The notes under the pieces were generated by a model. That model did no database searches. It was not told the DNA's origin and was given only the letters and a program-made list of their open reading frames with translations. Both the position numbers and the translations under genes were made by a program. Of a stretch of DNA of 64,000 nucleotides, positions 1-64,000 are shown in pieces. Position 1 is the first letter of the stretch, and each line of letters starts with the position of its first letter. The DNA comes from Pirellulales bacterium (lineage in GTDB: Bacteria; Planctomycetota; Planctomycetia; Pirellulales; Lacipirellulaceae): assembly GCA_028279215.1 (NCBI GenBank), contig JANQOF010000028.1, positions 1-64,000 on the forward strand, written 5' to 3'.

Positions 1-388
1 CACTCCGCTTCGGCTACGCCTCAGCTCCGAGAAGTGGCTGGCCTGACGGTGATTCAGAGTTTAACTTAACAACTGGTAGCGTTCGTGGGGGCGGGTCACC
101 CAACGCGTTGTATCCGAAGTGCCGATACACGATTGCGAAGGGCACTAATCTATGAGGGCACTTCCGATACAACACAAAGCGTTATCACATTAGAGAACAC
201 CGTTCGTATACTATCTTGTAGCGCAGACACCAGGCAGATTCGAGCTTCTCTACGAAGTCAGATCTGTGTGGCCCAGATGAGTATGTCTTGGATATTGCTT
301 CCACATGTCGCCCGGCTAGTGTACAGCAATTGAGGTAACCAACTTTGGCCAACTAGTTCGCTAGACGGCTTTCTAGATCGACCTCGTA
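1..388. other. Non-coding region with inverted repeat
   Basis: I see no credible gene here; the one open frame has no recognisable protein character. The stretch contains the palindrome caacgcgttg (101-110) and a 17-bp inverted repeat described separately. It lies downstream of the minus-strand zinc-ribbon gene. Confidence 0.5.
107..173. repeat. 17-bp inverted repeat with one mismatch
   Basis: Arms gttgtatccgaagtgcc (107-123) and ggcacttccgatacaac (157-173) are complementary except at one position. The left arm starts inside the perfect palindrome at 101-110. An inner pair agtgcc/ggcact allows an alternative fold. It could be a foldable recombination site, a terminator or a REP-like element. 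No T-tract follows, and the expected core sites of an integron attC site are not both present. Confidence 0.5.
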
Positions 389-1519
389 TTAATCGTTCTT
401 CGGATACAAGCGAGCAACCCATTCCTTGTCGCCTTGAGACAATTCCGTGGGTGCTTCGATCTTAAAATCTCCAATGGTCCATTCTGTTCGGATCGGGTAA
501 TGCATAATTGATTCACGATCGTACGGCTTCGTCAACCCGAAGTGATCGAACGACCATTTCTGGAGAAGATTGTGATAGGTCGTCTCACGAGGCCAATTGT
601 TTGGTGGGCCCGAAAAGAAACTGTACGTAGCTTCTTCGTCCCAGGGGATGGTCGCATTTGGATTCTGATGCTCTTTCATTAGCCCAATTGCATGACCGAA
701 ATAAAGAAGGATAGCCTTGCGCAACTCATCCTCTGGCCAACTAGGGTCAATGTTCATGGTCGCATCTGTCGACGGGACTTCCAGCGCATCGGTGCCAACG
801 AATGACCACGAGCTTTGATCTCTCTCGAAAGAGATGCGAATCTCTGCCTCTCTCGAATCCGCGCCAAACAACAAGCTGAGGTTTGCATGTTTAGTCCATT
901 CATTAGCAACCTCGGAGACTATTTCGTGGATATCGTCGCTGCCGTTCAGAAATGCAACCTTAAGCCGTGTGCCGTTTTGCCACAGCTTTCGCCCACCGAC
1001 AGGCGCCCCTTGCAGTTGTTCAGCAGTAGTGACTGTTGTACGGACCACCCTACTCCCACCCGACCGCGTCTCCATCGCTACCAACAGCTCTTGTGAACGC
1101 GATTCGCGTTGGGAAATGACTGCGAACGAGCGCTCGGCTCTTTCAACGAGGGTCTGTGTCCTTGACTGCAGCCTCTCGATCTCGCCCGTGGATGACTTGA
1201 GCTTCTCAAGCCCGGCATCCATTGTTGCTTGTGTGCTTCCCAACTTAGCTTGAGATTCGATCAACGCTTCCCGCGCCTCTGCCAGTTGATCGGACATATC
1301 GTCTAGTCGATACCCGAACAAAAACAAGCCGACGACTGTGAAGATACCTAAGATAGCTATTGCGAATTTCCCAAATCGTACGAGATCCTTGTCGAGGACG
1401 TACGTGACGTCACTCTTTGCCGTTTCCTCTGGTGCAGCTGAGATCAGCATAGTACGGCAATAGCGGCACTTTAGAGCACCTTCCTGAATTTCCTCTTGGC
1501 AAAACGGGCATACCTTCAT
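389..1519 (-). CDS. Zinc-ribbon, membrane-anchored pseudo-metalloprotease
   Basis: This is a 376-residue protein. Residues 4-21 form a zinc ribbon (C4, C7, C18, C21). A hydrophobic segment at about 50-70 is a likely membrane anchor, and about 72-150 is Glu/Arg/Ser-rich and coiled-coil-like. Residues about 185-376 resemble the astacin/matrixin-type protease domain of the divergent neighbour at 2123-5398. The neighbour has HEFGHALGFHHEH; this protein has LYFGHAIGLMKEH, with Leu272-Tyr273 in place of the first zinc His and the catalytic Glu. His276, His282 and the Met-turn SIMHY are kept. By family chemistry it should not hydrolyse peptides, so a binding or regulatory role is an inference. A sequencing error is unlikely because the frame is intact. 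Confidence 0.75.
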   Translation of the reverse strand: MKVCPFCQEEIQEGALKCRYCRTMLISAAPEETAKSDVTYVLDKDLVRFGKFAIAILGIFTVVGLFLFGYRLDDMSDQLAEAREALIESQAKLGSTQATMDAGLEKLKSSTGEIERLQSRTQTLVERAERSFAVISQRESRSQELLVAMETRSGGSRVVRTTVTTAEQLQGAPVGGRKLWQNGTRLKVAFLNGSDDIHEIVSEVANEWTKHANLSLLFGADSREAEIRISFERDQSSWSFVGTDALEVPSTDATMNIDPSWPEDELRKAILLYFGHAIGLMKEHQNPNATIPWDEEATYSFFSGPPNNWPRETTYHNLLQKWSFDHFGLTKPYDRESIMHYPIRTEWTIGDFKIEAPTELSQGDKEWVARLYPKND

Positions 1520-2122
1520 GCGAGATCCCCACAGTAACTACACATTATTCGCTCTGACCTACCGAGCGGCGTTTACAAATATTCAATTCCACATGACTGA
1601 TCCATTCCTCTCTTGAGAACAAGTCGGTAGCGTATCTCGCTCTTCTCGGCCCTAGCACAAGTGTTACTACAAAGAAATTTGTCGCACCACTATTACATAT
1701 GACAAAGGCTACGACTCAACGTTCGGCACTGTCCACTGCCTGCGCTGGTAGACAAGCCGGAATGGAGCCGAAAACAGCCCCAGCCTCCACTTTCGGTCGT
1801 TAGATAAATTTACACGCCTGAATAGGTCAACCACACGACTACGCTGGCTCGCCACTCAGCTAGTTGCACACTCCACATACAAAACTGCGTCCCCCCAAAA
1901 GTGGGAGCGCACCGCCGATCCAACGTAGCCATTACCCCGACACGGCTCCAGGGAACACTTGCCATATGGGATATCTCCCAATTCTCATCGAGTCTGTAGA
2001 GTTTGCCATCTGGCTATTTTCCGTGCAACATTCGGTGTATTGACGAAAATCAAATCCATGATAGGTTGCACCTACTGGTGAGCGGCGTTTTAGTCAGATT
2101 AACGCTGTTTTTGGGGGCACAC
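1520..2122. other. Divergent intergenic region
   Basis: About 600 bp separate the pseudoprotease gene from its divergent active paralogue. I see no ORF with coding character, tRNA or clear promoter hexamer pair. It presumably holds both promoters. An in-frame start at 2003 would extend the right-hand gene into this region, but that would put 40 residues in front of a perfectly placed signal peptide. Confidence 0.5.
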
Positions 2123-5100
2123 ATGAGACACTTTTCTTTGGCAATAGGGCTATCGTTCTTTTTCCTGTTCTCTGATCTTGCGGCAGCCGATACCTTTCGT
2201 GTCGCAACCTGGAACATCAAATGGTGTTTCGATCACCGCACTGGAGACAATAGTTCCCGTATTGCTCGCGAACAATCGGCGCCTAGTCGAGCCCAATGGC
2301 GCTGGCGGGTTGAACAACTGGCCGACGCAATTCTGGAAATCGGTCCCGACGTGCTCGCCTTACAAGAAATCGAGGACGGCGATGCTGTACTGGAGATCGC
2401 CGATGAGTTGAACGATCGCGGCGCCGACTACGAGGTATCTTTCGTACAAGGACTAGATAGCCATACCGAACAGGATGTTGCCTTTCTGGTACGCGAAGGT
2501 CTCGCATTTGAGGGGCAACGATTTGCATTCACTCATCGAGGTGATTCCGACTTTAAGAATCTCAGCAAACATCAATTACTCAGCGTCAACGTCAATGGTA
2601 TTCCCGTCTCCATTATCAACGTGCACCTGATTACGCGATCGGTGCAGCGAATGCGCCAAGCGCGCACTTTGCGGGATTGGATCGACTCGCTCGATCAAAA
2701 CTCACACTTGATAGTGATCGGAGACACGAACGTCTCCCTCGACTATGAGGATACTCGCCCTAATAGTGATATTGGCACGATTCGTGGCTTGGCAACCACG
2801 ACGCCAGCGGACGATCTGTTTGATTTGCACGAGCATTTGTCTGTCGGTGACCGAGCCACCTTTCATTCCGGCCGGCATTTGGATCGCATCCTAATTTCGC
2901 GGCACTTTTCCCGACCCGGTGGCCTAATCTTTGGAACCATTGTCAATCGCCGCGATGTGGCCGTACGCGGCGACTTCGTGGATCGCGCGAGTTGGAGTAC
3001 CGATAACGATGAACGAGACCTAAGCGACCACTATCCTCTCGTGGCAACTTTCACCATTGAGGGATCCGCCCCCCGGGAACACTTGGCGCTGATGACCGGG
3101 CCGGCTCCAGAACCGCCCAGCAGCAATGAAGCTTCTGCCACGGAGGAGCGGTCTCTACTTGCCAACAGCCGGCCTCTGGCCAATCTCGAACCCGTTGCCG
3201 ATCGCGGTGGTGGCTTCACGCCAATCGACAGTGACGAGGAAACAACTTCCGACGAGCCAACTATTTTCTGCCTGCAAGCCTACCCGGACCGCATGCAAGC
3301 GCGATTGGAAACTCGGGATCGTTTGCTGCGTCGCGCGCTACCCGATGAAGTCGGTACCCTGGGGCGTGAGTCGGTGGTTCAGCTTTCCAAGCGATGGTTG
3401 CCTGGACAAACCGTCACGGTCGCCTTCCGCGGAGGTACCTATCAGCTCCGGAAGCGAATTGCCGACACGGCACGCCAGTGGGAACAGCACGGCAATCTCC
3501 GCTTTGACTTCGGGCATGATCCAGAGAATGCCACCTTTCGCAACTGGACCCCCAACGACGTCGACTACGCAGCTGACATTCGGATCGGATTTAATCTACG
3601 CGGCTATTGGTCGCTAGTGGGTACGGACTGCGTGAATCCGATGATTGTCGGCCCAGGACAGGCGTCGATGAACCTTGCAAACTTTCACCTAAATCCCCCT
3701 GCTGGATGGAAGGGCACCGTGCTCCATGAGTTCGGACACGCCCTCGGTTTTCACCACGAGCATCAGCATCCAGAGAACGGATGCGACGAGGAATTTCGTT
3801 GGGAAGACGACCCGGGTTATATTCCCACCACAGATCACCTTGGCCAGTTTATCGTCGATGATCAGGGGCGCCGGCCTGGGATCTATACCGTCTTGGCCGG
3901 GCGGCCCAATGAATGGCCAAAATGGCGAGTGGACCATAATCTGCGGCAGCTCGATGACTCGGACGACTTGCGCACCGGCCCGTTCGATAGCGAATCGATC
4001 ATGCTCTACGCCTTTGAGAATTGGATGTTCAAGAATGGAGACACCAGTCGGTGCCACACGGGCGTGCGAGCGCAATCGCTATCGGAGGGGGATGGTCTTG
4101 CGATGGCGGACGCCTATCCTGACAACCGTTCATCCATCGAGGCGGTTGTCGAACAGCGTAATGATCTGGCTTCCGAGATCACCACGATTCAGCAAGAAGT
4201 CGCGCCGCCAACGCTCCGTAGCGACCTACGACACGTGTACGCCAACCTGGCAACCAATCCATTCACTTTTTGGACGACTGAACAAGTTCAAGAAACAAGA
4301 CCGGTAGAGTATACGGTTAGCAAAGCCGTTCCAGAGGAGCGAACCAGTACCTACACCGTCATGGTTCCCACGACCGAGGTCGTCGAGCGCGTCATCGAGG
4401 AAACCATTAACGGTCAGACCGTCAAGCGGACGGTACAAGAAGAGGTTACCAAGATGGTGCCCGAACAGAGGACACGAACGTACACGGTAACTAAACAGGT
4501 TCCGGAAACGCGCACCCGAGAAATCACGGTCACCATCAATCGCCCCGTACAAAAGTCGTTCGACATCCGTGCGCTGGCCACGGAGCTATTGGCCGAGGAC
4601 GCATCGATGCCACGTGACGACTTGGTCTCGGAAATTCTGAAACGCACCGACAAAGAAGAGGATCCTCAAGCACGCCGGTTTGCCGAAAATGAACTGACCT
4701 GGCTCTTGGAACAGGAAGCGGTCACCGATTCTTTGCAGTTCCGTGGCGACGTCGACTACGTTCCCGCCAAGGCCTTGCCCGTCGAAATGCCAACATCCGG
4801 AAGCGGCGTCGATTTGACGGACCCGTTGGGAGCCACTGGCATGCAGGATGCTGCCGATAGTCTTGGGCGTCCGGCAGGATTCGGGCATTTCGAAGGCCGG
4901 GTACTAGTGCATTGGGATCCTGACGGTCGCAACATGATCCTCGAAGAGGAGTTTCGCTACGTCGACCGGAACGGAAGAACATGGGTTGCCCCCGCAGGGT
5001 CCGTCATCAATGGAGCGTCCATCCCTCGTGTGTTTTGGACGGTCATTGGCGGCCCTTTTGAGGGCAAGTATCGTGATGCGTCCGTGGTGCACGATGTGCA

Positions 5101-5398
5101 TTGCGAACAACGGGAAGCCAGTTGGCGAGACGTCCACCGCATGTTCTATGAAGCATGCCGCTGCGGTGGAGTTGGGCGCTCGAAGGCCAAACTGTTGTAT
5201 TTTGCAGTTTATCAGTTTGGGCCGCGGTGGGACACCCAATCCTCGCCTCTGATGGCGGCAACTTCGACAGATGCGTTGGACCGTGACACAGTGCGCGCCC
5301 TGTGGTCCTACATTGACGACCAGGATCCTACCCTAGAGGAGCTGGAAGACCTGGCTCCCGCCGAAGCGGCGGCACTCGTCGAGCCTCGCGAAGACTGA
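2123..5398 (+). CDS. Secreted EEP nuclease / astacin-like protease / YTV-repeat / DUF1353 fusion
   Basis: This is a 1,091-residue secreted protein. ATG 2123 is preferred because it follows a G-rich ribosome site and begins a clear signal peptide ending near LAAA-DTF. Residues about 25-310 are an endonuclease/exonuclease/phosphatase domain (FRVATWNIKW, VLALQEIED, GDTNVSLD, SDHYPLV). Residues about 395-680 are a zinc metalloprotease with HEFGHALGFHHEH at 535 and Met-turn SIMLYAF near 627. Residues about 727-813 carry imperfect repeats of YTV...VPE..TRTYTV type. The C-terminus (about 950-1040) resembles DUF1353, with NGASIPR, VVHD and LYFAVYQFG. All motifs needed for nuclease and protease activity are visible. 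Substrates are unknown. The combination suggests extracellular nucleic acid and protein breakdown or an antagonistic toxin. Confidence 0.85.
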   Translation: MRHFSLAIGLSFFFLFSDLAAADTFRVATWNIKWCFDHRTGDNSSRIAREQSAPSRAQWRWRVEQLADAILEIGPDVLALQEIEDGDAVLEIADELNDRGADYEVSFVQGLDSHTEQDVAFLVREGLAFEGQRFAFTHRGDSDFKNLSKHQLLSVNVNGIPVSIINVHLITRSVQRMRQARTLRDWIDSLDQNSHLIVIGDTNVSLDYEDTRPNSDIGTIRGLATTTPADDLFDLHEHLSVGDRATFHSGRHLDRILISRHFSRPGGLIFGTIVNRRDVAVRGDFVDRASWSTDNDERDLSDHYPLVATFTIEGSAPREHLALMTGPAPEPPSSNEASATEERSLLANSRPLANLEPVADRGGGFTPIDSDEETTSDEPTIFCLQAYPDRMQARLETRDRLLRRALPDEVGTLGRESVVQLSKRWLPGQTVTVAFRGGTYQLRKRIADTARQWEQHGNLRFDFGHDPENATFRNWTPNDVDYAADIRIGFNLRGYWSLVGTDCVNPMIVGPGQASMNLANFHLNPPAGWKGTVLHEFGHALGFHHEHQHPENGCDEEFRWEDDPGYIPTTDHLGQFIVDDQGRRPGIYTVLAGRPNEWPKWRVDHNLRQLDDSDDLRTGPFDSESIMLYAFENWMFKNGDTSRCHTGVRAQSLSEGDGLAMADAYPDNRSSIEAVVEQRNDLASEITTIQQEVAPPTLRSDLRHVYANLATNPFTFWTTEQVQETRPVEYTVSKAVPEERTSTYTVMVPTTEVVERVIEETINGQTVKRTVQEEVTKMVPEQRTRTYTVTKQVPETRTREITVTINRPVQKSFDIRALATELLAEDASMPRDDLVSEILKRTDKEEDPQARRFAENELTWLLEQEAVTDSLQFRGDVDYVPAKALPVEMPTSGSGVDLTDPLGATGMQDAADSLGRPAGFGHFEGRVLVHWDPDGRNMILEEEFRYVDRNGRTWVAPAGSVINGASIPRVFWTVIGGPFEGKYRDASVVHDVHCEQREASWRDVHRMFYEACRCGGVGRSKAKLLYFAVYQFGPRWDTQSSPLMAATSTDALDRDTVRALWSYIDDQDPTLEELEDLAPAEAAALVEPRED

Positions 5399-5834
5399 CC
5401 CGGATGGTTACGGAAGCTAGATTATCGGTGAGTAGCTTTTGCGACCGGGCACGATTCCTATGCTCTTCAGTCACTCCAGCAGTCCGCGAAGCCCTCTGAT
5501 TTCAGCAACCAACACCGACATTTCTCAAAATTCAACGTGGTTTTGCCTGCTCGCAATCGCCCCATCTGCGTCTTGGAGGCGCCATTGCCGAAGTGGTTGG
5601 TGATTGGCAGATAAGCGAGTCATGGGCGTATTTTGCGTCCCTAGTTTGATGAGTTAATCCTCGCCGCATCCTGACGGGCGCGGTCTGTCATTCAAGGGTC
5701 GCCCAGAATTTCTCTCCCCCGCTCTGCGGCGGCCAAATTCTGAGCGAGCCGCTGTGCGGCACACCCTTGAGTAACAGCCCTTTGCGTCCGTCTTGTGGGA
5801 TGCAACGTTAACTCAAACCTAAGGAGAAAGTACC
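5399..5834. other. Intergenic region at the probable left part of the mobile element
   Basis: No gene is seen. The distal part holds a nested inverted repeat at 5692-5770. The last 25 bases carry the ribosome site (aaggag) of the small gene at 5835. No copy of the tRNA-Leu 3' end is visible here, so the left boundary of the element cannot be placed. Confidence 0.5.
5692..5770. repeat. Nested inverted repeat, possible structured leader
   Basis: The outer arms tcaagggt (5692-5699) and acccttga (5763-5770) and the inner arms cagaattt (5704-5711) and aaattctg (5735-5742) are both perfect complements in nested order, 65 bp before a small gene. The two stems could form one long interrupted hairpin in RNA or extruded DNA. 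It could be a leader attenuator, a transfer origin or a terminator. No U-tract follows. Confidence 0.55.
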
Positions 5835-6101
5835 ATGACTACGTTATCTACCAAAAAACCAATCCAAACGCTTCGTGATGGAAGCCTGAAGGCTTCGATT
5901 TGGGGCAATAGGAACGAAAACGGGGTTCGCTACAGTGTTGATCTGGTGCGGAGCTACACCGACGAGGCGGGGAACTGGCATGATAGCCGTTCGCTCTCGA
6001 ACGGGGAGTTACTGCGAGGGGCACGTCTGTTGCAGCTGGCCTACGATCAGGTGATTGAACTCAAAGCTGCCGACCGTGCGGCCGCCAGTGGTGCACAATA
6101 A
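5835..6101 (+). CDS. Small element-encoded protein, paralogue A
   Basis: This 88-residue soluble protein has no known function. It has a strong ribosome site (aaggag) nine bases before ATG. It is clearly paralogous to the 92-residue protein at 6884-7162. Both share a K..A.I.KN core, a Y...L.RSY.D..G.WHD block and a terminal LS..E.LR.ARL...AYD block. I recall proteins of this appearance encoded near relaxase or integrase genes, but no function. Its stop overlaps the next start (TAATG), so the two are translationally coupled. Confidence 0.75.
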   Translation: MTTLSTKKPIQTLRDGSLKASIWGNRNENGVRYSVDLVRSYTDEAGNWHDSRSLSNGELLRGARLLQLAYDQVIELKAADRAAASGAQ

Positions 6102-6415
6102 TGTGCCCGCTGTTCGTTAACGCGGAAGGTCGGGGCGACGACGCCCTGGCCGACCGCAAGCGGCAACTCCAGGAAATCGAAAGGCTCGCTGCCGAGTTGA
6201 TCGAAAGCGAAAGTGCGACCGGATCCAAACGATCAGATCGATGGATAACCATCGAGCACACCGCCAAGTACCTGCAGCTTTTGATCGATCACGGCGGCCT
6301 GGAGACTTACCTCGACTTCTGGGCTCCAGAAGTCTCTCAGGAACTCCGCATCTGCTTACTCGATGAGAAGATATCTACGCCGATCCAACACAAGCCGGGG
6401 TCGAAATCATTTTGA
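6101..6415 (+). CDS. Hypothetical small protein coupled to paralogue A
   Basis: This 104-residue protein has no recognised family. The start codon shares one base with the preceding stop (TAATG), which implies reinitiation. The N-terminal third is charged and helical; the rest is mixed. There is no signal peptide or membrane segment. The reading frame lies inside the small-gene cassette of the element, which is the main reason to believe it is real. Confidence 0.6.
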   Translation: MCPLFVNAEGRGDDALADRKRQLQEIERLAAELIESESATGSKRSDRWITIEHTAKYLQLLIDHGGLETYLDFWAPEVSQELRICLLDEKISTPIQHKPGSKSF

Positions 6416-6466
6416 CCTCGGCGTTTTTCTCTCGCTAACAACCAACCGTAGAAAGGAACAAAAAAC

Positions 6467-6727
6467 ATGACCAACCACACAATAGCAACAACTGTCGATA
6501 AGGCCGCCTCTGAGCGCATTTTCGAGTTGAGAGACTTCGCCCAATGCATTGAATACTACCTCAACAACTCTACCAAGCCGCTGAGGTTTCGTGAATATGT
6601 CGAACTCAACGGGCTACAAACAAGACTTTCGGCCTACGCTGAAATGCTGGACGCCGAAGACAAGGAAGGCTTTCTGGCGGAGGCTCTTGGCACGGCCGCA
6701 AAACACTTTGCCTACGTGAAGACATAA
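6467..6727 (+). CDS. Hypothetical small helical protein
   Basis: This is an 86-residue predicted all-helical soluble protein with an aaagga ribosome site before ATG 6467. No domain is recognised. It sits between the two paralogous small genes in the same direction, so it is probably part of one transcript with them. Confidence 0.6.
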   Translation: MTNHTIATTVDKAASERIFELRDFAQCIEYYLNNSTKPLRFREYVELNGLQTRLSAYAEMLDAEDKEGFLAEALGTAAKHFAYVKT

Positions 6728-6883
6728 ATGCTTGCCGGGGTTGAAGAACTTTGACCCCGGCATTGCCGTGCGCGGTAGCAACAATAAAAAAGTGTTACTT
6801 GTTTTCGGATGTCGCTTGACTTCTACCTGGCATTTGCGCTACGCAAGGTTGTTCAACATTACAACCATAAGGAGAAGAAACTC

Positions 6884-7162
6884 ATGACGAACACCTCGAA
6901 CAATAAGCCAGTCAGCGAAGTCCGCGACAGCAACCTCAAGATTGCGATTTTCAAGAACGAGCCGAAGCAAGAAGGCGAGCGGCCACGCTACTCGGGCAAG
7001 CTGACGCGCAGCTACCGTGACGCCAGCGGCGAATGGCATGACACTGACTATCTGTCAGGAAGCGAGTTTTTGCGGGCGGCCCGCTTGATGGGGAGGGCCT
7101 ATGACGAACAATTGGCCCAGCGGGCCAGCGACAAGGAGGCCTCACCCGACCCTTCATACTGA
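6884..7162 (+). CDS. Small element-encoded protein, paralogue B
   Basis: This 92-residue protein starts at ATG 6884, preceded by ataaggagaagaaactc. An upstream in-frame start at 6809 lacks a ribosome site. It shares the RSY.D..G.WHD and E.LR.ARL..RAYD blocks with the protein at 5835-6101, so the two arose by duplication. Function is unknown. A role in element maintenance or transfer is inferred only from the company of relaxase, excisionase and integrase genes. Confidence 0.75.
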   Translation: MTNTSNNKPVSEVRDSNLKIAIFKNEPKQEGERPRYSGKLTRSYRDASGEWHDTDYLSGSEFLRAARLMGRAYDEQLAQRASDKEASPDPSY

Positions 7163-7273
7163 CGCCCCTAATGACAATAGTCTCCCTGAGTCAATCTCAT
7201 GGCGGTTTGGACAATCCACGCCTTCAGTGCTCGGAGGAAAACCTAGTCACTCGCGTACATTTCTAAGCACTGC

Positions 7274-7660
7274 TTAGCGGACGTACTGAGCAGGCAGCAG
7301 GCCGTGGTCGCGATAGCGCTGGAGTTCGCTCACGGGTATCTTCCAACTCTTGGCCTCGCCACGGCCCGTATCGCATTTCTCAGCGTTAATGCGGGCCAGG
7401 CGACACCATTCCCGTACCGTGTACTTACCCCGCTCGACCCGCGCCGCGAACTCTGGCACCGAGTAATATTCGCGACTTGTAGCCGGCTCGGTATCCGCCT
7501 CCTGCCTGGCTACTGTCTCCTCGATCGTGGTGAGCGAATGCTCTAGCGCCCGCAGCCGCTCGGCCAGTTTTGCAAACCGTGCGTCAAACCAGACATAGTC
7601 CACCCTTTGACGAGAGGACTGCTCTAACGGAGCATTCGATTGGTATTCTCCAACACGCAT
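7274..7660 (-). CDS. Excisionase-like helix-turn-helix protein
   Basis: This is a 128-residue protein with a very strong ribosome site (ggaaggaggagg) before the start. The C-terminal half (about 62-125) has the layout of MerR/excisionase-type DNA-binding domains: YYSVPEFAARV, then YTVREWCR, then WKIPVSELQRY. These proteins bind att or promoter DNA and steer integrase towards excision. The N-terminal half is charged and may oligomerise. It lies downstream of and codirectional with the relaxase gene. Confidence 0.7.
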   Translation of the reverse strand: MRVGEYQSNAPLEQSSRQRVDYVWFDARFAKLAERLRALEHSLTTIEETVARQEADTEPATSREYYSVPEFAARVERGKYTVREWCRLARINAEKCDTGRGEAKSWKIPVSELQRYRDHGLLPAQYVR

Positions 7661-7769
7661 AACCTCCTCCTTCCTATTGCCCCGCCTTGTTCATCCAACT
7701 TCTTAAGACGGCTACAAGTCAGTTTGAAATCAATAGCTTACTGAGGGTTGTTCAACGACGATCAGAGGT

Positions 7770-8168
7770 TTACGTTGCGGGCCCGGTGAGTACGTCAATG
7801 GTGATCGTGTCGATCGTCGGCGCCGTCTCGGGCCGATCGAATGTCCGCGGGCCTAACTCTTCGAGTGATTTGATTTTTCCCATACCGATCAACGTCGCTA
7901 GTTCGGTCAAGTTACGTCCGGCGAGCGAGACGTGGATTTTCTCCATCCCGAGGATACAGAGCTGCAGGTACCCCGCATCGCGGAGCCGCGTTTCGCGGAG
8001 GTCGGCGTACGCATAGCTAATCACCCGCCCATCGAGAAACCGAACTTGAAACATCATCGGCGGAGGTTCGGTTGGCCCGGCCCGCTTCCAGGGAACACTC
8101 GCACGCTCGGCGGTAAGGCCACGTACTGGATGTGGGCCTTCATTCGACGGAAATGGTAAGCGAGGCAT
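7770..8168 (-). CDS. Hypothetical protein downstream of relaxase
   Basis: This 132-residue protein has no recognised domain. Its ATG lies only six bases after the relaxase stop, with an aggag ribosome site inside the end of the relaxase gene, so the two are coupled. The N-terminal 37 residues are Pro/Arg-rich and low in predicted structure. From residue 38 (MMFQVRFLDG) it looks like a folded domain, and an internal start there is possible. Confidence 0.6.
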   Translation of the reverse strand: MPRLPFPSNEGPHPVRGLTAERASVPWKRAGPTEPPPMMFQVRFLDGRVISYAYADLRETRLRDAGYLQLCILGMEKIHVSLAGRNLTELATLIGMGKIKSLEELGPRTFDRPETAPTIDTITIDVLTGPAT

Positions 8169-8174
8169 GATTGA

Positions 8175-11075
8175 CTAGCTCCTACTTAGTCCCGGAGAGC
8201 GACCAAAAGGTCGATTTGCCGTTCGCGGAGCGTTTGCCGCGCCCGCTTCGTGCTTGGGGAAGTGCGAACGCCACCAGCTGCGCACCCGCTCAATCACAAC
8301 CTGCTGGCGGCGGGAACGATCGATTGCCGCCCGACGTGTGGCCGCCTGCTGGGCATAGACCAACTCGGTCGCCGATAGTTGCTCGCCCGACTGCTGGATC
8401 GCCCGACGAACGGCCGCTTTGTCGTCGACGTAGAGAGTGACATCCTGTTTGCCGCGCGAGGCGGTAACGTAAAACTGGCGGGCGTTCACAGCCGGCAACG
8501 ATGTTCGACCAATCGCTGCGATCGCATGGTCCACGTCCTTGCCTTGCGAGGCATGGGACGTAATGACGTAGCCCAAGTCGAGGTGACCATAGTCATGAGC
8601 GACGGTCATGCCACTCTTGAGCACCAGATTGCCACGCTTGTCCAGCCGCAGTACTTCGTCGAGCCGACCATTACTGATCCGCCGCCGTCCATCGGCCGCT
8701 TTGCCCCCCAGTGTGAAGCGAACCCGGTCGCCGGGCGCCAAGTTGACAGTCGATCGTGCATAAACCTCGAAACGATCCGTTGCGTTAAAGGGGATCGCTT
8801 TAGGTTTTCCGCCTTCTATGGGCAATAGGAAGGGTAGGTTTTGGTTGTCGTGTTTGACTTCGTAGCGTTCGCCCTTGATGTAGCCACCCTTTACATTCTG
8901 ATGGAACTGAACCACCAACGACCTTTCCTCTTCCCTATTGCCCAACTGGTCGACGCGATAAGTGGACGGCAAACCTTTCTGCGCCTCGGTCAATTTGAGT
9001 GATCGCAACTGCATAAGTGATCTTTCATCTGTTTCCACTCCGATTGCCCCCGCCTGGCGAAGTCGCGTACGAACTTCCGTGGTAGCCGCCTCGCCTTCAG
9101 CATGTGTTGGCGCAATGACGAGCGTCGACTTGCCCGCTCGGTTGGCGTTGAGATACGCATCGGCGAGCGTCGCATGGCGGTTTTCGTCCGGAAGTTCCTG
9201 AACTTTGCCCAGTTTGTCCAGCTCGTCAAGACCGGCCAGCATGGCGGTTAACCCGGTGCTGGCGTCAATAACTTCATGACCGCGACTGATGAGTTCGACC
9301 GCTCGCTTGTAGGCGCCTTTCTGACGTTGCACTGCTTCAACGCGGGCGACGTGCAAGCCGGCTTCGGTTTCCAACAGCCGCATCGCTTCACCGCGCCGGG
9401 GACTACTGTGCTGGCGAGTATCGCCCGATAGCACTACCCGGGCGTTTTGCGCTTTGGCGATATCAAATACGCCGTTCATTGACCGTACGTCCAAGAGCCC
9501 CGCCTCGTCGATCCAGATAACCTGATCCCCGAGCTGTGGATGCAACTTCTCGTTGCGCAATAGATGCTCAACCGTTTCGGCTTGCTCGAACCCTTTGGCT
9601 TCGAGTACTTCACGTGCGCCAGTGCTCGGTGCAAACACGAACACTGACTTGCCGCTAGCGCGGATCGCTTCGGCCGCCTCTTCCATTAGCGAACTCTTGC
9701 CGGTCCCAGCGCCGCCAGTCACGGCGGTAACCGTATCCTTGGAAGCGAGCACACTGCGGACGGCGTTCTTCTGTTGGTCGTTGAGCCAATCGCGCTTGAA
9801 GTCGTGCTCGGAGCGAGAGATCGGCAGCCGCGTACCACGGCTATCGCGGACAAACGCGATCATTCGGCGTTCCGCTTCCAGCACTTCGTGCGTGGTAATA
9901 TAGTCTCGCTTAGCGCCGCGAATGTCCCGCTTGCAGTGGATCACCTCTTTCTCGGCAGCCAGCGCCGTTTCCACCTGCTCGGGCACGAGCGTCAAAGCCT
10001 GCTCCAAAGCGGTTCCTATTACTTGATGTCGCTCGACCGTGGAGCTTCGATACAGGTGATGCTCCACCGCATACCGCACCGCTTCGGTAGCCCGATCTGC
10101 CTCAAGCCGCAACTCCTTCCCGTCGCTATTTCCACTTCCCATTGCCCGCCTACGCAATGCTTCAAAGGCTGCTCGCTCCGTCGGCGTAAGCCGACCTTCC
10201 CAAACGCCATAGAGCTGTTCGATAGGCGTACCTGGTTCCTTCCGTTGGCGGGTCTTTGCGCCCAGGTCACCCTTGGCAACCGGGTCGTGGATGCTGTGCT
10301 TCTCGGCAAGTGCCTCGATTTGCGTGGTGCGGGTACTGAACTTTTCGATCGTCGAGCGGTCGATGCCAACGATCTCCCAGCCGGTCTTGATGCGGCCACT
10401 TTGACGATACTTGACCGCCACGACATCGTAACCCAACTCGTGCTGTAGCAGCCGCGCCAAGCGGGCATGGAACTTGGCCTGCAATGCTGGCAGTTGCCGC
10501 ATGACCTCTTCGAGCTCGGCAGCGTAGCACTCGCCATCGTCAAACGTGAGGTTTTGGACGAAAGCATGAATATGCAGATGGGGATCGACCACTCCATCCA
10601 CGGGTCGCGAGGTCGTATGCAAGAAGTCGGCATAGAGCAGGTTGCCGGTCAAGGTGCGCTCGCGGCTGAATGCTTTCGCGCCTTTGCGGACCCGGCGGCA
10701 GACGAGTGGTTCGACATCTTTGGCCATCGTTTCGTAGACTGCTTCGCGGAGCGCACCAATGATCCGCTCATCCTGGTTGATGGCCCATGCCAGTGAAACG
10801 CTTTTCGGGACCGAGAAGGTCAAATCCATCCCGGGACGTCGATCTTTGCGCAATCGCTGCACAAGCTTCTTGCCAGTCGTCGGGTGCCGAGCGCTGTCGT
10901 GCCCAGGTCTCGTGGCATTTGGCGAATCAGTACTTCGCCGTAACGGCGCTGCGACTTTGCCGAAGCGTACGCCAGGTGACTGTCGCATCAATCGCTGCGC
11001 ACTTCGGTATCGAGCCAACGCCGCCACCAGACGAGCCCGATGATTCAGAGGCAGGCGAAGAGGCTCGATCCACAA
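8175..11075 (-). pseudogene. N-terminally truncated MobF/TraA-type relaxase-helicase
   Basis: The frame is open for 966 residues, but family similarity starts only near residue 60. From there it reads as a TrwC/TraA-type conjugative relaxase: HPTTGKKL, DLTFSVPKSVSLAW (84-97), a metal-binding His triad HLHIH (166-170), then a RecD/UvrD-like helicase with Walker A GGAGTGKSS near 453, Walker B WIDEAGLLD near 518, and late motifs TSHASQGKD and YVTASRGKQ. The first 60-80 residues of this family hold the catalytic Tyr and the GxGA region; here they are replaced by an Arg-rich stretch without family character. The break is near 10,905. The helicase may still be made, but DNA nicking should be lost. 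Confidence 0.75.
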
Positions 11076-11098
11076 ACACGGAAGAACAGCCTGAGTAA
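10908..11098 (+). pseudogene. Possible C-terminal remnant of an unidentified gene
   Basis: On the strand opposite the non-homologous start of the relaxase frame, the plus strand reads as a plausible protein C-terminus. It has a helical stretch (WHLANQYFAVTALRL, then VASIAAHFGIEPTPP) and an acidic, Asp/Glu-rich tail ending in a stop at 11096-11098. This is more protein-like than the Arg-rich minus-strand reading. It may be the end of a transposase or other gene that invaded and removed the relaxase N-terminus. I cannot name the family. Confidence 0.35.
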
Positions 11099-11126
11099 GG
11101 CTCTAGGCAATGCACTAAGTATTCTG

Positions 11127-12386
11127 TCACTCCGGAAATACCTCAGCGATAGCCCGCTGCTGCTGGTCTGGGATCAAGTGACGGTAGCGCTTTACCATTT
11201 CTTCCGTTTGATGCCCTACCCAGGCGTTGATGAGCCGCTGATCAATGCCCGCTGCCGCACAGTTGGAACAGAATGAATGGCGAAATACATGCCATCCGCG
11301 AGCTTCCGACCAGCGCGAACCACTCACGGCACGCTTGAAGTGGTCATGGGCCTGGTCACGAGTGATCTGTTCGGGCGAAGCTTTCTTGTTTCTTGATCTT
11401 TCCATGTCGGCAGGTGCGGCAAACGTATACTGACCACCTGGACGCATGGGTAAGTATTCTCGCAATACTTGCCGAAGAAGTGGCGAAAGCGGAACTCTGC
11501 GTGTAGTCGCCCGACCACGTACTCGCTTTTTCTCACGAACCAGTATTTGTCCCTCGGCGAAATCGATATCATCCAGTCGAGAACGAAGAATTTCGCTTCG
11601 CCGTGCCCCTGTATGGGCGGAAAAAACGAACATTGGATACACGAAGTCATGCCGAGCCGTCTCGCGCACATAGTTCAACAGTTCGGCTAATTCTGGCGTT
11701 GTGAGGAAGAGAGAACACCAAAGTTCGTCTTGTTCCGCATCCGTCAGCATGCCCCTGGCAATGCGTCGTTCGATTTCTGCGAGCGTTTGAAATGGTGGTT
11801 TTTCGGTTTCCTTCGGAAAGCGGATACCCTTGAGCGCCAATTGCCCCTTGAGGTGACCAGCGTCTTTCGACCAGTTCCACAGTGTTCGGAGTGTCGTCAG
11901 TTCTTTCCTAATTGTCGCGGCGCTGAGGCACTTTCCGCGTTTTCCTTTGTCCTTACCTCGCGTGTCCACGTAGGCTTGAAGATCCCCCAGTTCCAGTGAC
12001 GGCAGGTCGAATGAGGTGCCGAGGACCCGCCGAAGATGCCGCAGGTGCGTCTGCATTCCTTTAATGGTAGACGCTTCCAAAGCGCCATCTGGGATCGAAG
12101 CCATAAATGTTTTTGCGAGTTGGCCCAACAACCTCAGTTTCCGCTTCGCTTTGATTGGACGCTCAGCGTCTTGCCTACCATCGGCTAGCAAGAACGCTCC
12201 AATGTCCGCGTCTGCTGGCAAATGGAGCCTGCCCGTCTCCAAGAGCATCAGGTTCTCGGCTACACGGTGCGCTCGGGCACTTGCTGCCTCGGCATCCTTC
12301 GTGCGCAGCGCCTTCTTATACTTCAGTCCACCGTGGCGGAAACCAACGTGGAAGTGACCACTGGTTGTTTTTTCGAGCCAAGCCAT
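11127..12386 (-). CDS. Tyrosine recombinase / integrase
   Basis: This is a 419-residue integrase. ATG 12386 is chosen because ggaga lies eight bases upstream; the frame is open 13 codons further. An N-terminal DNA-binding region and core-binding domain precede the catalytic domain. The catalytic domain has Arg in HTGARRSE (about 259), HVFRHSF (about 366-369), GHQ (about 391) and Tyr in KRYRH (about 400). The set R-H-R-H-Y is complete, so it should be active. It lies 160 bp from the 3' end of tRNA-Leu, the usual site of action for this class. Confidence 0.9.
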   Translation of the reverse strand: MAWLEKTTSGHFHVGFRHGGLKYKKALRTKDAEAASARAHRVAENLMLLETGRLHLPADADIGAFLLADGRQDAERPIKAKRKLRLLGQLAKTFMASIPDGALEASTIKGMQTHLRHLRRVLGTSFDLPSLELGDLQAYVDTRGKDKGKRGKCLSAATIRKELTTLRTLWNWSKDAGHLKGQLALKGIRFPKETEKPPFQTLAEIERRIARGMLTDAEQDELWCSLFLTTPELAELLNYVRETARHDFVYPMFVFSAHTGARRSEILRSRLDDIDFAEGQILVREKKRVRGRATTRRVPLSPLLRQVLREYLPMRPGGQYTFAAPADMERSRNKKASPEQITRDQAHDHFKRAVSGSRWSEARGWHVFRHSFCSNCAAAGIDQRLINAWVGHQTEEMVKRYRHLIPDQQQRAIAEVFPE

Positions 12387-12546
12387 TGCAAGTTCTCCAA
12401 CGGTTGAGCCTAGGAAACTCAACACGTCGGGAACAGCAATACGACTGCCCTACAAGTGCCAGCGCGCCCCAAAAGCGCCCCAAGCTTCGGAAATTGCTCG
12501 GGGAAGGACTTGGGGTCAATCGACGTAAGTCCTTACCAGATAAGAG
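12387..12546. other. Attachment-side region between integrase and tRNA-Leu
   Basis: This 160-bp stretch holds tandem copies of gcgcccc(aaaa)gcgcccc near 12470 and a perfect 8-bp inverted repeat aaggactt/aagtcctt (12504-12511, 12527-12534). Such repeats are typical of integrase arm or accessory sites, but that role is inferred. Confidence 0.4.
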
Positions 12547-12630
12547 TACCGGAGGTGGGACTCGAACCCACACGCCCTTGCGGGCACTGGATTTTGAATC
12601 CAGCGCGTCTGCCAATTCCGCCACTCCGGC
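12547..12630 (-). tRNA. tRNA-Leu (anticodon CAA)
   Basis: On the minus strand an 84-nt cloverleaf folds. The acceptor stem GCCGGAG/CTCCGGT ends in a G-U pair with discriminator A, and a D-arm containing TTGGCAGAC follows. The anticodon arm is CTGGA-TTCAAAA-TCCAG (anticodon CAA), and the long variable arm TGCCCGCAAGGGCGT is typical of class II tRNAs. The T-arm is GTGGGTTCGAGTCCCAC. The CCA end is not encoded. The gene is intact despite lying at the edge of the integrated element. Confidence 0.95.
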
Positions 12631-12682
12631 AAGAGTATTGGTAGCGATAGGTTACGACAAACCCGAATGCCGTCCAAGGGGG

Positions 12683-12708
12683 CGACGACGGGGGATTTCC
12701 TGTCGTCG
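12683..12708. terminator. Hairpin downstream of the ExbB/ExbD operon
   Basis: The arms cgacgacggg (12683-12692) and cctgtcgtcg (12699-12708) pair over ten positions with one G-U wobble around a six-base loop. It lies 35 bp past the last gene of the minus-strand operon. No U-run follows, so it may only stabilise the 3' end. Confidence 0.4.
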
Positions 12709-12742
12709 GGAACGTGGTGCGTAATGGCGTCGCCTTGGGTTC

Positions 12743-14200
12743 CTAAGGACCGGCGGTGCTGCTGGCCGCGGCGATCTCTCGTTTTAGTTCTTGGACCAAG
12801 CCAGGTGCAAGGAATTCGGCGAGTACGTCCCGCGTGTCGTTGAATAGTTTCTCGATCCGTTGCTGAACCCGTGTGTCGTCGCTTTCGATCAACCGTTCCT
12901 GACGCCGAATACGTTGTTGGTCGAATTCGATGGCGGTTTGCATCTTTTCCAATTCCTGGACCAGTGCCCTCGCGGATGCAATATCGTTCGACTTAATCTT
13001 GGCACGAGTGCGCGATGCCAGGATGCTGCGGCGTGCCACGAGGTCAATCAACTCTTCGCGTATACCGACCAACTTCGCTTCGGCTTCGAGCCGCTTTCGA
13101 TCGTCGACGAGGGGTGCCTCAATGACGTTGTCGACAAGCGGTACCAGCGGGATCTTGGCAATCCACTGGCCGCTACTTTGCACGAACACGATCTGGATGG
13201 GGGTTGCCCCAGGTGCGACATCGATGGTTCCGTCGTCGCCTGTCTTGCCGATGTAAGTGGGTTCCTCGTCATCCACGTTCCGCTGATAGACACGGAAGCC
13301 AGCCAATGGCTGACTTTCGTCTTCCCGGGCGTAAAGGCGGAGCCTGGTTTGTTGTCCTGATGGACGAATGACCGAAGCGATCTGGTCGACGCGACCGCGC
13401 TGACGAATACCAAGTGGGGACGACGTGTGACTAACGATGGTTGCGGTGTGCGATCCGTCCTGCGGTGGATTGGCGCTGAAGTAGGTCCACGGTACCTGCT
13501 GAATGCCGTTTTCGACGGGCTGTCCATTGCGATCGACGCGCCGAAGATATGGTCGCATTACCTCCTGCGCGTCGGCGATGTGACTCTCAGTTGGTGCATG
13601 TGGTAGATTTGCACCTCGGAACTTGAGTTCGACTTGGTCGGGAGTCTCGCGTATCACTCGAAACGTGGCCAACGGTGTGAAGGCTTCTTGGATGGCTGAG
13701 AATGCTAGTTCGTCGAGCGACGAGACGTCGCGGGTGCTGTATTCATGCACCGGTCCCCATTGTTCGAGCAGGCAATCGTACTGCTGGACTCGAATTTGTA
13801 TGGTGTGACGCCGCTCACCGATAGTGAGCACCAGCAGCTTGTCGAAATCGCGACGGGTTTCGGCCAACTCCTCTTCGGGAATCAATAGTAGTTGGTCGCC
13901 GTGACCTTCCAATAGTCCATCCGCGGCTGGTTCAACGGTGAGTTGCCAAAGAGCCCCATACGCTACTCGTGCTCGATGTCGCAAGTGCTCGAACAATCGT
14001 TCTTCCATTCGAAGTAGCAAGACGGACGACGTGTCGAAGCGTACGAGCAACTTAATGCGGTACGGGGAAACTTCCCAATAGCGATCCACCGATGCACCCC
14101 GGCTAACGCTGCTAGCGAGGATAACACTAGCGCAAACAACCGCGCACGCAACGGAAACCGTCCGTTGCAACGAGTTCGGTTTGCGCTGCGTGCGGTTCAT
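12743..14200 (-). CDS. Secreted hypothetical protein of the ExbB/ExbD operon
   Basis: This 485-residue protein starts at ATG 14200, two bases after the stop of the preceding gene; a longer open frame reaches 14503 but overlaps that gene. A hydrophobic segment at about 16-32 is a signal peptide or anchor. No family is recognised. The middle (about 265-340) has beta-rich segments with the look of a carboxypeptidase-regulatory or fibronectin-like fold, and the C-terminal 120 residues are charged and coiled-coil-like. As the last gene of the operon it probably works in the periplasm with the ExbB/ExbD complex. Confidence 0.7.
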   Translation of the reverse strand: MNRTQRKPNSLQRTVSVACAVVCASVILASSVSRGASVDRYWEVSPYRIKLLVRFDTSSVLLLRMEERLFEHLRHRARVAYGALWQLTVEPAADGLLEGHGDQLLLIPEEELAETRRDFDKLLVLTIGERRHTIQIRVQQYDCLLEQWGPVHEYSTRDVSSLDELAFSAIQEAFTPLATFRVIRETPDQVELKFRGANLPHAPTESHIADAQEVMRPYLRRVDRNGQPVENGIQQVPWTYFSANPPQDGSHTATIVSHTSSPLGIRQRGRVDQIASVIRPSGQQTRLRLYAREDESQPLAGFRVYQRNVDDEEPTYIGKTGDDGTIDVAPGATPIQIVFVQSSGQWIAKIPLVPLVDNVIEAPLVDDRKRLEAEAKLVGIREELIDLVARRSILASRTRAKIKSNDIASARALVQELEKMQTAIEFDQQRIRRQERLIESDDTRVQQRIEKLFNDTRDVLAEFLAPGLVQELKREIAAASSTAGP

Positions 14201-14202
14201 GG

Positions 14203-16524
14203 TCAAAGTGGGTTGGTGCGATGCTCGATGTGCCAGTTCCCGATGTCCTGGTACAACCGGACTGGGTGTGGCGCAATGCCTGTAAGTTCGTTGCGGTAGG
14301 CAAAGAAGTTGACTGTCTGCCACAGCGGGATGAGCGGTAGATCCGTACTCGCGATATCGTGTATTTGGTGCAATTGGCCACGGACGTCGTTCCAGTTGCT
14401 CGCGAGGTCGAGTCGATCGAGCGACAACATCATATAGTCGCTGGCACCGCCAAGTCGTCCGTCGGCCCCAAGCAGTTGACGGGCATCGGAGACAGGTTCC
14501 CAAGAGCTAAACTCCACGTACTTCAAGTCGACGAGCTCGTCAGCCCGCAGCATTTCGTCGGCCGATAGTTCTACGAGTTCAATCGGTATGTCGAGTGCAT
14601 TGAGATTTTTGGCGACTTCGACGCATGCCGTACGGGCGACTGGATCGGTTGAGTGGCCAAGCTTTAGCGTCGGTAGCGTCGCGTCGCGGGGGTCTTCGAC
14701 CCCTTCGGCCTTTTGTACATTATTCCACGCAGCGGTGGCGAGCACGATTGCCAAGTACGGGTCGTACACTCGTGGTTTGACTTGGCCATTGTATCCGTAT
14801 CGTATTGGGTCGGTCAGCTCGACACCGGCCGGAAATGGGCCGCTGACAGTTTGAAACCCCGAATGACCGGTTCCCGCTAGCAGCACGTCCCTTACTATCT
14901 GGTTGCGATCGATTCCGTAACAGAGCGCCCGCCGGAACTCCCGCTGGTCCGTTAGCGGCGAACGGCCAGTTGGCACGAGCGCGTGAATGGTTGGAAGTAG
15001 ATAGCTGTCGACGACTATGCCGTCCGTTGAGCGAAGTCGCGAGACTTGCCATGGCGGTACCCGATCGAGGACGTCGACAGTTCCACGAGTCAGCGCGGCA
15101 ACCGCGTCATCGTCGTCGTCAAAAGTGTATTCGTGAACTTCGGCGATGGCGCCTTGGCGCGTTGAGCCGGCGGCGAATCGCACGCGACTGTCCCCAGACT
15201 CCGCTACCGTGAACACGCCGCGGTCGCTTAGCTCAGATACAGCCGGATCCATGGGCAGGTCGAGCAACGATTCAGGGCGCACATGAGGGCGGCGAAATTT
15301 GATGCGGACCTGCTGCGGATACTCGACGGTCACTTCGTCGACAAGCTCAGCCAGCGCTTCGCGATAGTGTGGACTTTGAGGGTTGGTGGCATTGAGCAAC
15401 TGCCTTGCCAGCGCCGACGCGGCCAGTCCAGCGGCAAGCGGTTCGCCACCCGGCGGGTCGGCCAGTTCGATCGTTAGTTCGATTCCCGTCGGATCGAGTT
15501 CGTATTGGCCGATCGATGTGTTGTAGGCGCCTCCCTCGGCCGTGTAGCCGCGGATTTCCATGAGCAACGGCGTCACCAGGTCGGCGACCCTTTCAGACGC
15601 TTGGCTATCGAGTCGGTGCACAGGCTCGCTCGGCGCTTGTTCGAGTACCCCCACGGATACCACCGGATGTTCGCGTTGCAAACGCGCCTGCAATTCCGAC
15701 ACGCCTTGCAGTTCAGGCCAAACGCCCACAGCTTGAGCAATCGCTTGGCGCGCGGCCAAGTACTTGCGGGCGTTGGCCAGACGGCTGGCCTCGTCAAGTT
15801 GGGAGGCTGCCGCGCGCTCGAAACGTTGCCGCCAATTTGTGATGACCGATAGCTGCAACCTCTTGAACGTCTCGGCCACTACGTCGAGAGTCATGCGGGC
15901 CGACTTGTAGTTGCGGTCTTGCAGGTACTTCGAGATAATCTTGCCAGCAACCGTGTTTACACCGCTGGCTAAGCCGGGAGCCTGCGGATTGCGCTCGTAC
16001 AAACTGCCGAGGATGGCTAGCGCCCGATCGAACTCGCCGGCTTCGTAAGCTGCAACGGCATTTTGCTGTAGGTAGCGATTCACTGCGGTGTCTAGTCCGC
16101 GAGTTTGCGGCGCTTTGAGCAGCAAATGCGAGAAGTACGGAAAGGCGGCGTCGAACTGACGTTCGTTAGTTCGCTTGACTGCTTTGGCGAGAATGAGATC
16201 GTCGAACAGTTGGATGTTTGCGATGGCAGCCCACGGAATCGAATACTCGGCGGCGGCATTCTGCGCGGCCAGCGGTCGTACCTGCAACTCGCCGGCAGCA
16301 GGCAAGACCGCGGGTACATTTCTGGTGCCATCCGGAAGACGTATCTTTTGCACGTCGACCGTCTCACCGTTCTTGAGCACGATGCGGTCATACGGTGGCT
16401 GCATATACAACGGGCCCAGGTCCTCATCTTGCGCCGTGGCAGCAGAAGCAATACACAGCAGTACGGCGGCAGTGATAAGCCTGACCGTGCGATGCCAATC
16501 GATGTGCGACTCTGGATGTATCAA
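14203..16524 (-). CDS. Periplasmic solute-binding protein homologue (SBP_bac_5-like)
   Basis: This is a 773-residue protein with a signal peptide ending near SAATAQ. Residues about 35-290 are helical and tetratricopeptide-like. Residues about 320-760 resemble family 5 extracellular solute-binding proteins (dipeptide/oligopeptide binding), with VDVLDRVPPW, FRRALCYGIDR and a late LPLIPLWQTVNFF block. No ABC permease or ATPase gene lies nearby, so it probably does not serve classical import. The long N-terminal extension and the operon with ExbB/ExbD and a PQQ-propeller protein suggest an envelope role. Its ligand cannot be inferred. Confidence 0.75.
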   Translation of the reverse strand: MIHPESHIDWHRTVRLITAAVLLCIASAATAQDEDLGPLYMQPPYDRIVLKNGETVDVQKIRLPDGTRNVPAVLPAAGELQVRPLAAQNAAAEYSIPWAAIANIQLFDDLILAKAVKRTNERQFDAAFPYFSHLLLKAPQTRGLDTAVNRYLQQNAVAAYEAGEFDRALAILGSLYERNPQAPGLASGVNTVAGKIISKYLQDRNYKSARMTLDVVAETFKRLQLSVITNWRQRFERAAASQLDEASRLANARKYLAARQAIAQAVGVWPELQGVSELQARLQREHPVVSVGVLEQAPSEPVHRLDSQASERVADLVTPLLMEIRGYTAEGGAYNTSIGQYELDPTGIELTIELADPPGGEPLAAGLAASALARQLLNATNPQSPHYREALAELVDEVTVEYPQQVRIKFRRPHVRPESLLDLPMDPAVSELSDRGVFTVAESGDSRVRFAAGSTRQGAIAEVHEYTFDDDDDAVAALTRGTVDVLDRVPPWQVSRLRSTDGIVVDSYLLPTIHALVPTGRSPLTDQREFRRALCYGIDRNQIVRDVLLAGTGHSGFQTVSGPFPAGVELTDPIRYGYNGQVKPRVYDPYLAIVLATAAWNNVQKAEGVEDPRDATLPTLKLGHSTDPVARTACVEVAKNLNALDIPIELVELSADEMLRADELVDLKYVEFSSWEPVSDARQLLGADGRLGGASDYMMLSLDRLDLASNWNDVRGQLHQIHDIASTDLPLIPLWQTVNFFAYRNELTGIAPHPVRLYQDIGNWHIEHRTNPL

Positions 16525-16585
16525 GATTTGGCCTCGGAGTTGATTGGCATGTACAACGACGACTGAGCGGATGAGGAATCAGGGG

Positions 16586-19500
16586 CTAAGGTTTCTCGAC
16601 GACCAAGAGTGACGCGTCTCGTGCAGCGACCACGATGCGGTTGTTTAGTACTACGGGACCTGCATCTAGCGGCTCGCCGGCATCCACACGCCCCACTTCG
16701 CTTCCGTCGGCAAGGTTGTACTTGACAATTGCCCCTAACTGCGATGCGACCACCATCTCAGCGTCTTGTACCAACGGTGCGCCCACAAACTTGGTTATGG
16801 TGAGTGGCACTTGCCAAGCGACTGTGCCTTCCCCGTCGATTGCGATGATGTGGTTGGTGGTGGCCAGAACGGCCAGTTCGCCGGTCGAATAGGGGCCCCA
16901 CACCACTCGACTACCCGGGTCGAGGCGATTACCTGGATCCAATGTGGGCAGTTGGATGGTTACTATCTCGCCGCTCTCAGCTAACGCAACCGCAGCATTG
17001 CCAGCCGGAACGAAGCCGGATGTGAGTGGTGCTATGCTCAGATCGGCTTCTGCCGTAGCCGCAAGCATGGGCGAGCCATCGTTCTGAGCCTCCAACAAGT
17101 AAACCTTCGCAACTCCGTCGGTGAGGATAAGTTGGTCGCCCTCGTAGACGCTTGCCGGTTGCCAGACGACGGAACGTCCTGCGGCGAGAGGGGGCTGAAA
17201 CGGCGCGGCGAGTGGACTGCCTGTCTGGTTATCCAAAAAGAACACTTGGCCGACCGTCAACGGCGCGACCCAACCAGCTGCTAGTGGTGTCGGACGACTT
17301 GCCAATGGCGATGGCAAAACTACCCGAGCCAGTGGTTTGCTGCCACTCGGCGAGTAGAGTAATGGCGAACTGCCGCCGCGCGAAGCAAACACCGCTGCTC
17401 CGCCTCGCAGCAAAGTAGCGCTATCAAACGCACCACCGGGACGCTCACCATCCGGTTTGGGGAGCGGAGTGTTTTGGACTCGTGTGCGAATAGCGGCGGG
17501 ATCGAATCTGTACACTTGACCGTTGGCATCCGACTCAAGTAGTGCCACGGGCGATTGACTAGCTAATGGCCCACCCGCGGGTGGCGCACCAACATCGGTC
17601 GACCAGTAGGTGGCGCCGTCATTGGCACTGCAGGCGGTGACCGTATAGCCAGCGGCACGCCGCCGGGCGCGAGTATGAAACAGTACGCCGTCGCGGGCAT
17701 CGATGGGGCCTACAAACTGCGACCGGTTGTAGTCGTCGGTGAGCGGTACAACCGAAAGTCGGTTTCCAGAGGGCGAGATGGAGTATTTCGCCAGGGAGTT
17801 CTCGCCTATCCATATGTGGCCATCAAGCATCATCGCGTAACGGGAGAATGGCTGCGAGCCACGCGCGGCGCGTGTGGCCAGCACTGTCAGCGGATTGCCC
17901 TCCGAGCCCGCACTCACTTCATAAACATCGACCTGACCTCGATCGGATATCGCCGTAACACGGCGGCCTGCGACCAGTGGTTGGGTGGTTACACGACCGG
18001 CAAGCCGTTGCTCGGCGGCAACGTTGGTAATCGTGCCTTCGGTATCGACATCGAACAACCGCAAGCGGCTGGTCTTGGCCCCATCGTTGTCGACCAGTAC
18101 TACGCGATCGAGAACGATGGCGATGGGGGCAACAACCGATTGTCTCGCGTGATTCGAGTAGTGTACGCCCAGGCAACTGAAGTCGCTTGCCGATAGTGTA
18201 TAGATACTTGAATGGTCGCCCGGCAAGTAAATAACGCCCCGCTTTGGGCTGACGGTCGGCGGAGTGCGAAGTGGCTGGGCGAATTGGACGTAGCCGCGTC
18301 GAGCTCCTGTCTCGGTATCCACAACGTGCAATCGCCCCGACTCGCCCGCGAGCAACACTTGTTGGCCCATCAAAACCGGCGCCGCGACTTGGTCGTCTAA
18401 TTCCAATCGCCACACTAGCTTACCCGAACCAGCTTCGACTCTGGCCAATGCCTGTTCCGGGGCACCTTCTTCATTTGCCCGCCATTCAATAAGCAGCAGA
18501 TCGCTACCCACTGCTAGTGGGTGATACGGGGCCGCGGCAGGGCCAGTATATCGCCGCCACAGCACGTTGCCATTCGCGGCATCTAGACCGTAGGCCACTC
18601 CGTTGACTTGGGCGCAGAAGACTCCACTCGTCGGGGCCTCGCCTGGTATGCGGCGATTGGCCACCGCCAAGGTGGCGATCACCGCATTTGTCCGTTCGGC
18701 GTTGGAGGCCTCTAGAGCTTCGTCTACAAAAGTAATTCCTTCCTGTTCCGCGGCTGATATCTGCTCTAGTGCTTCGACTAGTTGAGTGTTGCTGATGAGC
18801 GACGGGTGCTTCTTAACGAGCGTTTCTTGAGCCGAGAAGGCGCCCGCAGTGTCTCCGGAACCGATCGAGGTAGTGATCTCCGAAAGGGTCGCTTCCAGAT
18901 CGGTCATCGACTGTTGGCGTCGCGAGATGCGGTCGAGCGTTTCGCGTATCTCTTCGAGTTCGGTATTGTCGCGCCGCGATTTTGGAATGTACTTCGTGTT
19001 GTTGGCCATCCCCAACGCAGTGCTGGCCTTTTCGTATAGTGCTTTGGTGCTATCTAAATCGTCGCTTGCCTCGGCTTGATCAGCCAGCCCGCGTGCGATT
19101 CGAGGCAGCAAACCTCTTAGATTCTCCTCAGCCACATTGAAATCGGGTTCGTTCCCGATGGCACGTAGTTCGATCTCGGCCGTATCAAAGGCTTGCTGCG
19201 GCCCGGCCGTTTCGAGCATCTGACGGATACGGGCCATCGCCAGTTCGACTCGCGCGGCACTGTGCTCGGCGTTGCCGTCGAATTCTTCGACGAACTTCTC
19301 GTAGTTGGCGATCGCACTACCATACGAACCCTCCTGCATGCCCTTGCGGGCCTCGGCCAAGATGTTGTCAGCATTCTCGGCAAATAGGATGAACCAGATG
19401 AGTCCGCCGATGATCAGCAGCAACACTAAGGAGCTACCACCAATCAGCAGGAGGGGCGAGTCCCATTCGTTGCTCTTTTTGGCCTTCCTTTTTTTCCTTT

Positions 19501-19879
19501 TCTTCTTCGTTTTGCCGCTTATGTTGTCGTCGCCTTTTGCCGATGCCGGTTCGGCAAATCCTCCACCAGACTCTTCAAGTGACCATTCGGCTGAGCTGCT
19601 GAGGTCCTGCAACTGGTCCATCGGCAGGTCGACGCCCGACGGTTCGCCCGTGCTCGAAGGCTCGGGCTGGGGAGGAGTTTCGATTTCACCACCCGCCGCG
19701 AGAGCGTCGACAACGTCCTGTTTTGAGAGGTGGCCCTTCTCGATGAGGAACCGAGCAAGCGACTTTGCGGTAAGCGGTTTGCTACCCGAAGACGCCACTT
19801 TTTTGCGCAGCTTTTCCACCATGGCCGGCTGCAACAGCTTTTTCGTATCTAATGCGTCTATGAATTCGGCAGCAGTCAT
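16586..19879 (-). CDS. Membrane-anchored PQQ-type beta-propeller protein
   Basis: This 1,097-residue protein has three parts. Residues 1-62 form a small helical module resembling the MshEN/GspE N-terminal type (LARFLIEKGHLSKQDVVDAL). A low-complexity acidic then Lys-rich linker follows. After a transmembrane segment at about 142-167 comes a helical, TPR-like region (170-400) and a large beta-propeller (about 425-1090) with repeated YGLDAANGNVLWR and VDTETGARRG type blades. Orientation by the positive-inside rule puts the propeller in the periplasm. Such propellers bind partner proteins, as BamB does, rather than the PQQ cofactor. It follows the two ExbD genes by 69 bp. Confidence 0.8.
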   Translation of the reverse strand: MTAAEFIDALDTKKLLQPAMVEKLRKKVASSGSKPLTAKSLARFLIEKGHLSKQDVVDALAAGGEIETPPQPEPSSTGEPSGVDLPMDQLQDLSSSAEWSLEESGGGFAEPASAKGDDNISGKTKKKRKKRKAKKSNEWDSPLLLIGGSSLVLLLIIGGLIWFILFAENADNILAEARKGMQEGSYGSAIANYEKFVEEFDGNAEHSAARVELAMARIRQMLETAGPQQAFDTAEIELRAIGNEPDFNVAEENLRGLLPRIARGLADQAEASDDLDSTKALYEKASTALGMANNTKYIPKSRRDNTELEEIRETLDRISRRQQSMTDLEATLSEITTSIGSGDTAGAFSAQETLVKKHPSLISNTQLVEALEQISAAEQEGITFVDEALEASNAERTNAVIATLAVANRRIPGEAPTSGVFCAQVNGVAYGLDAANGNVLWRRYTGPAAAPYHPLAVGSDLLLIEWRANEEGAPEQALARVEAGSGKLVWRLELDDQVAAPVLMGQQVLLAGESGRLHVVDTETGARRGYVQFAQPLRTPPTVSPKRGVIYLPGDHSSIYTLSASDFSCLGVHYSNHARQSVVAPIAIVLDRVVLVDNDGAKTSRLRLFDVDTEGTITNVAAEQRLAGRVTTQPLVAGRRVTAISDRGQVDVYEVSAGSEGNPLTVLATRAARGSQPFSRYAMMLDGHIWIGENSLAKYSISPSGNRLSVVPLTDDYNRSQFVGPIDARDGVLFHTRARRRAAGYTVTACSANDGATYWSTDVGAPPAGGPLASQSPVALLESDANGQVYRFDPAAIRTRVQNTPLPKPDGERPGGAFDSATLLRGGAAVFASRGGSSPLLYSPSGSKPLARVVLPSPLASRPTPLAAGWVAPLTVGQVFFLDNQTGSPLAAPFQPPLAAGRSVVWQPASVYEGDQLILTDGVAKVYLLEAQNDGSPMLAATAEADLSIAPLTSGFVPAGNAAVALAESGEIVTIQLPTLDPGNRLDPGSRVVWGPYSTGELAVLATTNHIIAIDGEGTVAWQVPLTITKFVGAPLVQDAEMVVASQLGAIVKYNLADGSEVGRVDAGEPLDAGPVVLNNRIVVAARDASLLVVEKP

Positions 19880-19948
19880 CGAATCTCTAATACTGGTAAG
19901 TGGTTTCCTAAGGTGGTCTTACGTGAGTTCATCTCGGCACCCGCGCGG

Positions 19949-20446
19949 TTAGAACTCGTGATCCTCTTCAATCGATACGCTGACGCTGTTCACATTCGCG
20001 GCCGCGCCAGCATCGATGGCGTCGACGAGTTTCTCGTACACCGCTTCTTCATGCGCTCGCACAATCATCTTGTTCGGGCCTGCTCCGCCACCGCCCCCTT
20101 TCTTGGCTTCGCGAACCTTGGCACGCATGTCGAGCGAAGTTTGCGCTTTCTGCTCCTCGACCCACAGCGGGGCGCCAATCCAAAACACGTTGTCGGCATC
20201 GATACGTACCACAATGGAATCTTCCTCGATGTCCACCACTTGTGTGATCGAAACTTCCTCTTCGTCACTCACGGGAGGAATCTCTAGCACCTTTTGCAGT
20301 GCGAATGCGGCGGTCACCATGAAGAAGATCAGCAGAAGGAATGTGACGTCGACCATTGGCGTCATATCCAACTCGTCGTCCGACCGTTTTTTTGGCGGCG
20401 GCGCGGCGAACGCATCCTGGTCGTCTTCAATGAGTTCAGTTGCCAT
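19949..20446 (-). CDS. ExbD/TolR-type biopolymer transport protein (copy 1)
   Basis: This 165-residue protein has a short cytoplasmic tail, one transmembrane helix (about 26-48) starting with the family signature LDMTPMVDVTFLLLIFF, and a periplasmic domain. The Asp of the MVD motif is the proton-relay residue of ExbD/TolR. A Gly-rich loop (KKGGGGGAG) interrupts the periplasmic part. It is the second of two ExbD genes behind the ExbB/TolQ gene, so heteromeric ExbD dimers are possible. Confidence 0.9.
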   Translation of the reverse strand: MATELIEDDQDAFAAPPPKKRSDDELDMTPMVDVTFLLLIFFMVTAAFALQKVLEIPPVSDEEEVSITQVVDIEEDSIVVRIDADNVFWIGAPLWVEEQKAQTSLDMRAKVREAKKGGGGGAGPNKMIVRAHEEAVYEKLVDAIDAGAAANVNSVSVSIEEDHEF

Positions 20447-20561
20447 GGGGAAACGTGAGCAGGTATCGAAACGTGCTTGTCAAGTGCTCGAACGGTAGGG
20501 GATTAGGTCCGTGCCAAATGGCCTACTCGTCTATCGCAAAAACGGTTGTATGTTTGGGCGG

Positions 20562-21101
20562 TCAACGGGAATGCGACTCGAGCACTCCCAGGTAGATCTT
20601 GACTCCTTCGGTCTTAGAGATAGCTTTGAGCACTACGTCGATGTCGCGACAGGCGACGCCACGATCCGCCTTGATGACGACATCAGTCTTTCCATCGGAT
20701 AGCCCCTCGCTGATGTGCTGCGTGATTTCTTCGGCGCGCACCTGGGGATCGGTGGAAAGCAGGTTCTTGGGAATCTTGCCGTCGCCACGATACACAGGTG
20801 CCTGGTCGATGCCCCCTTCGGCGACGGATATCACAGTCGAAAACTCTTGGCTTACGGCTCCGCCGTACTGAGCCGGCGGCAGATTCATGGCCGTCGTTTC
20901 GTCGGGTGTGGACGAAACCAAGAAGAAGATCAACAACAGAAACGTGATGTCAATCATCGGGGTGATGTCCATGTCCAATTCCTCTTCGTCGCGCTTTGGG
21001 CGCGGTGGACGGGCAATTTCCTCTTCGTCCTCGGCACCGAGAATAGCCGAACCCTCGGAACGCTTCAGGATGACAGAATCGAGTTTGTCGTTGATGGACA
21101 T
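20562..21101 (-). CDS. ExbD/TolR-type biopolymer transport protein (copy 2)
   Basis: This 179-residue protein has a 45-residue acidic cytoplasmic tail, then the transmembrane signature DMDITPMIDITFLLLIFF with its proton-relay Asp, then a periplasmic domain ending in a TolR-like fold (VVIKADRGV). It starts 40 bp after the ExbB/TolQ gene. It is only distantly similar to the next ExbD, so the duplication is old. Confidence 0.9.
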   Translation of the reverse strand: MSINDKLDSVILKRSEGSAILGAEDEEEIARPPRPKRDEEELDMDITPMIDITFLLLIFFLVSSTPDETTAMNLPPAQYGGAVSQEFSTVISVAEGGIDQAPVYRGDGKIPKNLLSTDPQVRAEEITQHISEGLSDGKTDVVIKADRGVACRDIDVVLKAISKTEGVKIYLGVLESHSR

Positions 21102-21141
21102 ATTCGCGGCTACCTGACGTCACAATTTCCGGAGACTTGCA

Positions 21142-21780
21142 TTACTTGGATCGTGCGAACGCTACCTTTAGCGACTCGGTGAGTCGACCAATTCCAATGC
21201 CAACCAGTTCTTCCATCTTTCGAATACGAACTACGATGCTATTAGTGATGATGAGCAGCGGCACCGCGATCGCCAAACCGCATGCCGTGGTGATCAGCGC
21301 CAGCATTATGTTCTCAGCCATGGTCGTTGGATCGGGCGCGCCTTCGCTGGACGAAATGCTACGGAACGCGCCCATCATGCCTAGCACGGTGCCGAACAGC
21401 CCAACCATCGGGGCGCTCTTCACCACGGTGGCGACCCAACTCAACCGGTGCTCGATGTCGGCCAAGACGTCTTGCTGGAATCGCTCCCACAACCGTCGCT
21501 GCACTTTGGTGATGCCTAACTCGCGATTCTCGATAGCGAAAGCGGCAAGCTGGGGCAGGGCACGGCGGTCGTCTTCACACAGGTTGGCGGCCGCCGCGTA
21601 GTTGCCTTGATTGAGCGAGGCTTCCAGTTCGGTCAGGAATTCATCCTGCTCCTCCTCGTCGCTAAACCGAACTTGCCCGACACGTCGCCAAACCAGCACT
21701 GCGCAAAACGCGCCCCACAGGGCCAGGAGCCCGAGGGCGATGTAAACCACAATGCCAACAACGTTAAAAAGTACGTCCAT
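21142..21780 (-). CDS. MotA/TolQ/ExbB proton channel protein
   Basis: This 212-residue protein matches the ExbB/TolQ layout: an N-terminal helix (about 8-30), a cytoplasmic stretch, then two helices around the conserved SAPMVGLFGTVLGMMGAF segment (about 120-140) and ALITTACGLAIAVPLLI. With ExbD it uses the proton gradient to drive a periplasmic partner. Gene order ExbB-ExbD-ExbD is usual. No TonB, TolA, TolB or Pal gene is present, so the driven partner must be sought among the other operon products. Confidence 0.9.
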   Translation of the reverse strand: MDVLFNVVGIVVYIALGLLALWGAFCAVLVWRRVGQVRFSDEEEQDEFLTELEASLNQGNYAAAANLCEDDRRALPQLAAFAIENRELGITKVQRRLWERFQQDVLADIEHRLSWVATVVKSAPMVGLFGTVLGMMGAFRSISSSEGAPDPTTMAENIMLALITTACGLAIAVPLLIITNSIVVRIRKMEELVGIGIGRLTESLKVAFARSK

Positions 21781-21801
21781 CTCTGCTCACGTAAGGGAAT
21801 T

Positions 21802-22683
21802 CTAAAAGTAGGTTTGATCTTCGACGTTGAAAACGTAGTCGCGCCCTTCCTTGTTGACGCGAAAAACGGTGCGGTCGACATCCTCTAGCGCCTCGCGTCC
21901 GTTCTTACGCATCATCGCCTCTTCTTGGGCATAGAGGTCTGCGGCTACCTCGTCGGGATAGAACACAACGATGTAGGCGTTGGCTTTCATAATGCCGGCT
22001 TTACGAGCAAGCTTCACTTCGATGGGTGCGAGCGGAGGCCCTGTGGAGCGGAAATAGAACCGTTTGTCGTCGCCTGGATTGCCTTCGCGGGTAGCCGGCT
22101 TGGCCTGCGCAAGGTTCTTGGCGTAGTACACTCGGTTTGCCCGTGTGTCGAGCACAGCCAACTCGCCCCCGAAGAAGTCAATCATCCGAGCGTAATCGAG
22201 ATCCGACGACGCCTCGAAGCGCAGCTCTTTCGGTGGGTCATTGCCACCTTCGCCCGAGCCATCTCCATCGTAGTCTTTGTGGCCTTGGCCGCTGCCTTGG
22301 CCAGCGGCCTGATCGGCTGAGAAGTTCTCGTTCGACAGCATGGCTGTCTTCGTTGAAATGGCGTTGGTCAACTCCTTTAGCGTGTCTTGGAGTTGCGGCT
22401 CGATGTCTTTAGGCGCGTCCTCTAGTCCAGGTGGGTCGAGATCCTCTGCGTAGCCTTTGGGAGGTTCGCCACGCGGCTTGTAGATACGGTCCAACTTGGG
22501 CGGAACTATATCAGGACTAAATCGACGGAAAAGGAACACGATCACCAACACGGCGACCGTCGTGCCGATCAGTAGCAGCAGGGCGACCAGCAGGCTCGCC
22601 ACGCGGTCGAACGCGTTCACGCCTAACCGATAGCGACGTCCAGCAGTCGCTGGATTCGGTTTGCCATCGGCGGCAGTGCTCAT
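21802..22683 (-). CDS. Single-pass membrane protein of the ExbB/ExbD operon
   Basis: This 293-residue protein has a short cytoplasmic N-terminus, one transmembrane helix at about 29-53, a Pro-rich linker, and a periplasmic domain to the end. No family is recognised. The order of parts resembles TonB or TolA (anchor, Pro-rich spacer, periplasmic domain). It lies 21 bp before the ExbB gene, which makes it the best candidate for the energised partner. That is inference from layout only. Confidence 0.65.
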   Translation of the reverse strand: MSTAADGKPNPATAGRRYRLGVNAFDRVASLLVALLLLIGTTVAVLVIVFLFRRFSPDIVPPKLDRIYKPRGEPPKGYAEDLDPPGLEDAPKDIEPQLQDTLKELTNAISTKTAMLSNENFSADQAAGQGSGQGHKDYDGDGSGEGGNDPPKELRFEASSDLDYARMIDFFGGELAVLDTRANRVYYAKNLAQAKPATREGNPGDDKRFYFRSTGPPLAPIEVKLARKAGIMKANAYIVVFYPDEVAADLYAQEEAMMRKNGREALEDVDRTVFRVNKEGRDYVFNVEDQTYF

Positions 22684-22768
22684 TCAATTAGCTTTCCGGT
22701 ACGTGGGAGGTGGCTTTGCAAACAACAGTATATTTCAGGCCAAATCAATAGCCAGTGGATCAACGCGG

Positions 22769-24403
22769 CTACTGCAAAACAACCGGCACATCGGGTCGAA
22801 CACCTTCGTACCATTTCACCCAGCGGTCGACCGCTTCGAGTTGTTCCTGTCTCGAAAACTTGTCACCCATTCCAAATCCCTCGAAACGACGGCTTATGAA
22901 TCTCAGGCCATCGCGGGCTTCGATGGCCAGACGTTTGTCGGGATGCGCCAGGGCGTAGAGTAACGTCGGCACGTGATCGAAATCGCCCGTCTGCGCTAGA
23001 GCCTTCACCGCCACAATACGGGCGGCAGGTTCGCCGCTGCGGACCAACTGCTTCAGGCGTCGAACGCTCTTCTCGTCCACGTCGCCAATTACCAACTCGC
23101 TCGAATTATTGATTACAGCATCCAAGTTCGCCAGCTTGGCGTCGTCGAGCGGGCCCATGAGGGCGTCGAGCTGCGTCTGTGCTTGCTGGACCACCAGCTT
23201 GCCACCGCGGACCTTCAATTTGCGAATGTCTGTTGGCAGTCCCCGTCCGGCCAGCGCGGCACCCTCGCCGAGGCTGCCAAGAGCAGATTCCATCGACCGA
23301 ATCAGAAACAGAATCGAGAATGCCGTATCGCAATCGGGCCCGCAACCAGTTGACCACGAGCCATCTTCCTTTTGCGAAGCCTGCAGATACTTCACACCAT
23401 TGTTGTACCACTCGGGTTCGTATTCGCTGGTGCCCTCCAGTACCGCTTGAAGCGACTTGTAGCGCTCTAGAGCATAAAGATAGTACGAAGTGTATCTTTC
23501 AATCTCCACTTCGTAGTTCTGGTCCATCCACGCATTGCCGCGCTGCACTGCGTAGAGCAACTTTTTGCGATCGATGGTCGATCCGCCGAGTCGCTTGCGG
23601 TTCTTGTCGCGACTGCTGGTTACTTTGACGAGCGCGGGCAGCGCGCTGCCCTCTGACTCGTCCGCTGCACCGGGCTTTAGGATGCCTACCAAGTCGGCAC
23701 AAATCAAAAGGCTTCCCATGGCGGCGGAGACCGTCGAACAAGTGATTTCGTTTTGTTGCGCTGGTTTATCGGGCGAGCCGACGACACCTTGATATCCCCA
23801 CGCCCCACTTGGATCTTGCGTGTTGATCAGCCAACGAGCTATGCCATCGATCGAGCCGGTGCTGACAGGCACGCCCTTTTGGAATGCCTCCCAAGCGCTC
23901 AAACAGCCATACTGCGATTGCGACGTGTCGCCTGACGAACGGCCATCGTAACCCCATCCGCCGTGCTGCTTTTGTCGTCGTTGCATCGCACCCATGAAGA
24001 ACTGAATCATGTTGCGATGGGCGCTGGCGTCCAGGTCGCTTAGAAAGATGATCGCTAGGCCATTGGTGTAGACATCGCCGGGCTCTTTCTTGGCGACTGC
24101 CTCTTCGCACGCTTTCAACGCTTCTTTGACCATGCGGTGGTCTTTCTCACCCTCTTTGATAAACACAAGGGCAAGCAAGCAGCGTCCACCCAGCCGGGAT
24201 TCGCGACTCTTTTCTTCAAGGTACTTCTTGCCCTTGTCGACTAGCGCCCGGACTTCGGGGCTTTCCTTTGTGAAGCTGAGAGCCGGTCGAGCATTAAGCG
24301 TGCCGAACAATACCACGCAAAGCAGGGCGATGCACCACGGGCGTGATGCTGCCAATCGTCGAGCACTTGGGGTTGCCTTTTGGCTAGGTTGCGGAGGTGT
24401 CAC
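22769..24403 (-). CDS. Secreted prenyltransferase/squalene-cyclase-like repeat protein
   Basis: This 544-residue protein has a signal peptide over about 1-44. It carries alpha-barrel repeats of the prenyltransferase/squalene oxidase type, such as QHGGWGYDG, QDPSGAWGYQG and QKEDGSWSTG, with CDTAFSILFL between them. The C-terminal 120 residues are HEAT-like (LVRSGEPAARIVAVKALA). No DxDD cyclisation motif is seen, so catalysis is doubtful and a binding or scaffold role is more likely. It is the first gene of the eight-gene operon, about 130 bp after its promoter. Confidence 0.75.
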   Translation of the reverse strand: MTPPQPSQKATPSARRLAASRPWCIALLCVVLFGTLNARPALSFTKESPEVRALVDKGKKYLEEKSRESRLGGRCLLALVFIKEGEKDHRMVKEALKACEEAVAKKEPGDVYTNGLAIIFLSDLDASAHRNMIQFFMGAMQRRQKQHGGWGYDGRSSGDTSQSQYGCLSAWEAFQKGVPVSTGSIDGIARWLINTQDPSGAWGYQGVVGSPDKPAQQNEITCSTVSAAMGSLLICADLVGILKPGAADESEGSALPALVKVTSSRDKNRKRLGGSTIDRKKLLYAVQRGNAWMDQNYEVEIERYTSYYLYALERYKSLQAVLEGTSEYEPEWYNNGVKYLQASQKEDGSWSTGCGPDCDTAFSILFLIRSMESALGSLGEGAALAGRGLPTDIRKLKVRGGKLVVQQAQTQLDALMGPLDDAKLANLDAVINNSSELVIGDVDEKSVRRLKQLVRSGEPAARIVAVKALAQTGDFDHVPTLLYALAHPDKRLAIEARDGLRFISRRFEGFGMGDKFSRQEQLEAVDRWVKWYEGVRPDVPVVLQ

Positions 24404-24544
24404 GCAGTCGGCTCCTATCGATTTCGCCTGCGGCGAAGGCGATTCGCAAGCAGCTTGCCCAGAGGCGGCTGGGCGGCGGGCGATGGCGGCGCGGTGCCTG
24501 GATCTGCCAAAGCCCGTATGGTGGGTGTTCCTTTAGAAGTCTTT

Positions 24545-24574
24545 ATAGTAACGGCCAGCTGGTTGCGCTGTCAA
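24545..24574 (-). promoter_or_regulatory. Sigma-70-type promoter of the ExbB/ExbD operon
   Basis: On the minus strand TTGACA (24574-24569) and TACTAT (24550-24545) are separated by 18 bp. This is close to consensus and correctly placed to transcribe the operon starting at 24403. Confidence 0.65.
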
Positions 24575-24588
24575 TGAACGCGCCAAAG

Positions 24589-25224
24589 TCAATGTGCCGC
24601 TTCCACTTCAGAAGCTTGCGGAAGCACCGTTGTTGCCACTTGGCAGCCCGACGCGGCGAAGTCGTCGACAAGTTGGGGAAAGTAGCTGTCCACCAGCCCA
24701 TTTTGTGCAGCAACGGTCCAATCGGCCGCCTCGGCGCTCGTAGCCTGCCGCGATTTGACCAGCCGCAACTTCGTCGCCCCGAGGCAAGTCGCCAGCCGGC
24801 CGGCAATCGAGTCGCTTGTGACGTGCCATCCTTCCTCAAGGCGTTTGCCCGGCAGTAGCTGTTCTTGGTTTCGGAGAAAGTCCCGCGGTAACAAAACCAT
24901 CCAACCTGGATTGCGGCATTTCGAGACGGCGCTCTCGTACTGCTCTACCAGCGCTACATGGCCTAGCCACGTTGCCAATATCCTACCTGTCACGTGCATG
25001 ATGTCGATGGCACGCCAGTGAGTATCGTATTCTGTGAGGGGCCCTGACGCAGCGATTGCACGCAGGGCATCGACCATCTGCCCGCCACCCATGACTAGCA
25101 CGCGGCACCGCGCGTCGAGAGTTGCGTCTTCTTGAGCGACCCAGGCCCGCAGATCGGCCGCGATGTTGGGCCGGGAAAGCAGACTTCCGCCCAGCTTGAT
25201 GACTTCGACTTCGACGTTTTTCAT
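24589..25224 (-). CDS. mfnE: Amino acid kinase family protein, MfnE-like
   Basis: This 211-residue protein has an amino acid kinase fold, shown by VIKLGGSLL at the N-terminus and VLVMGGGQMVD near 45. MfnE phosphorylates aminomethylfuran phosphate to the diphosphate in methanofuran synthesis. Its ATG overlaps the stop of the MfnF-like gene (ATGA). The assignment rests on the fold plus the MfnD- and MfnF-like neighbours. Bacteria with H4MPT-linked C1 metabolism carry such a kinase among their C1 genes. The product would be a methylofuran-like cofactor. Confidence 0.7.
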   Translation of the reverse strand: MKNVEVEVIKLGGSLLSRPNIAADLRAWVAQEDATLDARCRVLVMGGGQMVDALRAIAASGPLTEYDTHWRAIDIMHVTGRILATWLGHVALVEQYESAVSKCRNPGWMVLLPRDFLRNQEQLLPGKRLEEGWHVTSDSIAGRLATCLGATKLRLVKSRQATSAEAADWTVAAQNGLVDSYFPQLVDDFAASGCQVATTVLPQASEVEAAH

Positions 25225-26231
25225 TCCTGCAGAAACTCCTCCGCCAGTTGGGCGACCGCGTAGGCGGCGGCTGCGCCGCTACGTTGGGTTCCTACATGGC
25301 TCGAAAGTGGGAGGACACAACGGACCATCGGGTGGGTGTCCGCGACTTCGACGGCCAGGAACTCACCGCTGCCCGAGGCGATCACGGCCACAGCTCGATT
25401 GGAAACGCGGGTTGATACCCGAGCGATTGCTTTGCTCAGCAACTCCACCTGGGTTTCTTTTACCACATGGCACACTTCCAGCGCGTCATCGCGGCCGAAG
25501 TTCTCCTGGTCGGCGCATATTTGACGCGCTAAGCGGCCGGTGCAATTTGGCTCGTCGAGTCGTCGGCCATCGGCGGTTGATGTTAAGTCATTCTGGATGT
25601 CGCCTAGTAGCCGATAGACGTCGGCGGTTGCCGCAAACAGTTCCGCCGCCACTGGGCACCGGCCGCCGCGGTAGGGCAGCGACGAGACCAAGGCACAAAT
25701 AGGTGTGCGTTCGACGCCAGTATAAACCAACTCACTCGCCATCAGTCGATCGACGTCAGTTCGACTACCGCTCGCCACTTTGCCGCGATCGACTGGAACG
25801 ACGTCGCTCGTCGTCGAACCAATGTCCAACACAATGCCGGTCCTGTCGGGGAGAAACCGCGATGCTATTTGCGCCAGTGCGTGCCAATTGCTGGCAGCAG
25901 CCAAGCCGGGGCGCTCGCGTGTGTAGATTGGATCGCGGAAGTTGCCGTCCACATGGTAAATCGCGAGCCGCCGATTCGCTGCCGCTACCGTCAGTGCATC
26001 GGTGATGTGACGCACGCCTTCGGCCTTGTTCTGGTAGCAATCGGCCAGCTCTCCGGTCATTGTAGCCGCAATCGCATCACACGACGGAGAAGACTCAACC
26101 AAGTGGATTAGGGCGTCAGAAAGCTCGTCGCGTCGTCGCCACAGTTCAAACGGTATGGAGAGGGCATAGCCGTGTGAGTCGGCGGCTTTCAGATTTGCGC
26201 CGCCCACATCAATGCCGAGCCATCGTCTCAT
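25221..26231 (-). CDS. mfnF: H4MPT-linked C1 transfer pathway protein, MfnF-like
   Basis: This 336-residue protein starts at ATG 26231, which overlaps the previous stop (ATGA); a longer frame to 26327 is open but unlikely. The actin/hexokinase-like phosphate loops GIDVGGANLKAAD and VLDIGSTTSDVV identify the hydantoinase-like family known as the probable H4MPT-linked C1 transfer pathway protein. Its archaeal member MfnF joins aminomethylfuran diphosphate to gamma-glutamyltyramine. It lies exactly between the MfnD- and MfnE-like genes. Confidence 0.75.
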   Translation of the reverse strand: MRRWLGIDVGGANLKAADSHGYALSIPFELWRRRDELSDALIHLVESSPSCDAIAATMTGELADCYQNKAEGVRHITDALTVAAANRRLAIYHVDGNFRDPIYTRERPGLAAASNWHALAQIASRFLPDRTGIVLDIGSTTSDVVPVDRGKVASGSRTDVDRLMASELVYTGVERTPICALVSSLPYRGGRCPVAAELFAATADVYRLLGDIQNDLTSTADGRRLDEPNCTGRLARQICADQENFGRDDALEVCHVVKETQVELLSKAIARVSTRVSNRAVAVIASGSGEFLAVEVADTHPMVRCVLPLSSHVGTQRSGAAAAYAVAQLAEEFLQE

Positions 26232-27235
26232 GATTTCCGCTTCTGAACTTGCCCCGCGGCGGTCCACTCCACCGCGCGATCCAATATGGGCGGTTTGACT
26301 TCTGCACCATTCGACCCGGCCAGGCAAAGCTCCGCAAGGTTTGCGTCGGTTGCCGCACGGAGTCCAACGTAGGACGTGGTGTATCGCGGATTGATCTCAA
26401 TGACTACGTCCTGCGAGCCGTCGCCCGACGGTCCAAGCACCAAGTCCACTCCTACAAGACCGTTGTCCGAAGGCAACGCTTCTACTGCGTCCACCGCAAG
26501 TTGCCGGGCTCGTTCACGCAGCTCCGCGTCCAACGGCAGAGCGCCACCTAAGTACGCAAAGTCCTTGTCCAAGCGTTGGAAACACGGCTCCAGCGCCGTT
26601 GTTGTGTTGGGCCCGCACGCGACAACAACGCTCGCCGGCATTCCAGCAGCGAACTCCTCCAGCCGGTAAGCACCAGTGGCGGCTGGCGCGACATCCGTCT
26701 GGTGCACCTTGTGGATACCCAGCGAACCGCAGCCATCGATCGGTTTTATCATCGCTGGATAGTTGTGGCCGGCGGGGCACGGTTCGCCAGGCATCAGCAC
26801 CGTGCCACGAGGGACGGGAATCCCCGCAGCGTGAAGTGTTTCGGCGGTGCGCTGCTTGTCGGACGCGATTGCTACGAAGTCGGCGCCGGGCGAGAGCAAA
26901 CGACCGCCGAGTCCAACAACTTTGCCTACCAAGCTGAGGAGGATGCCTTCAAATTCCGGTGCGATTAGCAAGGTTGACGTCGACTGAGACGCGAGACGTT
27001 CGAACTCGGCGTCGCGCTCTTCGGACGAGTGAACAACCGCGTGTTCGGCGGCGGACGCCATGGGGGGGAACTCGGCACCCAAGAGCAATCGGACGGCTAC
27101 TCCGGGCACTCGCCCAAAATCGTCAGCCACGGCCGTCAGCATGGCAGCGCCTTCGGCCAGGAGCGATTCTGGCACATGGTCCTTGCGATCGAGGAATCCG
27201 CCGCCGCACACCCACTCGTAGATGAATACGTCCAA
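26228..27235 (-). CDS. mfnD: ATP-grasp enzyme, tyramine-glutamate ligase (MfnD)-like
   Basis: This 335-residue protein has an ATP-grasp fold: DKQRTAETLHAAGIPVPRG, PAMIKPIDGCGSLG and the metal-binding block VIEINPRYTTSYVGLR. MfnD ligates glutamate to tyramine at the start of methanofuran side-chain synthesis; a homologue occurs in the C1 clusters of methylotrophs. The start lies 12 bp after the SufT stop, so it is read through from the suf operon. Together with the next two genes it forms a three-step methanofuran module. Confidence 0.75.
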   Translation of the reverse strand: MDVFIYEWVCGGGFLDRKDHVPESLLAEGAAMLTAVADDFGRVPGVAVRLLLGAEFPPMASAAEHAVVHSSEERDAEFERLASQSTSTLLIAPEFEGILLSLVGKVVGLGGRLLSPGADFVAIASDKQRTAETLHAAGIPVPRGTVLMPGEPCPAGHNYPAMIKPIDGCGSLGIHKVHQTDVAPAATGAYRLEEFAAGMPASVVVACGPNTTTALEPCFQRLDKDFAYLGGALPLDAELRERARQLAVDAVEALPSDNGLVGVDLVLGPSGDGSQDVVIEINPRYTTSYVGLRAATDANLAELCLAGSNGAEVKPPILDRAVEWTAAGQVQKRKS

Positions 27236-27246
27236 AATCGGCGGAC

Positions 27247-27564
27247 CTAAAAGATTCCCAATTGGTCGCGTGCGTCCTCGGTCATACGATCAGGCGTCCA
27301 GGGCGGCGTCATGACGAGCTTGATTTCCACGTCGTCGACGCCTTCGAGCTTCGACACGGCGTCCTTCGACTGGGCGACGAGTTGCGGGCCAGCGGGGCAA
27401 GCCGGGCTGGTCATCGTCATGTCGACTTCCACGTGATTGCCGCCTTCTTCAGCGTCGTTTTGTTTGATGTCGTAGATCAAACCCAAATCGACGATGTTCA
27501 CGAATAACTCAGGATCAATCACTTCTTTGAGCGCTTCGCGAATTGTGTCTTCAGCAATGGCCAT
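27247..27564 (-). CDS. sufT: SufT-like (MIP18/DUF59) iron-sulfur assembly protein
   Basis: This 105-residue protein starts at ATG 27564 with gaagg about ten bases before it; a GTG four codons upstream lacks a ribosome site. It has the DUF59 core ALKEVIDPEL...IVDLGLIYDI, the Cys-containing loop TSPACPAG and the end VMTPPWTPDRM. SufT helps mature Fe-S proteins. It follows the Rieske gene and leads into the mfn genes. Confidence 0.85.
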   Translation of the reverse strand: MAIAEDTIREALKEVIDPELFVNIVDLGLIYDIKQNDAEEGGNHVEVDMTMTSPACPAGPQLVAQSKDAVSKLEGVDDVEIKLVMTPPWTPDRMTEDARDQLGIF

Positions 27565-27582
27565 GGTCGAGAACACCTTCGT

Positions 27583-27903
27583 TTAGTCGTTCAGGCGGAC
27601 GAGAACTTGATCGCCGCTAACTTGAACCTCGTGGGCAACAGTTGGTTTGGTCGCCGGCATGGATTTGGCGACGCCTGTCGCCAGATCAAATTTGGCCCCA
27701 TGTCGTGGGCAGGCAATCGTGCAACCGGCCGCGTCGATCTCGCCGTCGCTGAGCGGACCGCCGTCGTGGGTGCAGACGTCGTCGAGGGCGAAAAAGCTCT
27801 CGCCGACACGCACAACAACGACCAATCGATCCTCCACCTCGACCAATTGATGGCCGGGATCAGGAAAATCGGATGCCGACGCAACTCGCACAAACTCTCC
27901 CAT
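27583..27903 (-). CDS. Rieske [2Fe-2S] ferredoxin
   Basis: This is a 106-residue protein. Motifs CTHDGGPL and CPRHGAKF supply the two Cys and two His ligands of a Rieske cluster. It belongs to the small soluble ferredoxin class related to dioxygenase ferredoxins, often found in suf operons, and probably carries electrons or helps repair within the Suf machinery. It lies 10 bp after sufD. Confidence 0.9.
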   Translation of the reverse strand: MGEFVRVASASDFPDPGHQLVEVEDRLVVVVRVGESFFALDDVCTHDGGPLSDGEIDAAGCTIACPRHGAKFDLATGVAKSMPATKPTVAHEVQVSGDQVLVRLND

Positions 27904-27913
27904 GCGCCGGTCC

Positions 27914-29251
27914 CTAACCCTGCGGTGCCGCTTGTTGATCTAGGTCCTGAACGCGACGGGCAATTGCTTCGCCCAAGGCGTTGCGGACCGACTCGATGGT
28001 GATGCGGTCGAACACCTGCTGGAAAAAGCCAGCCACGATCAGTCGGATTGCCTCTGTACGCGTATAGCCACGGCTCATGGCATAAAACACCTGTTGTTCG
28101 TCCACTCTTCCCGAGGTGCTGCCGTGGGTGCAGCGGACGTCGTCAGCTTCGATTTCTAGTCCTGGAATTGAATCGGCTCGAGCCGTGGGAGCTAGCAGAA
28201 GATTGTCGTTGCGCTGATAAGCGTCGGTCCGCTGCGCCGCAACGTCGACCTTGATCATGCCGCGCCACACCGTTCGCGAACGATCCTGCAACGCCGACTT
28301 GTAGAGCAAGTCGCTGCGGCAGTAAGGCGCCATGTGGTGCTGATGCGTGTTGTAAGAGAGGTGCTGACGTCCCTCGGTAAACATCACACCATTGACCTGC
28401 GCGTCCGCGTCGGGGCCGGTGAGGGCGACTTGCTGATTTACTTTTGCGAGTTTGCTTCCGAGCGCTCCGATGGTCCATTGCAATGAGGCATTTCGATCGA
28501 CGGTAGCCCGCTGATGAGCAAAGTGCCAAACACCCGTCGACCAATTCTGAAGATTCACGTAGCGGAGCTTGGCGCTCGGTTCGACGATGAGCTCGATCGA
28601 GCCGCAGTGTAGCCCCTTGGCGTCAGGCGTGACGCTGGCCGTTTCCGTGAGCACCGTCGCTTCGGCGCCGTCTTCAAGGATGACAAGCGTCTTGGAAAGA
28701 TCGACGCCGCCATCGCCGATCGCCGACATCGCGTGCAAGGGTTGCTCCAAAGCTGTACCTTTTGGAACGTACAGCAACGTGCCGCCACTCCAGCATGCTG
28801 CGTGCAGCGCGGCGAATTTGTCCTTGGCTGGATCGACAACGCGACGCTCGAAATATGGCCTTAGAAGATCGCCATGCTCGGTGATCAATCGGTCAAGGCT
28901 ACCGAACAATACGCCCTTGCTAGCCAACTCGTCGGCGAGCGAGTCGTGTAGAGCGGCACCATTGTAACCAACCAACTGGCCACCTAGCTCCACGTCGTAG
29001 GTCAGTAGCCCCGGCGCCAAGGTCGGTGTTTCCGACACTTCGCCTGGGAGCGCAAACTTGTCGAGGTGGAACATGCGAATGTCGGTCCGCATCCACTCTT
29101 CGTCGTTTCTCGCGGGCCAAGCGAATGTCTCGAAGTCACTCCACGCGCGGCGTCGCGTCTCGACTAGCCAGTTTGGCTCGCCGCTCCGCGAGTCGAGGAA
29201 CGACTCGAAATCGGCTTTGGTGAATCCATTTATATCGGTCGCAACTGTCAT
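27914..29251 (-). CDS. sufD: Fe-S cluster assembly protein SufD
   Basis: This 445-residue protein starts at ATG 29251 with gggaag upstream, rather than the longer frame to 29308. It has the SufB/SufD beta-helix core (TLLYVPKGTALEQPLHAMS, ending in SRGYTRTEAIRLIVAGFF). With SufB and SufC it forms the SufBC2D scaffold. It follows sufB. Confidence 0.9.
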   Translation of the reverse strand: MTVATDINGFTKADFESFLDSRSGEPNWLVETRRRAWSDFETFAWPARNDEEWMRTDIRMFHLDKFALPGEVSETPTLAPGLLTYDVELGGQLVGYNGAALHDSLADELASKGVLFGSLDRLITEHGDLLRPYFERRVVDPAKDKFAALHAACWSGGTLLYVPKGTALEQPLHAMSAIGDGGVDLSKTLVILEDGAEATVLTETASVTPDAKGLHCGSIELIVEPSAKLRYVNLQNWSTGVWHFAHQRATVDRNASLQWTIGALGSKLAKVNQQVALTGPDADAQVNGVMFTEGRQHLSYNTHQHHMAPYCRSDLLYKSALQDRSRTVWRGMIKVDVAAQRTDAYQRNDNLLLAPTARADSIPGLEIEADDVRCTHGSTSGRVDEQQVFYAMSRGYTRTEAIRLIVAGFFQQVFDRITIESVRNALGEAIARRVQDLDQQAAPQG

Positions 29252-29308
29252 TGACTTCCCGAAATTCCCTTCAATACAAAACGAAATGTCTGTTGAACTT
29301 GGCGACAA

Positions 29309-30727
29309 TCAGCCAACGCTGCCTTCCATTTGCAACTCGATGAGCCGATTCATTTCCACAGCGTATTCCATCGGCAGTTCTTTGATGAGCGGCTCGATGA
29401 AACCGCTGACGATCATCGAGCTGGCTTCCGCCTCGGTGAGGCCGCGGCTCATTAGGTAGAACAACTGCTCCTCGCCAATTCGGGAGACGCTTGCCTCGTG
29501 CTCGATCTGGACATCTTGCTCTTCGACCTCGATGTACGGGTAGGTGTCACTCCGGCTTTCTGGATCGAGAATCAACGCGTCGCAAACCACATTGCTCTTT
29601 GAGCCGATGGCGCCATCTTCCACTTTGCATAATCCACGGTAGCTGCTGCGGCCGCCGTTCTTGCTGATGCTTTTGGAGATGATGCGTCCCGAAGTGTTGG
29701 GGGCACAGTGAACGAGTTTCGCCCCAGCGTCTTGGTGTTGGCCCTTCGATGCAAACGCGATCGATAGGATCTCACCACGGGCGCCTGGCTCCATCATGTA
29801 GACGGCGGGGTATTTCATCGTGAGTTGGCTTCCGAGGTTCCCGTCGATCCATTCCATTAGAGCGTTCTCGTACGCCATGGCGCGCTTCGTGACCAGGTTG
29901 TAGATGTTGTTTGCCCAGTTTTGGATGGTCGTATAACGGCAGCGGCCGTTCTTCTTTACTACGATTTCGACCACGGCCGAGTGAAGGCTCTCGGTGGAAT
30001 ACATCGGGGCGGTGCACCCTTCGACGTAATGCACCTCGGCGCCTTCGTCGACGATGATTAGCGTGCGTTCGAACTGCCCCATACTTTCGGCGTTGATTCG
30101 GAAGTACGCTTGCAGCGGAAAGTCGATCTTTACGCCTTTGGGGACGTAGATGAACGAACCGCCCGACCAAACGGCCGAATTGAGCGCGGCGAACTTGTTG
30201 TCATGTGGCGGAATGATCGTACCGAAGTACTCGCGCAAGAGCTCAGGGTGTTCGCGAACTGCGGTGTCGGTGTCAGTAAAGATCACTCCCTTCTCGGCTA
30301 GATCTTCCTGAAGCGATCCATAGACGACTTCGCTTTCGAATTGTGCCTTTACGCCAGCGAGGAACTTGCGTTCCGCCTCGGGAATGCCCAGCTTGTCAAA
30401 TGTGTCTTTGATTTCTTGCGGCACGTCGTCCCAGGTCTTGCCCTGCTCTTCGGTGGGCTTGAGGTAGTAGTAGACATCCTGGAAGTCGAGATTAATCGCG
30501 CCGCCCCAGTTGGGCATCGGCTTCGATTCGAATATCTCAAGAGACTCGAGTCGAAACTCGCGCATCCAGTCAGGCTCGTCTTTCAGATCGGATATCTGCG
30601 ACACGACCTCGGCATCGAGACCCTTACGGGCCTTAAACACACCGGTGGTGGGGGTCACAAAGTCGTACTTGTTGATTTCGCCAAGGGCTGCTTCGTCATT
30701 AGCAGGGGCGGTAAGGTCGGTTGCCAT
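29309..30727 (-). CDS. sufB: Fe-S cluster assembly protein SufB
   Basis: This 472-residue protein has near-full SufB conservation: [33 protein letters not shown] and [20 protein letters not shown]. It is the cluster-building subunit of SufBC2D. It starts 54 bp after sufC. Confidence 0.95.
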
Positions 30728-30781
30728 CGATTTTTTCCTAAGTTGGATCGGCTCGGCCGTTTGTGGCTTTGCCGTGGAATA

Positions 30782-31612
30782 CTAAACGGTGGTCGCTTCT
30801 TCAGCCAATTCGGCTTCGGCAGCCGCGGCTTCTGGGTACGCGGCGCGGATGCGGTCGTAACCTTCGGTGTACAACTCGCGGGCCAGTTCCACTCCGCCGG
30901 TCTCGACGATTTTGCCGCCCAGCATCACGTGGGTGAAGTCGGGAGCGTTGTGGTCGAGCAGCTTGTCATGGTGAGTGATGATCAAGATGCCCATCTCGGC
31001 GCCGCCATCGGTTTCTTGGCTGATCGCAGCAATACTCTGGCTGGCAAGTTTCACGGCATCGACATCCAAGCCGCTATCGGTCTCGTCGAGAATTGCAAAC
31101 TTCGGCCGCAGCATGGCCATCTGCAAGATTTCCGCTCGTTTCATCTCGCCGCCTGAAAAGCCATCGTTCACGTAACGGCGAGCGAACTCCTCGTCCATGC
31201 GAAGCTGCGACATCTTCTCTTTGAGTTCCTTGCGAAACTCTCGCATCGATATTAGGTCTTCACCTTCCTTGCGTTCGGGGTTGCGGACGTTTGTGGCCGC
31301 GTGTCGTAAGAAGTCGGCCATCTTCACACCCGGCACCGACATCGGTCGTTGGAACGCCATGAAGATGCCGGCGCGTGCCCGCTCCGAGGCATCCCACTCC
31401 AAAATGTCTTCGCCATTGATCTCAATGGAACCTTCGGTGACCTCGTACCCTGGGTGACCCATAATGGCGTTGCCCAACGTACTCTTGCCCGAGCCATTGG
31501 GGCCCATAAGTGCATGCGTTTCGCCTCGATTGATTGTAAGGTTCACCCCACGCAAAATCGGCTTGCCTTCGACAGCCACATGCAAGTCCGTAATCTTCAA
31601 CGTATCGCTCAT
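30782..31612 (-). CDS. sufC: Fe-S cluster assembly ATPase SufC
   Basis: This 276-residue ABC-type ATPase has Walker A GPNGSGKSTLG, signature FSGGEMKRAEIL and Walker B FAILDETDSGLDVDAV. It powers SufBC2D in the cytoplasm. A C-terminal Ala/Glu-rich tail extends it slightly beyond the usual 250 residues. It starts 20 bp after nuoB. Confidence 0.95.
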   Translation of the reverse strand: MSDTLKITDLHVAVEGKPILRGVNLTINRGETHALMGPNGSGKSTLGNAIMGHPGYEVTEGSIEINGEDILEWDASERARAGIFMAFQRPMSVPGVKMADFLRHAATNVRNPERKEGEDLISMREFRKELKEKMSQLRMDEEFARRYVNDGFSGGEMKRAEILQMAMLRPKFAILDETDSGLDVDAVKLASQSIAAISQETDGGAEMGILIITHHDKLLDHNAPDFTHVMLGGKIVETGGVELARELYTEGYDRIRAAYPEAAAAEAELAEEATTV

Positions 31613-31632
31613 CGTTTTCCTTCGCAGGTAGG

Positions 31633-32286
31633 TTAACTTGTTATTTTCTGGTGATCGAACAGCGGCTCGGTGTCGGCAGGAGCGGACGTGTAGCCCGAGT
31701 GGTGCGGCACCGGCAATTCGTCTTCCATCTTTTTTCCGGGACCGGCAAAGCCGGCGAACTCTGACTTGCTGGCAATCCGGTGAGCGTTGATCTTGTCTTG
31801 GACTCTCATGAGTCCTTCGAGCAACGCTTCGGGGCGTGGTGGGCAGCCGGGGACGTAGACGTCGACAGGTACCACCAAGTCGACCCCCTTAACCACGTGA
31901 TAGCCATACTTGAAGTATGGGCCGCCACCGACGGTGCATGCGCCCATGGCGATCACAAACTTTGGATCCGGCATCAGGTTGTAGAGCCGTCGCACGCGGC
32001 TGGCCATCTTGTAGGTGACCGTTCCGGCGACAATCATCAGGTCGGCTTGACGCGGAGTTGCCCGAAACGCTCCGGCGCCGAAGCGGTCCATGTCGTAGCG
32101 ACTCGCGCCGGCGGCCATCATCTCAATCGCACAGCACGCCAGCCCGAACGTCATTGGCCAAATGCTCGATTGGCGGCTCCAGTTGATCGCCTGTTCCACC
32201 GTCGTCACGACGACGTTTTCCTCAAAACGGCCTTCAATCCATGGCTCGTGCATTGGGATGACTTTGCGGTTGGGTGATTCAAACAT
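31633..32286 (-). CDS. nuoB: NADH-quinone oxidoreductase subunit B, orphan copy
   Basis: This 217-residue protein keeps the NuoB core with all four N2-cluster ligands in [20 protein letters not shown] and [12 protein letters not shown]. NuoB carries the last Fe-S cluster before quinone in complex I. No other nuo gene is near. It sits between the SufR-like gene and sufC with 20-21 bp gaps, so it is expressed with the Fe-S machinery. The 30-residue C-terminal tail (after FAGPGKK) is variable. Confidence 0.9.
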
Positions 32287-32307
32287 CCAGGTCGGCTTAC
32301 CGAACGG

Positions 32308-32937
32308 CTACTTTGGTGTGCCGCTCGGCTGGAACGAACAGCAGCTATCGCCGTGGGGCCTACAATCCGTGAGTTTCATCGTTTCGCCAAGCACCTCGGA
32401 AAACAACATTCGCTCCATGGCGCAGATACTCTTGTCGTGCTCAACCAGTTCAGGGTAGGGGCAGGCAACCGCCGTAAGCACCGGCAAGTCGCCTGACTTG
32501 TCCACTTCAAACGGGATATGACGCTCTTGCATCAGGTCGGCCAGACGCTGCATCTTCTCTTCGAGCGTGTCGCCCGGAATCTCCCCAGCACGCTCGGCCA
32601 ACTGCATCGCAATTCGCTTCAGCAATCCTGCACGAATCGTGGGGTCGTCGATCGAGCGAATCTCCGCCCATAGCACGTCGACTAGGTCGGCATAGTTGTT
32701 GCCGCTGGCGCGAAGTCCTTTGTCGGTGAGTTGGTAGCGGTGACTCGGCCGCCCGCGCCCACCGCGAACGACTTCTTCGCGGCAAATCAAATCCTCCTCC
32801 ATCAGCCGATTCAGCCGCTGCCGGACCGCGGTGGCGGTGACCCCCAGCGACTCCACCAACTCACTAATTCCCGCACTCCCCCGCTTTCGGAGCAGGTTCA
32901 GCAGTGACTCATCGGAATCGGTGACCGGTGGGAACAT
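32308..32937 (-). CDS. sufR: SufR-like transcriptional regulator
   Basis: This 209-residue protein has a winged-helix DeoR/ArsR-like N-terminus (ISELVESLGVTATAVRQRL, wing GGRGRPSHRY) and a C-terminal dimer region ending in Cys residues (CPYPELVEHD, SICAME, CRPHGDSCCSF). SufR-type repressors bind an Fe-S cluster there and repress suf genes when cluster supply is adequate. It heads the operon, and the palindrome before it suggests autoregulation. Confidence 0.85.
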   Translation of the reverse strand: MFPPVTDSDESLLNLLRKRGSAGISELVESLGVTATAVRQRLNRLMEEDLICREEVVRGGRGRPSHRYQLTDKGLRASGNNYADLVDVLWAEIRSIDDPTIRAGLLKRIAMQLAERAGEIPGDTLEEKMQRLADLMQERHIPFEVDKSGDLPVLTAVACPYPELVEHDKSICAMERMLFSEVLGETMKLTDCRPHGDSCCSFQPSGTPK

Positions 32938-32999
32938 CGTTGCAATTTCTGAGTTCAGAGGGCCGCTGCCGGGCCTCGCCCGACTCCCTTACTGCCTCC

Positions 33000-33027
33000 A
33001 TGATAAGACGTTAGCTATTTTTGACAA
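33000..33027 (-). promoter_or_regulatory. Promoter of the sufR-suf-mfn operon
   Basis: On the minus strand TTGTCA (33027-33022) and TATCAT (33005-33000) are 16 bp apart. They lie about 65 bp before sufR, and one arm of the inverted repeat falls between the two hexamers. Confidence 0.6.
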
Positions 33028-33048
33028 GGGAAGGTTTCTAAAATAGCT
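33013..33048. promoter_or_regulatory. Candidate SufR operator (9-bp perfect inverted repeat)
   Basis: Arms agctatttt (33013-33021) and aaaatagct (33040-33048) are perfect complements separated by 18 bp. They straddle the -35 box of the sufR promoter and lie between sufR and the divergent transporter gene. No known SufR box matches exactly. Confidence 0.5.
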
Positions 33049-33075
33049 GCGGGGGCTTCGGTTTTTCGTAAAGTA

Positions 33076-33104
33076 TTGCGGTGCAACGGCTTATCGACTA
33101 TAAG
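33076..33104 (+). promoter_or_regulatory. Promoter of the NSS transporter gene
   Basis: TTGCGG (33076-33081) and TATAAG (33099-33104) are 17 bp apart on the plus strand, about 110 bp before the transporter start. Confidence 0.5.
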
Positions 33105-33216
33105 GCTTCTGCAAGTCGCGCCCAAGGTGCCCTAACTCTGTAACAAACGGCGATCGCCGCGTTTATGAGTGCATACTGGCAGTCGCATCGAACCCAACTG
33201 ACTCAAGGAACCCCGA

Positions 33217-35046
33217 ATGCCTACCCAAAACTCAGAATCTAGAACCGATGGATGGGGCACAAGGATTGGCGTCATCCTCGCCGTGGCTGGTTCAGCGGTT
33301 GGGCTTGGCAATTTCTTGAGGTTTCCGGGACAAGCCGCTCAGAATGGTGGCGGCGCGTTCATGATCCCGTACTTTGTCTCGCTGCTAATCATTGGAATCC
33401 CGTTGTGCTGGGCCGAATGGACCATGGGCCGCTACGGTGGCCTCAAGGGATTCAATTCTGCCCCGGGCATCTATTCAGTCCTGTGGCGAAGTCGCCTTGC
33501 GAAGTACGTGGGAGCCGTCGCGTTGCTGATCCCACTGATCATCTACATGTACTATGTCCTCATTGAGGCTTGGTGCCTGAGCTATGCACTTAGTTACCTT
33601 CGTGGATCCGCCGGGCTATTGGGTGAGCAAGCAGACTATAGTGCCTTCTTCGGAAACGTCGTCGGAGATAGTGAAGACGGCGCTGCATTTGCGAGCGATG
33701 GACGATGGGTGCTGGGAGTTCTCCTGCTCACATTCGTGCTGAACTTCACGCTGATCTACCGCGGGGTAAACAAGGGGATAGAGACTTTCTGTAAGTTTGC
33801 GATGCCGATGCTGGTGGTCCTGGCCTTGATTGTTCTGGTTCGTGTTCTAACACTTGGAACTCCCGATCCCGCGAAGCCCGACCAGTCTGTCTTGGGAGGC
33901 CTTGGCTTTATGTGGAACCCAGATTTCGAAGCGCTCAAGAACCCGAAGACGTGGCTCGCGGCTTCGGGACAGATATTCTTCAGCCTTTCGGTTGGATTCG
34001 GAATCATCATTAACTACGCCAGCTATCTGAAACGCGATGATGACGTTGTGTTGAGCGGCCTTACATCCAGTAGTATGAATGAGTTCTTTGAGGTTTGCCT
34101 CGGTGGTCTCATCACACTTCCCGCCGCTTTCATATTCTTGGGCATGGCCGCTGGGGAGCAGGGTACCTTTGGGTTGGGTTTCGTTTCGTTACCCAACGTG
34201 TTCGACCAAATGCCGGGCGGCAGATGGTTCGGCTGTATGTGGTTCTTCATGTTGTTTATTGCGGCGATTACGAGCAGTGTATCTATGCTGCAGCCCGTCA
34301 TTGCGTTTCTTGAGGAGGGCTTCGGACTCAAACGACCTGCGTCTGCCGCGATACTGGGGCTGATTACGGCGCTCGGCTGCGGTTTTGTGCTCTATTTCTC
34401 GGGCGAGTTGATGGCGCTCGACATGTTCGATTTCTGGGTGGGCAGCGTGTTGCTGTTCCTGTTGGCGTTGGCTCAATCGATCATCTACGGCTGGGCATTC
34501 GGCATCGAGAATGGTGAGCAAGAGGCACACGTGGGGGCCCACATGAGAATACCGCGTTTCGTCCAATACATGCTCAAGTTCGTAGTGCCGGTGTACTTGG
34601 TGGTGATATTTGCAGCTTTCGTTTGGCAAAACGTGTTGAGTCACGATCCGGTGAAGGCGACTCTCCCAGAGTCGATGGTTCCCATGCTGAAGCACGATGC
34701 CGTCAGCGCCGAACTTCGTGAGATGGCTGAGGAAGCCACAGACGGGGATGTCACACTTCCTGAGCAGTCAAAGATCGAAGATGTCGATCGGCGTGGCAGT
34801 CCGCAAGTCTGGCGTGTAGTCGTATCAGGCGAAGAAGGCCAACAGCAGGTACTTGCGACGTTCAATGAAGCCCGTGAAGGCGTCGAGCTGCGAGTACACG
34901 AAGCCGGCTATGCTGAGAAGATAGCGGGCAGTCGCTCCGCGTCACTTTCCGTGTTGTTTATTGGAGTTGTTTTTGCCTTCCTCGTGCTTCTGGTTCATCT
35001 CGCTGGAATGCAGTGGGAGAGCCAAGGCCGCTTGCGATTCGATTAG
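33217..35046 (+). CDS. Sodium-dependent NSS-family transporter
   Basis: This 609-residue membrane protein of the neurotransmitter:sodium symporter family has the TM1 unwound motif [15 protein letters not shown] with sodium and substrate sites, then [10 protein letters not shown]. About 11-12 helices are visible. Between the last two helices, at about residues 485-580, lies a roughly 95-residue polar insertion (ATLPESM to EKIAGSR), which is unusual. Bacterial members import amino acids such as Met, Ala, Trp or Leu. The MetS-like small gene downstream fits an amino acid importer. Confidence 0.9.
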
Positions 35047-35103
35047 GCGGCTCGCTTTACAGCCACTAACAGGTTCCCGAATGGGTTATTGAGAGGAGAT
35101 ACC

Positions 35104-35265
35104 ATGAATAGCGCCGGCTGGGTCGTGATGATTGTATCGGTGGGAAGCGTGATGTGCCTGGTGAGCTACTGCTTGTATCGTGTACTGACATTGCCGGCAG
35201 TAGAAGTGCATGACCTTGAGGGGCCACTCACCATCGACACGTCGCGTGTCGCAACCAAGAACTAG
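35104..35265 (+). CDS. MetS-like small subunit of the NSS transporter
   Basis: This 53-residue protein has the ribosome site gagaggagata before ATG 35104. It has a single N-terminal transmembrane helix (about 6-29) and a short polar tail ending in VATKN. In methionine/alanine NSS importers such as MetPS the small MetS subunit is encoded just after the large one and is needed for transport. Position, size and topology match; sequence similarity cannot be tested here. Confidence 0.6.
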   Translation: MNSAGWVVMIVSVGSVMCLVSYCLYRVLTLPAVEVHDLEGPLTIDTSRVATKN

Positions 35266-35287
35266 CGCGGCTCTTAGGCTTGGTGGG

Positions 35288-36343
35288 TCATGCGTCTCGA
35301 GGAAAGTACCGCTCGACAACGCCGTCGAATTCGTCCTGCGTTGTCACCTTCGCGACGTGCTTGCGGAAATCGCGGGCGCCGCGGCGGCCTTGGGCGTAGC
35401 AGCAGGCGTACTTTCGCATCAGCACCGTACCCTTTTCGCTGCCGAAACGATCGCACACCAAGCGGTAGTGGTGCAGCATTAATTTGCGCTGCTCGGCCAA
35501 GCTGGGTTCTGGCGGAATTGGTTCGCCACGTAGTGCTGCGGCGGAGTGGGCAAATAGCCACGGCTTGGTGAGGCTGGCGCGGGCGATCATCGCCCCGTCG
35601 ACATCGTAACGTTTGAAGGCAGCAACCACCTTGGCTGGCGAGTCGAGGTCGCCGTTACCGATCAGCGGAATTCGGCGTAGGTAGGGCTTGATGGCCGAGA
35701 TACGATCCCAATCGGCTTCACCCTTGAACATGTCGGCAGCGGTGCGGCCATGCACAGTGAGGGCCGACGCGCCTGCCCCCTCAACTACCTGGGCGATTTC
35801 GATAGCGTTGATGCGGTCGGGGGTGCAGCCCAGTCGGATTTTGGCAGTCACCGGAGTTGGGCGGCAAGCGGCGACTACCCGCTCGATGATCTGCCCCATG
35901 CGATCGGGCTGACTTAGCAGGTACGAACCGCTGTGCGCCCGCTGAGTAACCTGGCGGACTGGGCAGCCAAAGTTGATATCGACCACGCTCACCCCATACT
36001 CACCGGCGAGCCGAGCGCCGACTTTGGCAAGCGTCTCCGGGTCGTTATCCCAGATCTGCACGGCGAGCGGGCGCGGCTCGTCTGCGACGCCCCACAAGCG
36101 GTCGGGGTGCGTCGCCAACTGTTCGTCGAGCCAAACAAAGCCCTTGGCGTTGACCATCTCCGTAGCCAACAGTCCAGCACCTCCGAACTCGCGCACAATC
36201 TGCCGGAAGGGATAGTTGGTAAACCCTGCCATCGGCGCTTGGAGGATCGGAGGGTCGACTTTCAGGTCGCCAATCCAAAACGGTGGGGCGAGAGGTTTGG
36301 GCGTGGGTGGCTCCGCCCTTCGAACTGCGGCAGTACTCGACAT
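35288..36343 (-). CDS. dusB: tRNA-dihydrouridine synthase, DusB-like
   Basis: This 351-residue FMN enzyme of the Dus family has PPILQAPMAGFTN (FMN), DINFGCPVRQV with catalytic Cys, ALTVHGRT, PLIGNGDLDSPA and DGAMIARASL. It reduces uridines in the tRNA D-loop using NADPH. The first 20 residues are a Pro-rich extension. It is convergent with the NSS genes. Confidence 0.9.
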   Translation of the reverse strand: MSSTAAVRRAEPPTPKPLAPPFWIGDLKVDPPILQAPMAGFTNYPFRQIVREFGGAGLLATEMVNAKGFVWLDEQLATHPDRLWGVADEPRPLAVQIWDNDPETLAKVGARLAGEYGVSVVDINFGCPVRQVTQRAHSGSYLLSQPDRMGQIIERVVAACRPTPVTAKIRLGCTPDRINAIEIAQVVEGAGASALTVHGRTAADMFKGEADWDRISAIKPYLRRIPLIGNGDLDSPAKVVAAFKRYDVDGAMIARASLTKPWLFAHSAAALRGEPIPPEPSLAEQRKLMLHHYRLVCDRFGSEKGTVLMRKYACCYAQGRRGARDFRKHVAKVTTQDEFDGVVERYFPRDA

Positions 36344-36414
36344 ATGGATCAGATTAACTGACGCCGGGCGTTAGGGCGACCAGCAGCGATGCGGATTGCG
36401 AACGGTTGCAAGCT

Positions 36415-37689
36415 CTATGGCTCTTCGTCGCGGATCAGGACGGAACTCTCACCTGGTGCAATTTTTTCGACCATGTTTGGGTCTTCGCTCGCTCCGATTG
36501 GAGATTGATCTTTGATCGCTCCGGTCGGCACCACCTCGCGGTCTATGCGAATCGCTGTCCCGTCCAGATCGACATCGATTTCTTGTTGGAAGGTAGGCGG
36601 CGGCTCGGTTTGCGAGCGCGTTCTCGAATTGGGCGTGGGTGGTGGCGACGATCGGCGGGCGACCGAGTCGGCCTTGATAAGCATGGCGACCAGCCGACCC
36701 GTGCGCAGTTGTCCAGGGCGGGCCAATTCGGTATAGCGGGCGATGCGGCGATTGTAGTCGCGGGCGATTTGGACAAAAGCGCGACGATTGAGCGCCAGGA
36801 ATTGCAGGGCCTTGATTACCCCTTCGCCCTGATCGTTGGTTGCTTGGCCTGCCACCCGCCGGAACCAATCCTCTTGCTGGCCCACAGCCGTCGCCGCGGC
36901 AAGCAGTTCGGCGTGGCGAAGTGGCAACAGCCGATTCAATTCGGCCGCTTCCTGCGAACTGCCACTGGGAAAATTCTGCGAGTAGCGAGTGTGGTACACG
37001 CCGCACAATGGCATGTCGCCAGGAAGGGGCGACGAACCGTTGCGGCCCATCAACGACGCCAAACGCAACTGCGAAGCGCGCGCGGCGATAAGGGCGGTGT
37101 CGCGTCGCTGCACCAAGTCGGCCACCGCTTCGCGCAGCTGCGGAGTCGCCTGACCGGATCGGAGGGCGAGCCGTTGGAATTCGGTTTGCTCGTGCAAGCT
37201 CAAGTAGTAGTCGGCAACCGCGCTACATAAGTCCCAGTAGGCTCCGACCGCCTCGGACTGCTCACTTCGTGACGTGCCGGACCCAACCACGTCGTTGAGG
37301 TAGATCGTTTGTCCCGATAGTTTCGATCCCGCTGGCGGCGAGAGGGTGTCGCGCATCAAACGCTCGGCGTACTCGGTTGCCGCTGTTGTATTCATCGTGG
37401 CGGACGCCTGGCGGGAAGCGGATGAACCGTAGGTGCGCGGAGGGCGATCGATCGCGGTTGCGGGAGCAGTCGGTCGCGACATGGGGGCCGGGCGATCGAG
37501 TGGAGGCGGAATTGCCCCGACGCTGGCGGGTTGGCCTTGTTCGCCGGAGAGATCTTGGCCGCGAAACGGAAGTGCACTTTCGGTCGGCGGCGCGCGATCT
37601 ACGGGCGCATAGCGATCGATTTGTGCTGATGAATGTTGAGCAAGGGCGACCAACAGAGCCATGGTCGTCGTTAGTCGGATTGGGTGCAT
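36415..37689 (-). CDS. Secreted hypothetical helical protein
   Basis: This 424-residue protein starts at ATG 37689, placed six bases after an ideal ribosome site (ggaggag); an in-frame ATG five codons earlier overlaps that site. It has a signal peptide (cleavage near AQHSSAQ), a Pro-rich region to about 90, a helical region (about 95-330) and a polar Pro/Thr tail. No family is recognised. It lies directly downstream of a protein kinase gene, but no functional link is visible. Confidence 0.65.
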   Translation of the reverse strand: MHPIRLTTTMALLVALAQHSSAQIDRYAPVDRAPPTESALPFRGQDLSGEQGQPASVGAIPPPLDRPAPMSRPTAPATAIDRPPRTYGSSASRQASATMNTTAATEYAERLMRDTLSPPAGSKLSGQTIYLNDVVGSGTSRSEQSEAVGAYWDLCSAVADYYLSLHEQTEFQRLALRSGQATPQLREAVADLVQRRDTALIAARASQLRLASLMGRNGSSPLPGDMPLCGVYHTRYSQNFPSGSSQEAAELNRLLPLRHAELLAAATAVGQQEDWFRRVAGQATNDQGEGVIKALQFLALNRRAFVQIARDYNRRIARYTELARPGQLRTGRLVAMLIKADSVARRSSPPPTPNSRTRSQTEPPPTFQQEIDVDLDGTAIRIDREVVPTGAIKDQSPIGASEDPNMVEKIAPGESSVLIRDEEP

Positions 37690-37753
37690 GGCGTACTCCT
37701 CCATGATCGCACCAGGCGTCTGGCGTTGATCGGGACGGATGCGACTCCACCAA

Positions 37754-38860
37754 TCAATCGAGTTCTTCCAGCCAGACGCGCATTTCGTTTTCGTACTCGC
37801 TTGCCAAGTCGCCGCGAATCAGGGTTCGCTCAAACTCGGATAAACCGTCCTCGCCGGTGATCGCCTCTTCGGCGTTTTCGTATCGCAACACCGGGTCGGG
37901 CGCCGTAAGGCGGCGGCAGATGGTCATCAGCAGTTCGCTGTCCGCTACCTCTTTGGGCACAATCCGCTCCAGCCGTTGCGGTAGCGTCCGCTTCGCTTCG
38001 AGCATGGTCGCGTAGTCTTTGATGCCGGCGAATAGCGGTCGTCCCGAGAGCAACTCTACCAGCACGTAGCCAACGCTGGCCAGATCGGATCGCGGTGAAA
38101 CTGCCTCGCGCTCCAAAATTTCGGGCGCTGCGTACTGCGGCGTGCAGGTTCGTTGCGGTGGCAGATTGGTGAGGTCGACCGCGGAGCCGATATCGATAAT
38201 CTTGGGATTGCCGGTCCGCTTGATCATGATGTTCGAAGGCTTGATATCGCCATGAACGATTTGCTCTCGGTGCAATGCCGCTAACCCGGCGAGCACTTCG
38301 TGCAGGATCGCGACGGCCATGCCCGGCTTTAGCCGCGGTCGAACCGGGCCACGGGTGACCACGACATTGTTGATGTATTCCCAGCGATCCCACGCAACGC
38401 GCTGGCGAGCACGTTCGAGCATCGCGGGCGTAAGCAAGATGTCGAGGTCGTATCCGTCGACCCATTCCATTTCGAGGATACGAACACGGTTCCGCTCGAT
38501 GAAATTGTGCACGTCCAGCAGGTTGTCGTGCTGAATCTTCGCCACGCGGCAACCGACGCTGGCCATGCGGTGCATGGCTTCGACATAGTCGCGCTCGCAT
38601 TCAAATCGTTCGGGAGAGAAGAACTTCAAGGCGACGGGCAGCGTAAAGCCGTCGGAGCCGCGCCGTTCGCTCAAATAGACTTGTCCTTGTCCCCCGGTGC
38701 CCAACAGGCGATTGAGCCTCAGGTGCTCGGTCCAACCCAGTTTGCTGCGTTGGATCAGGTCGGCATAGGACCGATAAATCTCCTCTACATCTTTGCTCGG
38801 CGGTCCCTGACCGAGCCCGACAGTCTGTGAAGACTGGAGTATGGTTGTGCTAGAATCCAT
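37754..38860 (-). CDS. Hanks-type Ser/Thr protein kinase (HGD, DIG variant)
   Basis: This 368-residue cytosolic kinase has no membrane segment. It has the glycine loop LLGTGGQGQVYL, catalytic Lys in VALKFF, catalytic loop HGDIKPSN (Gly replaces the usual Arg of HRD), metal loop IDIGSAV (DIG instead of DFG) and APE in YAAPEIL. All catalytic Asp and Lys are present, so activity is likely. Loss of the HRD Arg usually means activation without loop phosphorylation. The substrate is unknown. Confidence 0.9.
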   Translation of the reverse strand: MDSSTTILQSSQTVGLGQGPPSKDVEEIYRSYADLIQRSKLGWTEHLRLNRLLGTGGQGQVYLSERRGSDGFTLPVALKFFSPERFECERDYVEAMHRMASVGCRVAKIQHDNLLDVHNFIERNRVRILEMEWVDGYDLDILLTPAMLERARQRVAWDRWEYINNVVVTRGPVRPRLKPGMAVAILHEVLAGLAALHREQIVHGDIKPSNIMIKRTGNPKIIDIGSAVDLTNLPPQRTCTPQYAAPEILEREAVSPRSDLASVGYVLVELLSGRPLFAGIKDYATMLEAKRTLPQRLERIVPKEVADSELLMTICRRLTAPDPVLRYENAEEAITGEDGLSEFERTLIRGDLASEYENEMRVWLEELD

Positions 38861-39394
38861 GTTGCGATTTCACTCCACCCGATTTGGCCGCGGCATGAAC
38901 GCTGGATGGTCGACTGAATTGGACAACTGGCCATTCCGTTGCGCCCAACAAGACCGTCGCACCATCCGCCGCGTTCGCTTAATTTTAGTTTGCCGGGCGC
39001 TCGGGTGTCTAGCTGGAAATGCCCGACTTGACGTGCCGGGGCTGGGCGAGAAGTCGCGACTAGCAACGGTGTTTCTGCGCTTGTCGAACGCAATTCGGCC
39101 TATGTTCCGTTGCCGTCGCGACAGCGCGCGCTGAGCGTGCCAACATGACACGCTCAGATGGGGGCGGATAGCCGAAAATGGTTTGAAAACACCCAATTCG
39201 GCGATATAATCTGGCCTTAAGCTAGTTTTGGCGCGACAGCGACAGTTTGGTCGTCGCCGCAAAGTTTCTCGTCTTGTTGTTGCATGACAGGCTTGCCATT
39301 CGTGAGCCGCAAGCATCCGTGCGGACATCTTCTCATCCGAGTCAATTTCGAGTGGTTGGGGTTATTGGGTTCCACGTATTTACGGGGTAGCATC
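38861..39394. other. Intergenic region with the sulfatase-cluster promoter
   Basis: About 530 bp hold no credible gene. The right-hand part contains a good promoter at 39183-39210 and a 5' leader of about 180 nt before the sulfatase ATG. The rest shows no structured feature that I can support. Confidence 0.5.
39183..39210 (+). promoter_or_regulatory. Sigma-70-type promoter of the sulfatase cluster
   Basis: TTGAAA (39183-39188) and the perfect TATAAT (39205-39210) are 16 bp apart. Transcription should start near 39217, leaving a long leader before the gene at 39395. Confidence 0.65.
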
Positions 39395-40960
39395 ATGGTT
39401 CGATGGCATTTGCTTCCGTTTCTCTTCACATTTCTTGGAGCCGTGTCGTGCTTGGCGGCCGAAAAGCCCAATATTCTGGTGATTTGGGGCGACGATATCG
39501 GCACCTGGAACTTGAGCCACAACAACCGCGGAATGATGGGCTACCGAACGCCCAACATCGACCGCATTGCTCAAGAAGGCATCGCCTTCACCGACTACTA
39601 CGGCCAACAAAGTTGCACCGCGGGTCGAGCTGCGTTCGTTGGAGGAAATGTCCCCGTGCGTACCGGCATGACTAAGGTGGGCCTGCCGGGGGCGAAGGAA
39701 GGCTGGCAAGAGTCGGATGTCACGGTCGCCGCCGTACTCAAGAGCCAAGGCTACTCGACCGGCCAGTTTGGGAAGAACCACTTCGGCGATCGCGACGAGC
39801 ATCTACCAACGAATCATGGTTTCGATGAGTTCTTCGGCAATCTGTATCACCTAAATGCTGAGGAAGAGCCAGAGAATCGCGATTATCCCACCGACTTGGT
39901 TCTTCCTAACGGCAAGACCTTCCTGCAGCAGTTCGGTCCGCGGGGCGTGCTGAAGTGCAAGGCCAACCCAGATGGCACGCAAACGATCGAAAACACCGGC
40001 CCGCTGACCAAGAAGCGGATGGAAACGATCGACGATGAAACGGTCGCCGCGGCAAAGGACTTTATCAAACGCCAGAACTCGGCAGGCAAGCCATTCTTCT
40101 GCTGGTGGAATGGAACACGAATGCATTTTCGCACCCACGTGAAAGACGAGCACCAGGGCATCAGCGGCCCGAGCGGCGATGAGTATCACGACGGCATGGT
40201 CGAACACGACATGCACGTTGGAGAGTTGCTCAACCTACTGGACGAGTTGGGAATCGCGCAGAACACGATCGTGTACTATTCGACCGACAACGGCCCTCAC
40301 TACAACACCTGGCCCGATGCTGGCACGACGCCATTCCGGAGCGAAAAGAACAGCAACTGGGAGGGCGCTTATCGTGTGCCGGCATTTGTTCGCTGGCCGG
40401 GTACGTTTCCCGCAGGTAAGACTCTCAATGGCATCGTCTCGCACGAAGATTGGCTGCCGACGTTTGCTACGGTCGCCGGCGCCGAGGATATAAAGGACCA
40501 ACTTAAGGAGGGCGTCGACCTCAATGGTCGCCGGTACCGCAATTACATCGATGGCTACAACCAGCTCGATTACCTGACTGGAAAAGCGGAGACGTCGCCT
40601 CGCAAGGAGTTCTTTTACGTGAACGACGATGGCCAAATCGTGGCGATTCGGCTGGGCGACTGGAAGGCGGTGTTCCTTGAAAACCGAGCCAAGCAAATGC
40701 AGGTGTGGGCCGAGCCGTTCACCGAATTGCGGATTCCGCTGTTGTTCAATCTTCGTCGCGATCCATTCGAAAAATCGCAGCATAACGCAAACGTCTACTG
40801 GGATTGGTATCTTGATCGAGCGTTCGTACTGGTGCCAATGCAGGACATCGCGAAGAACTTCCTGATGACCTTCAGGGAGTATCCGCCAAGTCAGCGGCCT
40901 GGGTCATTTAATTTGGAAAAAGTGATCCAACAAATCGAGGCCGCCAACAAAGGTAGTTGA
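39395..40960 (+). CDS. Secreted arylsulfatase (formylglycine type)
   Basis: This 521-residue protein starts at ATG 39395, with ggggtag upstream and a signal peptide ending near SCLAAEK. The core has NILVIWGDDIGTWN (metal Asp pair), SCTAGRAAF with the C-x-A-x-R formylglycine site, and STDNGPHYN. Sulfatases of this class remove sulfate from polysaccharides or lipids outside the cytoplasm. Family size is normal. It begins a plus-strand group with a HAD phosphatase, a SnoaL-like protein and a repeat protein. The substrate is not predictable. Confidence 0.9.
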   Translation: MVRWHLLPFLFTFLGAVSCLAAEKPNILVIWGDDIGTWNLSHNNRGMMGYRTPNIDRIAQEGIAFTDYYGQQSCTAGRAAFVGGNVPVRTGMTKVGLPGAKEGWQESDVTVAAVLKSQGYSTGQFGKNHFGDRDEHLPTNHGFDEFFGNLYHLNAEEEPENRDYPTDLVLPNGKTFLQQFGPRGVLKCKANPDGTQTIENTGPLTKKRMETIDDETVAAAKDFIKRQNSAGKPFFCWWNGTRMHFRTHVKDEHQGISGPSGDEYHDGMVEHDMHVGELLNLLDELGIAQNTIVYYSTDNGPHYNTWPDAGTTPFRSEKNSNWEGAYRVPAFVRWPGTFPAGKTLNGIVSHEDWLPTFATVAGAEDIKDQLKEGVDLNGRRYRNYIDGYNQLDYLTGKAETSPRKEFFYVNDDGQIVAIRLGDWKAVFLENRAKQMQVWAEPFTELRIPLLFNLRRDPFEKSQHNANVYWDWYLDRAFVLVPMQDIAKNFLMTFREYPPSQRPGSFNLEKVIQQIEAANKGS

Positions 40961-40962
40961 GC

Positions 40963-41985
40963 ATGAAGTTTGCAGGCTTCCAGCTGATTGCAACGGCTTT
41001 ACATCTCGCGCTTGTCGGACTCGCGGTGGCGCAAACGGAGTCGGCAATCGATCCGCTGCCCTCGTGGAATGAGGGCCCAGCAAAGGCAGCCATTCTGGCA
41101 TTCGTGGCGCGGGTGACCAGCGAAGGTTCGGCCGACTTCGTACCAAGGGAGGAACGAATTGCGACATTCGACAACGACGGAACGTTGTGGGTAGAGCAGC
41201 CGATCTACACGCAGGTCGTCTTTGCGTTTGACCGGGTGAAGACGCTAGCGCCTAAGCACCCGGAGTGGAAGACGACCCAACCGTTCAAGGCGGTGCTCGA
41301 AGGCGATCGGGAGGCGCTGAAGACTGAGGGGAAACACGCAGTGGAGAAAATCATGGCGGAGACCCACGCCGGCATGACGAGCGAGGACTTCGCCAAGCTT
41401 GCCGACGATTGGATCACGACCGCAAAGCACCCGCGATTCAAGCGGTTGTACACCGAGTGCGTATACCAACCGCAGCTTGAACTGCTGTCGTACTTGCGTT
41501 CCAGCGGTTTCAAGACGTTCATCGTCTCAGGCGGTGGCATCGAGTTCATGCGTCCCTGGACTAATCGTGTCTATGGCATCGCACCGCCCGATGTGGTGGG
41601 GTCGAGTGTCGTAACCGAATTTCAGATGCAGGATGGGAAGCCCGTGTTGATGCGGTTGCCAAAGTTGAATTTCGTGGACGACAAAGCGGGTAAGCCGGTC
41701 GGCATCGGCCAGCACATCGGCCAACGACCGATATTGGCGTTCGGCAACTCGACCGGAGATCGCGAAATGCTGCAGTACACCTGTGGTGGCGACGGCGCCC
41801 GGTTGGGGCTCCTGGTGCTACACGATGACGCAGAGCGGGAATATGCGTATGGGCCCGCTGACGGGTTACCGGCATCGAAGGTTGGTACGTTCCCGCAAAC
41901 CCTGATGGACGAAGCGAAGCAAGACGGTTGGATCGTCGTTGGTATGAAAGACGATTGGAAGCAGATTTTTCCATGGTCGCGGTAG
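40963..41985 (+). CDS. Secreted HAD-family phosphatase
   Basis: This 340-residue protein starts at ATG 40963, two bases after the sulfatase stop, so it is coupled. It has a signal peptide (about 1-22), HAD motif I IATFDNDGTL with nucleophile Asp, motif II FIVSGGGI, and motif IV region LAFGNSTGDREML. It resembles phosphoserine phosphatase-type enzymes, but a secreted one is probably a nonspecific acid phosphatase. Pairing with a sulfatase suggests release of sulfate and phosphate from the same substrates. Confidence 0.85.
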   Translation: MKFAGFQLIATALHLALVGLAVAQTESAIDPLPSWNEGPAKAAILAFVARVTSEGSADFVPREERIATFDNDGTLWVEQPIYTQVVFAFDRVKTLAPKHPEWKTTQPFKAVLEGDREALKTEGKHAVEKIMAETHAGMTSEDFAKLADDWITTAKHPRFKRLYTECVYQPQLELLSYLRSSGFKTFIVSGGGIEFMRPWTNRVYGIAPPDVVGSSVVTEFQMQDGKPVLMRLPKLNFVDDKAGKPVGIGQHIGQRPILAFGNSTGDREMLQYTCGGDGARLGLLVLHDDAEREYAYGPADGLPASKVGTFPQTLMDEAKQDGWIVVGMKDDWKQIFPWSR

Positions 41986-42159
41986 AGTGGTTGTAACGAT
42001 TGTGATCGTGGTTTCGTCGCTTTGGAAGATTCCGATGGATGACGCCAATCGTGTGGTATGTTGAATGGAGCGGCAAGAAGCGACTTTGATTTGCCGCGGT
42101 TCTGTTGTCTGTCGTTAAGCACGGATAGTCCGTGTCTCAAGTTAACTGGAGGGTGCGCC

Positions 42160-43089
42160 ATGCGGTCGGTCGTCTTAGCGGTCTGCTGCCTATTTTATGT
42201 CGTGTTTAGCGCAACATTCGTGGGTGCGCAAGATTCCTTGAGCGCCTCGCCGGTTACAGCTGCGGCCGATCCGGCCGTGGCGCCCATCTATGCACGAATA
42301 GATTCGTATGTCGAGGCTTTCAATCGGGGCGACGCTAAAGCGCTCGCCGCCCATTGGAGTCCAGAAGGTGATTACGCCGCCCCGGATGGAAGAGACCTTA
42401 AGGGGCGCCAGCAACTTGAAGACGCGTTCGCTGGCTACTTTTCTGAGAACAAGAATGCCAAGATTGAACTTGTCGACACGAGTGTCGATCTGCTCGCACC
42501 AAGCGTTGCGATCGAAAAAGGTATCGCACGAGTGATTGTGCCCAATCAGGAACCAACTGAGTCGCACTACGAGGCGATTCACGTGAAGTCGGGCGACAAT
42601 TGGCTGATCGACCGAGTAGGCGAGGTCGAGCAGCCGCCCGCGGCGCCGTCGCATCACGAGCAACTCCAGTCGCTCGACTGGATGGTCGGTTCGTGGGTGA
42701 ATGGCGACGCCGACTCATCGATCGAGATCACTTGTCGGTGGACGACCAATCAGAATTTCCTTGTTCGCACGTTCCGGGTGTTCATTGCCGACCGCGTCGA
42801 CTTTGAAGGAACCCAGGTGATTGGTTGGGACCCGTACGCCGGAGCGATTCGATCGTGGATATTCGATTCCGATGGCGGTTTCGGCGTTGGTCGCTGGTCA
42901 CAGGACGAGGGCCGGTGGGTCGTAGCGACGCTAAACATCTTGCCCGATGGACGGCGGGGGACTTCGACCAACATCTACGAACTTGTTGATGAGAACACGG
43001 TGGAGTTCAGTTCGATCGGTCGTCAGGTGGACGGCGAGTTGTTGCCGAGCATCGACTCGGTGACGGTCGTCCGCGCTTCGGCCGAGTAA
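42160..43089 (+). CDS. Secreted SnoaL/DUF4440-like protein
   Basis: This 309-residue protein starts at ATG 42160 with ctggagg ten bases before. It has a signal peptide ending near FVGAQD. Residues about 47-165 have an NTF2/SnoaL-like fold as in SgcJ/EcaC proteins (YVEAFNRGDAKALAAHWSP). Residues about 170-305 form a second beta-rich domain (LDWMVGSWVN). No catalytic residues can be assigned. Confidence 0.8.
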   Translation: MRSVVLAVCCLFYVVFSATFVGAQDSLSASPVTAAADPAVAPIYARIDSYVEAFNRGDAKALAAHWSPEGDYAAPDGRDLKGRQQLEDAFAGYFSENKNAKIELVDTSVDLLAPSVAIEKGIARVIVPNQEPTESHYEAIHVKSGDNWLIDRVGEVEQPPAAPSHHEQLQSLDWMVGSWVNGDADSSIEITCRWTTNQNFLVRTFRVFIADRVDFEGTQVIGWDPYAGAIRSWIFDSDGGFGVGRWSQDEGRWVVATLNILPDGRRGTSTNIYELVDENTVEFSSIGRQVDGELLPSIDSVTVVRASAE

Positions 43090-43117
43090 CGGGCCATTGC
43101 ACTATGCGAGGTTATCG

Positions 43118-44656
43118 ATGTCGCGCCATATCAAACTGATATCAGTAGCTCTTGTTGCCTTTGCACTCGTGTCGTCTGACGTATTTGCACGTGGCGGTGG
43201 TCGTGGCGGTGGCGGTGGCCGCGGGGGTGGAATGTCGCGCGGCGGTGGGGCCTCGATGTCGCGGGGAGGCGGTGGACGCACCCCCTCGATGAGTCGGTCG
43301 GCACCTCGGTCTTCGGGAAGTCGCTCCTCTGCAAGCCGACCCACAGCAAGTCGGCCTTCGGGAAGTCGACCGTCTACTAGTCGCCCCTCAGGAAGTCGCC
43401 CTACTACACGGCCCAGCACTCCCAGCCGACCGAATACGAGTCGCCCCTCGACAGGTCGACCGAACACGGGTGGACGTCCAACGACGGGCGTCAACAGACC
43501 GAGCACCGGCAACCGTCCCAGCACGGGCCGTCCCCCAGCGCAGAATGTCGGCGGCGGTCGCCCTTCGCGGGGACAGTTGAACGACTTTTTAGATATGCCT
43601 GGTGGCCGCCCATCGACTAGGCCAGGCGCTGGTAGCCCCAATCGACCATCGACGCTGCCGAGCACCCCAAACCGTCCGGGCGGCGGCACTCGACCCGGTA
43701 CGGGCGACCGGCCCAATTTTGAGCGGCCCGATTTCGGTAACCGTCCGAACATTGGCGACCGCCCCGGCACTGGAGATCGGCCACGCCCGGGTGATCGACC
43801 CGGCGCCGGCGACCGACCCCGACCTGGCGACCGCCCCGGAGCGGGCGACCGACCTCGACCAGGCGACCGTCCACGGCCCGGTGATCGACCTGGCGCGGGT
43901 GACCGGCCGCGACCGGGGGACCGACCCAATCGACCCGGCGTTGGCGACCGACCGAACCGCCCCGACTACGATCGCATTCGCGATAGATGGAACAGATATG
44001 ACCGCCGGCCGTTCACGCGCGACTGGTGGGGCCGTTATCCCTCGAACCGACCCGGTTGGGGCTGGCACGCAGGATGGGGGCGGTATCCCAACAACTGGTG
44101 CTGGCGTCACGCAGCATGGCCCGCACTAGGGACATGGTTTGTGTGGAGTTGGAATCAGCCGGTGATCTACGACTACGGTACCAACGTGGTTTATCGCGAT
44201 AACTACGTCTATGTCGATGACCAGCAGGTGGCCACCACGGTTGAGTACTACGAACAGGCCGAAGCGATTGCCGACAGCATTCCTGAGGACGTCAACGAAG
44301 AGCAAATCGAGTGGATGCCGCTAGGTGTGTATGCGATTGCTGAGGAGGGCGGCATCGACAACGGAATGCTCGTTCAACTCGCGGTTAGCAAGGAAGGGAT
44401 CATCGCCGGCACCTTCTACAACGACGCCACCGACGACGGGCGTCCACTCGAAGGGATGGTCGACCGGGAAACCCAGCGTGCCGCGTGGCGATTTGCGGAC
44501 GGCAAGAATTCGGACATCGTTATGGAGACCTCCATCTACAACCTGACGCAGGACGAAACTACCGCGCTGGTGCACTTCGGCGGAGACCAAACCCAGAATT
44601 GGCTGATGGTCCGCCTTCCGGAGCAGAATGAAGAAGAGGCGTCGAGCACGCCGTAG
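43118..44656 (+). CDS. Secreted repeat-rich surface protein (mu-protocadherin-like)
   Basis: This 512-residue protein starts at ATG 43118 with gcgagg upstream and has a signal peptide (about 1-23, ending FARGG). Residues about 25-70 are Gly/Arg-rich, then Ser/Arg/Pro repeats (SRPSGSRPS), then about 12 GDRP-containing units (RPGDRPGAGDRP). The C-terminal 190 residues are Trp/Tyr-rich and folded, ending in an acidic tail. Planctomycete mu-protocadherin-like surface proteins look similar. The repeats vary by silent changes, showing selection on the peptide. A cell-surface structural role is inferred. Confidence 0.75.
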   Translation: MSRHIKLISVALVAFALVSSDVFARGGGRGGGGGRGGGMSRGGGASMSRGGGGRTPSMSRSAPRSSGSRSSASRPTASRPSGSRPSTSRPSGSRPTTRPSTPSRPNTSRPSTGRPNTGGRPTTGVNRPSTGNRPSTGRPPAQNVGGGRPSRGQLNDFLDMPGGRPSTRPGAGSPNRPSTLPSTPNRPGGGTRPGTGDRPNFERPDFGNRPNIGDRPGTGDRPRPGDRPGAGDRPRPGDRPGAGDRPRPGDRPRPGDRPGAGDRPRPGDRPNRPGVGDRPNRPDYDRIRDRWNRYDRRPFTRDWWGRYPSNRPGWGWHAGWGRYPNNWCWRHAAWPALGTWFVWSWNQPVIYDYGTNVVYRDNYVYVDDQQVATTVEYYEQAEAIADSIPEDVNEEQIEWMPLGVYAIAEEGGIDNGMLVQLAVSKEGIIAGTFYNDATDDGRPLEGMVDRETQRAAWRFADGKNSDIVMETSIYNLTQDETTALVHFGGDQTQNWLMVRLPEQNEEEASSTP

Positions 44657-44662
44657 CGGGGA

Positions 44663-46051
44663 TTATCCCCATGCTTCCCACACCAGTATGCCAACGATCG
44701 CCACCGCGGCCATTGCAGCCAAGGCAATGCTGGCGATGGTAAGACGCGAAAGGCTCAACGAAGCGCCCTCGTGGCTTCCGGTATCTGGAGGTGCGCGATG
44801 GCGGCTAGTTTCGGCCGTTGCGCCGGCAATGGCATCCGTTCCTTGAGAACTGTCGTTGCCGGTCGAATCCAAATCAACCAACGCGTCCTCTTCTTCTTCG
44901 TCTTCAAACGTCAGCGTGTCGTCCAAGTTGGGACCAGGCGATGGCTGCTCGGGTACGTATTGGCGTTCTTGCTGCAGTGTATGCACGGCCACGGAGATCT
45001 CGCCGATGGCGTCTTCGGATGCGAACTCCTTAAGCCGCTCGGCCACCGCAGCAGCCGAGGGAGGACGCCGGGCGGGGTCCTTGGCCATCATTTCCGCGAT
45101 GAGTGCCACAAACTCTTGGGGTAGCTCCGGCTGCAGTTGGTCGGGCGGCAGCGGCTGTTGGTGTACGTGCCGTTGCATCTTCTCCGCGGGGTTCCCACCG
45201 GCGAATGGCACTTTGCCGGTGACTGCGTAGTACAGTGTGCAGCCGAGCGAGTAGATGTCGCTCACGGGAACGATGCAGCCTGGATCACGAATGGTCTCAG
45301 GTGCAAGGTAGTCGGCGGTTCCCACAATCTTCAGCCGGTCACCCTGCTTCGCGGCGTGAATATCTTCTTCCAGGTACCACGCCAAGCCAAGATCGATCAG
45401 CTTAACCACGGCATCGGGCGTTACCAGCAAATTGCCCGGTTTAATGTCGCGGTGCACTAACCCGCGGCGATGAGCGTGCTCGAGCCCTTCGGATGCCTGC
45501 TGGACGATGAGTGAAGCCGCCTGATAACTCAACGGCCCAAGTCGGCGAATCAGTCGTCGGACGTCCGCGCCGGGGACAAACTCGGTGACAAAGAAATAGG
45601 TGTCACCCTCACTGTCCGCATAGTGCACCCGCACCAAGTTGGGGTGGTCGAGCTGCGCTTGCGTCCGAATCTCATGGCGGAACTTAGCGATCGTCTCGGC
45701 CGTGGTTTTGTTGCGCGGCAGTACCTTGACGGCCTCGACGCGTCCAAGGATCTCGTGTTCGGCCTTAAACACGTGGCCCATGCCGCCACGACCCAGCGAG
45801 TCGAGAATCCGATACGGCCCCAGCCAGAACTTGCTGCGACCCTGCTTGAGTTGTTCGACTTGCCACGGGTTAAGCAGGTCGAGTTCGATCAAGCGGCGGC
45901 CAATTGCGTCGTCCGAGATCTCATTGATCGAGACCGTCTTTTCGTCACCCTCATCGCAGGCCGACACCATGGCCGTATGCAGTTGCTCGCGCGTTACCAG
46001 TCCGCTGGCGGCGGCAGCCTCGAGAAGAACGGATGTAGGTGCGGTGGACAT
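44663..46051 (-). CDS. Membrane-anchored Ser/Thr protein kinase
   Basis: This 462-residue protein starts at ATG 46051. An N-terminal helical module (about 1-75) precedes the kinase domain: glycine loop LGRGGMGHVF, Lys in EAVKVLP, catalytic loop HRDIKPGN, LIDLGLAW and GTADYLAPE. An acidic linker leads to a transmembrane helix (about 437-459) at the extreme C-terminus with no extracellular sensor domain. It is convergent with the repeat-protein gene. The N-terminal module resembles the one on the PQQ-propeller protein. Confidence 0.9.
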   Translation of the reverse strand: MSTAPTSVLLEAAAASGLVTREQLHTAMVSACDEGDEKTVSINEISDDAIGRRLIELDLLNPWQVEQLKQGRSKFWLGPYRILDSLGRGGMGHVFKAEHEILGRVEAVKVLPRNKTTAETIAKFRHEIRTQAQLDHPNLVRVHYADSEGDTYFFVTEFVPGADVRRLIRRLGPLSYQAASLIVQQASEGLEHAHRRGLVHRDIKPGNLLVTPDAVVKLIDLGLAWYLEEDIHAAKQGDRLKIVGTADYLAPETIRDPGCIVPVSDIYSLGCTLYYAVTGKVPFAGGNPAEKMQRHVHQQPLPPDQLQPELPQEFVALIAEMMAKDPARRPPSAAAVAERLKEFASEDAIGEISVAVHTLQQERQYVPEQPSPGPNLDDTLTFEDEEEEDALVDLDSTGNDSSQGTDAIAGATAETSRHRAPPDTGSHEGASLSLSRLTIASIALAAMAAVAIVGILVWEAWG

Positions 46052-46216
46052 GGAGAAGCAATCGCGGCTGCATGCGATAGTGGAACAGTGCTTTGGCACC
46101 GGATCGCCGACCGAGCCTTACCAGAGCAACGGTAGTCTAGCGTCAGTAATCCCTACGCGCCAACTCAATTATGTTCGCGCTTCTGATGCAACCTGTTATG
46201 GGCTAGAGGTTTACTA

Positions 46217-46894
46217 CTATTCCGGTTCGCCCAAGTTCAACTTTGGCCAACTTGCCGGCAGCGGAGCCACCACTTCGAGCGGGGCCGCCCCCACTGGGTG
46301 GGGCACGAGTAGCCGGTGCGCATGCAGTGCGATGCCTGCTGCGAACGACCCAATAGCGCCGTACTTGCGGTCGCCGACGATCGGGTGTCCGCACTTGGCT
46401 AGTTGGACGCGAATTTGATGCTTCCGACCCGTTATCAAAGACACCTGTACTAACGACCGTTCCGACAGTTCTTCGAGCACCCGATAGTCGAGAATCGCGT
46501 GCTGGGCTCCATCGGCAGTGCTGGTAGTGGTGTGCATACGTCGGTGCCGTTCGTCTTTGCGGACGAAATGCTCCAGCTTTCCGGCTGGGCGATCCAAGTG
46601 CCCTTCGACAAGGGCAAGATAGCTCTTCTCGACCGCACGGGTGCGAAATGATTCGGTCAGCCGTTTCGCGGCTTTCGATGTGCGGGCGATCAACAGCACT
46701 CCAGTGACCGGGGCGTCAAGTCGACTAACGATGCCGAGGTATACGTTGCCCGGCTTGTTGTACTTCTGCTTGATGTACGTGCGGGCGAGCGACAAGACCG
46801 TAGGGCGATCGTCGGCCACGCCCATCGTGGGCAGACCTGCCGGTTTATTCACCACTAGCAAGTGATTATCTTCGTAGAGAACAGGCAGCTGCAT
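46217..46894 (-). CDS. RluA-family pseudouridine synthase
   Basis: This 225-residue enzyme has DNHLLVVNKPAGLPT, the catalytic block GIVSRLDAPVTGVLLIAR with the nucleophile Asp, and GRKHQIRVQLAKCGHPIVGD. There is no S4 domain, as in the short RluA members. It isomerises uridine in rRNA or tRNA; the target base is not predictable. Confidence 0.9.
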   Translation of the reverse strand: MQLPVLYEDNHLLVVNKPAGLPTMGVADDRPTVLSLARTYIKQKYNKPGNVYLGIVSRLDAPVTGVLLIARTSKAAKRLTESFRTRAVEKSYLALVEGHLDRPAGKLEHFVRKDERHRRMHTTTSTADGAQHAILDYRVLEELSERSLVQVSLITGRKHQIRVQLAKCGHPIVGDRKYGAIGSFAAGIALHAHRLLVPHPVGAAPLEVVAPLPASWPKLNLGEPE

Positions 46895-46957
46895 CGGTTG
46901 GCACTCTTACATACGTCGGTGCCATCCGCAACGCTGCATGGTTGCCCGGCAACATGG

Positions 46958-47593
46958 ATGATGGCTATGGAATCCCCTCCACTCATTCTGGCAAGTAGTT
47001 CGCCTCGACGGCAACAGTTGTTGCGCGAAGCTGGATACGAGTTTCGTGTGGTGGCCCCGGATCCTCAAGTGGAGTGTGGCATCTGCAGCACGGGAGGCCC
47101 AGTGGAACTCGTCCGAGAACTTGCCCTGCGCAAGGCGACCGACGTGGCGCGGCAGCTGCACGACAGCGGCCATGGCGGCGAAGTCGTCTTGCTCGCCGCC
47201 GACACGGTAGCGGAGTGCCAAGGGCATATTCTGGGCAAGCCGATCGACGAGGAAGACGCGGCGCGCATGCTGCGGCTGATGCGAGGTCGTCCACACCACG
47301 TCGTAACTGGCATCTGCATTTGGCGGTTGCCGGCCGACACATCGGAGGCCGAGTCGCCGTATATCGAGGCGGTCGTCACCGAATTGCGAATGGACGAGAT
47401 TTCGGACGAAGCGATTGACGAGTACATCGCCACTGGTGGTTGGGAAGGAAAAGCTGGCGGATTCGGCTACCAGGACCGACTCGGTTGGATTCATGTTCGC
47501 CACGGCAGCGAGTCGAACGTTGTCGGATTGCCGCTAGAGCGGGTGAGCGAACTACTCGCCAAGCACAATGTGTTTACGCCCGATGGTTCGTAA
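46958..47593 (+). CDS. maf: Maf-like nucleoside triphosphate pyrophosphatase
   Basis: This 211-residue protein starts near ATG 46958 (codons 46958 or 46961); longer frames are not conserved. It has family motifs ILASSSPRRQQLL, the catalytic ADTVAECQGHILGKPID and GGWEGKAGGFGYQ. Maf proteins hydrolyse dTTP/UTP or modified nucleotides to monophosphates (house-cleaning). It is divergent from the RluA-type gene. Confidence 0.9.
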   Translation: MMAMESPPLILASSSPRRQQLLREAGYEFRVVAPDPQVECGICSTGGPVELVRELALRKATDVARQLHDSGHGGEVVLLAADTVAECQGHILGKPIDEEDAARMLRLMRGRPHHVVTGICIWRLPADTSEAESPYIEAVVTELRMDEISDEAIDEYIATGGWEGKAGGFGYQDRLGWIHVRHGSESNVVGLPLERVSELLAKHNVFTPDGS

Positions 47594-47646
47594 GCGATAA
47601 TGCTGTCTGGTGGATTATTGGTTCGACGATTGCACTTGAGGTTGCG

Positions 47647-48933
47647 ATGAAGAGTTGTACGTTCTGTTGCGCGATCATTGTTGCGTGTGGATTGTTGCGT
47701 GCTGCCGACGACAGCACGTCCGAACTACCTCTAGGCATCGTTGCCGACAAGCCGGAAACCGGTCGGTTTGTCGAAGTCGATCGAAGGTTCATGGTGCCGT
47801 ACGCCACGACGCTGCCAGGTAGCGATGTAGCGATCGAGATGGTGCCAGTGCCGGGCGGCGTATTCACCTTTGGCAGCTCGCCAGGCGATGCGGACCGCGG
47901 CGAATTCGAACTGGACGCCGTCGAAGTGCGTTTGCCTCCGTTTTGGATTGCCAAGTACGAAACCACTTGGGCCGAGTATTGGCAATATATGAAACTGATC
48001 GACGATTTTGCCAAGTTCGAATCGATTGCGACTAGTCTGAAGAGCGACAAACCGAAGCTGGCCCATGCGGCGAAGCAGATAGTGGCGAACCTACCTGCGA
48101 TTGCTGCCACGCTGGATGAGCAGGTCACGCTCGTTGATGGAATCACCGCGCCAACTCCGTTGTACGATCCAAGTACGACATATGAGCACGGCGAAGATCC
48201 GCAACTACCTGCGGCCACGATGACGCCTTACGCGGCCAAGCAGTACACCGAGTGGCTGAGCAAGGTGACCGGCCAGCAGTATCGTCTGCCCACGGAGGCG
48301 GAATGGGAATACGTGGCCCGCGCCGGCTCCACTACCTCTTATCCAACCGGTGACCAAGTCGAGACCCTCGACGACTATGCGTGGTACGACGAGAACTCAG
48401 ATTTCGCGACGCAAAAAGTGGGGCAAAAGAAACCCAATGCGTGGGGAATCCACGACATGATCGGAAACGTGGCGGAGTGGGTGATCGACGAATACGACGA
48501 CGAGCCGGCTCAAGCAACCGGTCAAGTTCTCACCTGGGAGCAAGCGATCCGCTGGCCAAGTAGCGAAGAGGGCCGCATCGCCCGCGGAGGTTTCTATGAT
48601 TCGGTCGCCGAAGACGTTCGCAGTACATCACGCCTCTACTCAGAAGATGGCGATTGGAAGATCGAAGACCCGAACCAACCGAAGAGTCCGTGGTGGTACA
48701 CCGAGTATCCGTCCACCGGCGTGGGCTTTCGAGTGGTACGTTCGCTAGATCCACTGCCAGGACACGTTATCGCAAAGTTCTGGGAGTTCAACAGTCCCGA
48801 GATGGAAGAGGATGTTACCAAGCGAGTCGACGGTGGCCGCGGCAAGCTGGGCCCCGCCAATCCAACGCTTCCCAAGGCTCAAGGCGAACTCGAAGACGAG
48901 CTGGTCACGAATCTGCTCGAAGGCAAGAACTGA
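47647..48933 (+). CDS. Secreted FGE-sulfatase-fold (SUMF1-like) protein
   Basis: This 428-residue protein starts at ATG 47647. It has a signal peptide (about 1-20), then the formylglycine-generating-enzyme fold: VPVPGGVFTFGSS, IAKYETTWAEYWQYM, YRLPTEAEWEYVARAG, WGIHDMIGNVAEW and RIARGGFYD. The Cys pair that true formylglycine-generating enzymes need near the C-terminus is absent. It is thus not likely to activate the sulfatase upstream. Such proteins often bind or sense ligands in planctomycetes. Confidence 0.8.
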   Translation: MKSCTFCCAIIVACGLLRAADDSTSELPLGIVADKPETGRFVEVDRRFMVPYATTLPGSDVAIEMVPVPGGVFTFGSSPGDADRGEFELDAVEVRLPPFWIAKYETTWAEYWQYMKLIDDFAKFESIATSLKSDKPKLAHAAKQIVANLPAIAATLDEQVTLVDGITAPTPLYDPSTTYEHGEDPQLPAATMTPYAAKQYTEWLSKVTGQQYRLPTEAEWEYVARAGSTTSYPTGDQVETLDDYAWYDENSDFATQKVGQKKPNAWGIHDMIGNVAEWVIDEYDDEPAQATGQVLTWEQAIRWPSSEEGRIARGGFYDSVAEDVRSTSRLYSEDGDWKIEDPNQPKSPWWYTEYPSTGVGFRVVRSLDPLPGHVIAKFWEFNSPEMEEDVTKRVDGGRGKLGPANPTLPKAQGELEDELVTNLLEGKN

Positions 48934-49004
48934 ACGCACGCCGTACCCGTCTTCTGTCGCCAGAAGGCAACATCTCGCTCGGAACGGGCTTCATTCACAC
49001 CACA

Positions 49005-49031
49005 GGCGGTAGCAGTGCATCACCTGCCGCC
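49005..49031. terminator. Weak hairpin downstream of the SUMF1-like gene
   Basis: Arms ggcggtag (49005-49012) and ctgccgcc (49024-49031) pair over eight positions with one G-U. No U-tract follows, so termination is uncertain. Confidence 0.3.
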
Positions 49032-49142
49032 GGCGTGGATTCCAATTCTAATCCGCCGCTACGTCGGGTATACTTTGACTGATACGACGTACGGAGACTG
49101 CCAGCGGCGAGTTTTTCTTTTCATGCAACGTGGGGAGATGCG

Positions 49143-50171
49143 TTGAAACTACGGCTTGGGTTGATTGGGCTTGGCAACAACTGGGCTGGTCGATATCTGC
49201 CGGCGTTGCGGGCCCTCAGCGATCGGTTTGAGATTCGAGCGGTGTGCGACCCGATTTCCCATCGGGCCCAGCAGCTAGCGCACGACTTTCGCGCCCGATC
49301 GAACGACAGCTTTCGCGAAGTGGCATTTGCCGACGACGTAGACGCCATCTTGTTGCTTTCTTCACGCTGGTTCGGTTCGCTGCCCATCCTAGCGGCCTGC
49401 GAAGCGGGCAAGGCAGTGTATTGCGGCGCGTCACTTGACTTGACCGCCGACGAGGCCAGTTCGCTTCGCAAGACCGTGCGCGAAGCGGGCATCGCTTTCA
49501 TGGCGGAGTTTCCGTGCCGTTTGGCGCCTGCCACCTTGCGACTGCAGGAGCTGATGGCAACGAAGCTTGGTGCGCCACGCCTGCTGTTTTGCAACCATCG
49601 ACACGCCGCGACGACGGACAGTCATGGCCACGTGGCGTACGAAGCGAATGGCAGCCCTAGCCGCTCTGTGAACATGCGGCAGACGATCGAGATGGTGGAC
49701 TGGTGTCGCTACTTGGTGGGTACCGAGCCGCAAGCCGTGCTAGGCCTTGCACATCCCGACCAGTCGACACCGTCACCCGACGATTATCTGCTGATGGTGC
49801 TGGATTTTGATAGACCTAAGAACGCCAGCTACCGGCCTCAGGCGCAGATTGCGTGTGGCACCTATGTGCGTACCCCTTGGGCCGAAGCCGCTGCGTTTCG
49901 CCGACCTGCCGATTTGCAAGTGGTTTGCGAGCACGGGATTGCGTTCGTCGATCTTCCAGCATCGTTGGTTTGGTTCGACTCAGCAGGGCAGCACATGGAG
50001 TCGCTGGAGTCGGAGCGGCCGGTAGGTGAGCAATTGTTGCTGCATTTCCATCGGCAGGTGGCCAGCTTGCTGCTCAAGACCGCCAGTCTTGAAGACGCCT
50101 ATCGGGCGACGTCGATTGTGATCGCCGCGCAGCAAAGCCATCTGGAAGGCCGACGAATCGAGTGCGGGTAA
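49143..50171 (+). CDS. Gfo/Idh/MocA-family oxidoreductase
   Basis: This 342-residue NAD(P)-dependent enzyme has the Rossmann motif LRLGLIGLGNNWAGRYLP at the N-terminus. It starts at TTG 49143, with ggggaga upstream. The ATG at 49138 is followed at once by TGA and cannot be used, but it may compete for ribosomes. The usual Lys-based EKP motif is absent (CGASLDLT in its place), so activity is uncertain. The substrate is probably a sugar or inositol derivative. Confidence 0.85.
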   Translation: MKLRLGLIGLGNNWAGRYLPALRALSDRFEIRAVCDPISHRAQQLAHDFRARSNDSFREVAFADDVDAILLLSSRWFGSLPILAACEAGKAVYCGASLDLTADEASSLRKTVREAGIAFMAEFPCRLAPATLRLQELMATKLGAPRLLFCNHRHAATTDSHGHVAYEANGSPSRSVNMRQTIEMVDWCRYLVGTEPQAVLGLAHPDQSTPSPDDYLLMVLDFDRPKNASYRPQAQIACGTYVRTPWAEAAAFRRPADLQVVCEHGIAFVDLPASLVWFDSAGQHMESLESERPVGEQLLLHFHRQVASLLLKTASLEDAYRATSIVIAAQQSHLEGRRIECG

Positions 50172-50189
50172 GTAGAAGTCGAGGTTGAT

Positions 50190-50477
50190 ATGTCACTCAA
50201 GGACGAACAGCGCGAGGCGCTTCAAGTGAACGCCGCGCGCGATCGAGCTGAGCAGCTCTTGGCCGAGATGAAGAAAGCGTTTGCCGAGGCACAGGCGAAT
50301 ATACCCGAGAGAGAAGATCTATCGGACGAACAACGCGAGCTTGGTGAGTTGGCGATGCGGAAGGCGATGGAGTCGACCCAGCGAATGCTAGACAGCTTGA
50401 ACGCCGCGCTGGCCATCGCCCAAGGAAGTTTGGCACAGCAAGACGACGATTCCGACACCGCCGACAAATCGGAATGA
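50190..50477 (+). CDS. Hypothetical small charged helical protein
   Basis: This 95-residue protein has a strongly helical, charged, coiled-coil-like sequence with an acidic Ser/Asp tail. It starts 18 bp after the oxidoreductase stop. There is no membrane segment or recognised family. Confidence 0.65.
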   Translation: MSLKDEQREALQVNAARDRAEQLLAEMKKAFAEAQANIPEREDLSDEQRELGELAMRKAMESTQRMLDSLNAALAIAQGSLAQQDDDSDTADKSE

Positions 50478-50675
50478 TGGCCGCGCAAGCGTTAGCTCGT
50501 CTCGCCTTTCGCCATTTCCCCTTCGCGACGCCAATCCAAGCGGCGCCCAAAGTCTCCCGGTTTGGATTATGCAGCCCCTGCATCGTACCGCCCTTCGTTG
50601 ACACTCCGAGTGGCGAGCCGATAGACTGGTCGCCAAGGCAGTTTCGTTAGCTCCCACCACGATCGATTTCCCTCT

Positions 50676-52727
50676 ATGGCTACAGCGACCCAAGCGATCG
50701 AACAACTCGCCATAAACACCATTCGCACTCTGTCGATGGACGCGGTCCAAGCGGCTAACAGCGGCCATCCGGGCACACCGATGGCTCTTGCGCCGATTGC
50801 CTATAAGGTGTGGGCCGATCACCTACGGTACGACCCCGCGACGCCGCTGTGGCCCAACCGCGATCGCTACGTGCTCTCATGCGGGCATGCGTCGATGCTG
50901 CTGTACTCGATGATTCATTTGTCAGGTATCCAGAATGTCGATCACCATGGGAATCCGACGGGCGGGCCGTCGTTGACTGTCGACGACTTGAAGCAGTTTC
51001 GACAGTTCGGCAGCCGCACGCCGGGCCATCCCGAGGTGAAGCACACTGCCGGCGTCGAGACTACCACGGGCCCGCTGGGGCAGGGATGTGCGAACAGCGT
51101 TGGCATGGCGATCGCCCAGAAGTGGCTCGCCGCGCGGTACAATCAGCCCGGCTTCGAATTGTTCGACTACAACATCTTCGTGCAGTGCAGCGATGGCGAC
51201 CTGATGGAGGGCGTGTGCTGCGAGGCAGCTTCGCTCGCCGGCCATTTGCAGCTCAACAACCTCTGCTGGATATACGACGACAACAACATCACTATCGAAG
51301 GCAACACGAGCTTGGCATTTAGTGAGGATGTGGCCACGCGGTTCGAGGGGCTTGGCTGGATTGTTCGCCGAGTAGACGACGCTAACGATCTGGGTGCGTT
51401 AGAAAAGGCGATTGAGTCGTTTAAGAATACGAGCGACGCGCCGACATTGATCATTGTGAAGAGCGTAATCGGCTATGGAGCACCAACCAAGGCGGGCACG
51501 CATGGGGCGCACGGCGCCCCACTTGGCGAGGAAGAAATCGCCGCCACCAAAAAGTTCTACGGTTGGCCCGAGGACGAGAAGTTCCTCGTGCCCGACGGAG
51601 TGAAGGAGCACTTCGATGCCACGATGGGCGCGCGGGGCAGCGAAGCCCGCGAAGCTTGGGATGCTCTGTTCGATGATTATGCCCAGAAGCACACCGACCT
51701 AGCGACCGAGCTAAAGCAGATTTGGGCGGGCGAGTTGCCCGACGGTTGGGACAAAGATCTGCCGGTATTCGAGGCCGACGCCAAAGGCATGGCGACTCGG
51801 AAGTCGTCGGGCGCGGCGCTCAACGCGCTGGCGAAGAACATCCCTTGGATGCTCGGTGGCTCGGCCGATCTGGCCCCGTCGAACAACACAAACATGAAAG
51901 ATGCTGGTGACTTTGCCGCTGGCCATTACGGCGCTCGCAATTTCCACTTCGGCATCCGCGAGCACGCCATGGCCGCTATTGGCAACGGTATGGAGCTGGC
52001 GGGGCTGCGAGCATTCGTCGCGACCTTCTTTGTGTTTAGCGACTACCTTCGCCCGGCGATGCGGCTAAGTTCGATCATGCGGCTGCCGCTTGTGTATGTA
52101 TTCACGCACGACTCGATTGGTGTTGGTGAGGATGGTCCCACGCACCAGCCGGTCGAGCAGCTCGCGGCGGCGCGATCGATACCGCACCTCATCGATCTTC
52201 GCCCGGGCGACGCCAACGAATGTAGCGAAGCATGGCGCGTTGCCATTTCGCAAGAGGACAACCCGGTGGCCTTGATCCTCACTCGGCAGAATCTGCCGAC
52301 ACTCTGCCGCACCAAGTATGCCCCGGCTGCTGGGGTCGCCCGAGGCGGTTACATCCTGGCCGACGCCGAAAATGGCAAACCTGACGTCATCCTGATGGCA
52401 ACCGGAAGCGAATTGCAATTGGCCGTCGAAGCTTATGAATCGTTGACGGCCGACGGAGTCGCAGCCCGCGTGGTGAGCATGCCATCATTTGCACTCTTCG
52501 AGCAGCAGGACGATGCCTACCGCCAAGGTGTGCTGCCACCCAGCGTGACAGCGCGGGTAGCCGTTGAAGCTGGTGTGCGACAGGGTTGGGGCCACTATCT
52601 TGGATTTGAAGGTAAATTCGTCGGCATGGACGATTTTGGCGCGTCGGCACCTTTCAAAGAGGTGTTCGAAGATCGCGGTATCACTTCAGCCGCCGTCGTT
52701 GACGCGGCAAAATCCTTGCTGGCATAA
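50676..52727 (+). CDS. tkt: Transketolase
   Basis: This 683-residue thiamine-diphosphate enzyme of the pentose phosphate pathway has PLWPNRDRYVLSCGHASML, TTGPLGQGCANSVGMA, the ThDP site CSDGDLMEG...WIYDDNNITIEG, and the Pyr-domain block VFTHDSIGVGEDGPTHQPVE. All known cofactor and sugar-phosphate residues that I can locate are present. Length is normal. It appears to be a monocistronic housekeeping gene. Confidence 0.95.
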   Translation: MATATQAIEQLAINTIRTLSMDAVQAANSGHPGTPMALAPIAYKVWADHLRYDPATPLWPNRDRYVLSCGHASMLLYSMIHLSGIQNVDHHGNPTGGPSLTVDDLKQFRQFGSRTPGHPEVKHTAGVETTTGPLGQGCANSVGMAIAQKWLAARYNQPGFELFDYNIFVQCSDGDLMEGVCCEAASLAGHLQLNNLCWIYDDNNITIEGNTSLAFSEDVATRFEGLGWIVRRVDDANDLGALEKAIESFKNTSDAPTLIIVKSVIGYGAPTKAGTHGAHGAPLGEEEIAATKKFYGWPEDEKFLVPDGVKEHFDATMGARGSEAREAWDALFDDYAQKHTDLATELKQIWAGELPDGWDKDLPVFEADAKGMATRKSSGAALNALAKNIPWMLGGSADLAPSNNTNMKDAGDFAAGHYGARNFHFGIREHAMAAIGNGMELAGLRAFVATFFVFSDYLRPAMRLSSIMRLPLVYVFTHDSIGVGEDGPTHQPVEQLAAARSIPHLIDLRPGDANECSEAWRVAISQEDNPVALILTRQNLPTLCRTKYAPAAGVARGGYILADAENGKPDVILMATGSELQLAVEAYESLTADGVAARVVSMPSFALFEQQDDAYRQGVLPPSVTARVAVEAGVRQGWGHYLGFEGKFVGMDDFGASAPFKEVFEDRGITSAAVVDAAKSLLA

Positions 52728-52808
52728 TCAGCCATTTTCGCGGAGGATGAAAGCGCTGTAGGAAGCACCGCGCCGTTGGTGACCGAATGCGCTGGAGGCT
52801 CAAGCCCC

Positions 52809-54482
52809 ATGTCGATGCAGTGTCGTTATCTGACTCACATGTTCGTTGTCGCTCTGGTGCTGGTTCCGACGTGTGTTGTTGCGGCGCCTGACACACTGTT
52901 CGAGCATCTACCGGAAGCCACCCTTGTAGTTGCCCGAGTGGCGCGGCTCGATCGGCTGGATCGAGCGATCGAACCACTTGCCACGAACTTTGGCGTCGCC
53001 GTTCCGCAGTTTGGCGAACTTGTGAGCCAAGTCGACGGCATCGACGCCACGGGCGAGGTCGCGGTGGGAATCACCGAGTTCGAGCCTGGGGTGTACGTCC
53101 CCTTCGTGTTGTTGCCAGTGCGCGATTACAAGTCGTTTGCCCGGGCCGGCGATGGCGATTCCGGCATCGATGTCACACCGTTGACGCTGGCCGACAGCGA
53201 ATTGCTGGCCAGTCGCCGTGGTCGTTGGGCGCTCGTGACGAACGTGATCGAACCTTTCTCCGCGCTAGGGCAACTCGACAAGGAGGTTGCCGGAAGAGTT
53301 GCCAACACGGCTGAGGATAGCTTGCTCACCGTGCTCGTTACCGATCGTGGACTCTCCGCACTGCAACAGGCGGCCCAGTCGCTCGACCAATCCCCCCGCC
53401 AACTGGCCAACCGCCGGCGAATCCTGGCGAGCCAGCCGTTTAACTGGCGAAGTCTAGACTATTGGCGCCAGCGGGCTTCTTTGCAGAGCGATATGGTGGA
53501 TCGCCTGCACAAACAATGTTCAAGCGTGGTGTTGGCAATTGACCTCGATGACGAATTGCGCGCGCAACTCGCCGCAACATTTATTCCACGCTCTGAGCAG
53601 CGTCAGGTCGAAGCGCCTAGAGCGCCGGCACCCATCGCTCTTGCTGACGAGCGTACCGTCGCCACCGCGACGTGTGCCTGGGATTCGCCGTGGGTCGAGT
53701 GGCTGGTGCAAATGCACTTGAGCAGTTTTTCGGCAGGCTCCGACGACGTAGGCGTGGTGTACTTTCGTGACGGAGAGTTCGATAGGTTTCGCAAGTCGGT
53801 AGCCGAGGCTTCCTCGCAGGTCGTGAGCGTCAGTGGATTCATGATTGCCCCTGCTAACAACAAGCCGACGATGAGCGATTCGGCCCTGTTGCTGACGGTT
53901 TCCGACTTGTCGGAGTTTATCGCGGCGTTCGATGCGGCCGTGAAGGATTGGAATCGGATGATAGAGACCGCTCGCCGCAGCGGCGATTTCTTCTTGCAAA
54001 CGAAGCAACTCGAAGCGGGCAAGCGAACAGGCAATCGGTATACGGTTGATTTGCCCACCGCGTTTCGCGACAACAATGTCCCTGAAGTTCGCCAGGTGCT
54101 CGACGCGATGTTCGGCCGCAACGGAGCTTGGACGGTAGACGTGCTGCCGATCGACGACTCGCGTGTACTTGTGTCCAATTTGCCCGATGCACTGCGCGAT
54201 AAGTTGGCCGACGACATCGAGCGGGCGCAATCACCGAGCGATGTCGAAGCCGCCAACTTTGGCTGGCGAATCGTCATCGATCCGGCTGTGTTGCAAGATT
54301 GGCTCAACGATGTGCGTCGACACACCTATGGCAAAGATGTGGTCGGTTGGAAGCCCAAGTCGCTCCATTCCACGAGTAAGGTGGAAATCCGAGTGACGAC
54401 CCACAACCCACAACTCCGCATCGAGACCGAGATCCCCGGCGACGTGATGCAAGCGATAGGCAGCCTCCACCGCAACCAGTAG
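52809..54482 (+). CDS. Secreted hypothetical protein
   Basis: This 557-residue protein starts at ATG 52809 with ctggagg ten bases before. It has a signal peptide ending near VVAAPDT. The rest is mixed alpha/beta without membrane segments and resembles secreted planctomycete proteins of unknown function. A conserved-looking start LFEHLPEATLVVARV suggests a periplasmic binding role, but I do not recognise the family. Confidence 0.7.
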   Translation: MSMQCRYLTHMFVVALVLVPTCVVAAPDTLFEHLPEATLVVARVARLDRLDRAIEPLATNFGVAVPQFGELVSQVDGIDATGEVAVGITEFEPGVYVPFVLLPVRDYKSFARAGDGDSGIDVTPLTLADSELLASRRGRWALVTNVIEPFSALGQLDKEVAGRVANTAEDSLLTVLVTDRGLSALQQAAQSLDQSPRQLANRRRILASQPFNWRSLDYWRQRASLQSDMVDRLHKQCSSVVLAIDLDDELRAQLAATFIPRSEQRQVEAPRAPAPIALADERTVATATCAWDSPWVEWLVQMHLSSFSAGSDDVGVVYFRDGEFDRFRKSVAEASSQVVSVSGFMIAPANNKPTMSDSALLLTVSDLSEFIAAFDAAVKDWNRMIETARRSGDFFLQTKQLEAGKRTGNRYTVDLPTAFRDNNVPEVRQVLDAMFGRNGAWTVDVLPIDDSRVLVSNLPDALRDKLADDIERAQSPSDVEAANFGWRIVIDPAVLQDWLNDVRRHTYGKDVVGWKPKSLHSTSKVEIRVTTHNPQLRIETEIPGDVMQAIGSLHRNQ

Positions 54483-55411
54483 TTAGCCGCGTGGCGCAGC
54501 CAATCGCTCGCCCCATTAGCCGCGCAGCACAGTCAAGCGCTCACTCAGCGCCGCGCACCTACCCTCCGCGACGATTCTCCCAGCAACTCGCGAAACTCCC
54601 TGTAGCTTCTCGGGTTGTATCTCCTGCAGCGTCAGACCGTTTGCCCAGTTGCGAAAGCGGAAGTAAGTGCGAATGTGTTGCTGGCGAGTCGTGCATTTCC
54701 CTCCAACCGCAGCCGGGCGGGTCGAAACGCCCCCGCACTAGTATCACCCGCTCGGTTGTGGTGGTTGAGCAGGCAGGGTGTCGATCAAGAGGTTGGCGAA
54801 ACCAACGCCAACTCCGCACCTTTCTGCGCACTTTTCGATTGAAAGTGAGCCACCCACTATGCTACGGTACATGAGCAAACCGGTCGGTTGGTTGAGTAGC
54901 GGCCGCGGGAGCGGATTGTCTGGTACCGCATGTGTTTGTGGGATGTGTTGGCCAACGAGGGTAGGGCTTTAGTCCCCCTACCGAAACCTCGAGTGCATCC
55001 TTCCACCTGCCCGACAATTCTTGCTGCGCGCGGAGTTGAGCCGCTCACCACCCCGGCGGACGTCCGCCGTTTTGTTAGGTGCTGGAGGTTGGGAGTTGGG
55101 GCCCTCACCCTAGCCCTCACCCAAAGGGAGATGGGAATCGGGTTGACCAAGTTCAATGGTGCCCTCAATTGTCCCTTCGCCACGCACCAACGGACAAAAT
55201 GGACATTTCAACTCCTCTTCGGAAATGAAAACATGCCGAGAAAAAATGAGAAAACAGAAATCGACAGGGACGATCGGGGGCGAATAAAGTCGCCTAGAAT
55301 CGTTTTTCGGTATTGGGGACAAAATGGACTTTTGTAATGATCCGATTCCAAGCCCTAATGACCAATTTGCTCGATGGGATCACTGGGCTAAGCGTCGCAG
55401 AGCGTCGCGAC
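54483..55411. other. Long intergenic region with repeats
   Basis: About 930 bp show no credible gene in any frame. It contains a hairpin ggtaggg/ccctacc (54960-54966, 54976-54982), the dispersed-repeat-like phrase ccctcaccctagccctcaccc near 55102, and two copies of ggacaaaatggac (55192-55204, 55317-55329). It may be the decayed remains of an inserted element or a repeat island. Confidence 0.5.
55192..55329. repeat. Direct repeat pair ggacaaaatggac
   Basis: Two exact 13-bp copies occur at 55192-55204 and 55317-55329, 125 bp apart, in an otherwise gene-free stretch. They could bound a small inserted segment or be the ends of an old duplication. Confidence 0.45.
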
Positions 55412-56251
55412 TTACTTGGTTGCGGTAGCTGGATCTTGGGCAATTTTGGGTGGGGGGATGTTGTTTGAGATTGGGGCATCGCCGGGCGTTTCGGCAAACA
55501 GTAATGGAGAGGCAAACGACGCTTCCTGGCCAAGCGCGATGGGTTCGTGTTCTTCTTCGTCGCCGCGTCCAACTGATAGCGGATTTTTGATTTCAGCACC
55601 GGCGAAGTTGGTGCCGTTGAAGATGGTGCCTTTCTGGAAAGGGCCGGCACCGGCGATCCAGAAGTTCTTTGCCGAGCTCTCGCTCATCGCCATTCCCGAT
55701 TGCCACACGGGCATTCCGGTCTCGCGGTGGTAAGCGAACACGGCCACCTTGGCCAACCCGCGTTGCTCCTGCCGCTTGGCGAAGGGTACCTCGGGAATGG
55801 CCGAAGGGACGAGTCCCTGTAGCGGCAGGAACTGCGGAACTTGCATCGCCGGTATACCAAACAAGAGGTTGTGATTGTCGGTACCGACCGCACCAGCACG
55901 CGCTTCGACGATGAACTCAGCGTCGGTCTTGTGCTCGCGGATGGTACATCCGCTCGCGAGCAGGTGTTGGCGCAAGCTACTCGACAAATACTGCCGATCG
56001 ACCACTGTGTTGAGAGCCTCATCTTCGAGGTAAACGCTTTGGCCGGCCAGCGCTCGGAAATTCACTTGCCCCACCGCCCGATCGATGGCATCGGACACTA
56101 GCAGTTGTTCGGTGGCCGTGCGGGAGGTCGAACTGGTGCGTGTGGTTCCGCAGCCAACCAGCAAGGCGACCGCCAGAAGCACGCAGCCCCGCGTAGCGCC
56201 TTTCAGCCATGTTTGGCGGCAAGGTTGCCGAGGTTGCGGAGTTCGAGACAT
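55412..56251 (-). CDS. Lipoprotein of unknown function
   Basis: This 279-residue protein has a lipobox (LLVGC, Cys 34) after a hydrophobic segment, so it is probably attached to the outer or inner membrane. Residues about 45-215 form a mixed domain (VNFRALAGQSVYLEDEAL, VEARAGAVGTDNHNLLFG) as in the planctomycete families of unknown function. The last 50 residues are polar and Pro-rich. Confidence 0.75.
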   Translation of the reverse strand: MSRTPQPRQPCRQTWLKGATRGCVLLAVALLVGCGTTRTSSTSRTATEQLLVSDAIDRAVGQVNFRALAGQSVYLEDEALNTVVDRQYLSSSLRQHLLASGCTIREHKTDAEFIVEARAGAVGTDNHNLLFGIPAMQVPQFLPLQGLVPSAIPEVPFAKRQEQRGLAKVAVFAYHRETGMPVWQSGMAMSESSAKNFWIAGAGPFQKGTIFNGTNFAGAEIKNPLSVGRGDEEEHEPIALGQEASFASPLLFAETPGDAPISNNIPPPKIAQDPATATK

Positions 56252-56438
56252 GAAAGGCGACGGGGTAGGCCGGCAGAAGCGTACGATTACGCCGGCGAAG
56301 TATAGCAGCGACGCCTACCCGACCAAGGGCAGTCCCCAGGATTGCTAGCATTATGAGGATTTGGGTGAAACTCGCCTGGCGTGATGCCAATAGAATCGCA
56401 TATTTGAGGATGCTTGCAGATCGAATTAAGGTGCCACG

Positions 56439-58058
56439 GTGGCTGAGCAATTCATCTACGAATTACTGATCGTCCTGACGTTCGGCTTGATTGCCGGACT
56501 GGTGAGTCGGCAGTTGCATGCACCTACGCTGGTTGGCTACCTGATCGCCGGCGGGATCCTCGGTCATGGTGCGCTGGGATGGGTTTCGCGTGAGACGATT
56601 GAGATCGAGTATTTGGCCGAAGCGGGCGTGTTCTTACTGCTGTTCTCAATTGGCCTTGAGTTCTCGCTCGACGACCTGCTTCGTATCGGCCGGCATTTGG
56701 TGGTGGGCGGCGCGTCTCAGATGCTGGCGTGTAGCCTGCCAGCCATCATTGCCCTGCGGATGATGGAATTCGCATGGCCCGCCGCAATACTGCTTGGCGC
56801 GGCGGTGGCGTTCAGTTCCACGGTGCTTGTGTTCAAGGCACTGAGTGAGGCTGGTCACGCTGGCACACCGCACGGTCGCCGCGCGATCGGCATCTTGCTA
56901 TTCCAGGATGCGGTCCTGGTTCCGCTGTTGTTGCTGACATCGATCCTCACCGGCGATCCGCCCACGCTGCTCGACTACCTATGGCTCGTAGCGAGTTCGA
57001 CGATTTTCATGATGGCGATCGTTGGGCTGCGGCGGCTGTTGGCCCGGTGGCTCGTGCCGATGCTGGCTGGTCACCGAAGCCCTGAACTGGTTGTACTATT
57101 CTCGCTCGTCGTGTTGGGCGCGGTGACGTTGTTCGCGCACGCATTGGAGTTGCCTCCGGCAGTTGGCGCGTTTGCCGCAGGGCTGACGCTAGGTGGCACA
57201 CGCTGGTCGGGCCAATTCGATGCACTCCTGTTGCCATTCCGCGAAACATTCGCGGCGGTATTCTTCGTATCCCTTGGATTGATGCTAAACCTCAGTCGAG
57301 TGGCTACCGAGCCCGTGTTGATATTCGGCGGCATTGCACTACTTGTATTGCTGAAGGCTGCGGCGGCCACCGCTGCGTTGTGGCTTACCAAACTACCGTG
57401 GCGTCACTCGCTAGGTATGGGGGTAGGACTTGCGCATGTGGGTGAGTTCGCGTTCGTGCTATTGTTGGTCGCGAACCACGCCGGGCTGATTTCTCGGACG
57501 TCGACCGAGCGGTTTGTGGCGATTGGCGTCGGCACACTCATCCTCTCGCCACTGCTTATGCAACGGGGACTCGCCTGGTCGCGGGCCACCACCGATACGG
57601 AGGAAGAGTATGAGAGAGCCACTGCCGACGATCGCGCCGCACCGCTTGGCAAAGCGCTAGTAATCGGACTTGGACCCGTGGGCAAGGCAGTCGCTTCGCA
57701 ACTCGAGACCACCGGTTACGAGCTGACGCTCATCGATCGCAGCCCGGTGAATGCCCACGCCCTTGCCCAACTAGGGGCGCATGTGCTGGCTGGTGACGCG
57801 ACGGAGGACAGTTTGCTGGACGCGGCGCGGACGGAGCAGTGCGAATTGATCGTAGTCTGTGTGCCTGACGACGAAGTGGCTTTGCGCGTGGTCGAGGCAA
57901 TTCGGCGACGCAATTCGACCGCCAAAGTGTTTGTTCGCTGCCGGTACGCTTCTACCGTTAGTGAACTAAAGCGTGCGGCTGCCGACGTTGCGGTAAGCGA
58001 AGAAGCAACCGCATCGCTGGAATTGCTCGCGAGAATCAGCGAGCTTAAGCGCGACTAG
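56439..58058 (+). CDS. CPA2 cation:proton antiporter with RCK/TrkA_N domain
   Basis: This 539-residue protein starts at GTG 56439 with aagg upstream. Residues about 5-385 hold roughly 12 transmembrane helices of the Kef/monovalent cation:proton antiporter-2 type (SIGLEFSLDDL, LLGAAVAFSSTVLVFKAL). A cytoplasmic NAD-binding domain follows (about 400-515; GKALVIGLGPVGKAVASQL, GDATEDSLLD). It exchanges K+ or Na+ for protons under nucleotide control. Confidence 0.9.
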   Translation: MAEQFIYELLIVLTFGLIAGLVSRQLHAPTLVGYLIAGGILGHGALGWVSRETIEIEYLAEAGVFLLLFSIGLEFSLDDLLRIGRHLVVGGASQMLACSLPAIIALRMMEFAWPAAILLGAAVAFSSTVLVFKALSEAGHAGTPHGRRAIGILLFQDAVLVPLLLLTSILTGDPPTLLDYLWLVASSTIFMMAIVGLRRLLARWLVPMLAGHRSPELVVLFSLVVLGAVTLFAHALELPPAVGAFAAGLTLGGTRWSGQFDALLLPFRETFAAVFFVSLGLMLNLSRVATEPVLIFGGIALLVLLKAAAATAALWLTKLPWRHSLGMGVGLAHVGEFAFVLLLVANHAGLISRTSTERFVAIGVGTLILSPLLMQRGLAWSRATTDTEEEYERATADDRAAPLGKALVIGLGPVGKAVASQLETTGYELTLIDRSPVNAHALAQLGAHVLAGDATEDSLLDAARTEQCELIVVCVPDDEVALRVVEAIRRRNSTAKVFVRCRYASTVSELKRAAADVAVSEEATASLELLARISELKRD

Positions 58059-58067
58059 CCCCAACAC

Positions 58068-58655
58068 CTAACTCAACAGCAATAACAGCAGATAGACAAT
58101 CAGTAACAGCATGCTCGACCCGAGGGCAATAGCGACTCGAACCTTGCGCTTTAGCTTGGTCTTTTGTTCGGGGCTCAACTTTCGCGGCGGGTCGGCCGGC
58201 GCTGGCTGCGATGTTGGTTTGGGATGTGGCGGTTCGGTAGGTGGTGGTTCGGTAGGTGGTGGTTCGGCTCGCTGGACGACCGGCGCTGGCTGCGGTACCG
58301 ATTCCACTGGCTTTGCGACCGGCAACGTCGGCTCAAGCATCGGTGCTGGTTGCGGTGTGGTAGGCTCCTCGACCGCAGCGGTCGAGGCTTTGGCTCGTAG
58401 GTGCCGAGGCCGATGCGTCTTTATTTCTGGGAAGGGCGCCTCAGGCTCAACGGCCGTTGGCATCATGCCGTCGGCGCTCGGAGGCGCCGGCGGCGATGCG
58501 ACAGGCGGTGCCGAGATAGGCGGCGCAGCGACCAAACTGCGTCCGCAGTGTGGGCAGGCGGCAGGCGCACCTTGGCCAACCAGACTGCCACAATGCGGAC
58601 ACGTCGGCTCAAGAATCGGAGGAGGTGGAGGTGGTCCTGGCATGTCTACTTCCAT
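58068..58655 (-). CDS. Double zinc-ribbon, tail-anchored protein
   Basis: This 195-residue protein has an N-terminal Cys4 zinc ribbon (C19, C22, C34, C37), a long Pro/Thr/Glu-rich linker, a basic stretch (KTKLKRKVR), and a C-terminal transmembrane helix (about 174-194) with almost no tail. The start is 58655 or, equally plausible, the ATG at 58643. It shares the CPxC ribbon plus membrane anchor plan with the pseudoprotease at 389-1519, though not sequence. Confidence 0.7.
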   Translation of the reverse strand: MEVDMPGPPPPPPILEPTCPHCGSLVGQGAPAACPHCGRSLVAAPPISAPPVASPPAPPSADGMMPTAVEPEAPFPEIKTHRPRHLRAKASTAAVEEPTTPQPAPMLEPTLPVAKPVESVPQPAPVVQRAEPPPTEPPPTEPPHPKPTSQPAPADPPRKLSPEQKTKLKRKVRVAIALGSSMLLLIVYLLLLLLS

Positions 58656-58688
58656 CCTAACTGGTCGGATGCGGCTCCCAAAGCGATA

Positions 58689-59312
58689 ATGGCCCCCACA
58701 ACCTCAAAACTCGCCCTCGATACCTTGTCTTTCGTTCGGGTACCGCCCTTGCCAAAAAAACACCGCAAATCGCCCAATCGGAACAAGCCGAAACCTGGAG
58801 CCCCTCGTTCGGCGGTTGCCATGGCGTTGACGCCAGCCGGCGACGCTTGGGTACTCCAGCATCCGCGCTGTGCGCGAGATCGCGCTGAGGATATCGAGGA
58901 AGTGCGAATGATGATCGAAGCGGGGGAATTGGACGTGGCGCAGGACGAGCTTCGCTGGTTAGTCTCAGGGTGTAGCGATTGTGTGGACGCCCACTTCCTG
59001 CTGGGCGAGGTTGCGCTCGCAAATGCGAACGACATACCGCTGGCTCGTGGCCACTTCGGCTATGCGTATCAGCTAGGTCTGCGTGCGTGGGGGCGGGCGG
59101 GCGAGCCAGTTCCAGTGCCCTATTCCCAACTCGCGAATCGAACGTTTCACCAAGCCGGGCGAGGCTTAGCGTGGTGTTTGGAGAAGCTTGGCAAGCAGAC
59201 GATGGCCGACGAAGTGGTCGCGACTCTTTGCCGCCTGGACCCGCTCGATCCGCTCGGAACAAAGCAGATGCTCGGAGAGTTACGCAACGATGGCTCGCTG
59301 CCGATCGTGTAG
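58689..59312 (+). CDS. TPR-like protein
   Basis: This 207-residue protein starts near ATG 58689; longer frames overlap the divergent gene and read as Arg-rich noise. It has a short Lys/Pro-rich head, then helical repeats (EVRMMIEAGELDVAQDELRW, AHFLLGEVALAN, HFGYAYQLGLRAW, GRGLAWCLEKLGKQ) that look like tetratricopeptides. Function is unknown. It is convergent with the NUDIX gene, 9 bp apart. Confidence 0.65.
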   Translation: MAPTTSKLALDTLSFVRVPPLPKKHRKSPNRNKPKPGAPRSAVAMALTPAGDAWVLQHPRCARDRAEDIEEVRMMIEAGELDVAQDELRWLVSGCSDCVDAHFLLGEVALANANDIPLARGHFGYAYQLGLRAWGRAGEPVPVPYSQLANRTFHQAGRGLAWCLEKLGKQTMADEVVATLCRLDPLDPLGTKQMLGELRNDGSLPIV

Positions 59313-59321
59313 TGCGCCGGA

Positions 59322-59873
59322 CTAGGAACGGTTAACCGCCTGATTCGCCAAGTGAATAGCAGCAAGCAATTTGAGATCCGCACCAACTCCGCCCGCAAGC
59401 TTCGTGGCCAGCCAAGCGTCGGCCTCGCGAATCGGAACTTCATACACAACGATCGACTCGGTATCGTCTCCCCCGCCGGGTGCGGTCTTTCGCGCATCCT
59501 CGGCCAAGAACAGGGTAATTGCTTCGTCGGTAAGTCCGGGCGAAGAGTAGCCTTGTACGAGCTGCGTCCATCGCTCCGACTGATACCCTGTTTCTTCAAG
59601 CAGTTCCCGCTGTGCGGCCACCAGCAGGTCCTCATCCACCAAATCGGATTGGTCGCCGACGAGCCCCGCTGGTATTTCGATCACTCGCCTTCCGGCAGGG
59701 ATGCGGAATTGCTCAACCAGCACGATTCGTTCGTCGGGAGTGATCGCAACAATGCCAACGGCTCCCGTCGCCAAAGTCCGAGTTGCATATTCCCAATGGC
59801 CGCAGGCGATCAACTGCAAATGTTCTCCACGATGCAAGCAGACCTTATCCGGCAGTTGGGCGTCGACCGACAT
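59322..59873 (-). CDS. NUDIX hydrolase, ADP-ribose pyrophosphatase-like
   Basis: This 183-residue protein has the NUDIX box [15 protein letters not shown]; the preceding Gly of the box is displaced by a two-residue insertion (GDQSDLVDE). [10 protein letters not shown] and [12 protein letters not shown] fit the ADP-ribose pyrophosphatase group. It hydrolyses ADP-ribose or related compounds. It is divergent from egtB. Confidence 0.85.
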
Positions 59874-59984
59874 GATGCCATTCCTCGAAAACAGGCATTA
59901 GACCGAGCAAGCAGCCGAAACGCAATGTACTTGATAAAGCAGCTTTTGCGGCGGACGTATGGTGGTCGTAGGGGCGCAGGTGGG

Positions 59985-59990
59985 TATAAT
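59985..59990 (+). promoter_or_regulatory. Extended -10 element of the egtB promoter
   Basis: A perfect TATAAT follows gtggg. No good -35 hexamer is seen 16-18 bp upstream. It implies transcription from about 59,997, so egtB translation must start after that point. Confidence 0.45.
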
Positions 59991-60041
59991 CATCATCTCA
60001 GTCGTTCGAACACGCCGGGTACGCAGCGCGAGGAGTGCGTC

Positions 60042-61325
60042 ATTTCTTCACCATCCGTCGAATGCTCCACCGGATTGGAATCAGGCAGTTTGAGCGAGCG
60101 ATACCGCTCGGTCCGATCGACGTCTGAGCAGATCTGCAAGCCGCTCACGCCAGAAGATTGCGTCATTCAATCAATGCCCGATGCGAGCCCCATCCGCTGG
60201 CATCTGGCTCACACAACGTGGTTCTTCGAGACATTCGTACTGAAGCCGAACGTGCCCGGTTACGAGCCTTTTCACCCCGCGTTCGAGTACCTCTTCAATT
60301 CCTACTACAACAATGTTGGCGAACAGTTCCCACGTCCGAAACGTGGCCTGTTGTCGCGTCCCGGGCTCTCGGACGTCTTCGACTACCGCCACGCGGTCGA
60401 CCGGGCGATCGCCAACCTGTTCGACCGCGGCGGCGACGAGCACACCGATCTTGAGTCGATTGTCGAGTTGGGGCTGCACCACGAGCAACAGCATCAGGAG
60501 TTGATGCTGACGGATCTCAAGCACCTATTTTTCTGCAATCCGCTCTTCCCCTGCTATGAACCTCGAGCAACCGATTTTTCCATCACTACTTCGGAGATTC
60601 AGTGGGTCACCGGTGCCGAAGGCGTTCGGTCGATTGGGCACGAGGGGGCCAGCTTTGCCTACGACAATGAAGGGCCGCGCCACGAAGTGCTCGTTCACCC
60701 GCACGAACTGTCGTCCCGTTTGGTAACCTGTCGCGAGTTTCTTGAGTTCATGTCCGATGGTGGTTATCGCCGTCCCGAGTTGTGGTTGTCGCTGGGCTGG
60801 CAGACGCGGACGGAACACGGCTGGCAAGCGCCGCTTTATTGGCACCAAGTCGACGGCGAGTGGCGCAGGTTCTCGCTGGCGGGGTTGGAGTCTGTGAATC
60901 CTGCAGAGCCTGTTTGCCATGTGAGCTACTTTGAAGCGGATGCGTTCGCTCGTTGGGCGTCGTGCCGTTTGCCAACAGAGCAAGAGTGGGAACTCATGGC
61001 GAGCGATTGCCCGGCCACCGAGGCAGACAACTTCCTCGAGGCGGGGCATCTGCATCCCGCGCCTGCCACGTCCAACGATCACGAACTTCCAAAGCAAGTG
61101 TTCGGTGATGTTTGGGAATGGACCTCCAGTCCCTATATCGCCTATCCCGGATACCAGCCTCCCGAGGGTGCCATCGGCGAGTACAACGGCAAGTTCATGT
61201 GCAATCAACAAGTATTGCGTGGAGGGTCGTGTGCGTCGTCCCGCTCGCACCTTCGAGCAACTTATCGCAACTTCTTCCCTCCGGAAGCCCGGTGGCAATT
61301 CAGCGGCATCCGTCTTGCGCGGTAA
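60042..61325 (+). CDS. egtB: Ergothioneine biosynthesis protein EgtB
   Basis: This is about 427 residues. No ATG, GTG or TTG has a ribosome site in the right place. ATT 60042 has gcgaggag six bases upstream and gives the family-like N-terminus; TTG 60075 is the alternative. It has a DinB-like N-terminus with [11 protein letters not shown] and iron-binding HHEQQHQEL, then an FGE-sulfatase domain ending in [11 protein letters not shown] and [13 protein letters not shown]. EgtB joins a thiol to hercynine with O2 and a non-heme iron. egtD follows 45 bp later. Confidence 0.9.
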
Positions 61326-61369
61326 TCGTTCGTTGTTCAATCGCGCTCAACCAAACCTCAAACGGCCCC

Positions 61370-62329
61370 ATGCCAGCTCAGCTTACCTCTGAACCCACCG
61401 TTCAAGATCAGTTTCGCCGCGACGTTCTCGACGGATTGCGAGCCAAACCGAAACACCTGCCAAGCAAGTACTTCTACGATCGGCAGGGCAGCGTGCTGTT
61501 TGATCGCATCTGTGAACTTCCAGAGTACTATCCCACGCGCGCCGAACTCGCCATTATGCGGCAACACGCCGAGGAGATGGCCCATTGCATCGGATCGCAC
61601 GGGATGATCATCGAACTCGGAAGCGGTAGTAGCATCAAGATCGGATTGCTGCTTCGTCACGTGCCGCGACCTACGTGCTACGTGCCGATCGATATCTCTG
61701 GCGAGCATCTGCAAGAGGCAGCCGACCGGATCGCTCGTAAGTTCACCGACGTCGAAGTTTGTCCGCTTCATGCCGACTTCAGTGGTGAGATCAAGCTTCC
61801 TGAAGTCGTCACCAGTGTTGAAAGGCGGGTCGTGTACTTCCCAGGTTCGACGATTGGTAATTTCCGTCCTGCGGCAGCTCGCGATCTGCTGACGCGCATC
61901 GCAACGATGGTCGGGCCGGGAGGCGGTCTTTTGATTGGTTTCGACTTGGTGAAGCGAAGGGATATTCTGGAGCGAGCGTACGACGACGCCCAGCAAGTGA
62001 CTGCCGCATTCAACAAGAATCTGCTCCGCCGCATCAATCGTGAACTGGACGGCGACTTCCGCCTGGCGGAGTTCTCGCACCGAGCCATTTACAACGCGAC
62101 TCACGACCGCATTGAAATGCACCTGGTAAGCGACAGCAATCAAACCGTGTCGATTGGCGATGCACAAGTCGGGTTCTCCTCAGGCGAGAGTATTTGCACC
62201 GAACTGTCGCATAAGTACCGCATCGAGTCGTTCAATCAGCTCGCGGCCCAAGCAGGGTTTTCGGTTGGGCGTGTGTGGACCGATTCGGACAATCACTTTG
62301 CCGTCGCGTATTACTCCATTGAGGAATAG
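61370..62329 (+). CDS. egtD: L-histidine N-alpha-methyltransferase EgtD
   Basis: This 319-residue protein has the usual length; its start at 61370 is supported by family alignment (MPAQLTSEPTVQDQFRRDV). The SAM site IIELGSGSSIKIGLLL, the block YVPIDISGEHL and the histidine-site region GSTIGNF are present. It trimethylates histidine to hercynine, which EgtB then uses. No egtA, egtC or egtE is adjacent, so the donor for EgtB may be cysteine. Confidence 0.95.
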   Translation: MPAQLTSEPTVQDQFRRDVLDGLRAKPKHLPSKYFYDRQGSVLFDRICELPEYYPTRAELAIMRQHAEEMAHCIGSHGMIIELGSGSSIKIGLLLRHVPRPTCYVPIDISGEHLQEAADRIARKFTDVEVCPLHADFSGEIKLPEVVTSVERRVVYFPGSTIGNFRPAAARDLLTRIATMVGPGGGLLIGFDLVKRRDILERAYDDAQQVTAAFNKNLLRRINRELDGDFRLAEFSHRAIYNATHDRIEMHLVSDSNQTVSIGDAQVGFSSGESICTELSHKYRIESFNQLAAQAGFSVGRVWTDSDNHFAVAYYSIEE

Positions 62330-62341
62330 AGGCACGCCTCT
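62328..62341. terminator. Short hairpin between egtD and the flavoprotein gene
   Basis: The arms agaggc and gcctct pair around two bases, between convergent genes. It is short and has no U-tract, so its role is uncertain. Confidence 0.3.
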
Positions 62342-62355
62342 GGTATTCGGTCGCA

Positions 62356-63867
62356 CTACTTGGTCCATTGCAACCACTTTGAGAAGAGTGACTGCACTAG
62401 CGGTGTCAAACGCGTCCGATTGTATTGGTCGCCAACCTTTCGAATGGCATCGGCCTGTGTCGGGTACGGATGGATCGTGCGCGCGATCTTTCCCAAACCA
62501 ATGTTGTTTGTCATTGCAAGAGTGACCTCCGCGATCATATCCCCTGCGTGCTCGGCCACAATCGTTGCACCGATGATTCGGTCGGTTCCCTTCTTGACGA
62601 GTATCTTTACAAAGCCTTTGTCCTCACCGTCGAGCACTGCGCGGTCAACTTCGCTCAACGGCTGCGTAAAGGCGTCGAGTTCTACGCCCTGCTCGCTGGC
62701 CTGCCGTTCCGAAAGCCCAACGCGCGCAATTTCGGGCGAGGTGTACGTGCACCAAGGAATCGTGAGTCGAGAAGCCCTCGCTCTGCCTCGAAAGAGTGCA
62801 TTCTGGATGACGATCCGGGCCATGAAGTCGGCGGCATGCGTGAACTTAAGTGGCGAACAGATATCTCCCGCGGCGTATACCCGCGGATTGCTGGTGCGGA
62901 GGTGGTCGTCCACCTTCACCCCCTTCGTATCGTATTCGATGCCGAGCCTCTCCAAGCCAAGATGCTCGACATTCGGGGTACGCCCCACCGCTATGAGTAA
63001 TTGATCGACGGACTGATCAACATGGTTGCCATCGGAATCGACGGATAGTCGAATTGAATCGCCAGAACTGACGGAGAGCTCTCTTCCGCAGCAATGCAGT
63101 CGGACTCCGTCCGCGATCATCGACTGTTCGACAAGTTCAGATGCCTCGCGGTCTTCCCGAGGTAGCACTCCGTGCTCGGCCTCGATCAGGTGAACTTCTG
63201 CCCCAAGTCGGGCGAACGACTGGGCCATTTCGCAGCCAATCGGTCCAGCCCCGACAACGCCTAGCCTCTTAGGCAACTCGGTTAACGAGAACAAGGTTTC
63301 GTTCGTCAGGTAATCGACGGAGTCGAGGCCCGGTATGCTTGGCGCAGCGGCGCGTGTGCCCGTGGCGATCACTGCCCGTGTAAACTCAAGCTTGGTGCCT
63401 TCGACGTCGACGCTACTCGAATCGGCGAACGTTGCCGAACCCAGGTAGACGTCGACACCCAGCTTCCGAAATCGCTCGGCCGAGTCGTTCGGACTAATCG
63501 CTGCTCGCAATCGGCGCATACGCTCCATGACGGTGGCGAAGGAGATGTCGGGTGCAGCCGTAAGTTCAATTCCGAACTCACCCGCTCGCCTGACCCTAGC
63601 CGCAGCCTTTGCGGCGCTGATGATGGCTTTCGATGGCACACAGCCCACGTTCAGGCAATCGCCTCCCATCAAGCCCCGTTCGATCAGCGCAACCTTCGCG
63701 CCAAGCCCCGCGGCACCTGCAGCAGTAACGAGCCCGGCTGTTCCCGCACCAATCACGATCAGGTTGTATCGACCGGTGGGCTTAGGGTTCAACCAGTCGG
63801 GTGGGTGGACGTTCGCCCCGAGCTGCCGGTTAAAGTCGTCGTGTGGGAGTAGAGCGGCGTGTTGCAT
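62356..63867 (-). CDS. Mercuric-reductase-like pyridine nucleotide-disulfide oxidoreductase
   Basis: This 503-residue flavoprotein has FAD site NLIVIGAGTAGLVTAAGA, redox disulfide GGDCLNVGCVPSK, NAD site LGVVGAGPIGCEMAQ, and interface HPYPTQADA. It resembles proteins annotated as mercuric reductase, but the C-terminal vicinal Cys pair that delivers Hg(II) is absent (end SKWLQWTK), and there is no N-terminal heavy-metal domain. Mercury reduction is therefore doubtful. It starts three bases after the stop of the next gene and is co-transcribed with it. Confidence 0.85.
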   Translation of the reverse strand: MQHAALLPHDDFNRQLGANVHPPDWLNPKPTGRYNLIVIGAGTAGLVTAAGAAGLGAKVALIERGLMGGDCLNVGCVPSKAIISAAKAAARVRRAGEFGIELTAAPDISFATVMERMRRLRAAISPNDSAERFRKLGVDVYLGSATFADSSSVDVEGTKLEFTRAVIATGTRAAAPSIPGLDSVDYLTNETLFSLTELPKRLGVVGAGPIGCEMAQSFARLGAEVHLIEAEHGVLPREDREASELVEQSMIADGVRLHCCGRELSVSSGDSIRLSVDSDGNHVDQSVDQLLIAVGRTPNVEHLGLERLGIEYDTKGVKVDDHLRTSNPRVYAAGDICSPLKFTHAADFMARIVIQNALFRGRARASRLTIPWCTYTSPEIARVGLSERQASEQGVELDAFTQPLSEVDRAVLDGEDKGFVKILVKKGTDRIIGATIVAEHAGDMIAEVTLAMTNNIGLGKIARTIHPYPTQADAIRKVGDQYNRTRLTPLVQSLFSKWLQWTK

Positions 63868-63870
63868 GAG

Positions 63871-64000
63871 TCAGTTCCTCTTATCCACATGTTCGACGAC
63901 TGCAGTGGGATCGGCCACATCAGATGGCCCGAATCGGCCTACAAGTGCACGGACCAACAACGGGAAGACGCCCAGTAGCGCAAATGCAGTCAGAATTCGA
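63871..64000 (-). CDS. Partial membrane protein (C-terminal end, TVP38/TMEM64-like)
   Basis: Only the last 43 or so codons are inside the window. They encode the end of a hydrophobic helix (LTAFALLGVFPLLVRALV) and a short polar tail. Genes for mercuric-reductase-like flavoproteins often follow TVP38/TMEM64 (VTT-domain) membrane protein genes, which this would fit. The family is inferred mainly from that association. Confidence 0.45.
   Translation of the reverse strand, partial: RILTAFALLGVFPLLVRALVGRFGPSDVADPTAVVEHVDKRN

Follow-up and report, generated by a model that had tools for sequence, protein, structure and literature searches.

The window analysed here, a stretch of DNA covering bases 1-64000 of C75, a 69-kb contig in a genome of 4.56 Mb that is 95% complete, carries ten co-directional genes on the minus strand, as seen from the open reading frame listing and the sequence. 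Their order is sufR-nuoB-sufC-sufB-sufD-Rieske-sufT-mfnD-mfnF-mfnE. The genes and the features preceding them are listed below from the upstream end.

33015..33046, minus strand: candidate operator-like site of 32 bp, CTATTTTAGAAACCTTCCCTTGTCAAAAATAG, conserved in relatives; includes the -35 (TTGTCA) of the predicted operon promoter
33000..33027, minus strand: sigma-70-like promoter TTGTCA-16-TATCAT before sufR (consensus match only)
32308..32937, minus strand: sufR-like wHTH regulator gene (TIGR02702, 52.2 bits, below the cut-off of 178.8; cysteines C-x12-C-x19-C-x6-C-C)
31633..32286, minus strand: nuoB-like gene for a complex I subunit, within the operon
30782..31612, minus strand: sufC (TIGR01978, 323 bits, above cut-off)
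29309..30727, minus strand: sufB (TIGR01980, 710.7 bits, above cut-off)
27914..29308, minus strand: sufD (TIGR01981, 255.1 bits, above cut-off)
27583..27903, minus strand: Rieske-type ferredoxin gene
27247..27564, minus strand: sufT (DUF59/FeS_assembly_P)
26228..27235, minus strand: mfnD-like ATP-grasp ligase gene (MfnD or MyfA), TTG start (best NCBIfam match MfnD_Meth, 69.1 bits)
25221..26231, minus strand: mfnF (TIGR03123, 284.7 bits, above cut-off)
24589..25224, minus strand: mfnE, amino-acid-kinase fold (AlphaFold model and PDB match)

The successive gaps from sufR to mfnE are 21, 20, 54, 0, 10, 18, 11, -4 and -4 bp, with a maximum of 54 bp. The initial annotation described the mfn genes as attached to suf in the manner of an operon, with ATGA overlaps at the mfnD/mfnF and mfnF/mfnE junctions and 12 bp between sufT and mfnD. 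Both overlaps are present in the sequence, the gap measures 11 bp, and the attachment is borne out by the gaps, the overlaps and its recurrence in Pirellulales. The same annotation named a strong promoter between sufT and mfnD as an argument against the link. A scan of the minus strand detected no sigma-70-like promoter there, and the best one (33027-33000) lies before sufR. The nuoB-like gene (31633-32286, minus strand) between sufR and sufC holds a position that is conserved across Pirellulales.

Identity of the mfn genes and the remaining C1 pathway

The names mfnD, mfnF and mfnE had been assigned from the sequence alone, and the three products are genuine members of these families. MfnF matches TIGR03123 (H4MPT-linked C1 transfer protein) with 284.7 bits over positions 1-326 of 327, passing the cut-off of 244.1, and falls short of the equivalog NF040623 (194.6 bits, cut-off 520). 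Its profile also picks up a structurally characterised archaeal relative (3c0b/3cet). For MfnE, the sole family match of the window protein is NF040622, at 40.7 bits against a cut-off of 300. The NCBIfam MfnE family is matched by 18 of 18 aligned MfnE relatives, and the AlphaFold model (mean pLDDT 95.4) has as its top PDB match the MfnE of Methanococcus vannielii (7qrh, rank 1, E 7.2e-11, TM 0.70). The MfnD-like protein scores 69.1 bits with NF040722 (tyramine-glutamate ligase; below the cut-off of 400) and above the cut-off of ATP-grasp_3, and carries the invariant ATP-grasp residues K127, K164, D264, N282 and R284. MfnD and MyfA each act in the furan pathway as ATP-grasp ligases (PMC8141765). 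Since no second strong member of the MfnD family was found in the window genome, the product may be either MfnD or MyfA, and the two are indistinguishable here. This choice aside, the gene identities and their compact order are established at the level of sequence.

Paralogues with some other role, as opposed to furan-cofactor genes, might be suspected from the scores of MfnD and MfnE, which are far below their equivalog cut-offs. However, MfnF passes the TIGR03123 cut-off, the MfnE family is matched by every aligned relative with MfnE itself as the best structural match, and mfnB occurs in 20 of 20 MfnF-positive genomes tested and in none of five MfnF-negative ones. The suggestion of paralogues is thus already disfavoured and seems very improbable.

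The window genome also contains fhcA, fhcD, mch and mfnB, as well as fhcB, which is divided between two contig ends; the fhc genes, mch and mfnB sit on contigs other than that of mfnDFE. A beta-RFAP-synthase match scores 96 bits, below the model cut-off of 113.5, and mch adjoins a RimK-like ATP-grasp gene resembling myfB. Absence of fhc and other H4MPT genes had been put forward as the main ground for rejecting the suf-mfn link; because fhcA, fhcB, fhcD, mch and mfnB are present, this test does not refute it. The fhcD locus was considered as a source of further C1 neighbours and rejected, as fhcD lies beside rpsA (ribosomal protein S1) and not beside other fhc genes. The same adjacency is seen in the window genome (L032:10604-13153) and in genomes of the Botrimarina clade (L308, L309, L310).

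The iron-sulfur requirement of the Fhc complex was originally offered as the reason for the link. This proposal concerns why the arrangement exists, and is not an alternative to an operon. In its favour, FhcB of the window genome keeps N-terminal [4Fe-4S]-type cysteines, C-x2-C-x3-C...C (TCTACGCTCDD...AC), as do 17 other FhcB-family sequences aligned. A [4Fe-4S] cluster is therefore possible in this protein, and joint expression may benefit the Fhc complex. The Mo/W-ligand cysteine is missing from the same protein, which reads PTGDSAS where VCHGPS is expected; several relatives keep both the N-terminal cysteines and the Mo/W cysteine. However, the FhcB of methylotrophs is a scaffold without Mo/W-bisPGD according to an enzyme-superfamily study (PMC10100899), and detached mfn genes lack the operator-like site described below. 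In addition, three genomes outside Pirellulales (G291, G238 and G061) have the same FhcB cysteines with no suf-mfn linkage, so an FhcB cluster alone does not explain the linkage. The reason first offered is partly supported by the four cysteines, but appears unlikely overall. Planctomycete FhcB proteins (L277-L292, L300, L301) are of two kinds, those with the Mo/W cysteine (FwdB-like) and those with Fe-S cysteines only. G291, G380 and G392 each carry two FhcB copies scoring above the FwdB-type cut-off.

Gene order across planctomycetes

A survey of gene order in planctomycetes, suggested at the outset as a check, was carried out. Among 117 Pirellulales genomes, MfnF was found in 95 and Mch in 92. 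The mfn neighbourhoods were read in 62 Pirellulales genomes picked to span families, and 61 of these could be judged. In 27 of the 61, sufT and mfnD are direct neighbours (<400 bp apart); in nine, sufT lies upstream of mfnD with inserted genes; and in 25, suf and mfn are unlinked. Overall, linkage occurs in 36/61 Pirellulales genomes and 11/19 families, and is absent from all 23 mfn-carrying planctomycetes surveyed outside Pirellulales. The complete gene order occurs, among others, in Blastopirellula marina DSM 3645 (L257). The broader planctomycete set consists of 26 loci, of which the three Pirellulales ones (G121, G205, G274) show suf linkage and the remaining 23 do not.

The arrangement is not due to chance, as the same order recurs in 36 of the 61 genomes while the genes downstream of mfnE are common to members of a genus only. 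Sharing is more frequent for a gene upstream of sufR (6/27). On the MfnF tree, the root of which is not fixed, the linkage label needs 13 changes, compared with a mean of 27.8 when shuffled. The suf-mfn arrangement probably goes back to an ancestor of much of Pirellulales, with repeated later losses. Genes between sufT and mfnD were considered as extra pathway members and rejected, being unrelated and mostly antisense. The nine genomes with inserts and the 25 without linkage indicate that separate mfn promoters evolved easily. A shared new partner for detached mfn genes was also sought and rejected, none being recurrent except lipA in the Botrimarina clade.

This clade (G347, G370, G375 and G384 of g213, together with G364) differs in its pathway genes. 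Profile searches did not find FhcA, FhcB, Mch or beta-RFAP synthase in any of the five genomes. The absence of beta-RFAP synthase is weaker evidence than the other three, since its model scores low in this phylum. Mch is present in 23 of 23 MfnF-positive genomes tested outside Pirellulales. All five keep mfnB, mfnF, mfnE and FhcD, and four keep mfnD (all but G364). FhcD looks intact in four; that of G364 is known from a profile match alone. The clade offers a natural experiment, in that FhcD and the ability to make the furan seem to have survived the loss of the other pathway steps. In all five genomes (L094, L096, L097, L098, L100, L306-L310) the neighbour of the mfn genes is lipA, which encodes lipoyl synthase, and in one of them the orientation is head to head; no lipA turned up near mfn in the remaining Pirellulales loci searched. 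In G375, which is without FhcA, the gene at L308:7705-9788 encodes an Amidohydro_2 protein and overlaps the fhcD end; this protein might replace the hydrolase. Given the retention of mfn beside lipA and of FhcD in this clade, and the many relatives that carry mfn behind suf, the furan carrier could conceivably act beyond the H4MPT pathway, in the vicinity of Fe-S or lipoate metabolism, with FhcD moving formyl between furan and another acceptor such as folate. We regard such a role as quite improbable.

A candidate operator and its possible role

The 32-bp site is found at the operon head in 37 of 39 distinct upstream regions from relatives, with the consensus ctATTTTTCAAAtAt.t.GTTGTCAAAAATg and 29 bits of information; shuffled sequences score 2.0 at the 95th percentile, with a maximum of 16.8. 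The profile was built on operon heads, and so its fit to these same upstream regions is partly by construction. The independent part of the evidence is its specificity. In 2.38 Mb, 45 of 59 profile matches of at least 14 bits fall at operon heads, and 12 of the 14 others correspond to those heads read in reverse. The site occurs at one place in the window, it is the single pattern match in its own genome, and a pattern search of three genomes from the genus gave one copy per genome. Before mfnD, no score above 8.0 was found in 160 loci (64 linked, 96 unlinked), and an operator-like site before detached mfn genes was rejected, as none of the 96 loci rises above background. Word counting for an exact palindrome gave only TTGACA-N8-TGTCAA in four sequences, and the site was found by profile instead. 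A second conserved stretch lies at approximately 33066-33105 (minus strand), about 20-60 bp upstream of the site, and in relatives resembles TTTTAGTCRATAA and GTCAACAGGTTACG.

Cyanobacterial SufR represses suf by binding CAAC-N6-GTTG (PMC8593673). A related core, CAAA-N6-GTTG, is present in 10 of the 37 sites, with TTG invariant; the site in the window departs from this core and reads GAAA-N6-CTTG. The cysteine pattern of the SufR-like protein in the window, C-x12-C-x19-C-x6-C-C, is also found in 12 relatives, and these C-terminal cysteines could hold a putative Fe-S cluster. The SufR-like protein would be the presumed binding partner of the candidate site.

Taken with the conservation of the arrangement within Pirellulales, itself read from sequence like that of the site, these features make a regulatory link between suf and mfn plausible, and the conserved candidate operator before sufR gives it a testable form. 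We consider it probable that mfnDFE are working core genes for the furan carrier used in one-carbon metabolism (methanofuran/methylofuran), forming the distal part of a ten-gene transcript under SufR control. A single promoter before sufR would drive this transcript, with mfnD-mfnF-mfnE at its distal end, and the SufR-like protein would occupy the conserved site that covers the -35. With its Fe-S cluster intact it would repress, as described for cyanobacterial SufR, and it would be released when clusters are scarce or damaged; synthesis of the furan carrier would then rise with SUF. Because mfnDFE form the tail of the suf operon behind one operator-like site, the Fe-S status of the cell may also set the amount of carrier. 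Several observations count against this proposal: SufR, MfnD and MfnE are below curated equivalog cut-offs, linkage is interrupted in nine genomes and missing in 25, mfn genes that have become detached are no longer preceded by the site, and the site in the window departs from the CAAA-N6-GTTG core. Such coupling is also not generally required, since 25 Pirellulales genomes and 23 outside the order are unlinked and the 96 unlinked mfn loci are free of the site.

These points also bear on another possibility, in which a single early event in a Pirellulales ancestor placed mfnDFE behind sufT, and the genes stayed there as short gaps and overlaps are seldom broken. They would then be expressed either by read-through, with no specific benefit, or from a promoter inside sufT. 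The loss or interruption of linkage in 34 of the 61 genomes, the absence of a compensating site before detached mfn genes and the unrelated nature of the genes inserted between sufT and mfnD are in keeping with such a history. However, the block persists in 11 families while its downstream neighbours turn over, and the scan of the window revealed no promoter separating mfnD from sufT. Adjacency by history is possible, although we think it rather doubtful. If SufR control of the ten-gene transcript is correct, a C1-cofactor branch would be tied to cellular Fe-S status through one operator, and the use of a furan carrier in planctomycetes becomes testable by iron limitation combined with transcript assays.

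Comparison with known systems

H4MPT/methanofuran C1 genes are already known in Planctomycetes (PMC5020050). Neither their linkage to suf nor an operator-linked Fe-S coupling of furan genes was described in the papers found, most subscription papers being outside the scope of the search. The arrangement is real and conserved, it is made of known parts, and no description of it as a whole was found there.

The methylofuran pathway of methylotrophic proteobacteria comprises MfnB/Orf22, MfnE/Orf21, MfnF/Orf9, MyfA and MyfB (PMC8141765). The same enzyme families are present here, including a myfB-like gene beside mch. However, the methylotroph genes belong to an archaeal-like C1 cluster that also contains fhcABCD and H4MPT genes, whereas here mfnDFE follow suf. 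The SufR-controlled suf operons of cyanobacteria and actinobacteria (PMC8593673) resemble this one in that sufR heads suf, the regulator has a cysteine-rich C-terminus and a conserved, partly palindromic site covers the promoter. They differ in that SufR here scores below the family cut-off, the cysteine spacing diverges after C-x12-C, the core is CAAA-N6-GTTG-like in place of CAAC-N6-GTTG, and the operon also takes in nuoB, a Rieske protein gene, sufT and mfnDFE. Recruitment of sufT to suf operons has occurred, and been reversed, repeatedly (PMC4982691); sufT lies beside sufBCD in this operon as well, but here it is followed by a cofactor module. The new element is the 32-bp operator-like site, which heads the operon and never precedes mfnD.
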